Assembly: GCF_015240065.1 (NCBI RefSeq)
Contig: NZ_CP060506.1
Location: forward strand, 1,488,001-1,552,000
DNA length: 64,000 bases
Direction of reading: 5' to 3'
DNA from: Nanchangia anserum
GTDB lineage: Bacteria > Actinomycetota > Actinomycetes > Actinomycetales > Actinomycetaceae
Position 1 is the first letter of the stretch; each line of letters starts with the position of its first letter. Positions 1 to 64,000 of the stretch are shown in pieces. The translations under genes and the position numbers were made by a program. The notes beneath the pieces were generated by a model that worked only from the letters and a program-made list of their open reading frames with translations, did not search any database and was not told the origin of the DNA.

Positions 1-1
1 G

Positions 2-340
2 CGGCGAACGCGGCAACCCGCGGCAGCAGATGACGAGTCGCGCATCGTCGTTGCCGATCTCGTCGTCGACGAGGACCGCCACGAGGTGACGTGTGCCGGG
101 CGGCGCGTCGACATGCCGCTGCGCGAATTCGAGCTGCTGGCCTTCCTCATGCGCAATCCCGGGATCGTCCTCACCCGCGCCCAGATCCTTGACCGGGTAT
201 GGGGACCGGACTACGAGGGCGAGACGAAGACACTTGACGTCCACATCACCCGGCTGCGCGCCAAGCTCGAGGCCGATCCGAAGAACCCGCGCCGCATCGT
301 GACGGTGCGCGGGCTGGGCTACAAGCTCGCAGAAGACTAA
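2..340 (+). CDS. Response regulator, C-terminal DNA-binding part (cut by window edge)
   Basis: The reading frame is open from the window edge, so the receiver domain and start codon lie outside. The visible 112 residues are an OmpR/PhoB-type winged helix: PLREFELLAFLMRNPG, then the recognition-helix segment (LDVHITRLRAKLE) and the terminal wing RIVTVRGLGYKL. The gene converges on the pst phosphate operon, and a PHO box lies before pstS, so a phosphate regulator (PhoP/RegX3 type) is the best inference. The fragment itself only proves the OmpR family; MtrA-like regulators look similar. Confidence 0.85.
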   Translation, partial: RRTRQPAAADDESRIVVADLVVDEDRHEVTCAGRRVDMPLREFELLAFLMRNPGIVLTRAQILDRVWGPDYEGETKTLDVHITRLRAKLEADPKNPRRIVTVRGLGYKLAED

Positions 341-343
341 TGC

Positions 344-372
344 GATGCCCGGCGCAGCAGGCGCCGGGCATC
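344..372. terminator. Bidirectional hairpin between regulator and pstB
   Basis: A perfect 12-bp inverted repeat (GATGCCCGGCGC / GCGCCGGGCATC) encloses a 5-base loop and lies exactly between two convergent stop codons. There is no T-run on either side, so efficiency is uncertain. Confidence 0.7.
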
Positions 373-385
373 GACTGTTATGGGG

Positions 386-1249
386 CTAACCGAAGCGGCC
401 GGCGACGTAGTTCGCCGTCGATTCGTTCTCGGGGTGCTCGAAGACCCGCGAGGTCGGGCCGTACTCGATGAGGCGCCCCGGTTGCGAGGGGCCCGAGATC
501 GAGAAGAATGCCGTCTGCTGGGAGACGCGACGCGCCTGCTGCATGTTGTGGGTGACGATGACGATCGTGTAGTCCTCGGCCAGCTCGGCCATGAGTTCCT
601 CGATCGCCAGCGTCGAGACGGGGTCGAGCGCCGAACACGGTTCGTCCATGAGCAGTACTTCGGGTTTGACCGCGACGGCGCGCGCGATGCACAGGCGCTG
701 CTGTTGGCCTCCCGACAGGGCCGAGCCGGGTCGGTTGAGCCGGTCCTTGACCTCGTCCCACAGGTTCGCCGAGCGCAGAGAGGTCTCGACGATCTCCTCG
801 GCTTGAGCGCGGGTGAGACGTCGTGAGTTCAACCGCACCCCGGTCAAGACGTTATCGGCGATCGACATCGTCGGGAACGGATTGGCCTTCTGAAACACCA
901 TTCCGACCTTGCGGCGCACGAGCACGGGATCGATCCCGCGGGCGTAGATGTCGGCACCGCCGATGCGGATGTCACCGCTGACGCGCGCGCCGGCGATGAC
1001 CTCGTGCATCCGGTTGAGCGAGCGCAGGAAGGTCGATTTGCCGCAGCCGGACGGCCCGATGAGCGCCGTCACCGAGTGCTCGGGAATATCCATCGTCACG
1101 TCGTCAACGGCGAGGACGTCGCCGTAATACATCGACGCGTGGCGCACGGCGATTGCCGTGGGATTGAACGTCACGTCGGTGTCTTCGCCGGCGATAACGC
1201 GGCCTTTAGTCACGGGCGCGTGGGAGGCGGAGGAGGTGGTCGTAGTCAT
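386..1249 (-). CDS. pstB: Phosphate ABC transporter ATP-binding protein PstB
   Basis: ATPase subunit of the high-affinity phosphate importer PstSCAB, acting on the cytoplasmic side of the membrane. The 287-residue product has Walker A GPSGCGKS (65-72), Q-loop Gln120, ABC signature LSGGQQQR (178-185), Walker B VLLMDEP (199-205) and the PstB-typical QQQR extension. A longer open frame continues upstream, but it runs into pstA; the ATG at 1249 overlaps the pstA stop (ATGA) and has AAAGGCGAG ahead of it, so I chose that start. It is the last gene of a pstS-C-A-B operon. Confidence 0.97.
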
Positions 1250-2196
1250 TTCTCGCCTTTCGGTTGGAACATGTGGGCGAGCCAGCGCCCACCGCAGTTG
1301 ATGAGGACGACGACGGCGAGCAAGACGAGCGCCGCCGACCACGCGCGCTGTTCGTTGATCGAGGTCACGCACGAGGTGGCCGAGGCCGCGCACGTTGCCT
1401 CACCCATGGCATATTGGCGATAGACGTAGACGGGCAGTGTCATCATGCGCCCGTTGAAGACGTCGGTGTTGATCGCGTCGAACGTGCCGACGGTGACGAG
1501 CAGCGGCGCGGTCTCGCCGATGACGCGGGCGATTCCCAGAATGATGCCCGTGATGATTCCCGTGAACGCCGTGCGCAAGACGACCTTGACGGTGACCTTC
1601 CACTTGGGCACGCCGAGCGCGTAGGCGGCTTCGCGCAGCCCGCTCGGCACCATCCGCAGCATTTCTTCGGTCGAGCGCACGATCGTCGGCACCATGAGCA
1701 CCGACAGCGCGGCGGCGCCCATGATCCCCGCCCGATAGCCCGGGCCGACGCTCAGGGCGAAGACGGCGGCGGCGAAGAGGCCGGCGACGATCGAGGGGAT
1801 GCCCGTCATGACGTCGACGAAGAACGTCAAAGCGCGCGCGAGCGGACGCGGGTGGCCATATTCGACGAGGAACACCGCGGCGAGGATGCCGATGGGCACC
1901 GAGATGAGGCAGGCCCAGGCCGTCACGAGGACGGTGCCGAGCAGCGCGTGGTAGATGCCGCCGGCATCCATCCCGCCGAAGACGCCCTTCATCGACACGG
2001 TGAGGAAATAGGGAAAATCGGCGAACAGCCGCGGGGCACCGCGAACGATGATGGTCGCCAGCAGCGAGACCAGCGGGATGACGGCGAGGGCGAAGGCCAC
2101 GATGACGCCGCCGCGCACGAGGGCATCGGTGAGCTTGCGTCGGCGCATGTGGCGGGCATCCACCGGGGCCAGCGCGAGGGCATGAGACATCGTCAT
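1246..2196 (-). CDS. pstA: Phosphate ABC transporter permease PstA
   Basis: Membrane permease of the phosphate importer. The 316 residues hold about six hydrophobic segments and the type I importer coupling loop with [11 protein letters not shown] (EAA motif), followed by [14 protein letters not shown]. The start ATG has the ribosome site AAGGAG fused to the pstC stop codon (TAAGGAG), suggesting coupled translation. The C-terminus overlaps the pstB start by 4 bases. An extended periplasmic segment with two cysteines (about residues 270-280) follows the last core helices; I cannot assign a role to it. Confidence 0.95.
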
Positions 2197-2206
2197 GACT
2201 GGCTCC

Positions 2207-3235
2207 TTACGCGTTCGCGCCCGAATAGGCCCGGGTGCGGGCGATGATGAGGCGGGCGAGCATGTTGACGACCATCGTCACGGCGAACAGCGCCAACCCG
2301 GTGGCGATGAGCGCCGACATCGTCAGCCCCGACGCCTCGGGGAACTGGAGGGCGATATTCGCCGCGATCGTCGAGTGTGCGCCCGAGGCGAACACGTCGA
2401 AGGAATAGGTCGCGCCCACAGACAGCACCATGACGACCGCCATCGTCTCGCCCAGCGCGCGTCCTAGGCCGAGCATCGAGGCTGAAATGATGCCCCGCCC
2501 GTAGGGCAGCACGGCGAGCTTCAACCGCTCCCACGTCGTCGCGCCCAGGGCCAGTGCCGCCTCGTGCATCGAGCGCGGCGTCTGGGCGAAGATGTCGCGG
2601 CTGATCGCGGTGACGATGGGGATAATCATGACGGCGAGAATGACGGCGGCCGAGGCCAGGACGCGCCCCGTCGGCGAGGCGGGTGTGGTGCCGATCGGCA
2701 GCCACGCCAGCGCCTCTCGCATCCCCGTCCACACGCCGGCGAGCTTGGGGAGCAGCCACAGGCCACCCCACAGCCCGAAGACGACCGAGGGGATCGCCGC
2801 GAGTAGATCGATGACGGCGGCGAGGAATCCGGCTAGGCGCGCGGGTGCGTACTGGGTGATGAACAAGGCGATACCCACCGATAGCGGGACGGCCAACACC
2901 ATCGCCAGCACCGCACCCAGGACGGTGCCGAACAGCTGGGGGCCGGTGAGGGCGAGGAGGCTGACGGGCTGGGCCTGCCCCATCGCCCGGAACCTCGCGG
3001 AGGAGTCGGTCAGTGCCGGCCACGCCTCGATCGCCAAGAAGATGGCGACGGCGGCCAGGGTCGCGAGGATGAGGATCCCCGCCCCGCCCGCGAGCGCGGC
3101 GAAGATCCGGTTGCCGGCGGTGCCGACTCGCCCGTCGAGGCGGATGTCGGGGGCTACGGCGTCGGTGAGGTCGCTGGCCGGCGCCGGCGGGCTGGAGTGG
3201 GTATGCCCGCCGTGGAAGTGGACCGAGGTCGTCAT
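2207..3235 (-). CDS. pstC: Phosphate ABC transporter permease PstC
   Basis: Second permease of the phosphate importer, pairing with PstA. The 342-residue protein begins with a polar, His-rich N-terminus, then a first transmembrane helix and a SARFRAMGQAQPVSLLALTGP loop typical of PstC. It carries the coupling motif EAALALGATTWE and GRALGETMAVVMVL near the C-terminus, the latter highly characteristic of PstC. The start ATG lies 2 bases after the pstS stop, so the two are translationally coupled. Confidence 0.96.
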   Translation of the reverse strand: MTTSVHFHGGHTHSSPPAPASDLTDAVAPDIRLDGRVGTAGNRIFAALAGGAGILILATLAAVAIFLAIEAWPALTDSSARFRAMGQAQPVSLLALTGPQLFGTVLGAVLAMVLAVPLSVGIALFITQYAPARLAGFLAAVIDLLAAIPSVVFGLWGGLWLLPKLAGVWTGMREALAWLPIGTTPASPTGRVLASAAVILAVMIIPIVTAISRDIFAQTPRSMHEAALALGATTWERLKLAVLPYGRGIISASMLGLGRALGETMAVVMVLSVGATYSFDVFASGAHSTIAANIALQFPEASGLTMSALIATGLALFAVTMVVNMLARLIIARTRAYSGANA

Positions 3236-3237
3236 AG

Positions 3238-4344
3238 TTAGCGCCCCGTGATCGTCTCGATTGCCCCGCGCACGCGGGTCGACATCTGCGCTGACAGCGG
3301 GGCCGAACCGGCGTTATCGGCGGCGAGTTGCTGTCCCTTATCCGAGGCGAGGTAGCTCATGTAGGCCTTGACGCCTGTCGCGATCGCCGGATCCTCATAC
3401 GACTGGCAGACGATCTCGTAGGAGACGAGGACCAGCGGATAGGCCGTCGGCGAGGCTGGCGTGCGCGAGATCGCCACGGCGAGGTCGGCCGTGTCCGCGG
3501 AGGCGGGCGTGGCCTCGTCGAGTGCGGCCGCGGCGGATTCCGGGCTGTAGGCGACGTAGCCGTCGCCGGCCTTGAGCTTGGCTGTGCCAAGTGTGCCCGC
3601 CTGCGAGGCGTCGGCGTAGCCGATCGTGCCGGTGCTGCCCGAGACGGTCGAGATGACTCCGGCGGTTTGCGGGGCCGCCTCGCCGCCAGAGAGCGGCCAC
3701 GACTTCTTGGCCTCGTGGGGCCACGCGTCGGGGGCCGCCTGGTGGAGGTAATCGGTGAAGTTCTCGGTGGTGCCGGACTCATCGGCCCGGTGCACCGGCG
3801 TGATGGCGAGGTCGGGCAGGGTGGCGTCGGGGTTGGTCGCCGCGATCGCCGGGTCGTTCCAGCGGGTGATGCGCCCGGCGAAGATGTTGGCGATCGTGTC
3901 GGGGTCGAGGTTAAGGTGGTCGATCCCGTCGAGGTTGAACACGACGGCGACCGGGGAGACGTAGAGGGGCAGGTGGAGAGCTGGCGAGCCGCACGTCTTT
4001 TCGACGCTCGCGCGCTCGTCGGCTTCCAGGACGGCGTCCGAGCCGGCCCAGTTGACCTGGCCCGATGCCAGCTGCTCGATGCCGGCGCCCGAGCCCACGG
4101 GGTCATACGTGATCGTGGCGTCGGGGTTGTCCTGGCTAAACGCGGCCTTCCACGCGTTTTGGGCGGCCTCTTGGGACGAGGCACCGGCCCCGACGATGTG
4201 GCCGGACACTGTTGCATTAGCCGAGCGCGACGTCTCGGACGTGCCCGTGGCGTTGTCGGATCCGCAGGCCGCGAGGCCGAGCGCGAGGGTGAGGGTGACG
4301 ATGAGTGCGCCGCCGCGACGCACGAAGCGGGATGATGGATACAC
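3238..4344 (-). CDS. pstS: Phosphate-binding lipoprotein PstS
   Basis: Extracellular phosphate receptor of the Pst importer, tethered as a lipoprotein. The start is GTG with a strong upstream GGAAGGAG. The signal peptide has a basic head (RFVRRGG), a hydrophobic core and lipobox LAAC, giving Cys27 as the lipidated residue. The mature part shows PstS features: GAGASSQE, DPVGSGAG, AGRITRWNDPAI, HRADESGTTENF and GSTGTIGYAD. At 368 residues it has the usual length. It is the first gene of pstSCAB and sits directly behind a PHO box. Confidence 0.97.
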   Translation of the reverse strand: MYPSSRFVRRGGALIVTLTLALGLAACGSDNATGTSETSRSANATVSGHIVGAGASSQEAAQNAWKAAFSQDNPDATITYDPVGSGAGIEQLASGQVNWAGSDAVLEADERASVEKTCGSPALHLPLYVSPVAVVFNLDGIDHLNLDPDTIANIFAGRITRWNDPAIAATNPDATLPDLAITPVHRADESGTTENFTDYLHQAAPDAWPHEAKKSWPLSGGEAAPQTAGVISTVSGSTGTIGYADASQAGTLGTAKLKAGDGYVAYSPESAAAALDEATPASADTADLAVAISRTPASPTAYPLVLVSYEIVCQSYEDPAIATGVKAYMSYLASDKGQQLAADNAGSAPLSAQMSTRVRGAIETITGR

Positions 4345-4430
4345 CTTCTTCTCCTTCCTTCTCGCGGGAGCCTGGGGTGGGCTGCCCGCGCGCCCTCACC
4401 GTAGGAAGGACAGGTAGCGAGGAAGGAAGG

Positions 4431-4452
4431 CGAAGGTGAACGCCAGGTAAAC
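4431..4452 (-). promoter_or_regulatory. PHO box upstream of pstS
   Basis: On the minus strand, GTTTACC (4452-4446) and GTTCACC (4441-4435) are spaced exactly 11 bases apart. This matches the direct-repeat operator bound by PhoP in Streptomyces and relatives. A possible -10 (TACCTG, 4416-4411) follows 18 bases downstream of the box. Phosphate-starvation control of pstSCAB is the inference. Confidence 0.75.
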
Positions 4453-4460
4453 GCCGCGGG

Positions 4461-5428
4461 CTACAGCCCGGAAATCGGCAGCACCGGGCGCGTGTGGGTC
4501 TCGAGCAATGCCCGCAGGCGCGCGAAAAACGCCGCAGAGTCGGCGCGCTCGATGACGCGCGCGTTCGCGGTGGCCTCGAATTTGTCCCACGCCATCGCGG
4601 AGTACCCGCGCGTGAGGGCCGACGTCGTCTCGACGTCGACGCGATAGGGGGCTTCGGCGAGGATGAGCTCGGGGTGGACGAGGCACTGCAGCGTCATCGA
4701 GTCCGGGTGCGTGGACCCGGGCACGCCCACCGATTCGTCGTAGGCGAGCGTGTGATCGCACAGGGCCTTGAAGAAGCGGGCGATCGGGGTGTCGATCGCG
4801 CACAGCTCCTCGTAGTCGAGGCGCGGCAGCAGGGCGTCGGTGAGGGTGACGGGATCCCACGTTAAGACGACGACGTCGGAGAATCCCGCATCGAAGACGA
4901 TCTGCGCGGCCTCGGGGTCGACGTAGAAGTTGAACTCGGCGGCGGCGGTGATGTTGCCACCCCATTGTTCGACCCGCCCATGATGTAGAGCGACTTCACC
5001 CGTTGGGGAAATGTGCGGTCGGCGATGCAGGCGGCCGCGATATTCGTCAGCGGGCCGATCGCGACGATGCTGAGCTCGCCCGGTTCCTCCGAGGTCATCC
5101 GCAGCAGCGCGTCGACAGCGCCCTCATTCGAGACCATGCCGTCGGGAACGTCCATGCTCAGCCCGCCAGAGCCGTCCCCGTGGACGTCTTCGGCACCCTC
5201 CCACGCCCGCATAAGCGGGCGCGAGCACCCCAGGTGGATCGGGCAGGCCCCGACCTTGTCGGCGACCGCGAGCGTCATCGCGGCGTTGTGGACCTGGCGG
5301 TCGAACCCGACGTTGCCGGCGACCATAGTGATGGCGCGGAGGTCGGCGGCGGGGTCGAGCAACCCGAAGAGGATCGCCACGCAGTCGTCCTGCGCGGAGT
5401 CCGTGTCGAGGATGAACGGGACAGCCAT
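4461..5428 (-). pseudogene. Inosine/uridine-preferring nucleoside hydrolase, frame-broken
   Basis: Hydrolyses the N-glycosidic bond of nucleosides for salvage. The N-terminal half reads well from the ATG at 5428 (ribosome site TAGGAGACTC): the calcium/ribose motif DTDSAQDD, then LSIVAIGPLTN. After MGG the frame is lost in a CCC run near 4971-4976. The next frame immediately continues VEQWGGNITAAAEFNFYVDPEAA and runs to a stop at 4461, so one missing G/C pair explains it. About 322 residues when corrected, normal for the family. Either a read error or a recent mutation; similar breaks elsewhere in the window favour the former. It follows serS by 33 bases on the same strand. Confidence 0.85.
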
Positions 5429-5461
5429 GAGTCTCCTATCGGTGGCGGCGGGCCGGGCGCG

Positions 5462-6730
5462 TCAGTCGCGGGTGAGCACCTCGCGACCGCCCAGGTAGGG
5501 GCGTAGTGCTTCGGGGACGTAGACCGAGCCGTCGGCCTGCTGATGGTTTTCCAGGAAGGCGACGATCCAGCGGGTGTTGACGACGGTGCCGTTCAGGGTC
5601 GCCACCGGCTGGGTGCCACCCTCGCCACGGTAGCGAATGCCCAGGCGGCGCGCCTGGAAGGTCGTGCAGTTCGACGTCGACGTCAGCTCGAGGTAGCGCT
5701 CCTGGGAGGGTAGCCACGCCTCGCAGTCGAATTTCTCGGCCGCGCTCGACCCCAGGTCACCGGCCGCCGTGTGGATGACGCGGTAGGGCAGCTCGAGCTT
5801 GGCCAGCATCTGCTCCTCCAGCGCGAGCAGGCGCTGATGCTCGTCTGCGGCGTCCTCGGGCAGGGTGTAGGCGAACATCTCGACCTTGTTGAACTGGTGG
5901 ACGCGGATGATGCCGCGCACGTCCTTGCCGTGCGAGCCGGCCTCGCGCCGGTAGCACGAGGACCACCCGGCGTAGCGGATCGGCCCGTTCGACAGGTCGA
6001 CGATCTCGTCGGTGTGGTAGCCGGCCAGGGCGACCTCGGACGTTCCCGTCAGGTAGAGGTCGTCGGCGGGCAGGTGGTAGATCTCGTCGGCGTGGGCCCC
6101 GAGGAAGCCCGTGCCGCCCATCGTTCGCGGGCTGACCATCGTCGGGGTAATCATCGGGGTAAAGCCGGCCTCCATGACGAGGTCGAGGCCGCACGTGAGC
6201 AGCGCGAGCTCCAGGCGCGCCCCGATCCCCTTGAGGAAGTAGAACCGCGATCCCGACACCTTGGCGCCGCGCTTGGTGTCGATGGCGTCGAGGCCCTCGC
6301 CGATCTCGACGTGGTCGCGCACGTCGATCCCCTCGGCTCCAAAGTCGCGTCGACGCCCGTGCTCGGCCAGCACGACGTAGTCGTCCTCGCCGCCGGCGGG
6401 AACGCCGGGGTTGACGATGTTGGGAATCGCGTAGGCGGCCTCGCGCGCCGCAACCTCGGCGGCCGATGCCGCGGCCTCGAGCTCCTTGACCTCACCGGCC
6501 ATCGCCTTCGCCTGGGCGAGGATCGCCGGGCGCTCCTCCTTCGAGGCGGCACCGATCTGCTTCGACAGCGCCTTCTGGTCGGCGCGGCGCGACTCGAACT
6601 TCCCCAGCGCCTCGCGCCAGGCCCGATCGGCCTCGAGGGCACGATCGACGTCGGCGGGGTCGGCACCGCGAGCACGCTGAGAGGCGCGCGCGGGCTCGGG
6701 GTTGTCACGCAGGCTTCGCAAATCGATCAT
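5462..6730 (-). CDS. serS: Seryl-tRNA synthetase
   Basis: Class II synthetase charging tRNA-Ser in the cytoplasm. The N-terminal coiled-coil arm (about residues 30-100, rich in Glu/Lys/Ala) is followed by the catalytic core: [11 protein letters not shown], motif 2 region [22 protein letters not shown], and the serine/ATP site [15 protein letters not shown]. The 422 residues are full length. The ATG is 6 bases behind a TAGGAT -10 hexamer, so the message appears leaderless; this also excludes a T-box leader. The broken nucleoside hydrolase follows on the same strand. Confidence 0.97.
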
Positions 6731-6736
6731 GGCGCC

Positions 6737-6796
6737 ATCCTATGCCGCCGCGCGCCCGCCCTCTCACCCCGCCCACGTCGGGCGCCTGGCTAAACT
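6737..6796. promoter_or_regulatory. Divergent leaderless promoters, serS and DAG-kinase gene
   Basis: Minus strand: TAGGAT (6742-6737) ends 6 bases before the serS ATG. Plus strand: TAAACT (6791-6796) ends 8 bases before the ATG at 6805. No ribosome-binding site can fit in either. No clear -35 boxes. Confidence 0.6.
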
Positions 6797-6804
6797 TGGG
6801 TCAC

Positions 6805-7902
6805 ATGAGTATGTCGCTGTGGGCCCTGGGCATCTCGCTGGTCGCCCTCGCCTGCGCCGCCTGCGCCCTCGTCATGGCGAACCTGGCCTTTCGCCGTTCT
6901 CGGCGTCGCCCCCACCTGACCCCAGCGGCCCTCGGAGGACTGCGCCCCACGTCCGAGGATTCCCCCGCGCGCAGTGGCGGCGTGTGGGTCATCGTCAACC
7001 CCACCAAGGTCTCGGATTGGCGCCAGCTGCGCGCGACCATCTGCGCGGCGGCGTTCGCCGCCGGCTGGGGCGATCCCCTCATCATCGAGACGACCGAGGA
7101 GGACCCGGGGATCGGCCAGGCGCGCGCGGCGCTCGCGGGCGATGCCGGCCTCGTGCTCGTCGCCGGTGGTGACGGCACGGTTCGCCTCGTGTGCGGGGTC
7201 CTCGCCGGCTCCTCGATCCCCGTCGGCATTCTGCCGCTGGGCACCGGCAACCTCCTCGCGCGCAACCTCGGCATTCCCATCGACGACCTGCCCCAGGCGT
7301 GTCAGATCGCCTTCACCGGCCACGAGTCGGCCCTCGACATCGGCTGGATGCGGCTGAACGGTCACGAGCAGCGCCACCCGTTCCTCGTCATCGCCGGCGC
7401 CGGCTTCGACGCCGACATGATGGCGGGCGCCAGCGCGGATTGGAAGTCGCGCATCGGCTGGGGCGCCTACGTCATGTCCGGGGTGCGGGCGCTGCGCAAC
7501 CCGGCGATGGACGTGACCCTGTGCTACGCCCACACGCCCACCCCGACTCGGCTGCGTGCGCGCACCCTGCTGTTCGCCTCGTGCGGGGAACTGACCGCCG
7601 GCCTCACCCTCGCCCCCGGTGCCGACCCGTCGGACGGGTGGATGGAGGTCATGGCCATTGACGTGCGCGGCGGCCTCGTCGGCTGGATCGAGTTGGGGGT
7701 CCACGTCATCGCTCGCGCCATCGGTGCGCGCAAGCGGCTCGCCCCGGTGACGGCGACCCTGACGACCGAACGCTCGACGCAGGCCCAGGCACGCATCGAA
7801 AGCGAGGCCCGCCGCGTCCAGGTCGACGGCGACGACCTCGGTTACGCGCACGACCTCGAGGTGAGCTTGCAGCGCCACGCCCTCATCGTGCGCTCGCTGT
7901 GA
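6805..7902 (+). CDS. Diacylglycerol/lipid kinase family protein
   Basis: Probably phosphorylates a lipid such as diacylglycerol at the inner membrane face. The 365-residue protein has an N-terminal hydrophobic helix (about residues 5-28) followed by RRSRRR, then the DAGK catalytic domain: VIVNPTK (63-69), the nucleotide loop GGDGT (121-125) and PLGTGNLLARNL (144-155). The C-terminal beta-domain ends with VQVDGDDLG. An in-frame ATG lies 63 bases further upstream, but it falls inside the serS promoter; the ATG at 6805 sits just behind TAAACT and was chosen. The exact lipid substrate cannot be read from the sequence. Confidence 0.88.
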   Translation: MSMSLWALGISLVALACAACALVMANLAFRRSRRRPHLTPAALGGLRPTSEDSPARSGGVWVIVNPTKVSDWRQLRATICAAAFAAGWGDPLIIETTEEDPGIGQARAALAGDAGLVLVAGGDGTVRLVCGVLAGSSIPVGILPLGTGNLLARNLGIPIDDLPQACQIAFTGHESALDIGWMRLNGHEQRHPFLVIAGAGFDADMMAGASADWKSRIGWGAYVMSGVRALRNPAMDVTLCYAHTPTPTRLRARTLLFASCGELTAGLTLAPGADPSDGWMEVMAIDVRGGLVGWIELGVHVIARAIGARKRLAPVTATLTTERSTQAQARIESEARRVQVDGDDLGYAHDLEVSLQRHALIVRSL

Positions 7903-7905
7903 GGG

Positions 7906-8835
7906 CTACCCCTGGGTGAACAGGGCGTCGACCCACGCCCGGGCGGCGCGGAAGTCCTCGTCGCTCGTGCCCGGCTCGATCGCGTTCGCCCGCCCGTCGG
8001 CGCGCGGGTAGGAGCCCAGGAAGCGCACGTCATCGCACGTGCGGTAGACGCCGACGAGGGCCGCCTGAACCCGCTCCTCGCACACGTGCCCGGCCAGGTC
8101 GATGGAGAAACCGTAGGCGCCGGGCTGGCCGGCGACGGGACGCGACTCGATGCGAGTGAGGTCGACGCCGCGAGTGCGGAACTGTTCGAGCAGCTGGTGG
8201 AGGGCGCCGGCGTGGTTGCGCGGCAGGCGGACCTGGATCGTCGTCTTGTCGGCGCCGGTGGGCTCGGGCAGGTGGCCGGGCAGGGACAGCATGACGAAGC
8301 GGGTGATGGCGCCGGGATTGTCGGCGACGTCGGCGCGCAGCGTGGTCAGGCCGTACAGGGACGTCGCGATGGCCGACGACAGGCACGCCTGGAAACCGTC
8401 GTAGCCCTCGGCGAGCAGGCGGGCAGCCTCGGCGGTGGAGGTCGTGGGCGTGTGCTGAGCACCCGGGAGCGTGTCAGTCATCCAGTTGCGGCATTGGGCC
8501 CACGCGTGGGAGTGGGTGCCGATGCGCTCGACGTCGTCCAGGGTGACGCCAGGGCGAGCGGCGAGGGTGAACGAGACGGGGACGACGATTTCGCGCACGA
8601 TTTGTAGGCGCTTGCCCCAGGCCAGCGAGTCGAGGGTCGCCGTGACCCCGCCCTCGACCGAGTTTTCGATGGGCACCACCGTGTAGCGGGTGCGGCCGCT
8701 GCGCGTCGCGTCCATCGCCGCGCGTTCGCCCGCACACGGGACGATCGTCGCCTCGGGTGGGGCGACCTGGCTGAGCGCCTGGTGACAGAATGTCCCAACC
8801 GGGCCGAGGAAGGCGTAGGACGGGGTGTCGGTCAT
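7906..8835 (-). CDS. pheA: Prephenate dehydratase
   Basis: Converts prephenate to phenylpyruvate in phenylalanine synthesis; monofunctional, without a chorismate mutase domain. The 309 residues start with YAFLGPVGTF, contain VVPIENSVEGGV (53-64) and the catalytic TRF (178-180), and end in an ACT domain with the phenylalanine-sensing ESRP (230-233). The start at 8835 has AAGGAAAA ahead of it; a longer in-frame extension upstream lacks family features. It converges with the lipid kinase gene (3 bases between stops) and diverges from the large membrane-protein gene. Confidence 0.96.
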   Translation of the reverse strand: MTDTPSYAFLGPVGTFCHQALSQVAPPEATIVPCAGERAAMDATRSGRTRYTVVPIENSVEGGVTATLDSLAWGKRLQIVREIVVPVSFTLAARPGVTLDDVERIGTHSHAWAQCRNWMTDTLPGAQHTPTTSTAEAARLLAEGYDGFQACLSSAIATSLYGLTTLRADVADNPGAITRFVMLSLPGHLPEPTGADKTTIQVRLPRNHAGALHQLLEQFRTRGVDLTRIESRPVAGQPGAYGFSIDLAGHVCEERVQAALVGVYRTCDDVRFLGSYPRADGRANAIEPGTSDEDFRAARAWVDALFTQG

Positions 8836-8871
8836 CGGTTTTCCTTTCGTCTTCGGCAACCGTAGTCGCCC

Positions 8872-8877
8872 TACACT
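8872..8877 (+). promoter_or_regulatory. -10 hexamer of leaderless promoter
   Basis: TACACT ends 7 bases before the ATG at 8885. The distance places the transcription start at or next to the A of the start codon. Confidence 0.6.
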
Positions 8878-8884
8878 GGTGCGC

Positions 8885-11800
8885 ATGGGTCGAGCCAGCA
8901 TACGGATGCGACACGCGTTCGTCGTCATCGCGGTTGCCGTCATCGCGCTGCTCATCGGGGACGCCGTGCGCATCGCCGGGATCGTGCACGAGGCACCGCG
9001 TGAGAGCGAGGCGCCGGTGGCGATGAGCCGCGCCCAGCGAGCGATCTATCCGACGGCTGACAACGAGATCACGCCGGGTGCTCGCTCGCCCCTCGTCGTC
9101 ATCGGGGTCAGCGGATTGACGAGCGCGGATCTGCGCGACATCTCGCGCTATCCGGCGCTCGCCGAGCGCGCGTCCACGGGCGCGATCGCCAACCAGGTCG
9201 TGCGCGGAGCCGACCAGGTGGCGTGCCCGGTCGACGGCTGGTTGAGTCTGCAAGCCTCGCAGCGCCTGTCGGATCGCGCGGGGCGTGCGGAGGGGACGTG
9301 CCCCAACGTGGCCGATGTTGCCGACCACGGCATGCCCGCCGACGGTCTGGGAGGTCCCGACGATGCCCACCTCGGGCTGTTGGGGCAGGCGTTGGAGGCG
9401 TTTGGGATCTCGACGCGCGCCATCGGCCCGGGCGCGCGCATCGCCCTGGGAACCCCGACGCACCCCGCTGCCGGCGAAGCCGCCGCGGCCTCCGATGGCG
9501 AGCTGGCCCGCCAGGTCGCCGAGGCCGCATCGTCAACGCGCGTGACCGTCGTCGACGCCGACGTCGACGTTCCCGACCTCCAGGTTGCCACCCCCGGTCA
9601 CTCCGCGACCGACACGTGGGAGGGTTTCGCCGCTCCCCCACCCACGGACACCCGCCGCGCGACGCGGCTGCTGACTCGGCTCAACACGATCGTCGCCGAG
9701 CTCGACGACAACACCCAGGTCATCATCACCTCGTTGGCCGATGGGACGTCGCTGTCGAGCCTGCAAGCCACCATTTTGTCGACCGACGCCATGACGAGCG
9801 GCTATGCGCGCTCGGGATCGACGCGGACAAACGGGCTGGTTCTCACCGCCGACATCACCCAGCTCATCCTCACCTCGGCAGGGCTGCCCGTGACGAGCGA
9901 GGGGCAGGGCATGGCGATCACCGGCGGGGGCGGCACCCGGCTCGCGCTCTCGAACGAGGACGCCGCCTCCGCGCTCGCTAGTTCCCAGCTCGAGGAGCGG
10001 ATCGATCGGCTGGCCGATGCCGCGCTGCACGCCCGTGTCACCTTGTCGATCCAGCCCCTCGTCATGGTCGTCTTGGCGGTGGTCGCCCTCGCCTGTCTGT
10101 TCCTGCTCATTCGCCTCGTCTTCGCCCATCGCCTGGGTAACCTGCCGAGGCGTCGCCGGCGCATCCTCACCGTCCTCGCGCTTATCGCCGCGTGCGCGCC
10201 GCCCTCGACGTTCCTCGCCAACCTCGTGCCGTGGTGGCGGCTGTCCTCGGGGGCGCCGGTGCCAGCGATGCTCGCCGTGCTCGCCGTCACGGCGCTGATC
10301 TCGCTCGTCATCGTCGCCGTCGCCGCCGGCGTCGCCCAGCTCGTCCGCGCGCTGGCGCCCGAGCACGACGACACCCGCTGGGTCGGCCTCATCGTCATCA
10401 CGCTCGCCCTCACCGGGTTGCTCGTGGGCGGGGCGCGGGCGTCGCGGCTGAGCCTCGATGCCGTCATGGGCTCCTCATCGCTGCTCGGGGCGCGCTTCTA
10501 CGGGATCGGCAACACCCAGTTCGCTCTCGTCGTCGTCCTCACCCTCACTGCTGCTGCCCTCATCGGCTCGCTCCTCGTGCGTCGCGGCTACCGCCTGGCG
10601 GGGCTGATCGTGGCGGCGGCGGGCGGCATGTGGGTCGTCTCGATCGACGGGGCGGCCTCGCTGGGGGCCGACGTCGGCGGTCCTCTCGCGCTGACGCCCG
10701 GCGTCCTCGTCCTGACGATCCTCCTCATTCGCGGCTACCTGCGCCGCATCGACATCGTGTGGATTGCCCTGCTCACCCTCGGATCCTCACCCACTTCGGG
10801 CTGCGCGATTTTGCCCGCCCCGCGCAGGAGCGCTCGCACGCGGGGAGCTTCGTCGCCGCGCTCGCTGAGGGCCACGGCGGCGCGGCCTTCCATCACAAGA
10901 TCGCGGCGATGGTGGGGACGTTCATCGGCTCTGGCCTCGGCATCGTCTCTCTCATTCTCGCCGTCGTCGTCGCCCTCGCCATCGCGTGGGGATTGCGCCG
11001 CCTCACCCGCATGCGTCAGCGTCCCGACGTGCGTGCGGTCCTCACCGGTCTGCGCCGCGTCCCCGGCCTCACGCCCCTGGCCGCGGCCGGGCTGCTGTCG
11101 ACGATCCTGGCGGCCCTCGTCAATGACTCGGGACTCATCATCGTGGGTGCCGCCGCGCTCATCGCCCTGCCCCTCTTCTGTGCCGGGCTGCTCACGGCGT
11201 CGCTGCCCCTGCCCGCGGCACCGAGGCTCCCGAAGTGGCGCGGTGCCGCCGTGGCGGTTCTCTCCCTCATCGGCATCGGCGCCGTCGTCGCGACGCTGCT
11301 CGGCCCCTCCCCGACGCCGAGTTCGAGCGGCGACCGCGAGGAACTCAGCGCTCACCGCACGGTCGTCCTCTACACCCATTCCCTATCGTGGCAGCGCCTG
11401 CGCTACGCCGCCGACACCGGGCTGGGTGCGCAGATCGATCGCTCGTGGATGTTCAACGTCATTCCCCTGCGCACATCCTCGGGATCGTGTCCCCTCGACG
11501 CGTTCCTCGCTACCAACGCGGCGGCTCCCGTGTCCTCGCGCTCACTGGGAGGCCGCGACCTGTGCATGGATATCCCGTTACCGCGCGAGGGCGAGCCCGT
11601 GGCCGGCTGGGAGTATTTCCGGGCCGCCGAGGCCGCTGGATCGCACACGTCGCGCCTGGGGGCGCTGGGCGACGCCGTGGCGAAGCACCATGTCGATGCT
11701 CACGCGATCGGGGGTAACGCCGCCGCGGTGCTTGCCCGCTCCAACGGGTCGGTGGCCGCCACGGTGCAGGAGCGCCCGACCTCGGATGCCGATATGGCCG

Positions 11801-13704
11801 ACGCGGTTGCCGCCTCGGTCTCGCAGCACCGCCTCACCGTCGTCGACGCCGAGGCGGCCTCGGTCAACGACGATCCCACCCGACAGATTCAGGCGGCCGC
11901 GCGCATCCGCCACACCGAGCTAGCCGCCGCCGAGGCGCGCGGGGAGGATCCCGCCACCATCGTCGACCAGCCGATTACCGAAGTCAGCGCCGCGCTCAAC
12001 CCGCTCCGCGGTGCCAGCGGGACCCCGATTGGCGACCTCGTGCGTTCCCACCCGGGGATCCTGCCGCACCGAAGCGTGGACCTCTCGGCCACCGGCGGGC
12101 GAGCCTGGCGCATCCAGGCCGCGCAGGCGGCCCAACAGGAACGCCGGCTCGCCACGATCTTGGCTGGGCTTCCCCGCGATGTCACCGTCATCGTCGTCTC
12201 GACGACGACGGCGTCGCCCTCACGCGAGATGGGGGCCGGGATGATTATCACGCCGAAGGGATCGGGCGGGCTCGGCCACTCGGGTTCCGTGCGTCAGGCC
12301 GGGATGGTGCAGCTGGCCGACGTCGGAGTCAGCATCGCCGCATCCGTCGGACTCGATTCGAGCGATCTCGTCGAGCCGGCCGGCTCCGTCATCTCCGGTG
12401 TTGCCCTGGGCTCTCAACCGCAGGCGCGCTGGACGAAGGTTCTCAACGATTCGACGCGCGCGAGCGCGATCTCGACGGCGCGCAATGCCTTCCACACGCC
12501 GCTGCGTTCGGCGGCGACGCTCATCTTCCTGCTCGCGGCTATCGCGACGATTCGTCCCGTCTATCGTCGCCTGGTACCGACGATCCCGGGCGGACGTGGC
12601 AGCGAGCGCGTCCTAGGTCGGCTGGTGTGCCTGACGCTTGCCGCCCAACCGGTGGCGGCCTTCCTCGTGTCGTTGACGCCGTGGTGGCGAGCAGCCTCGC
12701 CCTCAGCGGTGCTCGGCTGGGGAACGTGGGGTCTCGGGGCTATCCTCGCCACTCTCGCCCTCCTCGCCTGGCGCTCGCCGCTGGGACCGATGATCGCCAT
12801 CAGCGGGGCAACGATGGCGCTGCTTGCCCTCGACATTGCGACGGGGTCGCAGGCCCTCATCGACGCGCCGCTCGGCTTCAATTCGCTGGCTGGCGCGCGC
12901 TTCTACGGCGCCGGCAACGAGGCGTACACCCTCATGGCGACGGGGTTCTTCTTCTCCGTCGGCCTCGGTGCCGCGTGGCTCATCGATCGGGGGCACCGCC
13001 TCGGCGGGCTCGCCGTCTTCGTCGGTGCCGGAATCGTCCTCGTCATTATCGACGGCGCGCCGAACCTCGGTGCCGACTTCGGCGGCCCGCTGTCGCTGCT
13101 GCCGGGGATCGCCGTCGGCGCCATACTGTTGGCGCGGGCGCGCCTGTCGTGGCGTAAACTGGTCCTCGCACTCGGGGGCACCGCCCTCGTCGGCGTCGGA
13201 CTGGCCGTCGCCGACTGGCTGCGTCCCCCCGCCTCGCGCACCCACCTCGGCCGATTCATCGAGTCGAGCCTGCACGGCGACCTCGTGCCGATCATCACCC
13301 GCAAACTCGGGGCGAACCTGGCGGCGCTGACGTGGTCGGGACACCGGTGGGTCGTCCTCGCCGCGCTCGTCCTCGCCGCGGGCACCCTCGCCTTCGGGCT
13401 GCGCGCCACGCCGGCGCCCGCGCCGACGCCGGGCCGCCGCCTGGGTGAGCGCCTTCGCGCCGCCCGCATTCGCGCCTGGGGATGGTTGGCGCCCTCAGCA
13501 CCGGACGCCTCGGCTCGCACACGCCTGGACGGGATCACCGCGATGACGATCGCGTGGGTCGTCACCGAGGTCTTCGGGTTCGCCCTCAACGATTCGGGGA
13601 TCCTGCTGCCGGGCTTGGGCGCGATCCTCGCCGTGCCGCTGCTCCTCGACGTCGTCATCGCCTCGCGCGCCCACGCGCGCGACGAGAAGCGGGCGGCGGA
13701 GTAG
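8885..13704 (+). CDS. Giant duplicated membrane protein, AlkP-like ectodomains plus multi-TM modules (one frame break)
   Basis: I do not recognise a named function. With one frame break repaired near 10771-10790 (first part reads to ...IALLTLG, the next frame resumes ILTHFGLRDFARP), the product is about 1,606 residues built of two homologous halves. Each half has an N-terminal TM helix, a ~350-residue exported domain with alkaline-phosphatase-superfamily flavour (PLVVIGVSGL / TVVLYTHSLS at the start; SGSTRTNGLVL / SGSVRQAGMVQ at the end), then about eight TM helices. Shared TM motifs are GARFYGIGN (from 10488) and GARFYGAGN (from 12892), LGADVGGPL and LGADFGGPL, NDSGLIIVG and NDSGILLPG. I see no complete set of phosphatase metal ligands. 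It converges, with adjoining stops, on a GT2 glycosyltransferase gene, and pgm follows, hinting at envelope polysaccharide or phospholipid work. Start: ATG 8885 just behind TACACT; an upstream ATG at 8825 overlaps pheA. Confidence 0.8.
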
Positions 13705-14532
13705 CTAGCGGCGGCCCCGCGCCGCCTCACCCAGCGCGCAATAGGGCTCGTAGTCACGCTGGCGAGCGGCAGCCTGGGCGAAACGCGCCCGCGGCAGGCG
13801 CACCCGCGCCAGTGCCAGCGACGTGACGGCGCGACGCACGTCGATCCACTGGCGCAACCGGTGCATCTCGCCCGCGAAGTCGCGCGTGCTCACCCGATGC
13901 CCCAGTTCGCACGGCACCTCGATGAGGGTCATCCCCGCCACGAGCATGCGAATCGTCATCGCCGTCTCGACGCCCCACCCGGGCGCGAACGGCTGGGAGG
14001 CGGCGAAGGCCTCGCGGGTCATGCAGCGTTGCCCGGACAGGGGCGCCACGGGCCGCCACCCCGCGGCCTTTTCGATGGCGCTGCGCGCCAGCCCCAAGAC
14101 GAAGCCGTGGCCGCCGGCACCTTTGGCCGGGGGGAGGACAGCGATCGCGCAGTCGGCGCGCCCGCAGGCGACCGGCTCGACCAGCGGGGCTGCCTCGGCC
14201 GCGCTGTCGCCCAAATCGGCATCGAGGTAGAGGAGGAGGCGCGGCTCCCCCTCGGCTTGGTCGTGCATGCCGGCGACGTTCGCGCCGGTCTGCATGGCCG
14301 AGGCCTTGCCCCGGTTGATTGTGTGGCGCACGGTGATCGCCCCGGCCTCGCGGGCACGCAGTTTCGTCTCGTCGGTGGACCCGTCATCGACGACGATGAT
14401 GAGGTCAACACCGGGAATCGCCTTCGATGCGCGCACGGTGGCCGCGATGCGGTCTTCTTCGTTCATCGCCGGGATGATGACCGCGACCGCCGGGGTGCGC
14501 TGCTCCGGATCCGAGGGAGTGCTGTGGTCCAC
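13705..14532 (-). CDS. GT2-family glycosyltransferase
   Basis: Probably transfers a sugar from an activated donor; acceptor unknown. The 275-residue protein has the GT-A fold signature: VAVIIPAMNEEDRI at the N-terminus, VVDDGSTDET, the metal-binding LDADLGD, and a C-terminal acceptor region PLSGQRCMTREAF...PGWGVETAMTIRML. The overall pattern resembles dolichyl-phosphate mannosyltransferase and glucosyl-3-phosphoglycerate synthase relatives, but it has no membrane helices. Start GTG at 14532 lies 6 bases behind TAGTGT, so it looks leaderless. Its stop codon directly adjoins that of the duplicated membrane protein. Confidence 0.88.
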   Translation of the reverse strand: MDHSTPSDPEQRTPAVAVIIPAMNEEDRIAATVRASKAIPGVDLIIVVDDGSTDETKLRAREAGAITVRHTINRGKASAMQTGANVAGMHDQAEGEPRLLLYLDADLGDSAAEAAPLVEPVACGRADCAIAVLPPAKGAGGHGFVLGLARSAIEKAAGWRPVAPLSGQRCMTREAFAASQPFAPGWGVETAMTIRMLVAGMTLIEVPCELGHRVSTRDFAGEMHRLRQWIDVRRAVTSLALARVRLPRARFAQAAARQRDYEPYCALGEAARGRR

Positions 14533-14538
14533 CGCTCC

Positions 14539-14628
14539 ACACTATCGCGCCCGCGCTCCTCCGCGTCGCTCCACGCGGTTGTGGCGTCGATTGGGACGGC
14601 TGATTTCGCGGGGAAAAGGTGGGACAAT
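14539..14628. promoter_or_regulatory. Divergent leaderless promoters, GT2 gene and pgm
   Basis: Minus strand: TAGTGT (14544-14539) ends 6 bases before the GTG at 14532. Plus strand: GACAAT (14623-14628) ends 7 bases before the ATG at 14636. Confidence 0.55.
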
Positions 14629-14635
14629 GGGCGCC

Positions 14636-16321
14636 ATGCATGAAAGAGCTGGTACCCCTGCCCTGCCCGAAGATCTCATCGATGTCGATGCGGTGCTGTC
14701 GGCGTATTACGACCTCCAACCCGATCCCGATATTCCCGCCCAGCGGGTGTCCTTTGGCACCTCCGGGCACCGCGGATCGTCTCTCGATACGGCGTTTAAC
14801 GAGGCCCATATCGTCGCGATCACGCAGGCGATCTGTGACTATCGCGCCCGCATGGGCTACGACGGCCCGCTGTTCCTCGGTCGTGACCTCTCACGTGCTG
14901 TCCGAGCCGGCGCACCGCTCGGCGCTGGAGGTGCTCGTCGCCAACGGCGTCGACGTGCGAGTGGACTCGCGCGACTCCTTCGTTCCCACCCCGGCGATCT
15001 CGCACGCCATCCTCACGGCCAACGGTGCCGGCACGCCCGAGGGCGTGCGCCTGGAGGGTCCGGGCCTGGCCGACGGCATCGTCATCACCCCCTCGCACAA
15101 TCCCCCGCGCGACGGCGGCTTCAAATACAACCCGCCCCACGGCGGGCCGGCCGACACCGACGCGACCGGGTGGATCGCCGAGCGAGCCAACCAGATCCTG
15201 CACGAGGGGTGGGACACGGTCAGCCGGGCCTTTGGCGAGGCCCTCGACCCCGACACGAGCGAGACATCACCCGATATGACTACCTGACGAACTACGTCGA
15301 CGATCTCGAGCAGATCATCGACATGGCCGCGATTCGCCGCGCCGGCGTGCGCATCGGCGCCGACCCGCTGGGCGGGGCCGCGGTTGACTACTGGCAGGCG
15401 ATCGCCGAGCGCTACGGGCTCGATCTCGACGTCGTCAACCCCGAGGTCGACCCGACGTTCCGCTTCATGACGCTGGACTGGGACGGGAAGATCCGCATGG
15501 ACTGTTCCTCGCCACAGGCCATGGCCTCGCTGCTGGCCGTCATGGAGAAGAACGAGGACGGCGAGACCCGCTACGACATCGCCACCGGCAACGACACGGA
15601 TTCGGACCGCCACGGCATCGTCACCGCCGACGGGCTGATGAACCCCAACCACTATCTCGCGGTCGCCATCGAGTACCTCTACACCCACCGCGACGGGTGG
15701 GCCGACGACTGCGCGATCGGCAAGACCCTCGTGTCGTCCTCGCTCATCGACAAGGTCGCCGAGTCGCTGGGGCGTCGCCTCATCGAGGTTCCCGTCGGCT
15801 TTAAGTACTTCGTCCCCGGTCTCGTTGACGGCTCGGTGGGATTCGGTGGCGAGGAAAGCGCCGGCGCGTCGTTCCTGCGCTTCGACGGCACCGTGTGGAC
15901 GACCGACAAGGACGGCATCATCATGTGCCTGCTGGCCTCCGAGATCCTCGCGGTCACGGGGAAGACGCCGTCGCAGCTGCACCGCGAGCAGGTCGAGCGC
16001 TTCGGCGCGTCGGCCTACACGCGCGTCGAGGCCCCGGCCGACGCCGAGCAGAAGGCGACGCTGAAGAAGCTCTCGCCCGACGACGTCACGGCCGACGAGC
16101 TGGCCGGCGACCCGATCACGGCGAAGCTCGTGCGCGCCCCGGGTAACGACGCCGAGATCGGCGGCCTCAAGGTGACGACGCCCACCGCGTGGTTCGCCGC
16201 GCGCCCCTCGGGTACCGAGGACATTTACAAGATCTACGCCGAGTCCTTCGCGGGCGAGGACCACCTCGCGCGCGTCGTTGACGAGGCAAAGGTCGTCGTC
16301 TCGCAGGCGCTGTCGCGCTAA
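14636..16321 (+). CDS. pgm: Alpha-D-glucose phosphate-specific phosphoglucomutase (two frame breaks)
   Basis: Interconverts glucose-1-phosphate and glucose-6-phosphate, linking glycolysis to UDP-glucose and polysaccharide synthesis. The sequence reads [10 protein letters not shown], then LGRD; at about 14886-14892 it shifts frame and continues [16 protein letters not shown], with the catalytic-site region [24 protein letters not shown]. At about 15255-15270 it shifts back and continues [14 protein letters not shown]. Metal motif DTDSDRHGI, sugar-binding GFGGEESAG and C-terminal [17 protein letters not shown] complete the family pattern. About 561 residues corrected, the normal size. Two compensating shifts in a central metabolic gene point to read errors. 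Start ATG 14636, leaderless. Confidence 0.9.
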
Positions 16322-16333
16322 TCGGCAAACGTC

Positions 16334-16365
16334 CGGCGGCGGTCACCACGCGGTGGCCGCCGCCG
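16334..16365. terminator. Bidirectional hairpin between pgm and hrpB
   Basis: A 14-bp stem with one G·T pair (CGGCGGCGGTCACC / GGTGGCCGCCGCCG) around the loop ACGC lies between convergent genes. Confidence 0.7.
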
Positions 16366-16372
16366 ACGTCTG

Positions 16373-18943
16373 TCAGCGTCGACGGGGATTGACCCGCTGG
16401 CTCGGCTGCGCCGTCCACGGGTCCTCGGGCCACGGGTGCTTGGGGTAGCGGCCGCGTTTCTCGGCGCGCACGGCCGGGTAGACGTTGTTCCAGAAATACG
16501 TGAGGTCGCCGGTGTGGGCGAGGACACGCCCGGCCGGGTCGAGCAGGTCGATGAGCACGTCCACGTGCCCGTCGGCGATGCGCGGGGTCTCGGCCCAGCC
16601 GAAGCATTCTTGAAGCTTGGCCCTCACACATGGCTTGTCTGCGCCATAGTCGATGGCGGCGCGGCGCCCGCTGGGCAGTTCGAGGTGGGTCGGCGCCAGC
16701 TCGTCGAGGCGGGCGGCCTCGGGCCACGGCAGCAGGGCGCGCAGGGCGTCCAGGCTCGCCTCGGCGGGGATGCGTCGTCCCGCGCGCAGGCGCTGCCAGG
16801 CCAGCGCAAACCACTCGTGAGCGTTCGCCCTCAGCTGGGCATCGGAGACGTCGGGCCACGGCTCCCCGATGGCCGCGTGAAGCAGCGTGAGGCGGGCGCG
16901 CAGATCGAGGGCAGAGCTGGGCCACGACAAGATGGCGTGTGGTCCGGGACCGATGCGGTCGCGCGCGACGGCCTCGTCGATGGCCCGTGCGAGGGAGGCG
17001 TCGTCGGGGTCGCAGGCGACGCGGGCGCATTCGATGGCACCGAGGCTACGGACCGCCTGGCTGCGGGCACGACCGCGCTCGATGGTCGTCGTCACGCGCG
17101 AGGTCATGAGGTGGCGCCCGGCGTTCAGCGCCAGCTCCTCGCTGATCGGCACGCCCTGGCGAATGACCGCCCCCGACGCGTCGGCGTGCCCACCCGTGCG
17201 GGAGATATCGGCGATCGCGAGCCACTGCGCGCCGGCCAGGTGCGACGTGGCGGCGATGCTCGCCCCGCTGCCGGAAGCCAGCGCATAGCCGATGCGGCGT
17301 TGTCCCTGCGCGGAGGTGGAGCGGCGCCGGGCCAGGCGCTCGGGGTAGGCCAGGGCAACGACCCAGGCGAGCGCGTCGCTCCCCCGCAGCTCCTGCGTCC
17401 CCGTGGGCGCGTAGCGGGACAGCCGGGCGGCCTGACGGCGCCACGAGGCTGCCTGCGGATCCTCGCCGCGACGCATCCGGGTAAGCGCGCTCGCGAGGTC
17501 GTCGCCGCGCCCTCGGGCATCCTCACTCAGCAGCGCGACGACCTCGCCGGCCAGCCGCCCACCCACGCGCTCGGCCCCCTCGAGGAGAGCGCGCGCGAGG
17601 CGCGGATCGACGGGCACGTCGTGGAGGCGGCGGCCGACGTCGGTGAGCGCTCCGGCCTCGTCGAGCGCGCCCAGCCCCCGCAGCGTTGCGACGGCGCGTT
17701 CGCGTGCCGCCTCTGGGAGGGGATCGACGAGATCGATGCCCACTCCCCCGGGCGCACCCCAGGCGGCCAGCGTGAGCACGGCATCGGCGAGATCGCTCAC
17801 GGCGATCTCGGGATCGGGATACGCCGCGAGCTTCGGCCACGTCGCCTCGTCGAGACAGCGCACCGCTCGGCCCGGGGCCTCGCGCGCAGCCCTGCCGGCC
17901 CGCTGGGTGGCGGCGGCTTTCGAGGCCAGCACGGTGGCGAGCCCGCCCATTCCCCGCGCGTGGTCGTAGCGCGGGACGCGCGCCAGCCCCGAGTCGACGA
18001 CGCAGCGGATCCCGGGAATGGTCAGCGCCGATTCGGTGATCGCCGTCGACACAACGACGCGCGGGCGCGCCGCCGGTTCGGCATCCAACACGCGCTGCTG
18101 CTCGCGGAACGGCAGCGACCCGTGCAGTCGGTCGACGCGATAGTCGGGATTCGCCTGCGCGATCGCGCGGGCCACGCGGTCGACCTCACGCGCGCCGGGG
18201 ACAATGACGAGGACGTCGCCGTCGGCACGGGCGATCTCGCGGGTCGCCGTCGTCGCGACGTGGCTGAGGAAGCCGTCGGTGACGCCGCGCGCGTCGAGGG
18301 GGACGATCTGGCGCGGCGGCGGGGCGTACGTGACATCGAGCGGATGTGTCGCGGTGGACACGGTGAGGATCGGCGCCGGGCGACCATCTCCGAGCAGCTG
18401 GGCAAAGCGCTCGGCATCGAGAGTGGCGGACATCGCGATGACGACGAGGTCGTCGCGGGCGCGACCAGCCTCCGCCGCCAGCGCGCAGGCTAGGTCGGTG
18501 TCGAGGGAGCGCTCGTGAACCTCGTCGAGGATGATGGCCGCCGCGCCACTCGCGAACGGATCGGCGGCAAGGCGACGTGTGACGATGCCGGCGGTGCAGA
18601 ACTCCACGCGCGCCTCGGTGCCGATCCGGTGTTCGCCGCGCACGGTGTAGCCGATGTCCTCGCCCGGGCGGGTCCGCGTGAGCGTCGCGGCGTAGTGCGC
18701 CGCGGCCCGTGCGGCGACTCGGCGCGGTTGCGTGCACCAGACGCGGCCCGGCCGGCCTCGCTCGCTCAGCCAGGCGGCGATGGCGGCGGGAATGAGCGCG
18801 GTTTTGCCACTTCCCGGCGGTGCCTGGACGACGAGGCGGTGTCCGTCCTCCACACGCGCGACGATGTCGTCAAGTCGCCCGCTCACGGGCAGTCCGGCGC
18901 CGCGCAGACGCCGCGAGATGGCGTCGGGATTCCACGTGCTCAC
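16373..18943 (-). CDS. hrpB: ATP-dependent helicase HrpB
   Basis: DExH-box RNA helicase of the HrpB/DEAH family; the cellular substrate is not well established. The 856-residue protein has Walker A APPGSGKTALIP near residue 40, DEVHERSLDTDLA (motif II, here DEVH), SATLDAERFAQLL (motif III), VVSTAITESALTIPGI (motif V) and QRAGRAAREAPGRA (motif VI). The HrpB-specific C-terminal region follows with HLELPSGRRAAIDY and the HPWPEDPWTAQPSQR ending. Start is GTG 18943, 6 bases after TATCCT, so leaderless. It diverges from the HNH nuclease gene. Confidence 0.95.
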   Translation of the reverse strand: MSTWNPDAISRRLRGAGLPVSGRLDDIVARVEDGHRLVVQAPPGSGKTALIPAAIAAWLSERGRPGRVWCTQPRRVAARAAAHYAATLTRTRPGEDIGYTVRGEHRIGTEARVEFCTAGIVTRRLAADPFASGAAAIILDEVHERSLDTDLACALAAEAGRARDDLVVIAMSATLDAERFAQLLGDGRPAPILTVSTATHPLDVTYAPPPRQIVPLDARGVTDGFLSHVATTATREIARADGDVLVIVPGAREVDRVARAIAQANPDYRVDRLHGSLPFREQQRVLDAEPAARPRVVVSTAITESALTIPGIRCVVDSGLARVPRYDHARGMGGLATVLASKAAATQRAGRAAREAPGRAVRCLDEATWPKLAAYPDPEIAVSDLADAVLTLAAWGAPGGVGIDLVDPLPEAARERAVATLRGLGALDEAGALTDVGRRLHDVPVDPRLARALLEGAERVGGRLAGEVVALLSEDARGRGDDLASALTRMRRGEDPQAASWRRQAARLSRYAPTGTQELRGSDALAWVVALAYPERLARRRSTSAQGQRRIGYALASGSGASIAATSHLAGAQWLAIADISRTGGHADASGAVIRQGVPISEELALNAGRHLMTSRVTTTIERGRARSQAVRSLGAIECARVACDPDDASLARAIDEAVARDRIGPGPHAILSWPSSALDLRARLTLLHAAIGEPWPDVSDAQLRANAHEWFALAWQRLRAGRRIPAEASLDALRALLPWPEAARLDELAPTHLELPSGRRAAIDYGADKPCVRAKLQECFGWAETPRIADGHVDVLIDLLDPAGRVLAHTGDLTYFWNNVYPAVRAEKRGRYPKHPWPEDPWTAQPSQRVNPRRR

Positions 18944-18949
18944 CCATCC

Positions 18950-19015
18950 AGGATAGGTCGAGGATCCTCAACACCCGCCGCGCCGGTACCACGCTGGCCC
19001 CGCGTGGGGGATGCT
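18950..19015. promoter_or_regulatory. Divergent leaderless promoters, hrpB and HNH gene
   Basis: Minus strand: TATCCT (18955-18950) is 6 bases from the hrpB GTG. Plus strand: GATGCT (19010-19015), a weaker match, is 6 bases from the ATG at 19022. Confidence 0.5.
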
Positions 19016-19021
19016 TGAGGG

Positions 19022-19807
19022 ATGACGCGTACGTATCGTTCCCGCTCCTCTCGCCGCGCCCGTCCTCGCCTACCCACGGTGGTGGTGCTCCTCGTCGTCG
19101 CGCTCGTCCTGGCCTGGGCGTCCATGACCGACCTCGGCCGGCGTGACTTCGACCCCACCCACCTGTCGTTGCCGGGAGGACGCGAGATCGTCCTCGGGCG
19201 CGACTCGACCGCGATTCTCGCCGCCGGTCCCCACACCGACATGACGCAGGCCATCGCGGCGCTGCCCGTGCGCGAAACGAGCCCCGGCGGGTACAACCGC
19301 GACGATTTCGGCGTGCGCTGGGCCGATGAGGATCACAACGGCTGCGATACCCGCAACGACGTTCTCGCCCGCGACCTCTCCAACGTGCGCTTCAAGCCGG
19401 GCACCCACGACTGCATCGTCGTCTCGGGCGATTTCGTCGAGCCCTACACGGGCCGACACATGCGGTTCACTCGCGGTCGCCAGACGTCGGAGGCCATCCA
19501 AATCGACCACGTCGTCGCGCTCGCCGACGCGTGGCGCTCGGGGGCCAACGCCTGGGATGCGCCAACGCGACAGCGCTTCGCCAACGACCCGCTCAATTTG
19601 TTGGCCGTGGACGGCGAAGAGAACCAGGAGAAATCGGCCCAGAGCGCGGATGCGTGGCTGCCGGCAAATTCCGGCTATCACTGCGCCTACGTCGCGCGCC
19701 AGGTCGCGGTCAAGCGCGAGTGGGGGCTCAGCGTCACCGAACCGGAGCGGCGGGCCATGGCCGAGGTGGCCTCGACCTGTCCCAATCAGCCGCTGCCGAC
19801 TCGCTAA
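19022..19807 (+). CDS. Membrane-anchored HNH nuclease family protein (DUF1524-like)
   Basis: Likely a nuclease acting outside the membrane. The 261 residues begin with a very basic head and a single hydrophobic helix (about 19-35), so the catalytic part should face outward. The HNH core reads IDHVVALADAW (His163), NDPLNLLAV (Asn188/Asn192) and GEENQEKSAQSADAWLP (Lys204), the pattern of the DUF1524/GmrSD C-terminal nuclease group as found in secreted actinobacterial nucleases. Two cysteine pairs (Cys108/131 and Cys221/252) could form disulfides, consistent with export. No immunity gene is visible beside it. Role could be nutrient acquisition, DNA uptake or biofilm DNA processing; the sequence does not decide. 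Confidence 0.85.
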   Translation: MTRTYRSRSSRRARPRLPTVVVLLVVALVLAWASMTDLGRRDFDPTHLSLPGGREIVLGRDSTAILAAGPHTDMTQAIAALPVRETSPGGYNRDDFGVRWADEDHNGCDTRNDVLARDLSNVRFKPGTHDCIVVSGDFVEPYTGRHMRFTRGRQTSEAIQIDHVVALADAWRSGANAWDAPTRQRFANDPLNLLAVDGEENQEKSAQSADAWLPANSGYHCAYVARQVAVKREWGLSVTEPERRAMAEVASTCPNQPLPTR

Positions 19808-19822
19808 CCGGCTGCCTCATAA

Positions 19823-19863
19823 ACGCGGGCGGGTCACCCACATTCTGGGTGACCCGCCCGCGT
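19823..19863. terminator. Strong bidirectional hairpin between HNH gene and DUF11 gene
   Basis: A perfect 18-bp stem (A plus CGCGGGCGGGTCACCCA and its complement) around the 5-base loop CATTC separates the two convergent genes. It is the longest perfect hairpin I noticed in the window. Confidence 0.8.
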
Positions 19864-19879
19864 CCGTCTGCGAGACCGA

Positions 19880-22800
19880 TTACGAGCGTCGGCGCTTCGC
19901 CCCGATCATGAGCGCCTGGCCCGCGACGAGGAGGATGACAGCCAGCGCCGCACCGGCGAAGCCGGATGCCCCCGTGCGCGCCAGCGTGGCCGTCGTGTGC
20001 GGCGACGTCGATGGCGTCGGCGGCACCGTGACACTCGTCGTCGCCTGGTCAGTCGAGGGACCGCCGTCGCCACCGTGGGGCGAGGTCACCGACACGGTGT
20101 TGACGATGGTGCCGGGCGCGGCAGATGCCGAGACCGTCGTGTGGTAGACGATCGTCGCCGTCTCGCCCGCCTTCAGAGAGGTCGTCGAGCACGCGAGGGT
20201 CGCGTCCGCGACCGTGCACGTCGTCCCGTCAGGCGCCGAGATCTTCCCGATCGTGAGCTGGCGATCGATGACGTCCGTCAGCGCGACGTCGCGGGCCGCG
20301 GACGGACCGTCGTTGCTGATCGTCAGCGTCCACGCCACGTCCTCGCCCGGAGCCACGGTCTGCGGCTCGGCCTTCTTGGTGACGTGAACGGACGTCTGGG
20401 GCGTCGGATCCCCGCCGGCCGTCGACGAGTTGTTGTCGCCGTCGGGATCGGGAGTCGTCGTCGTCACCTGAGCGACATTGACGACCGGCTCGCTCGCCGA
20501 TTCGTCGACCAGGCCCGACACCGTGATGTCGACGGCGGCGCCGGGAGCCAGACTGTCGCCGACGCAGCGGATAACGCTCTCGTTCACTGTGCAGCTGAGC
20601 GCGTCGGAACTCACCGAATCGACTCGGGCCTGCGACACCGCGGCGGGCAGCGTATCGGTCACCGAGACGTTGCGTGCCAGCGACGGCCCGGCGTTGCTCA
20701 CGTGGAGCAGCCAGCTCGCCCGCGTGCCCGGAACAACGGGGCCGCTCAGGCTCTTCTTAATCGACACGTCCGCGCGGCTGTTCGGCGTCACCGTCGCCGT
20801 CGAGGAGTTGTTCGATCCATCGGGATCGTTCCACTTCCCACCGACGCTAGCGGTGTTCGTGATCGCCGCGGTTGCGCCCGGATCGATCGTCGCCGTCATG
20901 GTGACGGTCCACGTCTGTCCGACCCGCAGGGAGGACGTCGCGACACACGAGAACTTGCCGGAGATCGGGGTTCCGTCGGGGTGCTCGTAGCTATCGGAGA
21001 ACTCGCACGTTCCCTGCTCACCCGACTCAAACGTGATACCGCTGAGACCTGCCGGAAGGACGTCCTCGATCCGCGCTCCCAGCGCGTTGGACGGCCCCTT
21101 ATTCGTCACGACGAAGGTGAAGCGCACCTTTTCGCCGGCAACGGGGGCACCGTCGAGCGGCTGTCCCTGGGCGTTGACGGCCTGAGCCGTCTTGACGATC
21201 CCGAGATCGGCCAGGTGAGCCACCGACACCTCGGTGGTCGACGTCAACGGCGGGGTCGCATTCGACGGGCTACCCGAGGTCAGGCTCGCCGTGTTCGCGA
21301 TGCTCGTGCCCTCGTATGCCGCGTCCGTCGTCGTTTCCACGCTGATCGTCGTCACTCCGACCGGCACGTCGCCGAGCTCGCAGCGGATGTCCTGACCCGA
21401 GATCGCGCACGATTGCGCGTCGCCGAACGTCGCTGACGTCACTGACAGTGCGTCGTCGAGCCTGTCCGTCACGACCACACCGTGCGCGGTCGACGGGCCT
21501 TCGTTGCGGACCCTGATGAGCCACCGAACGGGATCTCCCGCGACGACGCTGCTCGTCTGCGCGCTCTTGACGATCGAGAGTGTGGAATTCTGCTTGAGTT
21601 CGACCTCGCGATCCGTGCTGTTGTTGTCGGTGTTGGGGTCCGGCGTCGGCGAGGCCACGCTCGCATGGTTGGTCAGCTTTCCGCCCGTGCCCTCGACCGT
21701 GGCGTCGGGATCGATGCTGACGCGGACCTCGACGAGCTTCGTCTTACCCTGGGCAATGTCGCCGACCGGACACGTGAGGTCGCGCGTGACGGCCTTCCAC
21801 GTGCAGCCCTCGGGGACTTCCGCCAGCTCCATGTGAGCGGGCAGGGTGTCGGTGATGACGACGTCGCGAGCCAGCGAGGGGCCGGTGTTCGTCGCGCTCA
21901 GCGTCCACGTCATTCCCGTACCGGCGTAGACGAAGTCGGCGTCGGTCGTCTTGGCGATCCGCACATCCGCGCTCGCGCGCACCGGATTCGTCACGCGAGC
22001 GGACGTGACCGAAGTCGGGTCCAGCGGCGTATCCGTCGACACGGTCGCCGTGTTGGTGACCTCGCCCGTCACGTCGTCGTCGATATCGACGGCGATCGAG
22101 ATGGGCAGCGACGCGTCCTCGCCGGGCGCAGCCCAGTCGATGCGACAGGTGACGCGTTGACCGTCGATGCCACAGCGACCGGGGCCCTGAACGGACGTCG
22201 GGGTGATGCCCTCGGGAATGGTGTCCGACACGACGACGTTCTTTGCCGAGGACGGTCCCGCGTTGGTCACCTTGAGGAGATACGTCGCGGTGCTCCCCGC
22301 GGTGAATGTCGTCGGATCGGCCTCCTTCGTGATGACGAGCTTGGCCTTGGCTTCGAGCTTCGTCTCCACCTCGCCGCGGTTATTCTTCGGGTCGGGATCG
22401 GGGTCTTCGAGTCCGCCGTCGCGATGTTCGTCAGCGGCATGTCGATCGACGTTCCCGGCAGAACCCGCCCGGTGACCTCGATTTCTCGCTTCTGTCCAGG
22501 CGCCAACGAGGCGAACAGACACGTCATCGACTGCGATCCGGCCTCTCCGGTGCACGCGGGCTCGCTCGTCTTCACGAACACCATGCCGGTGGGCAGCGCG
22601 TCGGTGACGCGGACGTCGGTGGCGCTCGACGGGCCGTCGTTGGCCACCGTGATCGTGTAGACGACGGTGTCGCCGACGATGGCGCTGCTCGGGCCGGTCT
22701 TGGTCACGGACACATCGGCGCTTCGCGTGATCTCGGTCGTCGCCGACGACGAGTTGTTCGACGTCGTCGGGTCGGGCGTCTTCGACGCGATGGTCGCTGT

Positions 22801-25800
22801 GTTGACGAGGTCGCCACCGTCGGCATCGGCCTTCACACTCGCCGTGATGACGACCTTCGCCTCCGCCTCAGCCGCGAACCGATCGGCGCGACACGTCACC
22901 GTGGCCGACTCAATCGCGCAGGTCAGCGGCCCCGATTCCGTCGTCACTTTCGCCGTGGCGGGGTCGATGGAACTCGGCAGCTCGTCGGTGAGGACGGCGT
23001 GGTCGGCATCGGAGGGACCGTTGTTGACGGCCTCGAGCGTCCACTCGATCTTGCCGCCGGCGACGGCCTTCGCCGGTCCCGTCTTGGTCACGGCCAGGTC
23101 GGCGGACGTTCCCGTGGGGACCTTCAGGCTCGCCGAGTTGTCCTCGGTGTTCGGATCGGGGGTCGTCGACGTCACCGAGGCCGTGTTGACGATCTCGGTG
23201 TTCTCGGTGACGGCAGCCGACGCGGGGATGCGCGCCTTGACGACGACGCGTCCCTGCGCCTGCGGGTCCAACGTCGCCAGCGTGCAGTCGACGCGCGCCC
23301 CGTCCCGCGAGCACGTAAACCCGAGTCCGGAGGCGCTGACGTACTCGAGCGGAGCCGGCAGCACGTCGGTGATGTGGACGTCGCGAGCCTGCGACGGACC
23401 GGCGTTCGTCACGGTGAGCGCGAAATCGACCGTTTCACCCGCGGAGACGACGCGCGGCGGCGTCGTCTTCTCGATCTTGAGATCCGCCTTGGGGCTCAGC
23501 GAATTCGTCACCGAGGAGGTGTTGTTGTCGGGGTTGGGGTCATCGGTTGACGAGGTGGCACTCGCCGTGTTCGTCACCGTGCCGGTGGCCGCGGGATCCA
23601 CGGTCGCGACGATCGTCACCGTCCGCTGCGCGACCCAACGGCCAAGACGTCGTAGCGACACGTCACGACGTCGCCCTCAGCCGCGCATCCGTCGGTGGCC
23701 GACGACACGGAGTTCACGTGGAGCCCCGCCGGGAGCCGGTCCGTCAGCGTGATGTCGCGAGCGCGCGAGGGTCCCTTGTTCGTCAGCTGAACGCTGTAGG
23801 TCACCTGACGCCCGGGAACCATCTCGGCAGAGTCCATCGTCTTGGTGACGACGATGTCGGCCTGGGGCGCTTTCGGCTTCACGGTTGCCGACGCGGAGTT
23901 GTTCGACGTATCGGGATCGGGGGTGCGCGAGGATTGGGCGACCGCCGTGTTCACGATGTCGGAACTATCCGTCCACGTCGCCACGACACGCGCGGTGATC
24001 GTGATCGTCGCCTTCTCCCCCGCCGCGAGGTCGCCGAGCCCGCACGCAATCGTGTCTTCGCTCGCCGAGCACGACCCGAGCGTCGTCGTCGGGGTCCCCA
24101 CGGCCACGAGTCCCTCGGGCAACGGGTCGCTAACCGAGACGTCTTTGGCCTGCGACGGGCCGTTGTTGGCGACGGTGACCTCGAACGTGACCGATTCGCC
24201 GGGAACGGGGTTCGGGTTGTCGGTGACCTTCTTCGTCACCGCCACGTCGGCGTGACGATCAATGGCGGTCACCGCGCTCGACCGGTTGTTGCCGGGATCG
24301 GGATCCGACGTCGACGTCGACACCGACGCCTCGTTGACAACCGAGGTGACGGGGTCGGCAAGTGCGGGATCGATGTCCGCGGCAATGCGGATGACCTGCG
24401 TGTCGCCGACGGGCACGTCGCCGAGGCGGCACGTCACCGATCCCTCGCTCAGCGAGCAGCCCTCGCTGGGAGAAACGATCCGCGGATTCGTGATGTCGGC
24501 GGGGAGCGTGTCGCGAACGACCGTGTCGGTTGCCGGACCCGGTCCGGCGTTGTGCACGTTCAGTTCCCATTCGATGCCGCGACCCGCGTCGACGCGACGC
24601 GGTCCGGTCTTGGTCACGGACACGTCGGCGGCCTCGGACACGGGGGTGGCCAGAGCGTTGGAGCCGCGCGTGCTCGACTCCCCGTCCGTGTCGCCCGTGT
24701 AGGTGACCTTCGCCCGGTTCGTGATGGTCTGACCGGCGGAGTCCTCGGCCAGTTTGACGCGGAACTTCACGGTTTGCGCGCCATTGTAGGGCATATTGCC
24801 GCCAGCGCTCGCCGTCGCGTTGGTTCCCAATCGCACGGTGACCGTGTTGTCGGCGAATTCGCCGGCGTCGTCGCCCGAGGCGTCGGTCAGTTCCGTTGTC
24901 GTGGCGCCGGCAATCGTCTTGAGCGAACCGGGCACATACGTCGTGTGATCGGGCAGAGGATCGGAAAAGACCGTTTCGGTGGCCGTGTCCTGCCCCTTGT
25001 TCACCATGGCCACGGTGTACTCGAGGATGTCACCGACCTTCGCGGGCGCATCGGCGGCGTCACCGCGCTGGGCCGACGAAATATTGACGACCGACTTCTC
25101 GGGCGTGATGTCGGGGACGTAAAGGTCGATCTGCGTTGTCACCGCGCTGAGGTAGAAGACATCACCCTTGGAACCCAACTTCACGGTGGCTGAGCTTTGC
25201 TGATTCTCAAGTAAGCCGGTGGCATCGACAATCTTCGCGTCGACCGCGAGGGTGTCCGGATTGTTGGGATTGCGATCGGTGAGATTGACGCCGTTGTTGC
25301 TGACGACGCCGACGAAGAAATTGTTCGATTCACTCAGGGCGTCGGCAACGCGTTTGCCATCCAGCTCAACCCAGTCGCCGCCCATGTGTTTGTCGCCTTC
25401 CCAGGCGACCGTTCCGATCTTCGCCTGAACCGGGCCGGTCTTCGGGGTCACGAACCCATTGATGCTCGCTTCAACGGGAGTTGTCTCGCTGATCTTCGAC
25501 GCCGTTTCAAATACCGCGAGGTCACGCATCGGCATGGTCTCGTCCTCAATGACGACGACCAGCGCCCAGCCGGCGTAGCGGTCCGTCAGGTCGTACGTCG
25601 CCGACACGTCGGCTCCCCAGTAGTCGCCGGAGCCGGCGGTGCGCACGATATCGGTGACATCGGCAAAGGTCGAGAACGGCCGGTAGTTACCACCGCTGAG
25701 CGTGGATGCGCGCGGTGACGGCGACAGCGTCTGATAGCTGCCGCCGGGAGCGCGGAACTTGATCGTCTTGGGATCCGTCGCCCGCGTTTGCGTGGCCGAC

Positions 25801-26180
25801 CAGAACAGGTAGGCCGCGAGGACCTTCCCGCCATCCGGCACCGTCACGTGGGCCGAGGACGACGTCTGCGTCTGTGGGTCGTCATCGACGTCGACCCTCA
25901 CGGCCTTGAAAAAGTTATTCCCCGCACTGGGTCCCGTGAGGTTCAGAGCCTCCGGGCAATTGCGCGCTGTCGGGGAACACGTCGACAGCGTGTTTCCTGT
26001 AATGGAGATGGTGCCGGTCGTCTTTTTGTGGAAGAGCATCTGCATGGAGTCGGCAGCATGACCGGCCTGCGCCGAGATGATTCCGATGAGGATCAGCCCG
26101 AGTGTGGCCATGACGGCAACACAGGCGATCGCACGGCGGCGTAGAGATAGGGGAACGGTAGAGCGGGACGGGGTCTCCAT
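19880..26180 (-). CDS. Giant DUF11-repeat cell-wall-anchored surface protein (two frame breaks)
   Basis: A sortase substrate displayed on the cell wall; adhesive or structural role is inferred from build. Start ATG 26180 has AAGGAG 5 bases ahead. An N-terminal export helix (LSLRRRAIACVAVMATLGL...) ends near AQAGHA. A ~300-residue unique domain follows (AAYLFWSATQT, YAGWALVVVIEDE). Then come about 13 DUF11-like beta-sandwich repeats of ~125 residues, typically opening ADVSVTKTGP, with GPSxARDVxxTDxLP inside and closing DPxxxNNSS. The C-terminus is LARTG, a hydrophobic helix and KRRRS: an LAXTG class E sorting signal. The frame breaks at about 23625-23645 (VLAVG to QRTVTIVATVD) and in the GGGG run at 22399-22404 (DSKTP to DPDPKNN). 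Corrected length is about 2,100 residues. No sortase gene is in the window. Confidence 0.88.
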
Positions 26181-26263
26181 AGGTACTCCTTGAACACGGG
26201 GCAAACGGACACCGCGACGCATCTGCACGCACGCGATGACCGCCCGATGAGAATCCTCTGAGA

Positions 26264-26293
26264 ACTCTAGCCGTTGGTGCCTACCACGGGCAA
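26264..26293 (-). promoter_or_regulatory. Promoter of the DUF11 surface-protein gene
   Basis: TTGCCC (26293-26288) and TAGAGT (26269-26264) with 18-base spacing. The implied leader is about 75 bases and carries a ribosome site, unlike the leaderless genes nearby. The rest of 26181-26299 holds no other feature I recognise. Confidence 0.5.
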
Positions 26294-26299
26294 CACCTG

Positions 26300-27988
26300 T
26301 TAACCAGCGACCGCCCACCACGTCGTTCGTGCTGCAATCGCCTCACCCACGTCGCCGCGCGAGGTCAAGACGATGTGGCGCTCCTCAAGCACCTCGCGCA
26401 GCTGCGGACTCAGCGCCGCACGGTCGACATCCGCGTCGGCAAAGTTCGTCACGCACGCCCATCCGTTAGGGCGTTCAAACGCCAGCACCTCGGGGTGTCC
26501 CGTGTCGATCCACTCGAGCGACTCAGCGCTTTGGTGACGGTGCCGGAGCGCAAGCGCACGCCGATAGAACGACAGCGACGAGGCCTCGTCGCCCTCTTGC
26601 GCCTGCACCGAGAAGGTAGCGAACTCCGGGGGCTGCGGCAGGTGGGCACCGGCATCGCCGAATCCATAGGAGGGCCCCTGCGTCGTCCACGGCAGGGGGA
26701 CGCGGCAGCCGTCGCGCCCGTAGTCGGTGCCTTCGGAGCGGAAGAACGTCGGGTCTTGGCGCTGCTCCGGCGCGATCTCGGCGACCTCGTGAAGTCCCAG
26801 CTCCTCGCCCTGGTACAGGTACGTCGATCCGGGCAGGGCGAGGATGAAGGCGGTCGCGGCTCGGGCACGCTCACCACCATGCTCGGCGTCGAGCGCCGGG
26901 GTGACCCCGCCGCTGAGAATCCAGTCGCGCCCGGGATTGACGAGGTAGTTTCCGTGCTCATCGACCGTGCCGAAGGGCAACCCGTAGCGGGTGGGATGGC
27001 GCACGACGTCGTGATTGGAGAGCACCCACGTCGACGATGATCCCGACTCGCCTGCCAGGCGCAGGTTATGGGTGACGATGTCGCGGAACTCCCCGGCGTC
27101 AAAGTTCGCGCGCAGCAGGTCGAAGTTGAAGCACTGCCCGAGCGAATCGGGGCTCGCATAGCGGGGAACCCGATCGGCCGCGACCCACGCCTCGGCAACG
27201 GCCGTGCGCGGAGGATCGTAGGAATTGAAGACCTCACGCCAGGCGGCATAGACCTCGTGCACGTCGTCGCGATCCCAGATCGGGTGGGTCCCATCCCACG
27301 GCATCGCCTGGAGCTCGTCCCACATGGGAAGCGGTTCGGTGAGATCCTTCGTCAGCGCATGAGCCACGTCGATTCGGAATCCGTCGACCCCCCGGTCAGA
27401 CCAGAACCGCAGGGTCGTCAGGAAATCCTCGCGAACCTCATCATTGGCCCAGTTGAGGTCGGGTTGCTCGGGAGCGAATGTGTGGAGGTACCACTGCCCA
27501 TCTGCGACGCGTTCCCACGTCGAACCGCCAAACATCGCTCGCCAATCCGTGGGCGGCTCCGCCCCGTCCAGGCCGCGGCCGTCGCGGAAAATGTAGCGGT
27601 TGCGCTCGGGGGATCCCTTCCCCGCGGCCAGCGCCTGCTGGAACCACTCGTGGCGATGCGACGTATGGTTGGGGACGATGTCGACGATGACCTTAATACC
27701 GCGGCTGTGGAGGGCCTGCACCATGTCGTCAAAATCGGCGAGAGTGCCTAGGCGGGGGTCGACGTCGCGATAATCCGCGACGTCGTAGCCGCCATCGGCG
27801 AGTTCCGAGGGGTAAAACGGCGACAGCCACACCGCGTCGATCCCCAGGTCGACGAGGTAGTCGGCCCGCGACGTCACTCCGGCGATGTCGCCCAGTCCGT
27901 CACCGTTGCTATCGGCAAACGAACGCGGATACACCTGATAGACAACGGCTTGGCGCCACCAGGAGGCTTCGAGGCGTGCAACGGTCAC
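26300..27988 (-). CDS. GH13 alpha-glucosidase / oligo-1,6-glucosidase
   Basis: Hydrolyses alpha-linked gluco-oligosaccharides in the cytoplasm (no signal peptide). The 562-residue protein has the four GH13 regions: DIVPNHTS (I), GFRIDVAHAL with the nucleophile Asp (II), AVAEAWV with the acid Glu (III) and LSNHDVVRH (IV). The opening WWRQAVVYQVYPRSFADSNGDGLGDIAGV is typical of the oligo-1,6-glucosidase/sucrose isomerase subgroup. Start GTG 27988 has AGAAGGAGA upstream. No sugar transporter or regulator gene lies beside it. Maltose, isomaltose, sucrose or trehalose specificity cannot be told apart here. Confidence 0.92.
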   Translation of the reverse strand: MTVARLEASWWRQAVVYQVYPRSFADSNGDGLGDIAGVTSRADYLVDLGIDAVWLSPFYPSELADGGYDVADYRDVDPRLGTLADFDDMVQALHSRGIKVIVDIVPNHTSHRHEWFQQALAAGKGSPERNRYIFRDGRGLDGAEPPTDWRAMFGGSTWERVADGQWYLHTFAPEQPDLNWANDEVREDFLTTLRFWSDRGVDGFRIDVAHALTKDLTEPLPMWDELQAMPWDGTHPIWDRDDVHEVYAAWREVFNSYDPPRTAVAEAWVAADRVPRYASPDSLGQCFNFDLLRANFDAGEFRDIVTHNLRLAGESGSSSTWVLSNHDVVRHPTRYGLPFGTVDEHGNYLVNPGRDWILSGGVTPALDAEHGGERARAATAFILALPGSTYLYQGEELGLHEVAEIAPEQRQDPTFFRSEGTDYGRDGCRVPLPWTTQGPSYGFGDAGAHLPQPPEFATFSVQAQEGDEASSLSFYRRALALRHRHQSAESLEWIDTGHPEVLAFERPNGWACVTNFADADVDRAALSPQLREVLEERHIVLTSRGDVGEAIAARTTWWAVAG

Positions 27989-28051
27989 GTCGCGTCTCCT
28001 TCTCTCCGACCGCTCCGATGACGTGATCGGCCTCGGACCGTCCCGCCGGCA

Positions 28052-29956
28052 TTAGTCGGTCATGTCGGCAAACTGAGCGTTATACAGACGAGCATACGCG
28101 CCGTCGCGCTCGAGTAAGTCGTGATGGCTGCCCTGCTCGACGACGTCGCCGTGTTCCATGACGACGATGACGTCGGCGTCGCGGATCGTCGACAGGCGAT
28201 GCGCAATAACGAAGCTCGTGCGCCCCGTGCGCAGCCGCTCCATCGCGCGTTGGACGAGGACCTCGGTTCGCGTGTCGACGCTGGAGGTGGCCTCGTCGAG
28301 GATGAGGATCCCCGGGTCAGCGAGGAACGCACGCGCGATCGTCACGAGCTGCTTCTGCCCGGCCGACAGCCGCGCGCCCTCGTCGCTGAGCTGCGTGTCG
28401 TAACCCTCGGGCATCGTCGCGACGAATTTGTCGACGCCGGCGGCGGCCGCGGCGGCCCGAATGTCGTCCTCGCTCGCCCCGCTGCGCCCGTAGGCGATGT
28501 TGTCGCGCACGCTGCCGGGCAGCAGCCACGTGTCTTGGAGAACCATCCCGAAGTGGGACCGCAGCTGGTCCTTCGTCATGGCCGCCGTATCGATGCCGCC
28601 GAGGCGAATGGTCCCCGAGTCGATCTCGTAGAAACGCATGAGGAGGTTGACGAGCGTCGTCTTGCCCGCCCCCGTCGGCCCGACAATAGCGACGGTCTGG
28701 CCGGGGCGCACGTCGAGGCTGAAGTCGTGAATGACGGGGTCGTCCGGGTCGTAACCAAACCGGATGTGCTCGAACGACACCGACGTTTCGCCCACGCGCT
28801 CCTCGCTCGCCACCTCCGCCGCCATCTCGGGGGCGTCCAGCAGGTCGAAGATGCGTTCGGCGCTGGCCGCGCCCGATTGGAGCAGGTTGGCCAGCGTCGC
28901 CAGCGTCGACAGCGGCTGGGTGAACTGGCGCGAATACTGCATGAAGGCCTGGACCGACCCCAGCGATAGCGATCCGGTGAGGACGAGCAAGCCGCCGGCG
29001 ATGGCCACGAGGACGTAGGACAGGTTCGACAGGGCCGACATCGCCGGTTGCAACAGACCAGAGAAGAACTGGGCGCGGAAACTTGCGTCGAAGAGCGTGC
29101 GGTTGTCGCCGGCGAACCTCGCGGCGAAGTCGTCCTCGAGGCCGTACAGGGCGGCGACCTCCTGGCCGGTGAAGGCCTCCTCGACCGTGCTCGACAGCTG
29201 GCCGGTGGCGGCCCACTGTCGGCCGAAGTGGGGGCGTGCCCGGCGCATGAGCCAGCGCGTGACCAGCAGGGTGAGCGGGATGATGGCGAGTGCCGCGCAT
29301 GAGAGGATCCACGACAGGTAGAGCATCATCGCCAAGATGCCGACCACCTGGAGCAGGGCGGAGAACAGCTGCGACAGGGTTTGTTGCAGCGTTTGGGTGA
29401 CGTTGTCGACGTCATTCGTCACGCGCGAGAGGATGTCGCCGCGCGCGTGCGAGTCCAGGTACGACAGGGGCAGGCGGTCGATCTTCGCCTGCACGTCGCG
29501 GCGCAGCCGCAGCCCCGTGTTGTGGACGGCCGTGCGAATGAGCAGCCCGCCGATCCACAGGGCCAGCGCCGAGACGATGTAGGCGCCCATGACGAGGGCG
29601 AGCACCCGGGTCAGCGCGGCAAAGTCGATGCCGGCACCGACGACGCCGTCGGCCTTGGTCGCCAGCTCGGCCAGGTGGGTCTTGCCGGCCGCGCGGGCGG
29701 CTCGCGGGACCTGCGACATCGGGGTCCCGTCCGCGGCCACGGCGCGCGCCTGCATCGACAGCACGCCCGAAAAGATGATGTCGGTGCCGCGCCCGAGCAG
29801 TACCGGGCCGACGACGGAGGCGACCACCGAGATGGCCGTGACGACGAGGGAGACGCCGATCCGCCAGCTCTCGGGACGCAGCTGACGTACGAGTCCCGCC
29901 AGCGCGGCGCGCTGGTCGCGGGCGGCCGCCGTGGGGTCAACGCCACGTCTGCTCAT
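28052..29956 (-). CDS. Heterodimeric ABC exporter subunit, catalytic-type NBD
   Basis: One half of a type IV ABC exporter, likely for drugs or lipids. The 634 residues give six TM helices (about 40-370) fused to an ATPase domain: Walker A GPTGAGKTT, signature LSAGQKQL, and Walker B LILDEATSSVD with an intact catalytic Glu. A 60-residue insertion follows TM1 and is predicted to be extracellular (SGVLSMQARAVAADG...). The start ATG overlaps the stop of the partner gene (ATGA), so the two are co-translated. The partner has the complementary defect, which is usual for asymmetric heterodimers such as BmrCD or TM287/288. Confidence 0.92.
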   Translation of the reverse strand: MSRRGVDPTAAARDQRAALAGLVRQLRPESWRIGVSLVVTAISVVASVVGPVLLGRGTDIIFSGVLSMQARAVAADGTPMSQVPRAARAAGKTHLAELATKADGVVGAGIDFAALTRVLALVMGAYIVSALALWIGGLLIRTAVHNTGLRLRRDVQAKIDRLPLSYLDSHARGDILSRVTNDVDNVTQTLQQTLSQLFSALLQVVGILAMMLYLSWILSCAALAIIPLTLLVTRWLMRRARPHFGRQWAATGQLSSTVEEAFTGQEVAALYGLEDDFAARFAGDNRTLFDASFRAQFFSGLLQPAMSALSNLSYVLVAIAGGLLVLTGSLSLGSVQAFMQYSRQFTQPLSTLATLANLLQSGAASAERIFDLLDAPEMAAEVASEERVGETSVSFEHIRFGYDPDDPVIHDFSLDVRPGQTVAIVGPTGAGKTTLVNLLMRFYEIDSGTIRLGGIDTAAMTKDQLRSHFGMVLQDTWLLPGSVRDNIAYGRSGASEDDIRAAAAAAGVDKFVATMPEGYDTQLSDEGARLSAGQKQLVTIARAFLADPGILILDEATSSVDTRTEVLVQRAMERLRTGRTSFVIAHRLSTIRDADVIVVMEHGDVVEQGSHHDLLERDGAYARLYNAQFADMTD

Positions 29957-31689
29957 GCCAGCTCCTCCTCACCGGTCTGCGAGGCAACGATCTCCTGATA
30001 GGTCGGGCACGTCGTCACGAGCTCGCCGTGGGTGCCGCGCCCGACGACGTGGCCGTGGTCGAGGACGATGATGCACGAGGCGTGGCGGATCGTCGCGATG
30101 CGCTGGGCGACGATGACGATGGCGGCGTCGCCGACGTGGGCACGCAGGCCCGAGCGCACCTTGGCATCCGTCGCGTAGTCGAGGGCCGAGAAGGAATCGT
30201 CGAAAATGTAGAGGTCGGCGTCGCGGTAGAGCGCCCGCGCGATCGCCAGGCGCTGGCGCTGACCACCCGAGAAGTTCTTGCCGCCGGCCTCGACGCGCGC
30301 GTCGACGCCCTCGTCCAGCTCGGCGACGAACTCGGCGGCCTGGGCCGACTCGAGGGCGCGGGTTAACCGGTCGCGATCGATGCGCTCGCTCGCACACGCG
30401 GCAACCGTCGTCGCGATCGTCCCCGAGAACAGGTAGGACGTCTGGGGCACGTAGGCGATCCGCGAGCGCAGGTCGGCCAGGTCGAGGTCGCGCACGTCGA
30501 TTCCGCCCAGGCTGACTCTTCCGGCGGAGGTGTCGCGCAGGCGCGGCAGCAGCGAGACGAGCGTCGTCTTCCCCGAGCCGGTCGAGCCGATGATGGCGGT
30601 CGTGTGGCCGGGCCGGAATTCAAGGTCGAGGGGGGCGAGGACGGGGGCCGAGGCGTCGGTGTGGTGGACGCTGGCTCCCTCAAGGGCGAACGTCGCGCCG
30701 CGGGGAATCGGCGTGGGCGTCGTCGTCTCGGTGAGCACGGGGTCGTAGGTGAGCACGGCGTTGATGCGCTCGGCACACACCTGTGCGCGCGGCAGCATGG
30801 TGAAGACGAACGAGGCCATCATCACCGACATGAGGATGAGGACGAGGTAGTTGAGGTAGGCGGTCAGCGAGCCGACCTCCATGCCGCCCTGCGAGATGCG
30901 GTGTCCGCCGAGCCAGACGACGGCGACCTGCGAGGCCGAGATGATGAGCGAGACAAGGGGGAACATGAGGGCGAAGAGCGATCCCAGGGCCAGCGCGATG
31001 GCGCGCAGCTCGTGATTGGCTTCGTCGTAGCGGTCGTATTCGCTGCGCTGGCGACGGAAGGCCCGGATGACACGGACGCCGGACAGCTGGGCGCGCAGGA
31101 CATCGGTGATGCGGTCGATCGCCTCCTGCTGGGCGCGGAATCGCGGCCCCAGGCGCATCATGATGAGGCCGACGGTCAGGGCGAGGACGGGCACGCACAC
31201 GAGCAGGAGCAGCGACAGTTTGGCGTCTTGGCGAATGGCCATGAGCACCCCGCCGATCCCCATGAGTGGGGCGATGACCATGAGCTCGTAGACGAGGAAC
31301 ATGACCATCTGGACCTGCTGGACGTCGTTCGTGCAGCGGGTGATGAGCGAGGGCGCGCCGAAGTGGCGCAGGTCGGCGGTGGAGAAGCGCTGGACGTGGT
31401 GGAACACCCGCTCGCGCAGCCACCTCCCCTGCCCCATGGATTGGCGAGCCGCCAGATAGATCGCTCCGGCCGAGCACGCCGCCTGCATGACGGTGACCCC
31501 GAGCATGGCAGCACCGAGCTGCCAGATGAGGCCGATGTCGCCGCGGGCCACGCCTCGGTCGATGATGTCGGCATTGAGCGAGGGCAGCAGCAGTGACGCA
31601 AACGTCTGGATGAGCTGGAGGACGACGATGAGGGCGACGATGCCGACACGCGAGCCTCGCACGTAGGTGCGTGTCAGCGTCCACAGCAT
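29953..31689 (-). CDS. Heterodimeric ABC exporter subunit, degenerate-site NBD
   Basis: Partner of the downstream exporter gene. The 578-residue protein has six TM helices (about 18-310) and an ATPase domain with Walker A GSTGSGKTT, signature FSGGQRQR, and Walker B LYIFDDSFSALD, where Asp replaces the catalytic Glu. Combined with the partner's LSAGQ signature, one of the two composite ATP sites should be degenerate. Start ATG 31689 has GAGGAGA upstream. The gene diverges from the GNAT gene; no dedicated regulator is adjacent, so substrate cannot be inferred. Confidence 0.92.
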   Translation of the reverse strand: MLWTLTRTYVRGSRVGIVALIVVLQLIQTFASLLLPSLNADIIDRGVARGDIGLIWQLGAAMLGVTVMQAACSAGAIYLAARQSMGQGRWLRERVFHHVQRFSTADLRHFGAPSLITRCTNDVQQVQMVMFLVYELMVIAPLMGIGGVLMAIRQDAKLSLLLLVCVPVLALTVGLIMMRLGPRFRAQQEAIDRITDVLRAQLSGVRVIRAFRRQRSEYDRYDEANHELRAIALALGSLFALMFPLVSLIISASQVAVVWLGGHRISQGGMEVGSLTAYLNYLVLILMSVMMASFVFTMLPRAQVCAERINAVLTYDPVLTETTTPTPIPRGATFALEGASVHHTDASAPVLAPLDLEFRPGHTTAIIGSTGSGKTTLVSLLPRLRDTSAGRVSLGGIDVRDLDLADLRSRIAYVPQTSYLFSGTIATTVAACASERIDRDRLTRALESAQAAEFVAELDEGVDARVEAGGKNFSGGQRQRLAIARALYRDADLYIFDDSFSALDYATDAKVRSGLRAHVGDAAIVIVAQRIATIRHASCIIVLDHGHVVGRGTHGELVTTCPTYQEIVASQTGEEELA

Positions 31690-31791
31690 GGCTTCTCCTC
31701 ACCGGCGATGACGGGATAGCATCCTGCCCACTTTACGCCTCTGCCTGGCGTCTGTCCCGCCTGGGTCCGCGACTTCTGCCCCGCGCATGCG

Positions 31792-31797
31792 TACACT
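31792..31797 (+). promoter_or_regulatory. -10 hexamer of leaderless promoter
   Basis: TACACT ends 6 bases before the ATG at 31804; no ribosome site. Confidence 0.6.
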
Positions 31798-31803
31798 GTG
31801 CGC

Positions 31804-32232
31804 ATGAGTGTTACGCGCATCACCGACGTTTCCGAGCCGCTGGTTGCGGCCTTTGCCAACCTGGTCCCGCAGCTGTCGAGTTCGGCCACCCCTCCCACCC
31901 GCGACGAGATCGCCGATTTCTTGGCCCAGGACGGCGTCTACCTGTTCACGTATTCGAACGATGACGGGGCGATCCTCGGGATGCTGACGCTCGCGACCTT
32001 CGTCATCCCCACGGGCAAGCGCGCGTGGATCGAGGACGTCGTCGTCGACGAGGCGGCACGCGGGCACGGCGCGGGGGCGGCGCTCGTCGAGGCGGCGTGC
32101 GAGTACGCCCACGAGATCGGGGCGAAGACCATCGACTTGACATCGCGCCCCTCGCGCGAGGCCGCGAACCGGCTCTACCGACGCTGCGGCTTCGTCGCGC
32201 GCGAGACCAACGTCTACCGCTACGGCGGCTAG
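31804..32232 (+). CDS. GNAT-family N-acetyltransferase
   Basis: Transfers an acetyl group from acetyl-CoA to an unknown amine. The 142 residues contain the acetyl-CoA loop VVVDEAARGHGAGAALVEAA (about 79-98; the R-G-H-G-A-G core fits Q/RxxGxG/A) and the family's closing NRLYRRCGFVARETNVYRY. A GTG two codons upstream is also in frame, but the ATG lies at leaderless distance from TACACT. It is followed within 20 bases by the M18 peptidase gene, which has its own promoter element. Confidence 0.9.
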   Translation: MSVTRITDVSEPLVAAFANLVPQLSSSATPPTRDEIADFLAQDGVYLFTYSNDDGAILGMLTLATFVIPTGKRAWIEDVVVDEAARGHGAGAALVEAACEYAHEIGAKTIDLTSRPSREAANRLYRRCGFVARETNVYRYGG

Positions 32233-32239
32233 CCGGACC

Positions 32240-32245
32240 TACCAT
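32240..32245 (+). promoter_or_regulatory. -10 hexamer of leaderless promoter
   Basis: TACCAT ends 6 bases before the ATG at 32252, within the 19-base gap after the GNAT stop. Confidence 0.5.
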
Positions 32246-32251
32246 GGGGGC

Positions 32252-33562
32252 ATGAGCACCGCATCAGCCCCCAACACCGTCACATCATCGACCGGGGAGT
32301 TCACCGAGGACCTCATGAGGTTCCTCGCGGACTCCCCGTCGTCGTGGCACGCCGCGCACGTTGTCGCCGAGCGCCTGGTCGCCGCGGGATTCACCCGCGT
32401 TGCCTCCGACGGCGACTGGCCGGCGTCCCCGGGCGGCTACGTCATGGTGCGCGACGGGGCGGTCATGGCGTGGTGGTTGCCGGGCGAGGTCGCCGATCCC
32501 GAGGCACGGATCCTCGGGGTGCACACGGATTCCCCCGCGTTCATGCTCAAGCCACACCCGTCGTCGACCCACCCCAGTGGCTGGGGCCAGCTCAACGTCG
32601 AGGTCTACGGCGGGATGCTCCCGAACTCGTGGCTCGACCGCGATCTCGCGCTGGCCGGGCGTCTCGTTCATCGCGACGGTAGACAGGCCCTCGTCCGCAC
32701 CGACGCCATCGCGAGGATTCCCCAGCTGGCCGTTCACCTCGACCGTGACCAGGCGAGCTCGCTCTCGCTCGATCGCCAGCGCCATCTGCGCCCGATCTGG
32801 ACGCTGCGCCGCGACGCCGATGTCCTCGACCACCTGGCGCACCGGGTCGGCTGGGACTGCGGTACCGACATCGCCGGCTTCGACGTCATGACGATCGATG
32901 CCCAGGGGCCCCGGCTCATCGGGGCCGAGGCCAATCTGCTCGCTGCCGGGCGTCAGGACAACCTCGTGTCGGTCTTCTCGGCGCTGAGCGCTCTCGAGAC
33001 CGCCGTGGCCTCGGGGGCCGCCGAACGCGCGCGGCGGATCCTCGTCCTCGCGGCCTTCACCCACGAAGAGGTCGGCTCGAATACAGCCGTGGGCGCCGCG
33101 GGGCCGATTCTCGAGGAAGTGCTCGAGCGCTGCGCCGAGTCCCTCTCCCCCACCCGCGCGTCACTGCGCCGCCTCATCGCGCGATCGGCCTGCCTGTCGG
33201 CCGACGTCGCCCACGGCGTGCATCCCAACTACGCCGACAAGCACGATCCCGATCACTGGCCGATGCTCGGTGGCGGCCCCGTGCTGAAGGTCAACGCCAC
33301 CCAGCGCTACGCCACCGATGCGCCGGGCACGGCGCTGTGGCGCGCGGCCTGCGAGCGCGCCGGTGTCGCCCACCAGGTGTTCGTGTCAAATAACGCCGTC
33401 TCGTGCGGCTCGACGATTGCGCCGCTCACCGCGACGCGGCTCGGTATTCGCACGATCGACGTCGGCGTGCCGATCCTGTCGATGCACTCGGCGCGCGAGT
33501 TGTCCCACGTCGAGGACCACCCGGCGATGGCGCGGGCGATGGGGGCATTCCTCGTCTCGTGA
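32252..33562 (+). CDS. M18-family aspartyl aminopeptidase
   Basis: Zinc aminopeptidase that removes N-terminal acidic residues, cytoplasmic. The 436 residues carry the family blocks HTDSPAFMLKP (first zinc His/Asp), HEEVGSNTAVGAAGP (catalytic Glu-Glu), DVAHGVHPNYADKHDP and the C-terminal GIRTIDVGVPILSMHSARELSH with the last metal His. The length is normal for bacterial M18 enzymes. Start ATG 32252 is at leaderless distance from TACCAT. Followed by an esterase gene with its own promoter. Confidence 0.95.
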   Translation: MSTASAPNTVTSSTGEFTEDLMRFLADSPSSWHAAHVVAERLVAAGFTRVASDGDWPASPGGYVMVRDGAVMAWWLPGEVADPEARILGVHTDSPAFMLKPHPSSTHPSGWGQLNVEVYGGMLPNSWLDRDLALAGRLVHRDGRQALVRTDAIARIPQLAVHLDRDQASSLSLDRQRHLRPIWTLRRDADVLDHLAHRVGWDCGTDIAGFDVMTIDAQGPRLIGAEANLLAAGRQDNLVSVFSALSALETAVASGAAERARRILVLAAFTHEEVGSNTAVGAAGPILEEVLERCAESLSPTRASLRRLIARSACLSADVAHGVHPNYADKHDPDHWPMLGGGPVLKVNATQRYATDAPGTALWRAACERAGVAHQVFVSNNAVSCGSTIAPLTATRLGIRTIDVGVPILSMHSARELSHVEDHPAMARAMGAFLVS

Positions 33563-33576
33563 GGCCCGACGCTGCC

Positions 33577-33582
33577 TAGACT
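33577..33582 (+). promoter_or_regulatory. -10 hexamer of leaderless promoter
   Basis: TAGACT ends 6 bases before the ATG at 33589. Confidence 0.55.
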
Positions 33583-33588
33583 GGTGTC

Positions 33589-34416
33589 ATGACGCAGATC
33601 GAGCTGTCCACCTCCTCGCAGATCCTCGGCCAGTGGATCGACCTGACGATCGTCGCTCCCGAGGCACCGAAGCGCCATTTCGGCCCACACACCCCCGCAG
33701 GATCAGTGCCGGCCTCGCGCGCGCTGGCCGACGAGGGGGCACCCACGCCCGCCCTCATGGCGCCGCCACGGGTGTGCTACCTGTTGCACGGGACGACGGG
33801 TAACCACCGGACGTGGACGCAGCGGATGGTCCTGCACGGACTCGCCAACCGCCATCACGTCGCCTTCGTGTGCATGTCCGCCGGGCGCTCGTTCTACCTC
33901 AATTGGCAGCGTCAGCTGGCGTGGACGGATTTCCTCACCGAGGAGTTGCCGCTCCTCGTTGCCGACCACATTCGCGTCGACACCACCGCCGGGTCGGCGC
34001 TCATCGCCGGGCTCTCGGCCGGCGGATACGGGGCGTTTCGCGCGGCACTGGCCCACCCGGAAAACTACCTGGCGGCCGGGTCCTTCTCGGGCGTTCTCGA
34101 TATCGCGTCGGAGTTTAACCGGCCGCGCCGCCACGAGCTCTATCGCGGGGCCTTCGCCAGCGCGGATGTCACGGGGACCGACGCCGACTTGTTCGCGCTC
34201 GCCGAGGCCCTGGTGTCTTCTGGGCGCCGGGCGCCGCGGCTGTGGGCAGCGTGCGGATCCAGCGATCACGTGCTCGAGCAATCTCGGACGTTCCGCGACT
34301 GGGCCAACGAGATCGGGCTGGAGCTAACCTACGCGGAGTGGGAGGGCGGTCACGAGTGGGCCTTCTGGGATCCCGCGCTGCGCGCCTTCCTCGACTGGGC
34401 GCTCCCCGTGCCCTAG
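33589..34416 (+). CDS. Alpha/beta-hydrolase esterase (esterase D / tributyrin esterase type)
   Basis: Hydrolyses ester bonds; natural substrate unknown. The 275-residue protein has CYLLHGTTGNHRTW (oxyanion region), nucleophile elbow GLSAGGYGAFRAAL (Ser near residue 142), and the C-terminal GGHEWAFWD carrying the catalytic His. No signal peptide is evident, so it is probably cytoplasmic. The pattern fits the esterase D group (PF00756), which includes S-formylglutathione hydrolases and mycolyltransferases. Its stop codon shares the four bases CTAG with the stop of the convergent surface-protein gene. Confidence 0.88.
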   Translation: MTQIELSTSSQILGQWIDLTIVAPEAPKRHFGPHTPAGSVPASRALADEGAPTPALMAPPRVCYLLHGTTGNHRTWTQRMVLHGLANRHHVAFVCMSAGRSFYLNWQRQLAWTDFLTEELPLLVADHIRVDTTAGSALIAGLSAGGYGAFRAALAHPENYLAAGSFSGVLDIASEFNRPRRHELYRGAFASADVTGTDADLFALAEALVSSGRRAPRLWAACGSSDHVLEQSRTFRDWANEIGLELTYAEWEGGHEWAFWDPALRAFLDWALPVP

Positions 34417-35156
34417 GCCTCGTCGCCGTCGTCTCGCCGGGCTTTGCCGCCGCGCGAGACGACAAACGCGTAGGCTCCCACGCACACGACCAAGCTGGCC
34501 GCGGCAACCCCGACGGGGATGCGCCACCCGGTGGCCGTGGCGGTCTCGACGCGTCCGCCCGCGGCAATCTGGGTGCTGGCTAGCGGCCGCGACGTCGGCG
34601 TGCCCGTCGGGTCCGCGGCTGGCGGTGGCGGCTCACTCGCCTGGGTCGTTGGCGCGGCGCTGGGAGGCGGCGAGGCCGGTGCCTGCACGCGGGAGTTTTC
34701 GCGAATGCGGCGATAGTAGCGTTCGCGTGCCCGCTCGTCGGCTGCCGTCGTCTCGTCGGCATAGTCCTGATAGTTGCGATCCTCCCCGCCGATCGCCGCG
34801 GGCGGCCGCGTCGTGGGAGTGGTCGGCGCGGGCGTGCTCGGCGGGGTCGTCTCCTCGGCCTTCGCGCAGGCGACGAGGTCTGCGGGCAGCTCGGCGTCGC
34901 CCCGTTTCCACGCGTCCAAGGCCGCCTGCTGTTCGCGGGTCAACGCCGCACAGTTCACCTCTGGCGTCGGCTGCGAGGGCGAGGGCGACGGCGGCTCAGT
35001 GGCGTCGGGCGTGCGAGCGGTCGTCGTCGCGACCGGTGACGGCTCAGCCTCGGCCCACCCCGGGGGCGCCACGCAGATGAGGCCAGCGCCCACGAGCGCC
35101 GCCGCGAGCATGCCTCGCCTGATGGCGAGGGCACGGCGACGGCGGACGAGACTCAT
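34413..35156 (-). CDS. Exported Pro/Thr-rich membrane-anchored protein, function unknown
   Basis: I recognise no family. The 247 residues start with a basic head and a signal helix (about 16-36, ending PGWAEAEP), then a Pro/Thr/Ser-rich stretch, a short segment with one cysteine at each end (Cys69 and Cys97), further low-complexity sequence rich in Pro and Thr around a charged helical patch (DERARERYYRRI), and a C-terminal TM helix (about 212-232) followed by a charged tail. There is no LPXTG-like motif, so it should be a type I membrane protein with an extended wall-spanning stalk. Start ATG 35156 lies 6 bases after TAAGGT (leaderless); AAGGTGAG could alternatively serve as a ribosome site. 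Confidence 0.75.
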   Translation of the reverse strand: MSLVRRRRALAIRRGMLAAALVGAGLICVAPPGWAEAEPSPVATTTARTPDATEPPSPSPSQPTPEVNCAALTREQQAALDAWKRGDAELPADLVACAKAEETTPPSTPAPTTPTTRPPAAIGGEDRNYQDYADETTAADERARERYYRRIRENSRVQAPASPPPSAAPTTQASEPPPPAADPTGTPTSRPLASTQIAAGGRVETATATGWRIPVGVAAASLVVCVGAYAFVVSRGGKARRDDGDEA

Positions 35157-35162
35157 GCGCTC

Positions 35163-35168
35163 ACCTTA
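35163..35168 (-). promoter_or_regulatory. -10 hexamer before the Pro/Thr-rich protein gene
   Basis: TAAGGT (35168-35163) lies 6 bases before the ATG. The same bases could act as AAGGTG ribosome site, so this is less certain than the other cases. Confidence 0.4.
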
Positions 35169-35230
35169 GCCCATGCGGTGCGCTCCCTGGCCAACGGACC
35201 CGGGCGCCTCGCCAACGCGTTGCCCCTCAA

Positions 35231-35275
35231 TAGACGAACGCGCCAGAATCGATGAGGTTCCGGCGCGTTCGTCTA
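35231..35275 (-). terminator. Terminator of the rplK-rplA operon
   Basis: A perfect 14-bp inverted repeat (TAGACGAACGCGCC / GGCGCGTTCGTCTA) with a 17-base loop lies 8 bases after the rplA stop. No U-tract. Confidence 0.6.
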
Positions 35276-35282
35276 CTCGTGC

Positions 35283-35999
35283 TTAGGAGGGCTGATCCGT
35301 GTCGAGATCACGCGTGAGCGTTGCGTCGAGCGGGATGCCCGGCCCCATCGTCGTCGTCACGGTCGCCTTCTTGATGTAGCGGCCCTTCGCCGAGGACGGC
35401 TTCAGGCGCAGCACCTCATCGAGGACGGCGGCGTAGTTCTGCGCCAGCTGCTCGGGGCTGAACGAGACCTTGCCGATGATGAAGTGGAGGTTGGCATGGC
35501 GATCGACGCGGAACTCGATGCGTCCGCCCTTGATCTCCTTGACAACCTTGGCCACGTCCATGGTGACCGTGCCGGTGCGCGGGTTCGGCATGAGGCCGCG
35601 GGGACCGAGGATGCGGCCCAGGCGACCGACCTTGCCCATCATGTCGGGGGTGGCGACGGCGACGTCGAAGTCCGTGTAGCCGCCCGAGACCTTCTGGATG
35701 AGCTCGTCCGAACCGACCTCGTCGGCGCCGGCGTCGAGCGCTTCCTGCTCCTTCGGACCGTTGGCGAAGACCAGGACCCTCTGGGTCTTGCCTGTGCCGT
35801 TGGGCAGGGTGACGGTGCCGCGGATCATCTGATCGGCCTGGCGCGGATCAACGCCCAGACGCATGACGACCTCGACGGTCGCGTCGAACTTGACGGTCGA
35901 CGTCTCCTTAGCCAGCCGCATGGCCTCCAGCGGCTGGTGCTTGCGGTCCCGGTGAACCTTGGTTGCCGAGGCCTCGTAAGCCTTTGAGTGCTTTGCCAT
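35283..35999 (-). CDS. rplA: 50S ribosomal protein L1
   Basis: Builds the L1 stalk of the large subunit and helps release tRNA from the E site. The 238 residues contain [19 protein letters not shown], the signature region around [19 protein letters not shown], and [17 protein letters not shown]. Start ATG 35999 reads [11 protein letters not shown], with AAGGAAGGCAAAGCAG just upstream. It is the last gene of secE-nusG-rplK-rplA. Confidence 0.98.
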
Positions 36000-36068
36000 C
36001 TGCTTTGCCTTCCTTGCAGTTGTGGTGAGCGGGCCGCACTCGGCCCTTCCACGACGCTCGCGCGCGGG

Positions 36069-36503
36069 TTACTGAACGGTCACGCCCATCGACCGGGCGG
36101 TGCCGGCGATGATCTTCGCGGCGGCCTCGATGTCGTTGGCGTTGAGGTCGGCCTTCTTCTGTTCGGCGATCTGGCGGACCTGATCCATCGTCAGGGAACC
36201 GACCTTGTTGACATGGGGCTCGCCCGAGCCCTTGTCGATCCCGGCGGCACGCTTGATGAGCTGGGCGGCCGGCGGCTCCTTGGTGATGAACTCGAAGGAG
36301 CGGTCTTCGAAAACCGTCACCTCGACGGGAACGATGTCCCCGCGACGCGATTCCGTTGCGGCGTTGAACGCCTTGCAGAACTCCATGATGTTGACGCCGT
36401 GCTGAGCCAGCGACGGGCCGACGGGAGGAGCCGGGTTGGCCGAGCCTGCAGGGATCTGCAGCTTGATGAGGCCGGTAACCTTCTTCTTTTTCTTCGCAGC
36501 CAT
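36069..36503 (-). CDS. rplK: 50S ribosomal protein L11
   Basis: Forms the GTPase-associated centre with 23S rRNA; target region of thiopeptides and of RelA sensing. The 144 residues open with a lysine run and [37 protein letters not shown], and close with [13 protein letters not shown]. Start ATG 36503 has AAAAAGGACCC upstream. A small GC hairpin (36532-36547) lies in its leader. Confidence 0.98.
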
Positions 36504-36609
36504 GTAGGGTCCTTTTTCTTCTCTGGTCTCAGGCCCCGGGAGGGGCCAGGGTGCGCACAGCGCACACGATGCGTGAGTCTACGCTGCGTGCGCGCGCCTG
36601 CGCAGTCTT

Positions 36610-36632
36610 CGTGGGGGACATCACCCCGCACG
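36610..36632 (-). terminator. Hairpin after nusG
   Basis: Minus strand CGTG(c)GGGG pairs with CCCCCACG around TGATGT, 4 bases after the corrected nusG stop. One bulged base, no U-run. It may be an attenuator rather than a full stop, since rplK follows. Confidence 0.4.
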
Positions 36633-36636
36633 AGGG

Positions 36637-37427
36637 CTAGGAAATCTTTGCCACCTGGTTGAACGACAGCTCCACCGGGGTCTCGCGGTCGAAGATGACG
36701 ACGAGGACCTTGAGCTTTTGCTGTTCAGGTTCGATCTCGGAGATCGTCGCCGGCATCGTCGCGAACGGGCCGTCGGTGACGGTGACGTTCTCGCCGATCT
36801 CGAAGTCGACGTGGATCTTCGGGCGCGCGGTTCGTCGCGGCGCGACTTCTCGCGCCCCTCGGCCACGTCGGCGGCCTGGATGGCTTCGGCGCTGGGGGCG
36901 AGCATCGAGACGATCTCGTCCTCAGTCAGCGGCACGGGGTGCTGAGAGTCGCCGACGAATCCCGTCACGGCGGGCGTGTCCTTGACGACGCGCCAGGCGT
37001 CGGGGGCCTCCTCGACGAGCTCCATGCGCACCAGGGCGTAGCCGGGGATGCGGACCTGATCGACGATCTTGCGCTCGGTGTTCTTGACCTGGATGACCTT
37101 CTCCATGGGGACTTCCACCTGGTAGATGTAGTCCTCCATGTCGAACGTCTGGATGCGCTGCTCGAGGTTCGACTTCACGCGGCGCTCGTAGCCCGAATAC
37201 GTGTGGAGCACGTACCAGTAGCCGGGCAGGATGCTCAGTTCCTCGCGGATCTCGGCCTTCGCCGCCTCGACGCGGGCGTCGAGCGACACCTGCTGGGCCT
37301 GAGCGGGCGAGAGGTCAGCATCCGCCTCGTCCTCGGCCTCGTCGACGGTTGCGTCGCTGAGCGGGGCCTTGGCCGCCGGAGCGGCCTCGCCTTCAGCCTG
37401 GAAAATCTCATCCATGTCGGAACTCAC
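36637..37427 (-). CDS. nusG: Transcription antitermination protein NusG (one frame break)
   Basis: Binds RNA polymerase and couples it to ribosomes or Rho. The product has an acidic actinobacterial N-terminal extension (about 75 residues), then the NGN domain [22 protein letters not shown] and [31 protein letters not shown]. At about 36820-36855 the frame is lost; the adjacent frame immediately reads [19 protein letters not shown] and the KOW domain to [12 protein letters not shown] and a TAG at 36637. Without the correction the protein would run on in nonsense and lose KOW, unlikely to be tolerated, so I treat it as a read error. Start GTG 37427 with AAAGGAG; ATG four codons in is an alternative. 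Confidence 0.93.
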
Positions 37428-37460
37428 TGTGAGGAAAACTCCTTTGCGGCGCGCGGGCGA

Positions 37461-37733
37461 CTAGCCGAATACCAGTCGCGACAGCGAAGCGAAGGCGACG
37501 TCGAGGATGCCGACGAACACCATGAGGGCAAGGACGAACACGATGACGACCGTGAAGTAGGTCCACAACTGCTCACGGGTCGGCCACACGACCTTCTTCA
37601 GCTCCGCCACGATCTGACGGACAAACAGAATCATCCGGGCAAACAGGCCCGGCTTTGATTCCTGCGCCTGAGAACGGGATCCAGCCACGACGTCCAACCT
37701 CGCTGTGTCGAGCCAGCCGCCGGGACTGGCCAT
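37461..37733 (-). CDS. secE: Preprotein translocase subunit SecE
   Basis: Clamp subunit of the SecYEG protein-export channel. The 90 residues have a variable polar N-terminus, the amphipathic helix FARMILFVRQIVAELKKVVWPTREQ and one TM helix (TYFTVVIVFVLALMVFVGILDVAF). The frame is open further upstream through the tRNA, but ATG 37733 has GGAAGG ahead of it and gives the normal actinobacterial length. Gene order tRNA-Trp–secE–nusG is the classic one. Confidence 0.96.
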   Translation of the reverse strand: MASPGGWLDTARLDVVAGSRSQAQESKPGLFARMILFVRQIVAELKKVVWPTREQLWTYFTVVIVFVLALMVFVGILDVAFASLSRLVFG

Positions 37734-37773
37734 CTTTCGCCTTCCCGGGGCCCCGGAAAGGGTGCCTATCGAG

Positions 37774-37846
37774 CAGGACAGGCGGGACTCGAACCCACAA
37801 CCTACGGTTTTGGAGACCGTTGCGCTACCAATTGCGCCACTGTCCT
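37774..37846 (-). tRNA. tRNA-Trp (anticodon CCA)
   Basis: 73 bases. Acceptor AGGACAG pairs perfectly with CTGTCCT, G discriminator; D-arm GCGC...GCGC; anticodon loop CTCCAAA giving CCA; T-arm GTGGGTTCGAGTCCCGC. No encoded CCA end. Confidence 0.97.
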
Positions 37847-37877
37847 TGAGTACAGCGCGAGCTGCACCGCTCGAATG

Positions 37878-37907
37878 AGTGTACGCGCTCGCGCGCCCCA
37901 GGTCCAA
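37878..37907 (-). promoter_or_regulatory. Promoter of the tRNA-Trp–secE–nusG operon
   Basis: TTGGAC (37907-37902), 18-base spacer, TACACT (37883-37878); predicted start about 25 bases before the tRNA 5' end. The best-matching -35/-10 pair I noticed in the window. Confidence 0.7.
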
Positions 37908-37931
37908 TCACGGCTAAAAAAGTGAGCGGCG

Positions 37932-39737
37932 CTACGTCGCGGCGTCCTCGGCGAGCAGCGCCTCGATCGCGGCCAAGGCCTCGGGCGAATCGGTGAGGTG
38001 ATTGTGCCCCGGCGTGGCGAGTCGCCAGTCGCGCGAGCCATCTAGCGTCGTGCCGTTGGGAACCTGCTGGTCGAACGAGGCCGAGACCGTCCAGATGCGC
38101 CCGTTGACCTCGCGATGCTCGGCCAACTCGCGCAGCTCGCGCGCATCCGGGGAGAGCATGCGCGCGGGCGCCCACCACGGAGCGAGCCCCGCCAGCGCCG
38201 ACCCCGACCACGGGGTGCCGGCGGCAATGACCCGGCGCACGCGCGCGCCCTGATCGCCGAGCAGAACGGCCTTGGCGACGAGTCCACCCTTGGAATGGGC
38301 GACGAGGACGGCGTCGGTGGCGTCGTCGTGGGCCAGTTGGTCTCCGACGCGCCGCGCCAACTCGTCGATGGTCGCCAGAGAACGCCCCAGCCCCTTGATC
38401 GGGCGGACGTCGCAGCCACTCGCGCGCAGCCGCTCGGCCAGGCGCGACCAGATTCGCCACGTCTGGGTCATCCCCGACAGCAGGTAGACGGGATAGGGCG
38501 TCAGCGGCTCCCCCTCACCCGCGCCGGGGGCATCCGTGCTGCCGTGACGGAGGAGGGTCCACGCCTCGCGCGCCGCCTCGGCCATGTTGCGGCCCTCTTG
38601 GCGCACCGAGTGGGCGTAGTCACCGGGGGTGACGCTGCGCCACTGGCCCGACCCGATGCTCGCGCGCGCCGCGTCCATCGCCTGCGCGGCCACCACGTGC
38701 CACGCCTCGACGAGGGAACCGCGCCGGCGCTCGCGCATGCGGCGGCTCCCGATGGCGATGACGGATTCGTCGCGCTGGTGCTCACTCGTCGGCAAGACGT
38801 GTTCGAGCAGGTCGTAGGCCGTTTCAATGCCCGAGGTATCGACATCCAGGCGTTCGGCGGCAGCCCACACGTCCGCCTCGCGCACGCGGTCGCCTCCCAG
38901 CGGTGAAGCCGTGGCCGCCAGCTGAATGAGGCGGTGGGCAATGATGTCGTGGTGGCGGTACATGACCGAGTGAGCCGCGTGGTCGACCGTGTGGATTTCC
39001 GCCGCTCCCCCAGCCGCCTCGGCCAGGCTGGCCAGCCAGTCGCGCGGGGCAACGTAGTCGTGTTCGCCGCGCACGAGGACGACGAGGCAGCTCGTGCGCG
39101 CGATGACGTCCTCGACGGGGAATCCCAGCATGGCCGGCAGCACCTCGGCGAACCAGTGCGGCCCGCACATGAGGTAGGCCGGGATCGCGACGAGTCCAAC
39201 GCGCAGCGGCTCCAGCAGAGACGACTGGATGAAGCGCGCGCCGACGCGCACGAGCGAGCGCTCGGCGGAATTGACCGGCGGCCCGAGCAGGAGGATTCGC
39301 CCGGCGAGATCGTGGTGGCGCGCAAGCGCAGCGATAACGACCTGGGCACCCATCGAGTGACCGAGGATGACGGGATCCCTCACTCCCTCGGCCTCGATGA
39401 CGGCGGCGAGGACGTCGGCAAAACCGTCGATTCCCAACGCCTTCTTCGGCACCGGCAGCGTCGAGAACCCCGGCAGGTCGAGCATGAGGACGTCGGCGAA
39501 GTCCGCGAGCGCGTTGGCGAGGGGGATGAAGTAACGCGCGGATACGCCGATGCCGTGGACGAGGACGATGACGGGTACTCCGCCCTCGCCCAGGGCCCTG
39601 CCCGAGCTATCGCGCGTGACGCGGTAGGTGCGCACGAAGACGCGTTGGCCGTCGATGCGCAGGGAGCGTATCGAGATCGTCGGGTCGGGGATTTTCGTGC
39701 GCGACCACGCGTTGAGGGGAACGACGGGGCGGCTCAT
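37932..39737 (-). CDS. Double-domain alpha/beta-hydrolase fusion
   Basis: A 601-residue protein holding two alpha/beta-hydrolase folds, each with a plausible triad. Domain 1 (about 20-275): LVHG (59-62), nucleophile GHSMG (Ser128), acid in RGEHDYV (Asp227), base in DHAAHS (His256). Domain 2 (about 415-600): LLSGMTQTW, nucleophile AHSKGG (Ser482), SASFDQQVP (Asp556) and TPGHNHL (His578 or His580). A charged helical linker of about 130 residues joins them. No signal peptide. Domain 1 resembles ordinary esterases/lipases; domain 2 resembles PGAP1/lipase-like hydrolases. Its ATG is 3 bases after the stop of the response regulator gene, so it is the fourth gene of the two-component operon. Substrates unknown. 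Confidence 0.85.
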   Translation of the reverse strand: MSRPVVPLNAWSRTKIPDPTISIRSLRIDGQRVFVRTYRVTRDSSGRALGEGGVPVIVLVHGIGVSARYFIPLANALADFADVLMLDLPGFSTLPVPKKALGIDGFADVLAAVIEAEGVRDPVILGHSMGAQVVIAALARHHDLAGRILLLGPPVNSAERSLVRVGARFIQSSLLEPLRVGLVAIPAYLMCGPHWFAEVLPAMLGFPVEDVIARTSCLVVLVRGEHDYVAPRDWLASLAEAAGGAAEIHTVDHAAHSVMYRHHDIIAHRLIQLAATASPLGGDRVREADVWAAAERLDVDTSGIETAYDLLEHVLPTSEHQRDESVIAIGSRRMRERRRGSLVEAWHVVAAQAMDAARASIGSGQWRSVTPGDYAHSVRQEGRNMAEAAREAWTLLRHGSTDAPGAGEGEPLTPYPVYLLSGMTQTWRIWSRLAERLRASGCDVRPIKGLGRSLATIDELARRVGDQLAHDDATDAVLVAHSKGGLVAKAVLLGDQGARVRRVIAAGTPWSGSALAGLAPWWAPARMLSPDARELRELAEHREVNGRIWTVSASFDQQVPNGTTLDGSRDWRLATPGHNHLTDSPEALAAIEALLAEDAAT

Positions 39738-39740
39738 CGC

Positions 39741-40412
39741 TCAGTCCAGATCGAGTCGGTAGCCGATGCCGCGCACGGTGACGATCCGCTTCATGCCGAT
39801 CTTGAGGCGCAGGTAGCGCACGTACACGTCGACGACGTTCGAGCCGGGATCGTAGTCGAATCCCCAGACCAGGTCGAGCAGTTGGGTGCGGGTGAGCACC
39901 TGGCCGGGGTGTTCGATGAAGGCCTGGAGCATGGTGAATTCGCGCGGGGTCAGCTCGACGGCCTCGTCGGCGACGAAGACGCGGTGGGTGCGCAGCTCGA
40001 GGCGGATGTCGCCGGCCTCCAACACGTCGTCGGAGTCAACCGATCCCGAAGCCTTGCGCAGTTGCAGGCGGATGCGGGCGATGAGTTCTTCGAGGCGGAA
40101 GGGCTTGGGAACGTAGTCGTCCGCCCCCTGATTGAGTCCCTGGACGGTGTCGTCGACGCTCGTACGCGCGGTGAGCACGATGATGGGCAGCTGGTAGCCC
40201 TGGCCGCGCACGTGTTCGAGGACCTCGAAGCCGTCGATGTCGGGCAGGCCGATGTCGAGCAGCATGAGGTCGTAGGCGTGATCGATGATCTGGCGAATGG
40301 CCTCGCGACCGCGGTCGACGATGGTGACGTCGTAGTCGGCGGCACGCAGGCCTTTTTCGAGAAATGACGAGATTCCCGGTTCGTCTTCGACAACGAGAAT
40401 TCGTTCACTCAT
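39741..40412 (-). CDS. OmpR-family response regulator
   Basis: Cytoplasmic regulator of the adjoining kinase. The 223 residues have the receiver acidic pocket VVEDEPG, the phosphorylated Asp in LMLLDIGLPD (near residue 52), LTARTS and Lys in DDYVPKPF, then the winged helix with LTPREFTMLQAFIEHPG and RIVTVRGIGYRLDLD. An open frame extends upstream, but ATG 40412 has AAGGAGGACATC and overlaps the end of the kinase gene by 8 bases. Confidence 0.95.
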   Translation of the reverse strand: MSERILVVEDEPGISSFLEKGLRAADYDVTIVDRGREAIRQIIDHAYDLMLLDIGLPDIDGFEVLEHVRGQGYQLPIIVLTARTSVDDTVQGLNQGADDYVPKPFRLEELIARIRLQLRKASGSVDSDDVLEAGDIRLELRTHRVFVADEAVELTPREFTMLQAFIEHPGQVLTRTQLLDLVWGFDYDPGSNVVDVYVRYLRLKIGMKRIVTVRGIGYRLDLD

Positions 40413-42018
40413 GATGTCCTCCTTGGTTCCCGCTCGAGGTGAGCGGGATGTATAGCGTGAACATGCTGCCGCATCCGGGACGTGACGTGAGTTCGAGAGC
40501 TCCGCCATGCAATGCGGCAATGGCTGTGACGATGGTTAGCCCCAGGCCCGAGCCGGGTGTCTGGTGGTCGATGCGGGCGAAACGCTCGAAGATGCGCGGC
40601 GCGTTGTGCGCTTCGACGCCGATCCCGTGATCGCGCACCCACAGGCTTGCCCACGGCTCATCCGGGCGGGACGTCCCCGGGGCGAGCGTGCGCGTCGTCG
40701 GCGTGATCGGGCTGTCCGCGCCGCCGAGTGTGGGCTCGTAGCCGATTCCCGATCCGATGAAGATCTGGGAGTCTGGCGCCGAGAACTTCGTCGCGTTCTC
40801 GACCAGCTGGAGCATGGCTTGGGACAGGCGCTGGGGGTCGGCGATGGCGTCGCCTTCGGCCAGGTGGTCGAGGGCGACGCGCTGGGAACCCAGTTGCGCG
40901 GCGTGTTGCAAGACGTCGAGCGTGAGCTCGGTGAGGGAGATCCGTTCGGGGCGGACGAAGTGAGGAGTGGCCGCGCGAGCGACGTCGATGAGGTCCTCGC
41001 TCATCCGGTGCATCCGCGAGATTTCGCCGAGGACGAGGTCACGGGTGTGCGCCGCGTCGGTCGGGTTAGTCGGGTCCATGAGTTCGAGGTGCCCCTGGAC
41101 GACGGTCAGCGGCGTGCGCAGCTCGTGCCCGGCGTCGTTGAGCAGGTGGCGCTGGGCCTCGGTGGCGTTTTGCAGGCGGTCGACCATGCCGTTAAACGAC
41201 GACGCGAGGTCGCCGAGATCGTCACTGGAGGACACGGGGATGCGCTGGGTGAGGTCGTCGGCCGTCGCGACCGAGCGCATCATCGCGCGCAGCTGCGCCA
41301 GCGGCTTCAAGATGCGCGACATCGACAGCGACGTCACCAGCCCAACGAGCGAAAGCACGATGAGGGCGACCCCGCTGAAGAGGCGAACGAGGTTGATCGT
41401 CTGGTCGAGCGCCTCGTCGGTGTCGTGGATGAGCACCACCGCCCCCGGCTCGTCGCCGACGACGCGCAGGGGGATGACGGTGATCCGGTAGTCGTGGCTG
41501 GCGACGCGCAGCGTCGTCGCCCGCGCGCGCGAGGAGGTGGCGACGAGCGACGTCACCCGGTCCATGAGCGCGCTCTTCGCGACGACGGCCTGGGCACTGC
41601 CGGCCTGGTAGAGCTCGGGAACACCTCCGACGAAGCCAACGATCGTCGTGCCCGATTCACGTGGGGCACGAGTCAGGTAGCTGTAGACGAGGGTCTCGGT
41701 CGTCGTCGGCACCTCGAACCCGCTTGTGCCATCGAGGGAATCGGCGAATTCGCGCACCGACGCCAGGGCGGCGCGCGATTGGCGGTCCTGGCTCGAGTGC
41801 ACCTGAATGATCCCGGCGATCGCCATCACCGTGCCCATGAGCACGAGGACGACGAGCGAGATGACGACGATGTTGACGGTGATGCGCACCCGCAGGTTGG
41901 CCAGGGTGAATCGACCGACGACGGGCTTGAGCCGGGCGTCCGAGAACTCGGCGTGGTCGATGACGCGCTTGGGCAGCGTGCGAGCGGCGGGCGCGTAGGC
42001 GGGGCGACGCTCACTCAT
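40405..42018 (-). CDS. Sensor histidine kinase
   Basis: Membrane sensor. In its 537 residues: a cytoplasmic N-terminus, TM1 (about 48-72), an extracellular domain (to about 215), TM2 (SGVALIVLSLVGLVTSLSM), a HAMP segment (RILKPLAQLRAMMRSV), the dimerisation/phosphorylation helix with LLNDAGHELRTPLTVVQGH, and an ATPase domain with ENATKFS, VRDHGIGV, FERFARIDH and GSGLGLTIV. The extracellular part has no family I recognise. Start ATG 42018 overlaps the stop of the small upstream gene by 8 bases; its own stop overlaps the regulator. Confidence 0.95.
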   Translation of the reverse strand: MSERRPAYAPAARTLPKRVIDHAEFSDARLKPVVGRFTLANLRVRITVNIVVISLVVLVLMGTVMAIAGIIQVHSSQDRQSRAALASVREFADSLDGTSGFEVPTTTETLVYSYLTRAPRESGTTIVGFVGGVPELYQAGSAQAVVAKSALMDRVTSLVATSSRARATTLRVASHDYRITVIPLRVVGDEPGAVVLIHDTDEALDQTINLVRLFSGVALIVLSLVGLVTSLSMSRILKPLAQLRAMMRSVATADDLTQRIPVSSSDDLGDLASSFNGMVDRLQNATEAQRHLLNDAGHELRTPLTVVQGHLELMDPTNPTDAAHTRDLVLGEISRMHRMSEDLIDVARAATPHFVRPERISLTELTLDVLQHAAQLGSQRVALDHLAEGDAIADPQRLSQAMLQLVENATKFSAPDSQIFIGSGIGYEPTLGGADSPITPTTRTLAPGTSRPDEPWASLWVRDHGIGVEAHNAPRIFERFARIDHQTPGSGLGLTIVTAIAALHGGALELTSRPGCGSMFTLYIPLTSSGNQGGHHE

Positions 42019-42232
42019 CGGCCGTCTCCGGGAGTCTCGTCGGTTCCGCCGGGACCCCGGCCGGAGCGGTCCGCGGTGCCGTCGGTGACACGGCCGAGGG
42101 CGGCGACACGCTGACGCCCGGCCCCAAGTCGTGTGAGCGCGTGCGCAGGGACAGCCCGACCAGCACGATCACGGCGATGATGATGAGTACGGCGAGGGCA
42201 CCCGTCGCTACCAGCAGCGAACTCCTGCGCAC
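42011..42232 (-). CDS. Small membrane protein at head of two-component operon
   Basis: A 73-residue protein of unknown function: one N-terminal TM helix (LLVATGALAVLIIIAVIVLVGLSL in two runs, about 5-28), then a Pro/Ala/Ser/Thr-rich tail predicted to be extracellular. Start GTG 42232 is preceded by AGGAAGGACGGTGAGG. The last 8 bases overlap the kinase start, so the two are translationally coupled. The topology suits a co-sensor or modulator of the kinase, but that is inference from position only. Confidence 0.65.
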   Translation of the reverse strand: MRRSSLLVATGALAVLIIIAVIVLVGLSLRTRSHDLGPGVSVSPPSAVSPTAPRTAPAGVPAEPTRLPETADE

Positions 42233-42295
42233 CCGCGCCTCACCGTCCTTCCTCGCATGACCGCCCGGTCGAGCCGAAGCCCCTACTCTACCGCG

Positions 42296-43504
42296 TCAGC
42301 GGGCCTGTTGAAGCAGGTCAGCGATACGTTCGCAGCCGGTGGCGAGGTCGTCGTCACCCAGCGCGTAGGACAGGCGGAAGTACCCGGAAGGTCCGAATGC
42401 CTCGCCGGGAACGACCGCGACCTTCGCCTCGTTGAGCAGCAGGGTTGCCAGCTCCTGCGAGGTGTGGCACACGGTGCCGTTGATGTCGCGTCCCAGCAGA
42501 TCCTGGCAGTCGGCGTAGACGTAGAAGGCGCCCTTCGGGGTCGGCACCGACAGCCCGTCGATGCCCGCGAGCATCTTGACCATCGTCTTGCGGCGCCGGT
42601 CGAAGGCCTCGCGCATCTCGTAGACGGCGTCAAGGGGGCCCGACACGGCGGCGAGCGCGGCCTGCTGGGCGACGTTGCACACGTTGGAGCACAGGTGCGA
42701 CTGGAAGTTCTTCGCCAGTTTGATCGCCGGGGCCGGACCGATCATCCAGCCGACGCGCCACCCCGTCATCGCGTAGGTCTTGGCCACGCCGTTGAGGACG
42801 ATCGTCTGGTCGGCGAGTTCGGGAACCTCGGCGACGATGTGGGCGGCTTCGGCGTCGTCGTAAAGCAGGTGCTCGTAGATCTCGTCGGTGAGCACCCAGA
42901 TGCCGTGCTCGAGGCACCACTGGCCGATCGCGCGGACCTCGTCGCGGGTGTAGACCGAGCCGGTCGGGTTGGACGGCGAGCAGAAGAGAAGACACTTCGT
43001 GCGGTCGGTTCGTGCCGCCTCCAGCTGGTCGACCGTGACCTTGTAGTCCTGATCGGCACCGGCGAAGACCTCGACCGCGCGTGCGCCGGTGAGGTTGATG
43101 ATCTCGATGTAGGACGTCCAGTACGGCGTCGGCAAGATCGCCTCGTCGCCGGGGTTGAGCAGCGCGTGGAAGGCCTGGAACACCGCCTGCTTGCCACCGT
43201 TCGTAACGACGATGTTGGCGGGATCGACCTCGTAGCCGGAGTCGCGCAGCGTCTTCGCGGCGATGGCTTCGCGCAGGCTCGCGAGCCCGGCACCGGCCGT
43301 GTACTTGTGGTTCGCCGCATCGCGGCAAGCAGCGGCGGCCGCCTCGACGATGTAGTCGGGGGTCGCGAAATCGGGTTCGCCCGCGCCGAAGCCGATAACG
43401 GGTTCGCCGGCGGCGCGCAGCTCGGCGGCGCGAGCCGTCACGGCGAGGGTGGCCGAGGGGGCGATAGCGGAAAGTCGGTCTGACAAATGTGATTGAGCAC
43501 TCAT
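42296..43504 (-). CDS. Class I/II aminotransferase, probable aspartate aminotransferase
   Basis: PLP enzyme linking aspartate/oxaloacetate with glutamate/2-oxoglutarate. The 402 residues include [30 protein letters not shown] (PLP Asn), [11 protein letters not shown] (Asp/Tyr) and [16 protein letters not shown] with the PLP Lys, plus a C-terminal Arg ([12 protein letters not shown]) for the substrate carboxylate. Start ATG 43504 was chosen over 43534 because AAAGGTGAG lies upstream and the [14 protein letters not shown] opening fits the family. An aspC gene between murB and secE is common in actinobacteria. Confidence 0.92.
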
Positions 43505-43530
43505 ACCGGTCAGTTTCTCACCTTTCGCTC

Positions 43531-44775
43531 TCACGCGGTAGTGATCGCCACCGTGCCCGAGCGATCCATGAGTGCCGGCTCGGGAACGAGGGTGACGCCG
43601 AAGCGCTCACGCACGCGCTCGACCACGGCCTCGGCCAGCTCGCGGACGTCGGCGGAGCACGGGGAAGACCCGCGCGTCGTCAGCGCGAGGGTGTGCTTCG
43701 ACGAGATCGCCGCCGTGGCGTCGTCGCGCAGGGCGAAGCCGCGCGAGATTCCGGCGTGCTCGATGAGCCACGCCGCCGACGTCTTGACGACGCCCTCGAG
43801 CAGCGGCGGGGCGTCGGCAATGTTCCTGCGCGCCGCGTAGTCGTAGACGGGAAAGCGCGGGGCCTCGGCGGGCAGGGCGGCCGCGGCGGCCGCACTCAGG
43901 ACGGGATTGGTGAAGAACGACCCGGCCGAGCGCGCATCGGGATCGCGCTCGTCGAGCACCATCCCCTTGCTCGCGCGCAGAGCGAGGACGGCCTCGCGCA
44001 CCTGAGCCGCATCGACGCGGTCGCCGACCTCGACGCCCAAGGCGTCGGCCAGCTGCGCGTACGCGATGGGGGCCGACAGGCTCGCGTGACGGAACGCGAA
44101 CTCGACCGAGGTGATGACCCAGCGCGGGGTCACTTCGCCGCTATGCTGTCCCCACACGCGCTCGCGCTTGAGTCGCGACGTGCGGTACCCCAGCCCCAGC
44201 TCCGCGAGGGCGAGGTGGGCGCGCTGCCCCGTCAGACGGTCGAGGGTCGACACCGACGAGATAACCTCGGCGATCTCGTGGCCGTAGGCACCGACGTTTT
44301 GAACCGGGGCGGCACCGACGGTGCCGGGGATTCCCGACAGCGCCTCCAGCCCCATCCATCCCTCCTCGATCGCGCGGGCCACGAGGGCGTCCAGGCCAAC
44401 CCCGGCGGCCACGCGCACCGTCGCGCCGCCGCACCCCGTGTCGTCGACCACCTCGATGTCGTCGCGCACGTCGCGCACGACGACGCCGTCAAAACCCTCG
44501 TCGGGGGCCACGATGTTGGACCCGCCCCCGAGAACGAGAACGGGGGTGCCGGTGGCATCGGCCTCGCGAATCGTCTCGAGGAACTCGGCCTCGCCGGTCG
44601 CCTCGACGTAGCGGGCGAGCTCTCCCCCGACGCCCAGCGTCGTCAGCTGGGCCAGGCTCGGCTGCGCGCACGTCCCCGGTGCCGGGGCGTAGCTGGCGGG
44701 ACGGGAAGCGATGTGGTCACGCACGGGGTGTGCGACCCACTCGCACGCATCCCCGTCGGTGGCAAGAGTTGTCAT
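43531..44775 (-). CDS. murB: UDP-N-acetylmuramate dehydrogenase MurB
   Basis: FAD enzyme reducing enolpyruvyl-UDP-GlcNAc to UDP-MurNAc in peptidoglycan synthesis. The 414 residues have the FAD loop [23 protein letters not shown], the Arg/Gly-rich [25 protein letters not shown], the active-site segment [14 protein letters not shown] with the catalytic Ser, and a C-terminal helix. It is somewhat longer than the typical ~350 residues, owing to insertions in the middle domain. Start ATG 44775 is leaderless: its -10 hexamer TAAGCT contains the stop codon of purT. Confidence 0.95.
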
Positions 44776-44781
44776 GCCTTC

Positions 44782-44787
44782 AGCTTA
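44782..44787 (-). promoter_or_regulatory. -10 hexamer of murB, containing the purT stop codon
   Basis: TAAGCT (44787-44782) ends 6 bases before the murB ATG; its first three bases are the purT TAA. Confidence 0.5.
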
Positions 44788-46020
44788 GGCATCGGCGGTC
44801 TCGCCCTTCGACCGCACGCGGATCCGGCGTGCGGCCTCGCCGGCTCGCTCCCTCGCCTCCTCGATCGACTCCGCGCGCGCCAACGCCACGCCGAGGCGGC
44901 GCCCGGGGTGAGCCTCGGGCTTGCCGAAGATGCGCACGTCGACCTCGTCGACCGCGAGCGCCTCGCTAAGTCCCTCGTAGATCGGCGCTCCTGACACGAC
45001 GTCGCTCGGGGCCTTGACGACGGCGCTCGCGCCCGGCTGGTCGAGGCGCACGTCGACGGGCAGGCCGAGGATCGCGCGGGCGTGCAGGTCGAATTCTGAG
45101 TAACGCTGGGAGGCCATCGTCACCATTCCCGTGTCGTGCGGACGCGGGGAGACCTCGGAGAAGATGGCGCGCTCGCCGCAGATGAACAGCTCGACGCCGA
45201 AGATGCCGCGCCCTCCCAGGGCGTCGACGACGCGGGTGGCGACGTCACGGGCGCTGGCCAGGGCGGCCTCGCTCATGGGCGCCGGTTGCCAGGATTCGAC
45301 GTAGTCGCCGTCGACCTGGCGGTGCCCGATAGGCGCGCATGTGTCCGTGCGAACCTCGCCGGTGGCGGGGTCAAGCGAGCGGACGGTGAGCAGGGTGATT
45401 TCGTAGTCGAAGTCGACGAAGCCCTCGACGATGACGCGGGTCGTCGCGACGCGCCCGCCCTCGCAGGCCGTGCGCCAGGCGGCCTCGGCCTCGTCGAGGC
45501 TGCGCACGAGGGACTGGCCGTGGCCCGAGCTCGACATGACGGGTTTGACGACCGCGGGCAGGCCGACGGCGGCGATTCCCTCGCGCAGCTCCTCGAGGCT
45601 GGAGGCGAAGCGGTAGGGCGAGGTCTCCAGGCCGAGTTCTTCGGCGGCCAGGCGCCTGATTCCCTCGCGGTTCATCGTCAATTGGACGGCGCGCGGGGTG
45701 GGGACGACGCTCGTCACCCCGGCGGCGTCCAGTTCGGCAAGGGTCTCGGTGGCCAGCGCCTCGATCTCGGGGACGACCAGGTGGGGGCGCACGGTCTCGA
45801 CGAGCTCGCGCAGCTCGCGTGTGTCGGTCATGTCGAGGCAGTAGGCCCGATGCGCGACGGCGTGGGCGGGGGCATTGGCGTAGCGATCGGCCGCGTGGAC
45901 CTCGACGCCAAGGCGTTGGAGGGCGATCGTAACTTCCTTGCCCAGTTCGCCCGATCCCAGCAGCAGGACGCGGAGGGCGGAATCGGTCAGGGCCGTACCG
46001 AGGTGCGACGGCGTGAACAT
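44785..46020 (-). CDS. purT: Formate-dependent GAR transformylase PurT
   Basis: ATP-grasp enzyme making formyl-glycinamide ribonucleotide from formate and ATP in purine synthesis. The 411 residues open with [43 protein letters not shown], have the ATP-grasp [48 protein letters not shown] and the terminal domain [29 protein letters not shown]. Start ATG 46020 has GAGGAGGCCTC. It lies upstream of murB in the same direction. Confidence 0.95.
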
Positions 46021-46055
46021 GAGGCCTCCTCACTGTGACGACTCAGTCACTGCAC

Positions 46056-46061
46056 ACTCTA
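46056..46061 (-). promoter_or_regulatory. Candidate -10 of purT
   Basis: TAGAGT (46061-46056), 35 bases before the ATG; a short inverted repeat GTGAC-6-GTCAC lies in the leader. A separate 8-bp hairpin CGGTTCGC/GCGAACCG (46063-46094) is just upstream. Confidence 0.4.
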
Positions 46062-46093
46062 ACGGTTCGCTCTCGCCCACCACAGGGCGAACC

Positions 46094-46125
46094 GTGGCCC
46101 GGCCGACCGCCGCCGACCGGGCCAC
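46094..46125 (-). terminator. Terminator after the polyol dehydrogenase gene
   Basis: A perfect 9-bp stem GTGGCCCGG / CCGGGCCAC with a 14-base loop, 6 bases after the stop of the dehydrogenase gene. No U-run. Confidence 0.55.
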
Positions 46126-46131
46126 GACGAC

Positions 46132-47583
46132 TCACCTGAGGCCGCGCATGACGTCGCGCACGCCGCGGGTCTCGAGATCGCGCCACACGCGCGTGAAGGC
46201 GGCGACGAAGCGCTCGTCCGTGCCCAGCTCGCCGAAGACGCGGGTGAGCGAGAGGAACCGGCGAGCCGCCTCGGCCCGATCCGGTTCGCGCGCAGCGGCG
46301 ACGAGGTCCTCGGCGAGCGCGTCATCCTGGACGATCTCGCTGCCGTCTTCCGCTGTCCCCCGCACGCCCTGCGCCCACGCCGCGCACATGGCGGCGCCCA
46401 GCGTGATCGAGCGCCCGGCCACCAGGTTGTCGCGCACGGTGCCGAGGACGAACTTCGGCATCCGATCGGAGGCGTCTTGCGCCAGGCGCGCCAGGGTGTC
46501 GGCGATCGAGGCATTGGCAAAGCGCTCGAACAGCGTGTCGACGTAGTCGTCGAGGTCGATGCCTGGTACCGGACGCAGGCTCGGCCTCGCCTCGGCGAGG
46601 TAGGCCCTCGTCAGCGCGGCAATATCGGGATCGGTGGCCGCATCGTGGGCGTAGGTGACGCCGAGCAGGCGCCCCCAGTGCGCGAGCGACTGGTGAGCGG
46701 CGTTGAGCAGCCGCAGCTTCATGAGCTCATACGGCACAACGTCGTCAACCATGTGGGCCCCGGCCTCCTCCAACGGCGGGCGCCCGGCCGGAAACTTGTC
46801 CTCGATGACCCACTGCTCGAACGGCTCGGCGCACACGGGCCACCCGTCGCTGATTCCGAACTTCTCCTCAATGTCCCTGCGGTCCTCGTCCGTCGTCACC
46901 GGAGTGATTCGGTCGACCATGCAGTTGGGGAAGGCAACCTCGACCTCGATCCACTCCGCGAACTCGGCGTCGCACAGGCGCGCCTGGCCGAGCACACTGC
47001 GCCGCGCGATGCGACCGTTACCGGGCAGATTGTCGCACGAGAGGACGGTGAACGGGGCGATGCCGCGCTCGCGACGGCGTCGCAGCGCCTCGACAAGGAA
47101 TCCGAAGACCGTGCGCGGGTGCTCGGGATCGGCCGCGTCGGCGAGGACTCCCGGGTCGTCGGCGAGGAAGTGACCGTCCTCGTCGTCAATCGGGTAGCCG
47201 CCCTCGGTCACGGTCAGCGTGACGATGCGGGTCGACGGCGCGGTCAAGACGTCGAGGACCGCATCGGCTTCCTCGGGTGCATACAGCATGTCGCGCACGG
47301 AACCGATGACCTGCGGCTCCCACTCACCGGTGGGGTATTTCAGGACGAGGGTGTACATGCCGTCTTGGGCGCGCAGCACGTCACGCATTTTGCGATCGTG
47401 CTCCATCGTGCCGACGCCGACGATGCCCCAGCCGTCGGCGCGGCCGGCGCGTGCCAACCGGTCGATGTACATGGCTTGATGGGCGCGGTGGAAATTGCCC
47501 ATCCCGAAGTGGACGATCCCTCTCCCCAGGGCGTCGCGGTCGTAGGTCGGGGTGAGTTCGCAGTCGTGAGGGTGTGATGACAT
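46132..47583 (-). CDS. Mannitol/arabitol dehydrogenase family oxidoreductase
   Basis: NAD-dependent polyol dehydrogenase of the long-chain mannitol-dehydrogenase family. The 483 residues start with RGIVHFGMGNFHRAHQAMYIDRL (nucleotide-binding GxGxFH), contain the family block TLTVTEGGY, SCDNLPGNG and the catalytic-Lys segment YELMKLRLLNAAHQSLAHWG. Start ATG 47583 has AAAGGAC upstream. It follows an MFS carrier of the arabitol/ribitol type and a DeoR regulator on the same strand, so uptake and oxidation of D-arabitol or mannitol to the ketose is the likely pathway. Fructuronate/tagaturonate reductases share the fold and cannot be excluded. Confidence 0.88.
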   Translation of the reverse strand: MSSHPHDCELTPTYDRDALGRGIVHFGMGNFHRAHQAMYIDRLARAGRADGWGIVGVGTMEHDRKMRDVLRAQDGMYTLVLKYPTGEWEPQVIGSVRDMLYAPEEADAVLDVLTAPSTRIVTLTVTEGGYPIDDEDGHFLADDPGVLADAADPEHPRTVFGFLVEALRRRRERGIAPFTVLSCDNLPGNGRIARRSVLGQARLCDAEFAEWIEVEVAFPNCMVDRITPVTTDEDRRDIEEKFGISDGWPVCAEPFEQWVIEDKFPAGRPPLEEAGAHMVDDVVPYELMKLRLLNAAHQSLAHWGRLLGVTYAHDAATDPDIAALTRAYLAEARPSLRPVPGIDLDDYVDTLFERFANASIADTLARLAQDASDRMPKFVLGTVRDNLVAGRSITLGAAMCAAWAQGVRGTAEDGSEIVQDDALAEDLVAAAREPDRAEAARRFLSLTRVFGELGTDERFVAAFTRVWRDLETRGVRDVMRGLR

Positions 47584-47607
47584 GGCAATTGTCCTTTCGG
47601 ATCGAGT

Positions 47608-48891
47608 TCAGGCGTGGGTCGAGCGGATGCGCCGGCGCACTTCGCGCGGATCGGCGTCGTGTTTCATGACGAACAGCAGGCAGAACGAGATGACGTAGAG
47701 GCCGGCCAGGGCGCAGGCGACGGCGCCGTAGCCCAGGGAGTCGACGAAGATCGTCACGACGGCCGGGCCGACGAAGGCTCCCATGCCGGCACCCAGGTTG
47801 AGGACGGCCAGCGCGTTGGCCGTTTCCGGTTCCGCGTGGGCCATGATGAGCGGCGTCGTCGGCACGTGGGCGGACAGGCCGATACCCATCCCGGCCATGC
47901 CGATGGCGATGAGGAGGAAGTTCGGCCCGACGAGGAACGGGATCGCGTAGAGGTAGAGCAGCGAGATCGCGCACAGGGGCGTGGCAAACATCTGGAGCGT
48001 GCGGTGCCACCCCAGCCGATCCCCGCCGATCCCCCACGCGACGTCGCCGAGGATGCACACGACGCCGAACAGAGTGAACTCCGTGATGGCCAGCGTCTGG
48101 TCCATGCCGTGAACGCGCTGAATGTAGACGAGGTAGAACGCCTGCAAACCGTATTGGCCCGAGAGGTTGATGATCTTGATGATCCCGCCGATGCCGACCT
48201 TGGGGCGGCGCCACACGACGGACACGCCCGAGGAGACCGAGGCGAGGATGGACAGCCCCTGCGTCTCATTGGCTTTCGGCGCGCCGCGCAGGAACACGAG
48301 GACGCCGACGCCACCGAGCGCCGCGATGACCCAGCCGACCCATAGGGTGACGATGCCTCCAAAGTTCGGCAGCAGCATCGACGAGGCCCACGCGCCGATC
48401 GTCTGCATGCCGAGCGAGAAGGCGAACCAGAACCACCCCGACGAGGAGGACTGGCGCTCGCGCGGGGTGATGAGCATCATCCACGTGAGGAAGCCGTAGG
48501 CGAGCATGGGATAGCCGAAGCCGCGCATGCCGTAGAGGATCATGAGGAGGACGAGCGACCCCTGAGTGAGGCCGAGCAGGATAAACGCCGCGTCGAAGAC
48601 GAGGAAGGCGACGAGGCCGACGGTCATGACGCGGCGCGGGCCGATGGCATCGCACAGCGCGCCCGACAGGAACGCCGCCAGCGCGACGATGACGCCGTAG
48701 CACGTGTAGACGGCCGAGGCCTGGGAGACGGTGTAGCCCGAGTGCGAGTGGAGAAACTCCGTGATCCACACGGCCTCAATGCCGTCACCGACGACGAACA
48801 GGACAACCGCGGCCAGTCCGAGGCCGCTTTCGCGCGGGAAGCGCAGGCGGGCGAGCAGCCCGCCCAAACCAGATGCATGAGAAGACGTCAT
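47608..48891 (-). CDS. MFS carrier, RbtT/DalT (CsbX) polyol transporter type
   Basis: Proton-coupled uptake carrier with about 12 TM helices. The 427 residues show GDGIEAVWITEFLHSHSGYTVSQASAVYTCYGVIVA in the first two helices, the MFS loop ALCDAIGPRRVM between helices 2 and 3, and RGFGYPMLAYGFLTWM, features I associate with the ribitol/arabitol carriers. A longer open frame upstream has no family features; ATG 48891 has ACGGAGGATCA and was chosen. It lies 24 bases before the polyol dehydrogenase gene. The exact substrate is not proven. Confidence 0.85.
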   Translation of the reverse strand: MTSSHASGLGGLLARLRFPRESGLGLAAVVLFVVGDGIEAVWITEFLHSHSGYTVSQASAVYTCYGVIVALAAFLSGALCDAIGPRRVMTVGLVAFLVFDAAFILLGLTQGSLVLLMILYGMRGFGYPMLAYGFLTWMMLITPRERQSSSSGWFWFAFSLGMQTIGAWASSMLLPNFGGIVTLWVGWVIAALGGVGVLVFLRGAPKANETQGLSILASVSSGVSVVWRRPKVGIGGIIKIINLSGQYGLQAFYLVYIQRVHGMDQTLAITEFTLFGVVCILGDVAWGIGGDRLGWHRTLQMFATPLCAISLLYLYAIPFLVGPNFLLIAIGMAGMGIGLSAHVPTTPLIMAHAEPETANALAVLNLGAGMGAFVGPAVVTIFVDSLGYGAVACALAGLYVISFCLLFVMKHDADPREVRRRIRSTHA

Positions 48892-48910
48892 TGATCCTCC
48901 GTACGATGGG

Positions 48911-48930
48911 TTCCCACCTCCATGTGGGAA
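48911..48930. promoter_or_regulatory. Inverted repeat ahead of the MFS gene, possible operator
   Basis: TTCCCAC-6-GTGGGAA, perfect 7-bp arms, ends 20 bases before the MFS start. The 213-base region 48892-49104 also has a possible -10 (TATACA, minus strand 49086-49081). The repeat could bind the DeoR regulator or form a leader hairpin. Confidence 0.4.
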
Positions 48931-49104
48931 GGTCACTTCCATCGTGCGGCGCCTACGCGGGAAAGGAGCTGACGACTGCACCCGCCAGACGTGACCGATG
49001 TTCGTGGGTTTGTCGGCGGACACGCGCGGATATGCCCGCACTAGCGGCTACCACCTCCGCCGGAGATTGACCGTTGTGCGTGTATAGCGTGCCCGCTGCG
49101 TGTG

Positions 49105-49884
49105 TTAGGCGCGGATGATGGGGACCTCGTGGCGGGCGAGCTGGCGGACCTTGAACGCCGATAGCTCCGATCCGGTGACCGCGGCCTGCATCTGAGCCAG
49201 ATGCGCGAAGCGCACGAACGATGTCTGGGCGAACTTCGCGTGGGTCCCGACGAAAACGCTGCGGCGCGAACAGGCAATCGCCTGCTTTTTCATGGCGGCG
49301 ACGGCCGGGTCGGGCGTCGACATCCACCCGTTCTCGTCAATCCCGTTAGCGCCGATGAAGGCGAGGTCGATGCTGAGGCCGGAGAGCATCTCGACGCCGA
49401 AATGATCGACGACCCCCATCGTCACCGAGCGCACCCGCCCACCCAGTTGCAGGCACGTCACGTGCGGAATCGAGGCCGCCTTGAGGGCGCTGAGCAGGGA
49501 GGAGGTGACGATCGTCAGCGGCCGGCCCGGGAGATGGTCGAGGATGAGCGAGGGCAGGTGCCCCTCGTCGATGAAGATTGTCGTCGCATCGTCGATGAAT
49601 TCGGCCGCCCGCGCCGCGATGCGGTGCTTCTGCTCCCCGTCGAGGGCCTCGCGGGCCGCCAACCGCGACTCCCACGTGCTCGGGGCGAGGGCGCGGGCGC
49701 TGCCGTAGCTGCGTTCGATCTGGCCGCCGCGCTCGAGGGCGCGCAGGTCGCGGCGAACGGTCTCGCCCGATACGCCAAAGTGTTCGGCGAGGTCGGCGGC
49801 CGCGCACTGGCCGGCCTCGCGGATCATCTCGAGCATCGCCGCGCGCCGCGCGTGGGCGCCGACCTGGTTGCGTGCGGGGGCCAT
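49105..49884 (-). CDS. DeoR-family sugar/polyol regulator
   Basis: Transcription regulator with an N-terminal helix-turn-helix (LEMIREAGQCAAADLAEHFGVSGETVRRDLRALERGG, about 17-51) and a DeoR C-terminal sensor domain of the ribose-isomerase-like fold (FIDEGH, TIVTSSLLSAL, LGGRVRSVTMGVVD, DLAFIGANGID, KKQAIACSRRSVFVGTHAKF). 259 residues. ATG 49884 sits 6 bases behind TACGCT (leaderless); an ATG 42 bases upstream lies in the rpmG terminator region. It probably responds to a phosphorylated sugar and controls the polyol genes that follow. Confidence 0.92.
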   Translation of the reverse strand: MAPARNQVGAHARRAAMLEMIREAGQCAAADLAEHFGVSGETVRRDLRALERGGQIERSYGSARALAPSTWESRLAAREALDGEQKHRIAARAAEFIDDATTIFIDEGHLPSLILDHLPGRPLTIVTSSLLSALKAASIPHVTCLQLGGRVRSVTMGVVDHFGVEMLSGLSIDLAFIGANGIDENGWMSTPDPAVAAMKKQAIACSRRSVFVGTHAKFAQTSFVRFAHLAQMQAAVTGSELSAFKVRQLARHEVPIIRA

Positions 49885-49890
49885 GCGTGA

Positions 49891-49896
49891 AGCGTA
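49891..49896 (-). promoter_or_regulatory. -10 hexamer of the DeoR gene
   Basis: TACGCT (49896-49891) is 6 bases from the ATG at 49884, immediately after the rpmG terminator. Confidence 0.55.
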
Positions 49897-49899
49897 GCG

Positions 49900-49931
49900 A
49901 AAAGAAAAAGCCCGGTGGGATTCCACCGGGC
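49900..49931 (-). terminator. Rho-independent terminator of rpmG
   Basis: Stem GCCCGGTGG/CCACCGGGC (9 bp, 4-base loop) followed on the minus strand by TTTTTCTTTT. The only textbook U-tract terminator I saw in the window. Confidence 0.9.
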
Positions 49932-49947
49932 GTGATGCGGAAACGCT

Positions 49948-50118
49948 CTAGCGAGTTTCCTTGTGCGTCGTCGACTTGCGGCAACGCGGGCAGTACTTCG
50001 CCAGCTCGAGCCGGTCGGGGTTGTTCCGCCGGTTCTTCTTCGTGATGTAGTTGCGCTCCTTGCACTCGGAGCACGCCAGCGTGATCTTGGGGCGGACGTC
50101 AGAAGTCTTGGAAGCCAC
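49948..50118 (-). CDS. rpmG: 50S ribosomal protein L33, zinc-binding form
   Basis: A 56-residue ribosomal protein starting at GTG 50118 ([20 protein letters not shown]); an ATG four codons upstream is also in frame, but the GTG gives the usual length and has AGTGAGG ahead. Two CxxC pairs (CSEC, CPRC) mark the zinc-binding C+ form, which many actinobacteria replace with a C- paralogue under zinc shortage. It lies after three tRNAs and ends in a strong terminator. Confidence 0.95.
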
Positions 50119-50171
50119 CTGATACCTCACTTGTCGCCAGCCCGAGGCTGGATGAATACGAAGGACAAACG

Positions 50172-50245
50172 TAGCGGGGGCGGGACTCGAACCCGCGACC
50201 TCACGATTATGAGTCGTGCGCTCTCACCAACTGAGCTACCCCGCC
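50172..50245 (-). tRNA. tRNA-Met (anticodon CAT)
   Basis: 74 bases, acceptor GGCGGGG/CCCCGCT with a G·T first pair, discriminator A, anticodon loop CTCATAA, T-arm GCGGGTTCGAGTCCCGC. Reads as an elongator tRNA-Met by context (beside rpmG); tRNA-Ile2 with modified CAT is the alternative. Confidence 0.93.
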
Positions 50246-50277
50246 GCGTCGACGTTCCGGCCGAGACCGGTCAGTCG

Positions 50278-50350
50278 AGCCCCGAAAGGGAATCGAACCC
50301 TTGACCTTCTCCTTACCATGGAGACGCTCTGCCGACTGAGCTATCGGGGC
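50278..50350 (-). tRNA. tRNA-Thr (anticodon GGT)
   Basis: 73 bases, acceptor GCCCCGA/TCGGGGC, anticodon stem TCTCC/GGAGA with loop ATGGTAA, T-arm AAGGGTTCGATTCCCTT. Confidence 0.96.
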
Positions 50351-50408
50351 GCAGAACCCGATCCAACATAGATGGATCTGGGACCCACGTCAACCGCCGA
50401 AGCGATCG

Positions 50409-50491
50409 TGGCAGGTGAGGGATTCGAACCCCCGAAGCATAACAGCGGCTGATTTACAGTCAGCTCCCTTTGGCCACTCGGGAAACCTGCC
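50409..50491 (-). tRNA. tRNA-Tyr (anticodon GTA)
   Basis: 83 bases with a long variable arm, acceptor GGCAGGT/ACCTGCC, discriminator A, anticodon stem GCTGA/TCAGC with loop CTGTAAA. Confidence 0.96.
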
Positions 50492-50514
50492 GGGCTACTC
50501 ACGCAGCACCCGAA

Positions 50515-50520
50515 ACACTA
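50515..50520 (-). promoter_or_regulatory. -10 of the tRNA-Tyr–Thr–Met–rpmG operon
   Basis: TAGTGT (50520-50515), 24 bases before the tRNA-Tyr 5' end; TTGGCG lies 19 bases upstream as a possible -35. Confidence 0.45.
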
Positions 50521-50564
50521 GCAGGGCGACGCGCCCTAACGCCAATCGACAAACGCGTCGTTTC

Positions 50565-51305
50565 TCACACCTGCGCGATCGCCGCGCGGATTGCTTCGGG
50601 GTCGTTGGTGATAATGCCGTCGACGCCCATGCGGGCGAGCGCACGGGCATCTTCGGGATCGTTTACCGTCCACACGTTGACGCGATAGCCCGCGGCGCGC
50701 ATCTCGGTGACGAGACCCGCAGTGACGTCGGGCAGACACGGATGGAGGATGCGCGCGCCCGCGAGTTCGGCTCGGGTGCGCCAGTCCTCCCCCAACTGCC
50801 CCGCCTCGAACAGGCACGCCAGCGGCCACTCCCCCTCGGCGGCCATGAGGGGCAGCATGAGGTGGTTAAACGACGAGACGATGACGTCGCAGCCGGGGTC
50901 GAGTCGCCGCAGCTGCGCAGCCGTCGCGGCCACGAGGCGGCGAGCGATCTCGGCACCGCCCAGCGGGGATTTGAGCTCGACGTTGATGCTCAGTCCGACC
51001 TCGTTGGCGAGGTCGATGACGTCGCTGAGGCGAGCCAGCGGCTCGCCGGCGAAGCGGGGATCAAACCACCCGCCGGCATCGAGGCCTGCGACGTCATCCC
51101 ACGTCGCCTCCTCGACCCTGCCCGACCCCGTGGTCGTGCGCTCGAGGGTGCGATCGTGGCAGACGACGACCGTGCCATCGGCGAGGAGGTCGACGTCGAG
51201 TTCTGCCCACCCGCACATCTCAGCTGCCAAGCGGAAGGCCGCGAGGGTATTTTCGGGCGCGTGGGCGCATGCACCGCGGTGCCCGATGACCCTCGGGGGC
51301 TTCAC
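50565..51305 (-). CDS. Glycerophosphodiester phosphodiesterase
   Basis: Cleaves glycerophosphodiesters to glycerol-3-phosphate and an alcohol. The 246-residue protein has the GDPD core: VIGHRGACAHAPENTLAAF (catalytic His, Arg, Glu), AELDVDLLADGTVVVCHD (metal Glu/Asp, second His), INVELKSP and the C-terminal VNVWTVNDPEDARALARMGVDGIITNDP. No signal peptide, so cytoplasmic. Start GTG 51305 lies one base after the htpX stop without a good ribosome site, so translation is probably coupled to htpX. Confidence 0.95.
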   Translation of the reverse strand: MKPPRVIGHRGACAHAPENTLAAFRLAAEMCGWAELDVDLLADGTVVVCHDRTLERTTTGSGRVEEATWDDVAGLDAGGWFDPRFAGEPLARLSDVIDLANEVGLSINVELKSPLGGAEIARRLVAATAAQLRRLDPGCDVIVSSFNHLMLPLMAAEGEWPLACLFEAGQLGEDWRTRAELAGARILHPCLPDVTAGLVTEMRAAGYRVNVWTVNDPEDARALARMGVDGIITNDPEAIRAAIAQV

Positions 51306-51306
51306 G

Positions 51307-52164
51307 TCAGTAGCCGGCCATCTGCTCGAGCCGGCGGATCCGCTGCTCCATCGGCGGGTGCGTCGAGAGCAGCCGCTGCGGGCCGCGCATCGAGAACGGG
51401 TTGGCGATCATGACGTGGGCGACCTGCTCGGTGCGCGGGGTGTGCGTCAGCGGGGCGGCCTGGGTGCCGGCCTCGAGCTTGCGCAGCGCCGAGGCCAGCG
51501 CCAGCGGGTCGCCGGTCAGCCGCGATCCGTCCTCGTCGGCGTCGTATTCGCGCGTGCGCGAGATCGCCAGGCGGATGAGCGAGGACGCCAGCGGCGCGAG
51601 CAGCACGAGGGCGATGCCGCCGAGTCCCGGCTCGTCGCGGCGCCCGCCGCCGAAGAAGTAGAGCATCTGGGCAACCGTCGTGATGAGTCCGCCCATGGCC
51701 TGAGCGACCGAGGAGGTCAAGATGTCGCGGTTGTACACGTGCATGAGTTCGTGACCGAGCACGCCGCGCAGCTCGCGGTCGTCGAGGAGGTCGAGGATGC
51801 CCTCGGTGCAACAGACCGCCGCGTGCTCGGGGTTGCGTCCCGTTGCAAACGCGTTGGGCGTGCGCGTGGGCGCGACGTGGAGACTCGGCATGGGCTGGCC
51901 GGCCCTCTCGGAGAGTTCGCGGACAATCGCGTACATGCGCGGCTGCTCGCGCTCGCTCACGGGATAGGCGCTCATCGAGCGCAACGCCAGCGACGCCGAA
52001 TTCCAATACGTGTAGACCGTCGAGACCAACCCGAAGATGGCGAAGCCCATGAGCCACACGGGGTTGTTCGTCGTGTGGGCAACGACGTAGCCGACACCGA
52101 GCAGGATGACCCACATGAGGCCAAACAGGCCGAAGGTCTTCACGCCGTTAAAGTGAGAATGCAT
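51307..52164 (-). CDS. htpX: HtpX-like M48 membrane zinc protease
   Basis: Membrane protease for quality control of membrane proteins. The 285 residues have two N-terminal TM helices (FGLFGLMWVILLGVGYVVA; PVWLMGFAIFGLVSTVYTYW), the zinc site LGHELMHVYNRDIL (HExxH), two further hydrophobic segments and the third ligand region REYDADEDGSRLTGDP, closing LSTHPPMEQRIRRLEQM. A longer upstream frame adds unrelated residues; ATG 52164 is 6 bases behind CAGACT (leaderless) and gives the family's normal length. Confidence 0.95.
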   Translation of the reverse strand: MHSHFNGVKTFGLFGLMWVILLGVGYVVAHTTNNPVWLMGFAIFGLVSTVYTYWNSASLALRSMSAYPVSEREQPRMYAIVRELSERAGQPMPSLHVAPTRTPNAFATGRNPEHAAVCCTEGILDLLDDRELRGVLGHELMHVYNRDILTSSVAQAMGGLITTVAQMLYFFGGGRRDEPGLGGIALVLLAPLASSLIRLAISRTREYDADEDGSRLTGDPLALASALRKLEAGTQAAPLTHTPRTEQVAHVMIANPFSMRGPQRLLSTHPPMEQRIRRLEQMAGY

Positions 52165-52170
52165 GCTCCC

Positions 52171-52176
52171 AGTCTG
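52171..52176 (-). promoter_or_regulatory. -10 hexamer of htpX
   Basis: CAGACT (52176-52171), a modest match, lies 6 bases before the ATG. Confidence 0.4.
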
Positions 52177-52225
52177 GCAGCAAACCTCCACACCGCGCCC
52201 GAGAAACGCCCGGGACGGCGAGGCG

Positions 52226-53665
52226 TTAACGCTCCTCGGGCGAGCCGATGATGTCGAGGTCGGCACCGCCGTCCTCGCCGCGCGAGACCCGCGTCATCGC
52301 CTCGCGCGAGATGACCTTGACGCGCTCGCGCGGGCCACGCCCGCCTTCGACTTCGCCGAAATCCTCGCCGAGCTTGCGCTCGTAGGCGTCGAGGAGCTCC
52401 CAGCCCTGCCACGTCGTGTAGCGGATCCCGCGCTCGTCCAGCAGGGCAACCATGGCGTCGTGGCCCGCTTCGCCCGCCGGGGCATTCAAGCGACCCGCCT
52501 CGGCATCGGCCACGAGGTGAGCGATCGTCTGCTGCGCGTCCGACTTCGTCGACCCGATGAGGCCGACCGGGCCACGCTTGACCCATCCCGTCGCGTACAG
52601 GCCGGGCAGCGCCGAGCCGTCCTCGCCGAGCACGCGTCCCTCGTCATTGGGGATCACTCCGGCGTTCTCGTCAAAGGGCAGGCCGGGGATGGGCGAGGAG
52701 AAATAGCCGACGGCCCGGTAGACGGCCTGAACGGGCCACTCGGTGTAGACGCCGGTCCCGCGCACGGTGCCGTCGCCGACGAGCTCCGTGCGCTCGGTGA
52801 CGAGGGCGCGGACGTTGCCGTCCTCGTCGGCGAGAACCTCGTGCGGCGAGGCGAACAGATGGATGTGGATGCGACGCGAGGCCGTGTGTTCCTCCTCCAT
52901 CGCGTAGTTCATCAGCGCCTTCACGACCATCTTCTGCTGCTTGACCTCGGCCAGGCGCTGCTCGGAACCGGCATCGAAGTCGAAGTCTTCCTCGTAGACG
53001 ATGACGTCGACGTCGGGCTGCTTGCCGAGCTCGCGCAGCTCCAGCGGGGTGAACTTTACCTGTGCCGGACCGCGCCGGCCGAACACGTGGACGTCGGTGA
53101 CGGGGTTGTCTTTCAGGCCCTGGTAGACGTTGTCGGGGATTTCCGTGACCAGCATGTCCTCGGCATGCTTCGCGAGGACGCGCGCGACGTCGAGGGCGAC
53201 GTTGCCGACGCCGAGGACCGCGATCTGCGTGGCCTCGAGCGGCCACGTGCGCGGGTAATCGGGATGACCGTCGTACCACGACACGAAGTCCGCGGCACCA
53301 TAGACCTGCGGCAGGTCCGTACCCGGGACGTTCAGCGGCTTGTCGCGATCCGAGCCGGTCGCGAAGATGACGGCGTCGTAGCGGGCCTGAAGGTCCTCGA
53401 CCGTGATGTCGCGGCCGACCTCGACGTTGGCGAGCAGACGGATGTCGCCGCGCTGGAGGATCTTGTAGAGCGCGTCGATGATCGTCTTGATGCGCGGGTG
53501 GTCAGGGGCGACGCCGTAGCGGACTAGGCCGTAGGGGGCGGGCAGGCGCTCGTAGAGGTCGATGGCGACGTCGACACCCGACTTAGAGAGGATGTCCGCC
53601 GCATAGATGCCGGCGGGACCGGCTCCGATGACAGCTACGTTCAGCTTGCGCTCACTCACGTTCAC
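52226..53665 (-). CDS. fprA: Ferredoxin/adrenodoxin-type NADP reductase
   Basis: FAD flavoprotein passing electrons from NADPH to ferredoxin. The 479 residues start with the FAD fold VAVIGAGPAGIYAADIL, then YERLPAPYGLVRYGVAPDHPRIK, the NADP fold VLGVGNVALDVARVL, and C-terminal GLYATGWVKRGPVGLIGSTKSDAQQT, all typical of the FprA/adrenodoxin reductase group. Start GTG 53665 has AAAGGACTC upstream; TAGGAT at 53701-53696 is a possible -10. Immediate neighbours suggest no partner ferredoxin. Confidence 0.95.
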   Translation of the reverse strand: MNVSERKLNVAVIGAGPAGIYAADILSKSGVDVAIDLYERLPAPYGLVRYGVAPDHPRIKTIIDALYKILQRGDIRLLANVEVGRDITVEDLQARYDAVIFATGSDRDKPLNVPGTDLPQVYGAADFVSWYDGHPDYPRTWPLEATQIAVLGVGNVALDVARVLAKHAEDMLVTEIPDNVYQGLKDNPVTDVHVFGRRGPAQVKFTPLELRELGKQPDVDVIVYEEDFDFDAGSEQRLAEVKQQKMVVKALMNYAMEEEHTASRRIHIHLFASPHEVLADEDGNVRALVTERTELVGDGTVRGTGVYTEWPVQAVYRAVGYFSSPIPGLPFDENAGVIPNDEGRVLGEDGSALPGLYATGWVKRGPVGLIGSTKSDAQQTIAHLVADAEAGRLNAPAGEAGHDAMVALLDERGIRYTTWQGWELLDAYERKLGEDFGEVEGGRGPRERVKVISREAMTRVSRGEDGGADLDIIGSPEER

Positions 53666-53732
53666 GAGTCCTTTCCTTGGCCACTACCGTCGCCGATCCT
53701 ATCCAACCCTCCGGAGCACGGCTATCGCGCCT

Positions 53733-53752
53733 GCCCGGGAGCGCTGCCGGGC
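53733..53752 (-). terminator. Hairpin after the polyprenyl synthase gene
   Basis: Stem GCCCGG/CCGGGC with an 8-base loop begins at the last base of the stop codon. It would end the nuo operon; no U-run. Confidence 0.45.
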
Positions 53753-54768
53753 TAGGCGACGCGGTCGACGAGGAGGTCGGCGAATGCCAGCAGTGCGGAC
53801 TTGACCTCGCCCTCGTCGAGGGCGTCGAGCTCGGCCTTCGCCCGCTCGCTCCACTCGAGCGCCAGCACGCGGGTGCGATCGAGCACGTCGTGGGCGCGCA
53901 GCCGCTCGACCACGGCGGCCAGCGCCGCGTCGTCGCCCAAGCCACCGGCGAGGCCGTCGAGGATCTCCCGTCCCGCGGCGTCGAGCGTGCCCTCGGCCTC
54001 GTCGCGGCGAAGAAGGAGGATCGGTAGGGTGTCGACGCCCTCGCGCAGGTCCGTGCCCGGCGTCTTCCCCGAGACCTCGTGGTCGGAGGCGATGTCGAGG
54101 ACGTCGTCGGCTATCTGGAAGGCCACGCCCACGGCGTCGCCGAAGCGATAGAGGGCGTCAACCTGCGACGCGGGCGCACCCACCAGTTCGGCACCAAAGC
54201 GCGCCGACTGCGCCACCAGCGACCCCGTCTTATCGGCGAGAACCTGGAGGTAATGGGAAATCGGGTCGTCGTCCTCGCGCGGGCCAGCGGTCTCATTGAG
54301 CTGCCCCTGGCACAGGCGCACGAACGTCGCCGCGTGCTGGCGTACCGCTTCGGGTCCCAAGTCGGCGACGAGCATCGAGGCGCGCGAAAAGATGAGGTCG
54401 CCGGCGAGGATCGCCTGATTGTTCGACCACACCATCTGCGCCGAGGGAACCCCTCGCCTGGCGGGCGCGGAATCCATGACGTCGTCGTGGTAGAGCGTCG
54501 CCAGGTGAGTCAGCTCGACGGCGACGGCGGCCGTCTTGACGGCGTCGCTCGTGCGCGCGGCCTCGTCCTCGCCCAGCTGAGCGGTGAGGAGGACCAGCAG
54601 CGGACGCAGCCGTTTACCACCGGCTTGGGCCAGGTGGGACAGGATGTCGGTCAGGACGCCGCGCTCGTCACGAGTCTGCTCAGCGAGAACACGCTCGACC
54701 TCCTCCAGGGCCGGCGCCAGCCGATCCTGGAGGAGGGAGAAAACGTCACCGTCGTGTGTAGACCTCAC
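53752..54768 (-). CDS. Polyprenyl diphosphate synthase (probable menaquinone side chain)
   Basis: Elongates isoprenoid diphosphates, likely making the prenyl tail of menaquinone. The 338 residues have the first Asp-rich motif HDDVMDSAPARRG, the GDLIFSRA segment, KTGSLV, and the second Asp-rich motif FQIADDVLDI, with GKTPGTDLREG after it. The frame is open into nuoN, but GTG 54768 overlaps the nuoN stop (GTGA) and yields the family length. Product chain length cannot be fixed. Its place as the last gene after nuoA-N style genes links quinone supply to complex I. Confidence 0.93.
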   Translation of the reverse strand: MRSTHDGDVFSLLQDRLAPALEEVERVLAEQTRDERGVLTDILSHLAQAGGKRLRPLLVLLTAQLGEDEAARTSDAVKTAAVAVELTHLATLYHDDVMDSAPARRGVPSAQMVWSNNQAILAGDLIFSRASMLVADLGPEAVRQHAATFVRLCQGQLNETAGPREDDDPISHYLQVLADKTGSLVAQSARFGAELVGAPASQVDALYRFGDAVGVAFQIADDVLDIASDHEVSGKTPGTDLREGVDTLPILLLRRDEAEGTLDAAGREILDGLAGGLGDDAALAAVVERLRAHDVLDRTRVLALEWSERAKAELDALDEGEVKSALLAFADLLVDRVA

Positions 54769-56366
54769 AACACGAAGATAACCATTTTGCCGAGCAAGTT
54801 CAGAACCGGCCCGGGCACGATGCCCAGCGCCAGCGTGGCGATGGCGCACATCGCGATGGCCGCGCTCGCCGTCCCCTGCGCCGGCACGACCCGCGTCTCG
54901 GGATCGGGCTCGTCGAGGAACATGACCTTCACCAGTCGGAAGTAGTAGAAGGCCGTGATCGCCGAGGCCACGATAGCGACAATCACGAGCGGGGTCAGCC
55001 CGCCCTTGATGCCGGCGGCAAACACCGTCCACTTACCGATGAAGCCCGAGGTCAACGGGATGCCGGCGAATGAGAGCAGGAAGATAATCATCGCTGCGCC
55101 CAGCCACGGATGACGGCGCCCCAGGCCAGCCCACTTGTCAATCGTCTGCTGCTCGGCCACGGTGTTACCCCCGCGGTCGACGCCGCGCACGAGCGTGATG
55201 ACGCCGAACGCTCCCACCGTGGCGATGCCGTAAGACAGCACGTAGAAGGTGACGGCGCTCAACGCGGATTCATCGAGCGACTGCACGGCAATGAGGATGA
55301 AGCCCGCGTGCGCGATCGAGGAGTAAGCAAGCAGTCGCTTGACGTTGTCCTGGACGAGCCCGAAGAACGTGCCGACGACGATCGTGAGGACGATGACCGC
55401 CCACATGATGACCTTCAGGTGCGGCTCCATCTGAGCGGCCACGGTGAAGTAGAACCGAACGAGGGCGAGGAACGCCGCCGCCTTCACGCCGGCCGCCATA
55501 AACCCCGTCACGGGCGTCGGTGCGCCCTGGTAGACGTCTGGCGTCCACGCGTGGAAGGGAACCGCGCCGACCTTGAACAGCAGCCCGATGAGCAGCAACA
55601 CGATGCCCGAGATAAGCAGCATGTCCGATCCCGCACCGTCGTAGACGGCGGTGGCGAGCGTGCTCAGCGACAACGACCCGGCATACCCGAACAGCAGCGC
55701 GATGCCCATGAGGAAGAACGCCGAGGAGAAGGCCCCCAAGATGAAGTACTTCAGGGCGGCCTCCTGCGAGAGCAGTCGGCGGTGACGGGCCGTCGCACAC
55801 AGAATGTACAGCGGCAGCGACATGACCTCCAACGCGATGAACAGCGTGAGCAGCGAGGTGCACATGGGGAACAGCATCATTCCGGCCGTGCTGAACAGCG
55901 TCAGCGGCAGCATCTCGGAGCGCTGATAGCCCCGCCGTTCCGTCTGATCTTCCTCGAAGGATCCCGGCATGTCCGAGGGCTGGCCGGCGAAAGCGGCCAC
56001 ACCCGAGCGGGTGCGATCGATCATGACGAGCACCGACAGGATCGCGATGACGAGAATGACGACCTGGGCCGCCGCGGCGAACGGATCGATGAGCAGCTCG
56101 CCGGTGCGTGTCCCGCTCCCCCCGGTCATCGCGAAGCCCACGGGATCCGTCCCGTGGCTGAACACGCCGGAGCTGTAGGTGAGGATGTAAACGCACAGGG
56201 CGAGGACGAGGACCACCGGCGTATAGATGGCCTGCGTCTTCCACCGCGCGCCCCGGGGCACGAAGGCCTCGATGAGCACGCCGAGAACAGCCGCACCGCC
56301 AACGATGACGAGTGGCGCCATCAGGCCCCAGTCGATATCCAGGCTGGCTTGCATGGTGGAGCTCAT
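54765..56366 (-). CDS. nuoN: NADH-quinone oxidoreductase subunit N
   Basis: Proton-pumping antiporter-like membrane subunit of complex I. The 533 residues form about 14 TM helices with the conserved FPMCTSLLTLFIALEVMSLPLYILC (TM Glu), KYFILGAFSSAFFLMGIALLFGYAGS, VGAVPFHAWTPDVYQGAPTPVTGFMA and the discontinuous-helix region LLAYSSIAHAGFIL. An upstream in-frame extension overlaps nuoM; ATG 56366 is one base after the nuoM stop and was chosen. Confidence 0.96.
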   Translation of the reverse strand: MSSTMQASLDIDWGLMAPLVIVGGAAVLGVLIEAFVPRGARWKTQAIYTPVVLVLALCVYILTYSSGVFSHGTDPVGFAMTGGSGTRTGELLIDPFAAAAQVVILVIAILSVLVMIDRTRSGVAAFAGQPSDMPGSFEEDQTERRGYQRSEMLPLTLFSTAGMMLFPMCTSLLTLFIALEVMSLPLYILCATARHRRLLSQEAALKYFILGAFSSAFFLMGIALLFGYAGSLSLSTLATAVYDGAGSDMLLISGIVLLLIGLLFKVGAVPFHAWTPDVYQGAPTPVTGFMAAGVKAAAFLALVRFYFTVAAQMEPHLKVIMWAVIVLTIVVGTFFGLVQDNVKRLLAYSSIAHAGFILIAVQSLDESALSAVTFYVLSYGIATVGAFGVITLVRGVDRGGNTVAEQQTIDKWAGLGRRHPWLGAAMIIFLLSFAGIPLTSGFIGKWTVFAAGIKGGLTPLVIVAIVASAITAFYYFRLVKVMFLDEPDPETRVVPAQGTASAAIAMCAIATLALGIVPGPVLNLLGKMVIFVL

Positions 56367-56367
56367 A

Positions 56368-57912
56368 TCAGTTTCCCCCCTCGGTAGCCACGGTGGCGGA
56401 GCCGACCTCGGCAAGCACGCTGTGCTCGGCCACGGGCTCGAGCGTCGAGACGAGCGGGCGCGGGTAGACGCCAAGGACAACCATGAGAACGATCAGCGGG
56501 GTGACGACCGCGAGCTTCTCGCGCCAGGTCAGGTCACTCACATGCTTCTTATCGGCGCGTGCCGGCCCCGTAAAGATCTTCTGGAACGGCAACAGCACGT
56601 ACAGCGCCGCCGCGACGACCGCGAGCACGGCGATTCCCGCCGCCCACGGAAGGATCCCGAAGGTTCCGACGAGGACCATGAGCTCGGGAACAAACCCGGA
56701 CAGGCCCGGCAGGGCGATCGCGGCCAGGCCGGCCACGAGGAACGTCCCGGCGAGCACGGGCGTGACGAGACGCATCCCGCCGTACCCGTCAATGGCTTGC
56801 GTGCCACCGCGCTGGGTGAGGAACCCGCTGATGAGGAACATCCCGGCAATCGAGAGGCCGTGGGCAACCATGTAGACCATCGCACCGGTCAGCGCCAGGC
56901 GCGATCCGACGAAGATGCCCATGACCATGATGCCGAAGTGCGACACCGACGTGAACGAGATCAGCCGCATGAGGTCCTTCTGAGCCAGCGCCGCAAGCGC
57001 GCCCCACAGAACCGAGATCACGGCCAGCACGATGATCGGCAACGCCGCCTTGTGCGCGGCGTTGGGGAAGAGCTGGAGGCACAGCGTGATCATCCCGAAC
57101 GTGCCGATCTTGTCGAGCACGCCGACGAGCAGCGTCGAGGTGCCCGGGCGTGCGACCTCGGTCGTGTCGGCGAGCCACGTGTGGACGGGAACCATCGGCG
57201 CCTTGATGGCGAACGCGATGAAGAACGTGACGAAGATGAACATCTCCATCCCCGCGCTCGTCGTGATGCGCCCGGCGAGATTCTCGATGAGGTACTGGTT
57301 CTTCTCGACCGGCGAGACCGTGTACAGCGCGACGACGCCGGCCAGCATGATGAGGCCGCCCAGCAGCGAGTACAGGAGGAACTTCAGCGCCGCGGCCTTC
57401 GCCTTGACCCCGCCCAGGCCGTAGCGACCGACGAGGAAGTACATCGGCACGAGCATGGCCTCGAAGGCGACGTAGAACAAGAACACATCGCGCGCGGCGA
57501 AGATGAGCACCATGAAGGCTTCGGCGCACAGGGTGAGGCCGACGTAGCCCGCGCGCGCCGATTCGGCGCCCTCCCCGTCGTCTTCATGCCACGCGGCCGC
57601 GAGCGTGATCGGCACGAGAATGGCCGACAACCCGATCATCGCCAGCCCCAGGCCGTTGATACCCAGGGCCCACGACGTCCCGATGACAGGGATCCACGAG
57701 TGGGTCTCGGCCAGTTGGTAGCTGGCGGGCGCCGCGTAATCGAACTGGCACGCCGCGACGATCGCACCGACGAGGACGAGCAGCGAGATGACGAGGCCAA
57801 CCTCGCGCGCGAGCGAGCGCAGCGGCTTGATGAGCGCGAGGGCCGCGGCCCCGATGACGGGGACCACCACCATCAGCGATAGCAACGGGAACGTTGCAGA
57901 AAGGACATTCAT
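56368..57912 (-). CDS. nuoM: NADH-quinone oxidoreductase subunit M
   Basis: Antiporter-like complex I subunit, 514 residues, about 14 TM helices. Key blocks are VFLFYVAFEAMLVPMYFLVGRYG with the conserved TM Glu, KFLLYSLLGGLIMLAGV, FFIAFAIKAPMVPVHTWLADTTEVARPGTSTLLVGVLDKIGTFG and LMRLISFTSVSHFGIMVMGIF. It lies 22 bases after nuoL. Confidence 0.97.
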   Translation of the reverse strand: MNVLSATFPLLSLMVVVPVIGAAALALIKPLRSLAREVGLVISLLVLVGAIVAACQFDYAAPASYQLAETHSWIPVIGTSWALGINGLGLAMIGLSAILVPITLAAAWHEDDGEGAESARAGYVGLTLCAEAFMVLIFAARDVFLFYVAFEAMLVPMYFLVGRYGLGGVKAKAAALKFLLYSLLGGLIMLAGVVALYTVSPVEKNQYLIENLAGRITTSAGMEMFIFVTFFIAFAIKAPMVPVHTWLADTTEVARPGTSTLLVGVLDKIGTFGMITLCLQLFPNAAHKAALPIIVLAVISVLWGALAALAQKDLMRLISFTSVSHFGIMVMGIFVGSRLALTGAMVYMVAHGLSIAGMFLISGFLTQRGGTQAIDGYGGMRLVTPVLAGTFLVAGLAAIALPGLSGFVPELMVLVGTFGILPWAAGIAVLAVVAAALYVLLPFQKIFTGPARADKKHVSDLTWREKLAVVTPLIVLMVVLGVYPRPLVSTLEPVAEHSVLAEVGSATVATEGGN

Positions 57913-57934
57913 GTTTTTCTTTCCTCCCGCCTTG

Positions 57935-59902
57935 CTACACCTGGACGTACAGGGCGATAACTAGAGCCGCCAACACACCGACCGTGATGTATCCGGCGTA
58001 GGCGCGGGTATAACCGTTTTCGCTGCCGCGCATGAACGCGCCAAGGCCGCCGCACAGGCGCGCCAGCCCGCGAACGATCCCGTCGATGATCCCGCGATCG
58101 GCGTAGCCGACGGCGGCGGTCAGCCCCTGCCCGGGAATCATCGCCAGGTTCTCGTTCACGCGGTCCTGCATGAGGTCGGCGCGAGCCGCGCGTACGAGGG
58201 CGTTCGCCTTCGGTGCCCGCTGGGGAACGTCGCGGCGAATGTAGAGCGCCCAGGCGATGACGATCCCGACGATGACGAGGGCGAGGGTGAGCACCGAGAT
58301 CGTCGTGTGACCGAGCACCGTGTCGTGGACCTCGGTGTGGTAGCCGGCGAGTTCACCGGACACCGGCGAGAGCCAACGCTCGAACACATTGGTCGCGCCG
58401 AGGACGCCACCGAGCGCGATCGAGAAGATCGACAAGATGACGATCGGGCCGTTCATCAGCCAGCCGGCCTCGTGCGGGTGGACGGGCTTGCCCTCGGCCT
58501 CGCTCGTCCACCGAGCCTTGCCAAAGAACATGATGAAGAACAGACGCGACATGTAGAAGGCGGTGATCGCGGCACCGATCATGGCGATGAGGCCGAAGAT
58601 CCAGCCGCCGACCTCGCCAAACGGCGTGGCCGAGAACGCGGCGGCGATGATCGGCTCCTTCGAGAAGAAGCCCGAGAACGGCGGGATGCCGAGGATCGCC
58701 AGCCACGCGATGCCGAAGCAGATCCACGAGACCTTCATGACCCGACGCAGCGCGCCGAAGCGGCGGATGTCGACCTGGTCGCCCATGGCGTGCATGACCG
58801 AGCCGGCCCCGAGGAACAACTGAGCCTTGAAGAAGCCGTGCACGAAGAGGTGGAAGATCGCCAGCGTCCACCCGATCGGGCCGAGGCCCGCACCGAGCAT
58901 CATGTAGCCGATCTGCGACATCGTCGAGGCCGCGAGGACCTTCTTCATGTCGTCCTTCGCGCACCCGACGATGGCACCGAACAGCAGCGTGATCGCGCCG
59001 ATGATCGCCACCATGAGCTGGGCGGCCGGCGCCATGACGAAGACGGCACCTGAACGCACCATCAGGTAGACGCCGGCGGTGACCATGGTCGCCGCGTGAA
59101 TGAGCGCGGACACCGGGGTCGGGCCGGCCATGGCGTCGCCGAGCCATGCCTGCAGCGGGAACTGCGCGGACTTACCACACGCGGCCAGCAGCAGGAACAG
59201 CCCGATGGCCGTCGCCCACCCGACGGTGAGATTCTCGGGGGCGTGGGCGACGACGGTATCGAAGTCGACGTGACCGGTCACGGCGATCATCGACATGATG
59301 GCCAGCAGCAGCCCCATGTCGCCGACGCGGTTCATGACGAAGGCCTTCTTCGCGGCGACCGCGTTCTCGAGGATGTGGTTCCAGAAGCCGATGAGGAGGT
59401 AGGACGCGAGGCCGACACCCTCCCAGCCGAAGAACAGCACGACGTAGTTATTCGCCAACACGAGCGTGAGCATCGAGGCGATAAACAGGTTGAGGTAGGC
59501 GAAGAACCGGCGCCGGTCCGCGTCGTGGGCCATGTAGCCGATCGAATAGACGTGGATGAGCGAGCCGACGAACGTCACCAGCATGACGAAGGTCAGCGAC
59601 AGGGTGTCGAGCTGGAGCGCGAACGGGATCGTCACCTCGTCGGTGATCGCCCAGTCAAACACGTGGTTGATCATCTTCCGCGCGCTCGGGGCCATGCCGA
59701 TGAGCTGGATGAGGATGGCGGCACCGATCGCGAAGGAGGCCCACGAGGCGAGCGTGGCCAGCCAGTGCCCCCACCTGTCGGTGCGTCGTCCGGCGATCAG
59801 CAGGAAGGCTGAGACGACGAGCGGAATCGCGATCATCAACCAGCCCAGCGATGCGACACCGGTTGCCTGCGCGGATTCGGCCGTTGCAACGAATGCGTGC
59901 AT
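57935..59902 (-). CDS. nuoL: NADH-quinone oxidoreductase subunit L
   Basis: Distal antiporter-like subunit whose long lateral helix spans the membrane arm. The 655 residues include LVLANNYVVLFFGWEGVGLASYLLIGFW (TM Glu), KSAQFPLQAWLGDAMAGPTPVSALIHAATMVTAGVYLMVR, KKVLAASTMSQIGYMMLGAG and a C-terminal extension with the lateral-helix region and a last TM helix (YAGYITVGVLAALVIALYVQV). It lies 15 bases after nuoK. Confidence 0.97.
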   Translation of the reverse strand: MHAFVATAESAQATGVASLGWLMIAIPLVVSAFLLIAGRRTDRWGHWLATLASWASFAIGAAILIQLIGMAPSARKMINHVFDWAITDEVTIPFALQLDTLSLTFVMLVTFVGSLIHVYSIGYMAHDADRRRFFAYLNLFIASMLTLVLANNYVVLFFGWEGVGLASYLLIGFWNHILENAVAAKKAFVMNRVGDMGLLLAIMSMIAVTGHVDFDTVVAHAPENLTVGWATAIGLFLLLAACGKSAQFPLQAWLGDAMAGPTPVSALIHAATMVTAGVYLMVRSGAVFVMAPAAQLMVAIIGAITLLFGAIVGCAKDDMKKVLAASTMSQIGYMMLGAGLGPIGWTLAIFHLFVHGFFKAQLFLGAGSVMHAMGDQVDIRRFGALRRVMKVSWICFGIAWLAILGIPPFSGFFSKEPIIAAAFSATPFGEVGGWIFGLIAMIGAAITAFYMSRLFFIMFFGKARWTSEAEGKPVHPHEAGWLMNGPIVILSIFSIALGGVLGATNVFERWLSPVSGELAGYHTEVHDTVLGHTTISVLTLALVIVGIVIAWALYIRRDVPQRAPKANALVRAARADLMQDRVNENLAMIPGQGLTAAVGYADRGIIDGIVRGLARLCGGLGAFMRGSENGYTRAYAGYITVGVLAALVIALYVQV

Positions 59903-59917
59903 GTGCTTCGACCTCCC

Positions 59918-60220
59918 TTAGTTCTTCAGCAGGTTGATGTCGTCAAGCGACGTCGACCTGCGGGCTCTAAAGATGGACACGACGATGGCCAATCCGACGA
60001 CGACCTCGGCGGCGGCGACGACCATGACGAAGAACGCCATGATCTGTCCGTCCAGCGATCCCGTCTGGTTGGAGAATGTCACGAGAACGAGATTCGCCGC
60101 GTTCAGCATCAACTCGACACCCATCAGCGAAATCACCGCCGAGTGGCGCACCAACACGGTGACCGCGCCAATGGCAAAGATGATGATCGCGAGGACGAGG
60201 TAGTGCGTCAGCGTAATCAT
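59918..60220 (-). CDS. nuoK: NADH-quinone oxidoreductase subunit K
   Basis: Small complex I subunit (100 residues) with three TM helices: [40 protein letters not shown] containing the conserved glutamate of the proton path (GVELMLNA), and [26 protein letters not shown] with the second Glu. Start overlaps the nuoJ stop by 4 bases. Confidence 0.97.
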
Positions 60221-61164
60221 TCGCCTTCCTCCTTCGTCTCGGGAGCCTGGGTGGAGGCGAGGCTCGAGGCACCGGGTTGACGCAGGCTGCGCTCAACCTT
60301 ACCGCCAGCCATGCCCCACGCCGTCGACTGCTTGACCGCGCGCGAGGCGGCGAGCGAGTGGAGGCCCTGCGTCGCATCGCCGTGCAGATCATTGCGCACG
60401 GCCACTGCCGTGGCCGGGCTCGCCTCGGCGATCGAGCGGTCCTGACCGGTCGCACGCAGGACGCGCGGCACGGACTCCTCGACCGGACGCATCGTCTCAC
60501 CCGACAGCGCCGGCACATCCGGCGCGTTCGAGTCGGCGTAGACACCGGGCGCGGGCAGCTGGCCCGGGTGGCGGCGGCCCGCGGCGTAGTCGAGCATCTT
60601 GGCCTCGGCCGTCTCGGCCTGACGGAACAGGCGGTTGAGGCGGTCGGAGTGCGTGAGCAGCATGGCGCCCGTGGGCGCGATGATGAGCAGCGTCGCGACA
60701 ATTTCGACGCTGAGCAGGTGCTGGCTAAACAGCGACAGCCCCAGGGCAACCGGATTCGACGAGGCATCGCCGGTATTCACCGAGCCGGTGGCCGGCAGAT
60801 TGGCGACGATCATCGCCCCGGCCAGCAGCGCGGCACCGAGTGCGCCGGCGATCCAGGCGCCCAGGCGCAGCCCCAGCGGTGTCTTCGTGTAGTGGTCGGA
60901 CGCCGCGACACCGATCATCATGATGACGAACAGGATCATCATCATGATCGCGCCGGTGTAGACGACGACCTGAACGGCGCCGAGGAAGTAGGCCCCCTGC
61001 GAGATGTAGAGCATGGACAGGCCCAGCATGACCCCGACCATGCAGATAGCCGAGTGAATGGCCTTCTTCGACGTCGCCACGCCGATCGCGGCGGCCACCA
61101 TGATGACGGCGACCACCCAGAAGAACACCGACTCGCCGAGCGAGAACTGGTCAGTGACGTTCAC
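60217..61164 (-). CDS. nuoJ: NADH-quinone oxidoreductase subunit J
   Basis: Complex I membrane subunit with five N-terminal TM helices: [61 protein letters not shown] (the pi-bulge helix), and others to about residue 175. The 315-residue length exceeds the usual ~165-260; the extra ~130 residues are a polar cytoplasmic tail without a domain I recognise, as is common in actinobacteria. Start overlaps the nuoI stop. Confidence 0.95.
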
Positions 61165-61817
61165 TGCTGAGCCTCCTCACGGGGCTTGACCGTCTTGAGC
61201 GATGGGTCATCGGGGCGATGCTTGCGAACCCACTCGACCTGAGCCGGCGTGGGGCCGGTGACGTCGCCGCGATAGTAGTCGCCGTCATTGAGCCCCTCGA
61301 CCATCGGGTGCGGGGGTGCGAGCATCCCATCGGCCAACGGAGCGAGAATCTGATCCTTCTCGTAGATGAGGTTCTCGCGGTGCTGATCGGCCAGCTCGAA
61401 GTCGTTCGACATCGTCAGCGCCCGCGTGGGGCACGCCTCGATGCACATGCCGCAGAAGATGCAGCGCAGGTAGTTCACCTGGTACACCCGCCCGTAGCGC
61501 TCGCCCGGCGAGTACTGGGCCTGCGGGGAATTCGACGCCGCCTCGACGAGGATGGCATCGGCGGGGCACGCCCACGCGCACAGCTCGCAGCCGATGCACT
61601 TTTCCAACCCGTCCGGGTAACGGTTCAGCTGGTGGCGTCCGTGGAAGCGCGGCTGAACGTGGGCGGGTTCAAAGGGATACTGCTCGGTGACCGTGGGGCG
61701 GAAGAACGAGGCGATCGTCACCCCGAAACCCGCGACGGGAGCGAAGAACTCGCCGAGCACGCCCTTTTTGTCGCGCTCAAAGCTCATGTCCTCGCGCGTC
61801 GGATTACGCCTACTCAT
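61161..61817 (-). CDS. nuoI: NADH-quinone oxidoreductase subunit I
   Basis: Carries iron-sulfur clusters N6a and N6b. The 218 residues have two ferredoxin motifs: [16 protein letters not shown] and [16 protein letters not shown], each CxxCxxCxxxCP, and [17 protein letters not shown] before the first. Start ATG 61817 overlaps the nuoH stop by 4 bases. Confidence 0.97.
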
Positions 61818-63170
61818 TTCGCGTCTCCTTCAGCTTTCGCGGCAGTGGTCACCAGCTCGTCACCAACCGCGTCGCCCATGCGCGGGCTCGGCGGCAGCAC
61901 CTGCCCGGGCAACGGGGGCACGGGGTAACCGCCGGCGAACGCGTCGAACGGCTTGCGCAGCTCGGCCTCGCGGGCCTCCTGGGCACGCGCGATCTTGTGA
62001 TCGGCGCGGGCACCCCAGATCCAGATGATCCCCAAGATGACGAGAAGCACGACGGCCGCACCCAGCCACAGCTGCGGGGTCGTCGCCAGCCCGTAGTGGG
62101 TGACGACGCGCATGACCGCGACGATCCAGAACCACGCGAAGGCGACGGGCATGAGGAACTTCCAGCCGAACTTCATGAACTGGTCGTAGCGAACGCGCAC
62201 GAGCGTGCCGCGCACCCAGATGAGGCAGAACATAACGATCCACACCTTGATGCCGAACCACAGGATCGGCCACAACCCGGTGTGGAACATCCCGCCGAGG
62301 ATCTGGTCGCCGAACGGCAGGCGCCACCCGCCGAGGAACATCGTCGTCGCGACGCCCGAGACGTTGAACATGTTGATGTATTCGGCGAGGAAGAACCACG
62401 CGAACTTCATCGAGGAGTATTCCGTCATGTGGCCGGCGACGATCTCGCCTTCACATTCTGGCAGGTCGAACGGCAGGCGGTTGACCTCGCCGGTCATGGC
62501 GACGAGGTAGATGAGGAACGACGGGAACAGCGCCAGCCCCCACCACACCGGCGACTGGGCGGCGACGATCGTCGAGGTCGCCATGGAGCCCGACATGATG
62601 AACACGGTGACGAGCGAGAGGCCCATCGCCAGTTCGTAGCTGATCATCTGCGCGGCCGAACGCGTCGACCCCAGCAGCGGCAGCGAGCCATTGGCGACCA
62701 CCCGGCGAGGATGATGCCGTAGACGCCGACCGAGGTAATCGCCAGGATATAGAAGGACGGCGACGTCGGTATCGGCCAGTTGCAGCGGCGTCGAGATCGA
62801 GCCGAAGTGAACGTTAGGGCCAAACGGAATGACCGCGTACACCATAAATGCGGTGAAGGCGGCGATCAGCGGGGCCAGCAGGTAGGTGACCTTGTCGACG
62901 CCGGCTTTCCAGAAGTCTTCCTTCGTCAACAGCTTGACCGCGTCGGCGATCGCCTGCAGCAACCCGAAGGGGCCGTGCACGTTGGGGCCGGGGGGTCTGC
63001 ATCCGCGCCAGTCCACGCCGTTCCACCCACAGGGCCATGATGACCGAGAGGATGAGGAAGACGACGATGCACAACGCCTTGATGATGGTGATCCACCACC
63101 GGTCGTCCGTGAAGTCCGCAACAACCTGCCCGGGCAGGGTCGTCACGGCGAGATGCGAAATGGCGTTCAC
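61814..63170 (-). CDS. nuoH: NADH-quinone oxidoreductase subunit H (three frame breaks)
   Basis: Membrane subunit forming the quinone chamber. Start GTG 63170 overlaps the nuoG stop (GTGA). The N-terminus reads [37 protein letters not shown], then the frame is lost in a G/C run at about 62990-62999 and resumes [26 protein letters not shown]. It shifts again at about 62745-62757 (DVAVL to [18 protein letters not shown]) and returns at about 62692-62702 ([20 protein letters not shown]). The family signature [36 protein letters not shown] follows intact. About 452 residues corrected. All conserved blocks are present, so I call it functional with read errors. Confidence 0.9.
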
Positions 63171-64000
63171 CGGTTCACCTCCGTTGTGGCCAAGACCCGA
63201 ACGAACGCGCCCGCGCTCACGCCGAGGTCGGCGTGGACGTGGGAATCGATCGAGCATTCCGGTACCCACACGACCCGGTCCGCCATGTCGGCGGCGACGA
63301 GGGGCAGCGTCACACTCCCCTGCGTCGTCTGGATCGTGCAGTCGCTGCCCTCGCTCAGCCCCAGCAGCTCGATCGTGCGCGCGCTCATGCGCGCGACGGG
63401 CTTGCGGGCCGAGGCGGCGAGGTCGTCGGCGCCGGCCTGGGTCAGGCCGTCGTCGAGCATGGGCTTGTGGCAGGCCAAAACGACCTCATCGGCCTGCGGC
63501 GCAGGAGTCGGCGCGGCGGCGACCGGGGTGAAGACGGCGCGCTGGCCGTCCCAGTCCATGACCTCGTTGGCCTGATCGTGCAGGTCGCGCAGGCTGTCCA
63601 TCGCCATGTCGTAGCCCAGTTCGTCGGCCAGGCGCGCCAGCACCTCGCGGTCGGACATCGCCCGCGAGGTCAGGGCCTGCCCGAACGGGCGCAGGCGTCC
63701 CTCCCAGTTGATGAACGTCCCCGGCTTTTCGGCCGGCGGCGCGACGGGGAAGACGACGTCGGCGACCTCGGTGATGGCCGTCGCGTTGACCTCGAGTGAA
63801 ATGACGAAGTCGGCTCCGCGCAGCGCGTCCAAGGCGGCATCCGACGCGACGAGGTCGCGGTGGTCGACGCCACCGACGACGAGCGTGCCGATCTGACCGT
63901 CCTTAGCGGCGGCGAGAATCTGCTGAGTGTCGAGTCCGGCCTCTGCGGGAATGTCGACGCCCCACGCGGCGCCCAGATCGGCGCGCGCCTCCGCGTCGCC
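63167..64000 (-). CDS. nuoG: NADH-quinone oxidoreductase subunit G, C-terminal part (cut by window edge)
   Basis: The reading frame is open from the window edge to a TGA at 63167, giving the last 277 residues. They belong to the molybdopterin-oxidoreductase-like domain of NuoG: LRGADFVISLEVNATAITEVADVVFPVAPPAEKPGTFINWEGRLRPF is typical, followed by a short C-terminal beta domain. The iron-sulfur N-terminal part lies outside. Position directly upstream of nuoH confirms the assignment. Confidence 0.93.
   Translation of the reverse strand, partial: GDAEARADLGAAWGVDIPAEAGLDTQQILAAAKDGQIGTLVVGGVDHRDLVASDAALDALRGADFVISLEVNATAITEVADVVFPVAPPAEKPGTFINWEGRLRPFGQALTSRAMSDREVLARLADELGYDMAMDSLRDLHDQANEVMDWDGQRAVFTPVAAAPTPAPQADEVVLACHKPMLDDGLTQAGADDLAASARKPVARMSARTIELLGLSEGSDCTIQTTQGSVTLPLVAADMADRVVWVPECSIDSHVHADLGVSAGAFVRVLATTEVNR

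Follow-up and report, generated by a model that had tools for sequence, protein, structure and literature searches.

The window analysed here is a 64,000-nucleotide stretch of Nanchangia anserum DNA (contig NZ_CP060506.1, positions 1,488,001 to 1,552,000). Positions 8885 to 13704 encode a membrane protein of about 1,605 residues, which we call MEM. The gene and its neighbours are arranged as follows.

5462 to 6730, minus strand: serS, a conserved neighbour by locus comparison, which served as species marker when losses were counted
6742 to 7902, plus strand: diacylglycerol-kinase-like gene, a conserved neighbour by locus comparison
7906 to 8838, minus strand: pheA (prephenate dehydratase), the conserved upstream neighbour (61 of 80 loci)
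8885 to 10780, plus strand: N-terminal part of MEM half 1 (type A unit), with TM1, a degenerate AlkP-like ectodomain and the first TM helices, in the frame of 8825 (profile match 8 to 596 of 750, E 1e-110; start set by the congener)
10781 to 11223, plus strand: C-terminal part of MEM half 1, beyond the 1-base frameshift and in the frame of 10141; it contains the NDSG motif (profile match 601 to 729, E 1e-20; congener junction)
11224 to 13704, plus strand: the complete MEM half 2 (type B unit), with TM1, a degenerate AlkP-like ectodomain and 11 TM helices (profile E 2e-154; AF2 model)
13705 to 14532, minus strand: soluble GT2 glycosyltransferase, a conserved neighbour convergent with MEM, with adjoining stop codons (PF00535, E 7.5e-16)
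14630 to 16321, plus strand: pgm (phosphoglucomutase), frameshifted in the assembly, start approximate (PF02878 to PF02880 and PF00408 over two frames)

The ATG at 8885 is backed by the start of the congener protein, MGRA(S/N)IRMR, and the stop codon (13702 to 13704) adjoins that of the GT2 gene, so the boundaries given by the first-pass annotation hold. The reading frame is interrupted near 10,780. Comparison of the junction, WIALLTL / RILTHFGLRD, with the congener sequence, WVGLLTTLLLIHVGLRD, indicates that one base is missing there. In the congener, G001, MEM is a single unbroken frame of 1,839 aa. The same kind of break occurs in the adjoining pgm and in the MurJ and PNPT-like genes at 774 to 776 kb. 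Therefore, assembly indels are the likely cause. Programmed frameshifting was dropped, because there is no conserved slippery site, the congener gene is intact, and several other genes are broken.

MEM consists of two homologous halves, as the first-pass annotation had proposed. By blastp, about 360 residues align between them at 31% identity (E 1.4e-22 to 2.9e-28), and the ectodomain gives an additional, weaker half-to-half match. A profile built from single-unit relatives covers both congener halves end to end (E 3e-117 and 4e-160) and gives E values of 1e-110 and 2e-154 with the two reading frames of the window. The motifs named in that annotation lie where it had placed them in both halves. 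However, the two-half build is not characteristic of the family. Single units of about 750 aa are the norm across Actinomycetota, and what is fused here are two paralogs that are encoded separately in other genera. The duplication is thus secondary and not the defining feature. Single-protein scans of Pfam and NCBIfam gave nothing above cut-off, in agreement with the earlier view that the protein lacks a named family, and no family there covers the units.

Each unit has one N-terminal TM helix, then the ectodomain, then about 11 TM helices. The order was anticipated, but about eight helices had been counted after the ectodomain. By sequence and predicted fold, the ectodomain belongs to the AlkP superfamily. 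Its profile matched the nucleotide pyrophosphatase/phosphodiesterase Xac NPP (E 5.3e-7), and the leading Foldseek matches in the PDB were nearly all AlkP superfamily members, with probabilities mostly of 0.9 to 1 and E values of only 1e-3 to 0.1. A viral structure library returned only weak-scoring AlkP-type sulfatases and phosphatases. MEM resembles the NPP and iPGM branches (Xac NPP, 7MW8/2GSN; ENPP7, 5TCD) in ectodomain fold and has the N- and C-terminal motifs TPxL and DxAPTxL in common with them. Unlike those enzymes, it lacks conserved metal ligands and a conserved nucleophile and is fused to an 11-TM domain. Active members of the superfamily have a first-strand Asp, the SDHG Asp-His pair and a last His as metal ligands, plus a Thr or Ser nucleophile. 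In profile alignments of MEM, the first-strand "IDG" Asp is replaced (L/V-G-x), and "SDHG" reads "SLTDPG," so that the Asp-His pair is not kept. The residue at the nucleophile position varies among T, S and A, and differs even between the halves. In the D329 column, several units have T, P, Q, N or H, and near-invariance is confined to D208 and D366. The suspected gap in the metal-ligand set is therefore real. The ectodomain lacks the AlkP metal ligands, and we predict that it is metal-free and has no phosphodiesterase activity. We dropped an active phosphatase, since the ligand positions are not kept.

LtaS, EptA, OpgB, GacH and the GPI-ethanolamine-phosphate transferases (PIGN type) also combine an AlkP-fold outer domain with membrane helices, and the PIGN-type enzymes have the same order of TM helix, AlkP domain and many TM helices. 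These are metal enzymes with intact sites, whereas the MEM site is not intact. None of them was among the Foldseek matches listed for MEM.

The AF2 model of half 2 has a pLDDT of 87 and a pTM of 0.88. The topology agrees with the positive-inside rule, with a K+R fraction of 0.22 in inner loops versus 0.08 in outer loops. Half 2 retains all 25 of the 25 conserved membrane-domain residues. Among polar membrane-domain residues conserved at ≥80%, 16 of 18 are on the outer side, and the D, R, H, K and N residues that never vary are grouped exclusively on that face. We also folded the TM region alone (pLDDT 89.9, pTM 0.90) to seek GT-C, ligase and flippase folds. Against the PDB, this model did not show the fold of a GT-C glycosyltransferase, an O-antigen ligase or a MurJ-type flippase. 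The membrane domain matched no solved structure; the best E was 0.16, with TM-scores of ≤0.28 among the matches listed. We recognised in MEM no catalytic motif known from glycosyltransferases, ligases or polymerases.

The genomic context links MEM to steA and steB. In most of 20 loci, chiefly from other classes, the cluster reads steA-steB-(MurJ)-(GT4)-MEM-PNPT-like-pyrG-ald. In the window genome and other Actinomycetales, MEM lies at pheA/GT2, and the PNPT-like gene and a second MurJ (MurJ2) lie between steB and pyrG, in the window genome 0.72 Mb from MEM. MurJ2 is a MurJ family member (PF03023, 138 bits in G001; cut-off, 27.4) and is a second copy, in addition to a full-length MurJ elsewhere in the genome. 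The PNPT-like protein scored 31.3 bits against PF00953 in member L183 and 22.3 bits in L176 (cut-off, 27); PF00953 was not matched in L190, L192 and L205. The two Actinomycetaceae copies gave no match, and a search of the PDB with its profile found no MraY/WecA structure. Its motifs, DD, NxxN..D and GDxGxN..G, are invariant in the alignment, and judged from its sequence, it is probably a divergent PF00953 relative.

In 58 of 59 relatives, the PNPT-like gene and MEM are either both present (42) or both absent (16). Across the phylum, they agree in 282 of 296 sampled genomes (93 both, 189 neither, 4 and 10 discordant). These counts are inflated by shared ancestry. The one apparent MEM-only relative, G047, was rejected as such because its contig ends at steB. 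G031, a candidate PNPT-only genome, carries a MEM that a single-sequence search had overlooked. MEM without a detected PNPT occurs in G314 and a few other genomes. A SerS tree gave five changes in the presence of MEM, counted as losses, at least three of them forced as separate. In MEM-lacking genomes, steA-steB is mostly directly beside pyrG; MurJ was found at steAB in none of seven, and one full-length MurJ was kept in all four checked. SteA scored 451 to 535 bits only where MEM is present and 196 to 312 bits without it, whereas pyrG conservation was the same in both.

SteA and SteB form a septal complex in Mycobacteriales (PMC12977500, PMC7775120), and the proteins there belong to the same families as here (PF12555 and PF11382). 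According to PMC12977500, SteAB activates RipA in Mycobacteriales, and Corynebacterium SteA (CgSteA) is stabilised by GDP/UDP and has a pocket predicted to bind carbohydrate. In Bacillota, the same paper places SteAB next to spo0A. The steB-pyrG interval of MEM-bearing genomes carries the PNPT-like gene, MurJ2, GT4 and often MEM, none of which the excerpts of these papers mention. Literature on a named system, on Actinomyces LCP protein glycosylation and on SteAB neighbours yielded SteAB and LcpA papers, and the gene set does not appear in the portions covered.

MEM is found almost only in genomes that also have a distant pair of genes, one to initiate a lipid-linked sugar chain and one to flip it. 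Therefore, it probably acts in a glycan step at the outer surface, and the envelope-glycan biology first proposed for it gains support. We are fairly confident, from gene content and synteny, that MEM is linked to a lipid-linked envelope glycan pathway tied to SteAB. We infer the following order of steps. The PNPT-like enzyme would put a sugar phosphate on a polyprenyl carrier inside the cell, and GT4, possibly with the neighbouring GT2, would lengthen the glycan or provide a lipid-linked sugar. The dedicated second MurJ-family flippase would then move the lipid-linked glycan outward. MEM would take it up in a conserved pocket of the membrane domain that faces outward and would transfer, polymerise or ligate it, while the metal-free AlkP-like domain may hold a phosphate-bearing substrate or acceptor. 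Candidate residues for an outer active site are R559, H674, D664 and N789-D790 (half-2 numbering). SteA/SteB would probably position or regulate this step at the division site. The window protein is a fusion of two paralogous units, with the full pocket kept in the second half. We give this whole explanation, with MEM as the outer-face component of an undescribed pathway of Actinomycetota, an even chance; a catalytic role as transferase, polymerase or ligase, suggested by the conserved residues, falls just short of that.

An active AlkP-type phosphoryl or phosphoalcohol transferase that decorates wall glycan would be a familiar solution, for enzymes such as GacH, EptA and LtaS do so with an AlkP fold outside the membrane; yet the replaced "IDG" and "SDHG" motifs and the variable nucleophile make it very improbable for MEM. 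The first-pass annotation had instead pointed to GT2 and pgm, and MEM might work mainly with them, for instance with a polyprenyl-phosphate hexose from GT2 as its substrate. GT2 does stay adjacent, adjoining MEM in 63 of 80 named loci, and it was found in all 43 MEM-bearing relatives. It is distantly related to dolichol-P-mannose synthase, and in Knoellia and Kineosporia the MEM locus also has GT87 and MptB-like genes. However, GT2 persists in 9 relatives without MEM, is missing from most MEM clusters of other classes, and is nearer to GpgS than to polyprenyl-P synthases (PDB matches of 2e-12 and 5e-4 for GpgS and dolichol-P-mannose synthase, respectively). Because the PNPT-like gene and MurJ2 come and go with MEM and GT2 does not, GT2 and pgm were dropped as defining partners. 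We consider a main role with them a slim prospect, although GT2 may still feed the pathway.

Two further readings keep the same partners. As a non-enzymatic translocation partner, MEM would move or release the lipid-linked glycan with MurJ2, its AlkP-like domain serving as an outer chaperone or gate. The joint gain and loss with MurJ2, the 12-TM build and the degenerate AlkP domain fit this role. We think it unlikely, since invariant polar and charged residues confined to the outer face are more in keeping with an active site there than with a transport path, and the membrane domain matched no transporter fold. As a sensor or regulator, MEM would use its pseudo-AlkP domain to detect lipid-linked glycan or wall fragments outside the cell and, by way of SteA/SteB, would signal to the wall hydrolases during division; this seems less probable still. 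The persistent linkage to steA-steB, the way in which SteA conservation follows the presence of MEM, and the activation of RipA by SteAB (PMC12977500) speak for it. But MEM has no cytoplasmic output domain, SteAB works in Corynebacterium and Mycobacterium, where the same paper describes no MEM, and the conserved outward pocket would be left unexplained.

The outer-face glycan step that we favour resembles Wzx/Wzy-type and teichoic-acid-type pathways, with PNPT initiation, GT4 extension, a MurJ/Wzx-family flippase and an outer-face membrane protein. It differs in its linkage to steA-steB and in MEM itself, for which no similarity to Wzy, WaaL, LCP or GT-C proteins was detected. In a bolder version, which we regard as rather doubtful, MEM would be the founder of a novel class of membrane proteins that polymerise or ligate glycans at the outer face; its membrane fold would be one not seen before, and its metal-free AlkP domain would clamp the substrate. 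Together with the PNPT-like enzyme and the second MurJ, it would build a septal or wall glycan, as yet undescribed, throughout Actinomycetota. The glycan pathway would be the original partner of SteA/SteB, whose nucleotide- and sugar-binding pocket would report on it.

The MEM family spans much of the phylum, yet has no Pfam or NCBIfam model and no solved relative of its membrane half, and the literature excerpts gave no description of its function. Its loss together with the PNPT-like gene and the second MurJ, from which it is unlinked in the window genome and other Actinomycetales, points to an entire envelope glycan pathway that has yet to be described. MEM thereby bears on the role and the ligands of SteA, the nucleotide-binding protein of the actinobacterial septum.

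MEM, the internally doubled membrane protein at window 8885-13704, comprises two units, each with one TM, an AlkP-like ectodomain and a membrane domain. The first-pass annotation had proposed an internal duplication here, and this was confirmed. The halves aligned by blastp over ~360 residues at 31% identity (E 1.4e-22 and 2.9e-28), with a second, weaker match between their ectodomains, and a profile of single-unit relatives matched half 1 at E 1e-110 and half 2 at E 2e-154. The open frame is interrupted near 10,780: the frame of 8825 gives '...VWIALLTL' and the frame of 10141 continues with 'RILTHFGLRDFARP'. The congener (G001), whose frame is open (1,839 aa), reads 'LGWVGLLTTLLLIHVGLRDYARP' across the junction; therefore, one base is missing from the window gene. 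Because pgm in the window is also broken, as are MurJ and the PNPT-like gene 0.72 Mb away on this contig, assembly indels are the likeliest cause. Frameshifts across several genes point to uncorrected indels, not real pseudogenes:
Window 14630-16321, pgm, frameshifted twice
Window 4862-5428, apparently a nucleoside hydrolase
L192 (steAB locus of this genome) 8579-11160, MurJ in at least three frames and the PNPT-like gene at its end

The AlphaFold2 model of half 2 (51 aligned units) reached pLDDT 87.2 and pTM 0.88. Its leading PDB matches in Foldseek were almost all AlkP-superfamily proteins, with probabilities mostly of 0.9-1 but E values of only 1e-3 to 0.1. A broad MEM profile reached the Xac nucleotide pyrophosphatase/phosphodiesterase at E 5.3e-7; its remaining weak matches were mostly phosphoglycerate mutases, phosphopentomutases and sulfatases. 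Both searches support the AlkP-superfamily-like ectodomain of the first-pass annotation, which had also suggested an incomplete set of metal ligands; the superfamily's metal positions are replaced in the aligned MEM ectodomain. A separate model of the membrane domain (pLDDT 89.9, pTM 0.90) had no match in a structure search of the PDB, and the domain has no catalytic precedent. The modelled topology obeys the positive-inside rule (K+R 0.22 inside versus 0.08 outside). Among the polar residues of the membrane domain, 18 reach ≥80% conservation, and the model places 16 of these on the outer side. The GARFYG, LGADxGG and NDSG motifs belong to this outer set. By side, the conserved residues (half-2 numbering) are:
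Outer side: PWW, D537, R559-Y561-N565, D610, D618, D664-R667, H674, R693-K694, N789-D790-S791
Inner side: R444, R727

MEM relatives, surveyed within Actinomycetota, are usually single units of about 700-900 aa. The named genome collection held 494 stretches encoding them, and the best 80 were all single units (Kineosporia, Kineococcus, Intrasporangiaceae, Cellulomonas, Georgenia and kin). The two-half build occurs as fused doubles in six genomes (G000, the window's own; G001, G012, G028, G034, G043), but single units are commonest. Separate copies, tandem or nearby, occur in G005, G006, G017, G025, G032 and G041. In a quick tree of MEM units, with long branches and several weakly supported forks, the Actinomycetaceae-fusion C-halves cluster with stand-alone type B genes located beyond serS in G005, G017 and G032. 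The same tree makes the fusion in G043 an independent one. Second halves of fused proteins retain 23-25 of 25 conserved membrane-domain residues (25 in the window), and first halves retain 23 in the window, 15 in G001 and 7 in G034. This clustering and residue loss indicate that the doubling is a fusion of two paralogs whose first half often decays. A third, near-complete unit lies directly downstream of the fused gene in G001. Fused genes with an eroded first half are:
L021 6488-14142 (G001)
L033 5271-11060 (G034)

Actinomycetales and kin have a strongly conserved gene order, serS-dagK-pheA-MEM-GT2(convergent)-pgm. Of the neighbors that the first-pass annotation had named, GT2 was present in 63/80 best named loci and pgm in 26/80; pheA was present in 61/80. 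Among 59 relatives, GT2 was present in all 43 MEM-bearing genomes and in 9 MEM-lacking ones, which rules out an obligate partner and leaves a neighbor and possible feeder of the MEM pathway. In four MEM-lacking genomes read (G011, G013, G014, G044), pheA adjoins GT2. At congener locus L203 (G001:C20), GT2, pgm and hrpA lie together and MEM is on a different contig, which means that GT2 and MEM are separable. Knoellia and Kineosporia add GT87 and MptB-like genes, which suggests that a polyprenyl-linked sugar is used at this locus:
L074 8634-10034 and 12114-13667, GT87 and MptB-like flanking MEM/GT2 (Knoellia)
L061 8450-9700 and 12096-13961, the same pair (Kineosporia)

Loci from other actinobacterial classes have MEM as part of steA-steB-(MurJ)-(GT4)-MEM-PNPT-like-pyrG-ald. 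The window's genome has steA-steB-PNPT-like-MurJ-GT4 without MEM at 771.6-777.3 kb of the contig, apart from MEM at 1,497 kb. PNPT-like and MurJ genes were found at the steAB locus in all MEM-bearing genomes read except G047, and in none of seven MEM-lacking genomes. In five of these seven steB directly abuts pyrG, in G053 a GT4 gene separates the two, and in G010 pyrG was not seen. All four MEM-lacking genomes checked retain a full-length MurJ elsewhere. Among the 59 relatives, MEM was found in 43 (42 by search, plus G031 on reading its pheA-GT2 locus) and PNPT-like in 42: both in 42, neither in 16, and MEM only in G047, whose contig stops at steB, where PNPT-like should come next. In 296 phylum genomes, 100-bit cut-offs on listed matches gave both in 93, MEM only in 4, PNPT-like only in 10 and neither in 189. 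Fisher p values (1.5e-13 and 1e-59, respectively) are inflated by shared ancestry. On the SerS tree, five MEM-lacking genomes imply five changes, at least three forced by well-supported branches. Five relatives with large genomes (family f21: G159, G178, G276, G329, G349) have no full-length MEM and encode a shorter PNPT-like protein, which scores 104-142 bits, has a frame of about 253-263 aa in four of the five, and is possibly a separate paralog. A weak point is the PNPT-like identity of the partner, a putative assignment from one above-threshold Pfam match and motifs.

Only genomes with MEM, PNPT-like and MurJ2, the second MurJ-family gene, found at the steAB locus, have a well-conserved SteA, and the protein is much more divergent in the others (L192, G000:C1:765000-784000, 6622-12264; L205-L219). 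Scored against the congener's SteA, nine MEM-bearing genomes gave 451-535 bits and seven MEM-lacking ones 196-312 bits, without overlap; the adjacent pyrG showed no difference. SteA has a conserved, predicted carbohydrate-binding pocket, GDP or UDP stabilizes CgSteA, and SteAB positions the hydrolase RipA (PMC12977500). The PNPT-like, MurJ2 and MEM genes go unmentioned in the passages of that work consulted here.

The analysis shows the homology of MEM, its fold class, the loss of metal ligands, the outward orientation of conserved residues, and the synteny, co-occurrence and repeated co-loss with its partners. We infer that the PNPT-like enzyme would start a lipid-linked glycan, GT4, perhaps also GT2, would extend it, MurJ2 would flip it, and MEM would act on it outside the cell. 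Membership of MEM in a lipid-linked glycan pathway is probable. Outer-face transfer, polymerization or ligation is a tentative prediction, with the balance slightly against it, and the combined statement of membership and outer-face role is evenly poised. Neither Pfam nor NCBIfam contains a model for the family, and our literature search found no paper describing it. A new class of membrane domain is a real possibility. MEM would be an undescribed outer component of a process of known kind, lipid-linked envelope glycan assembly.
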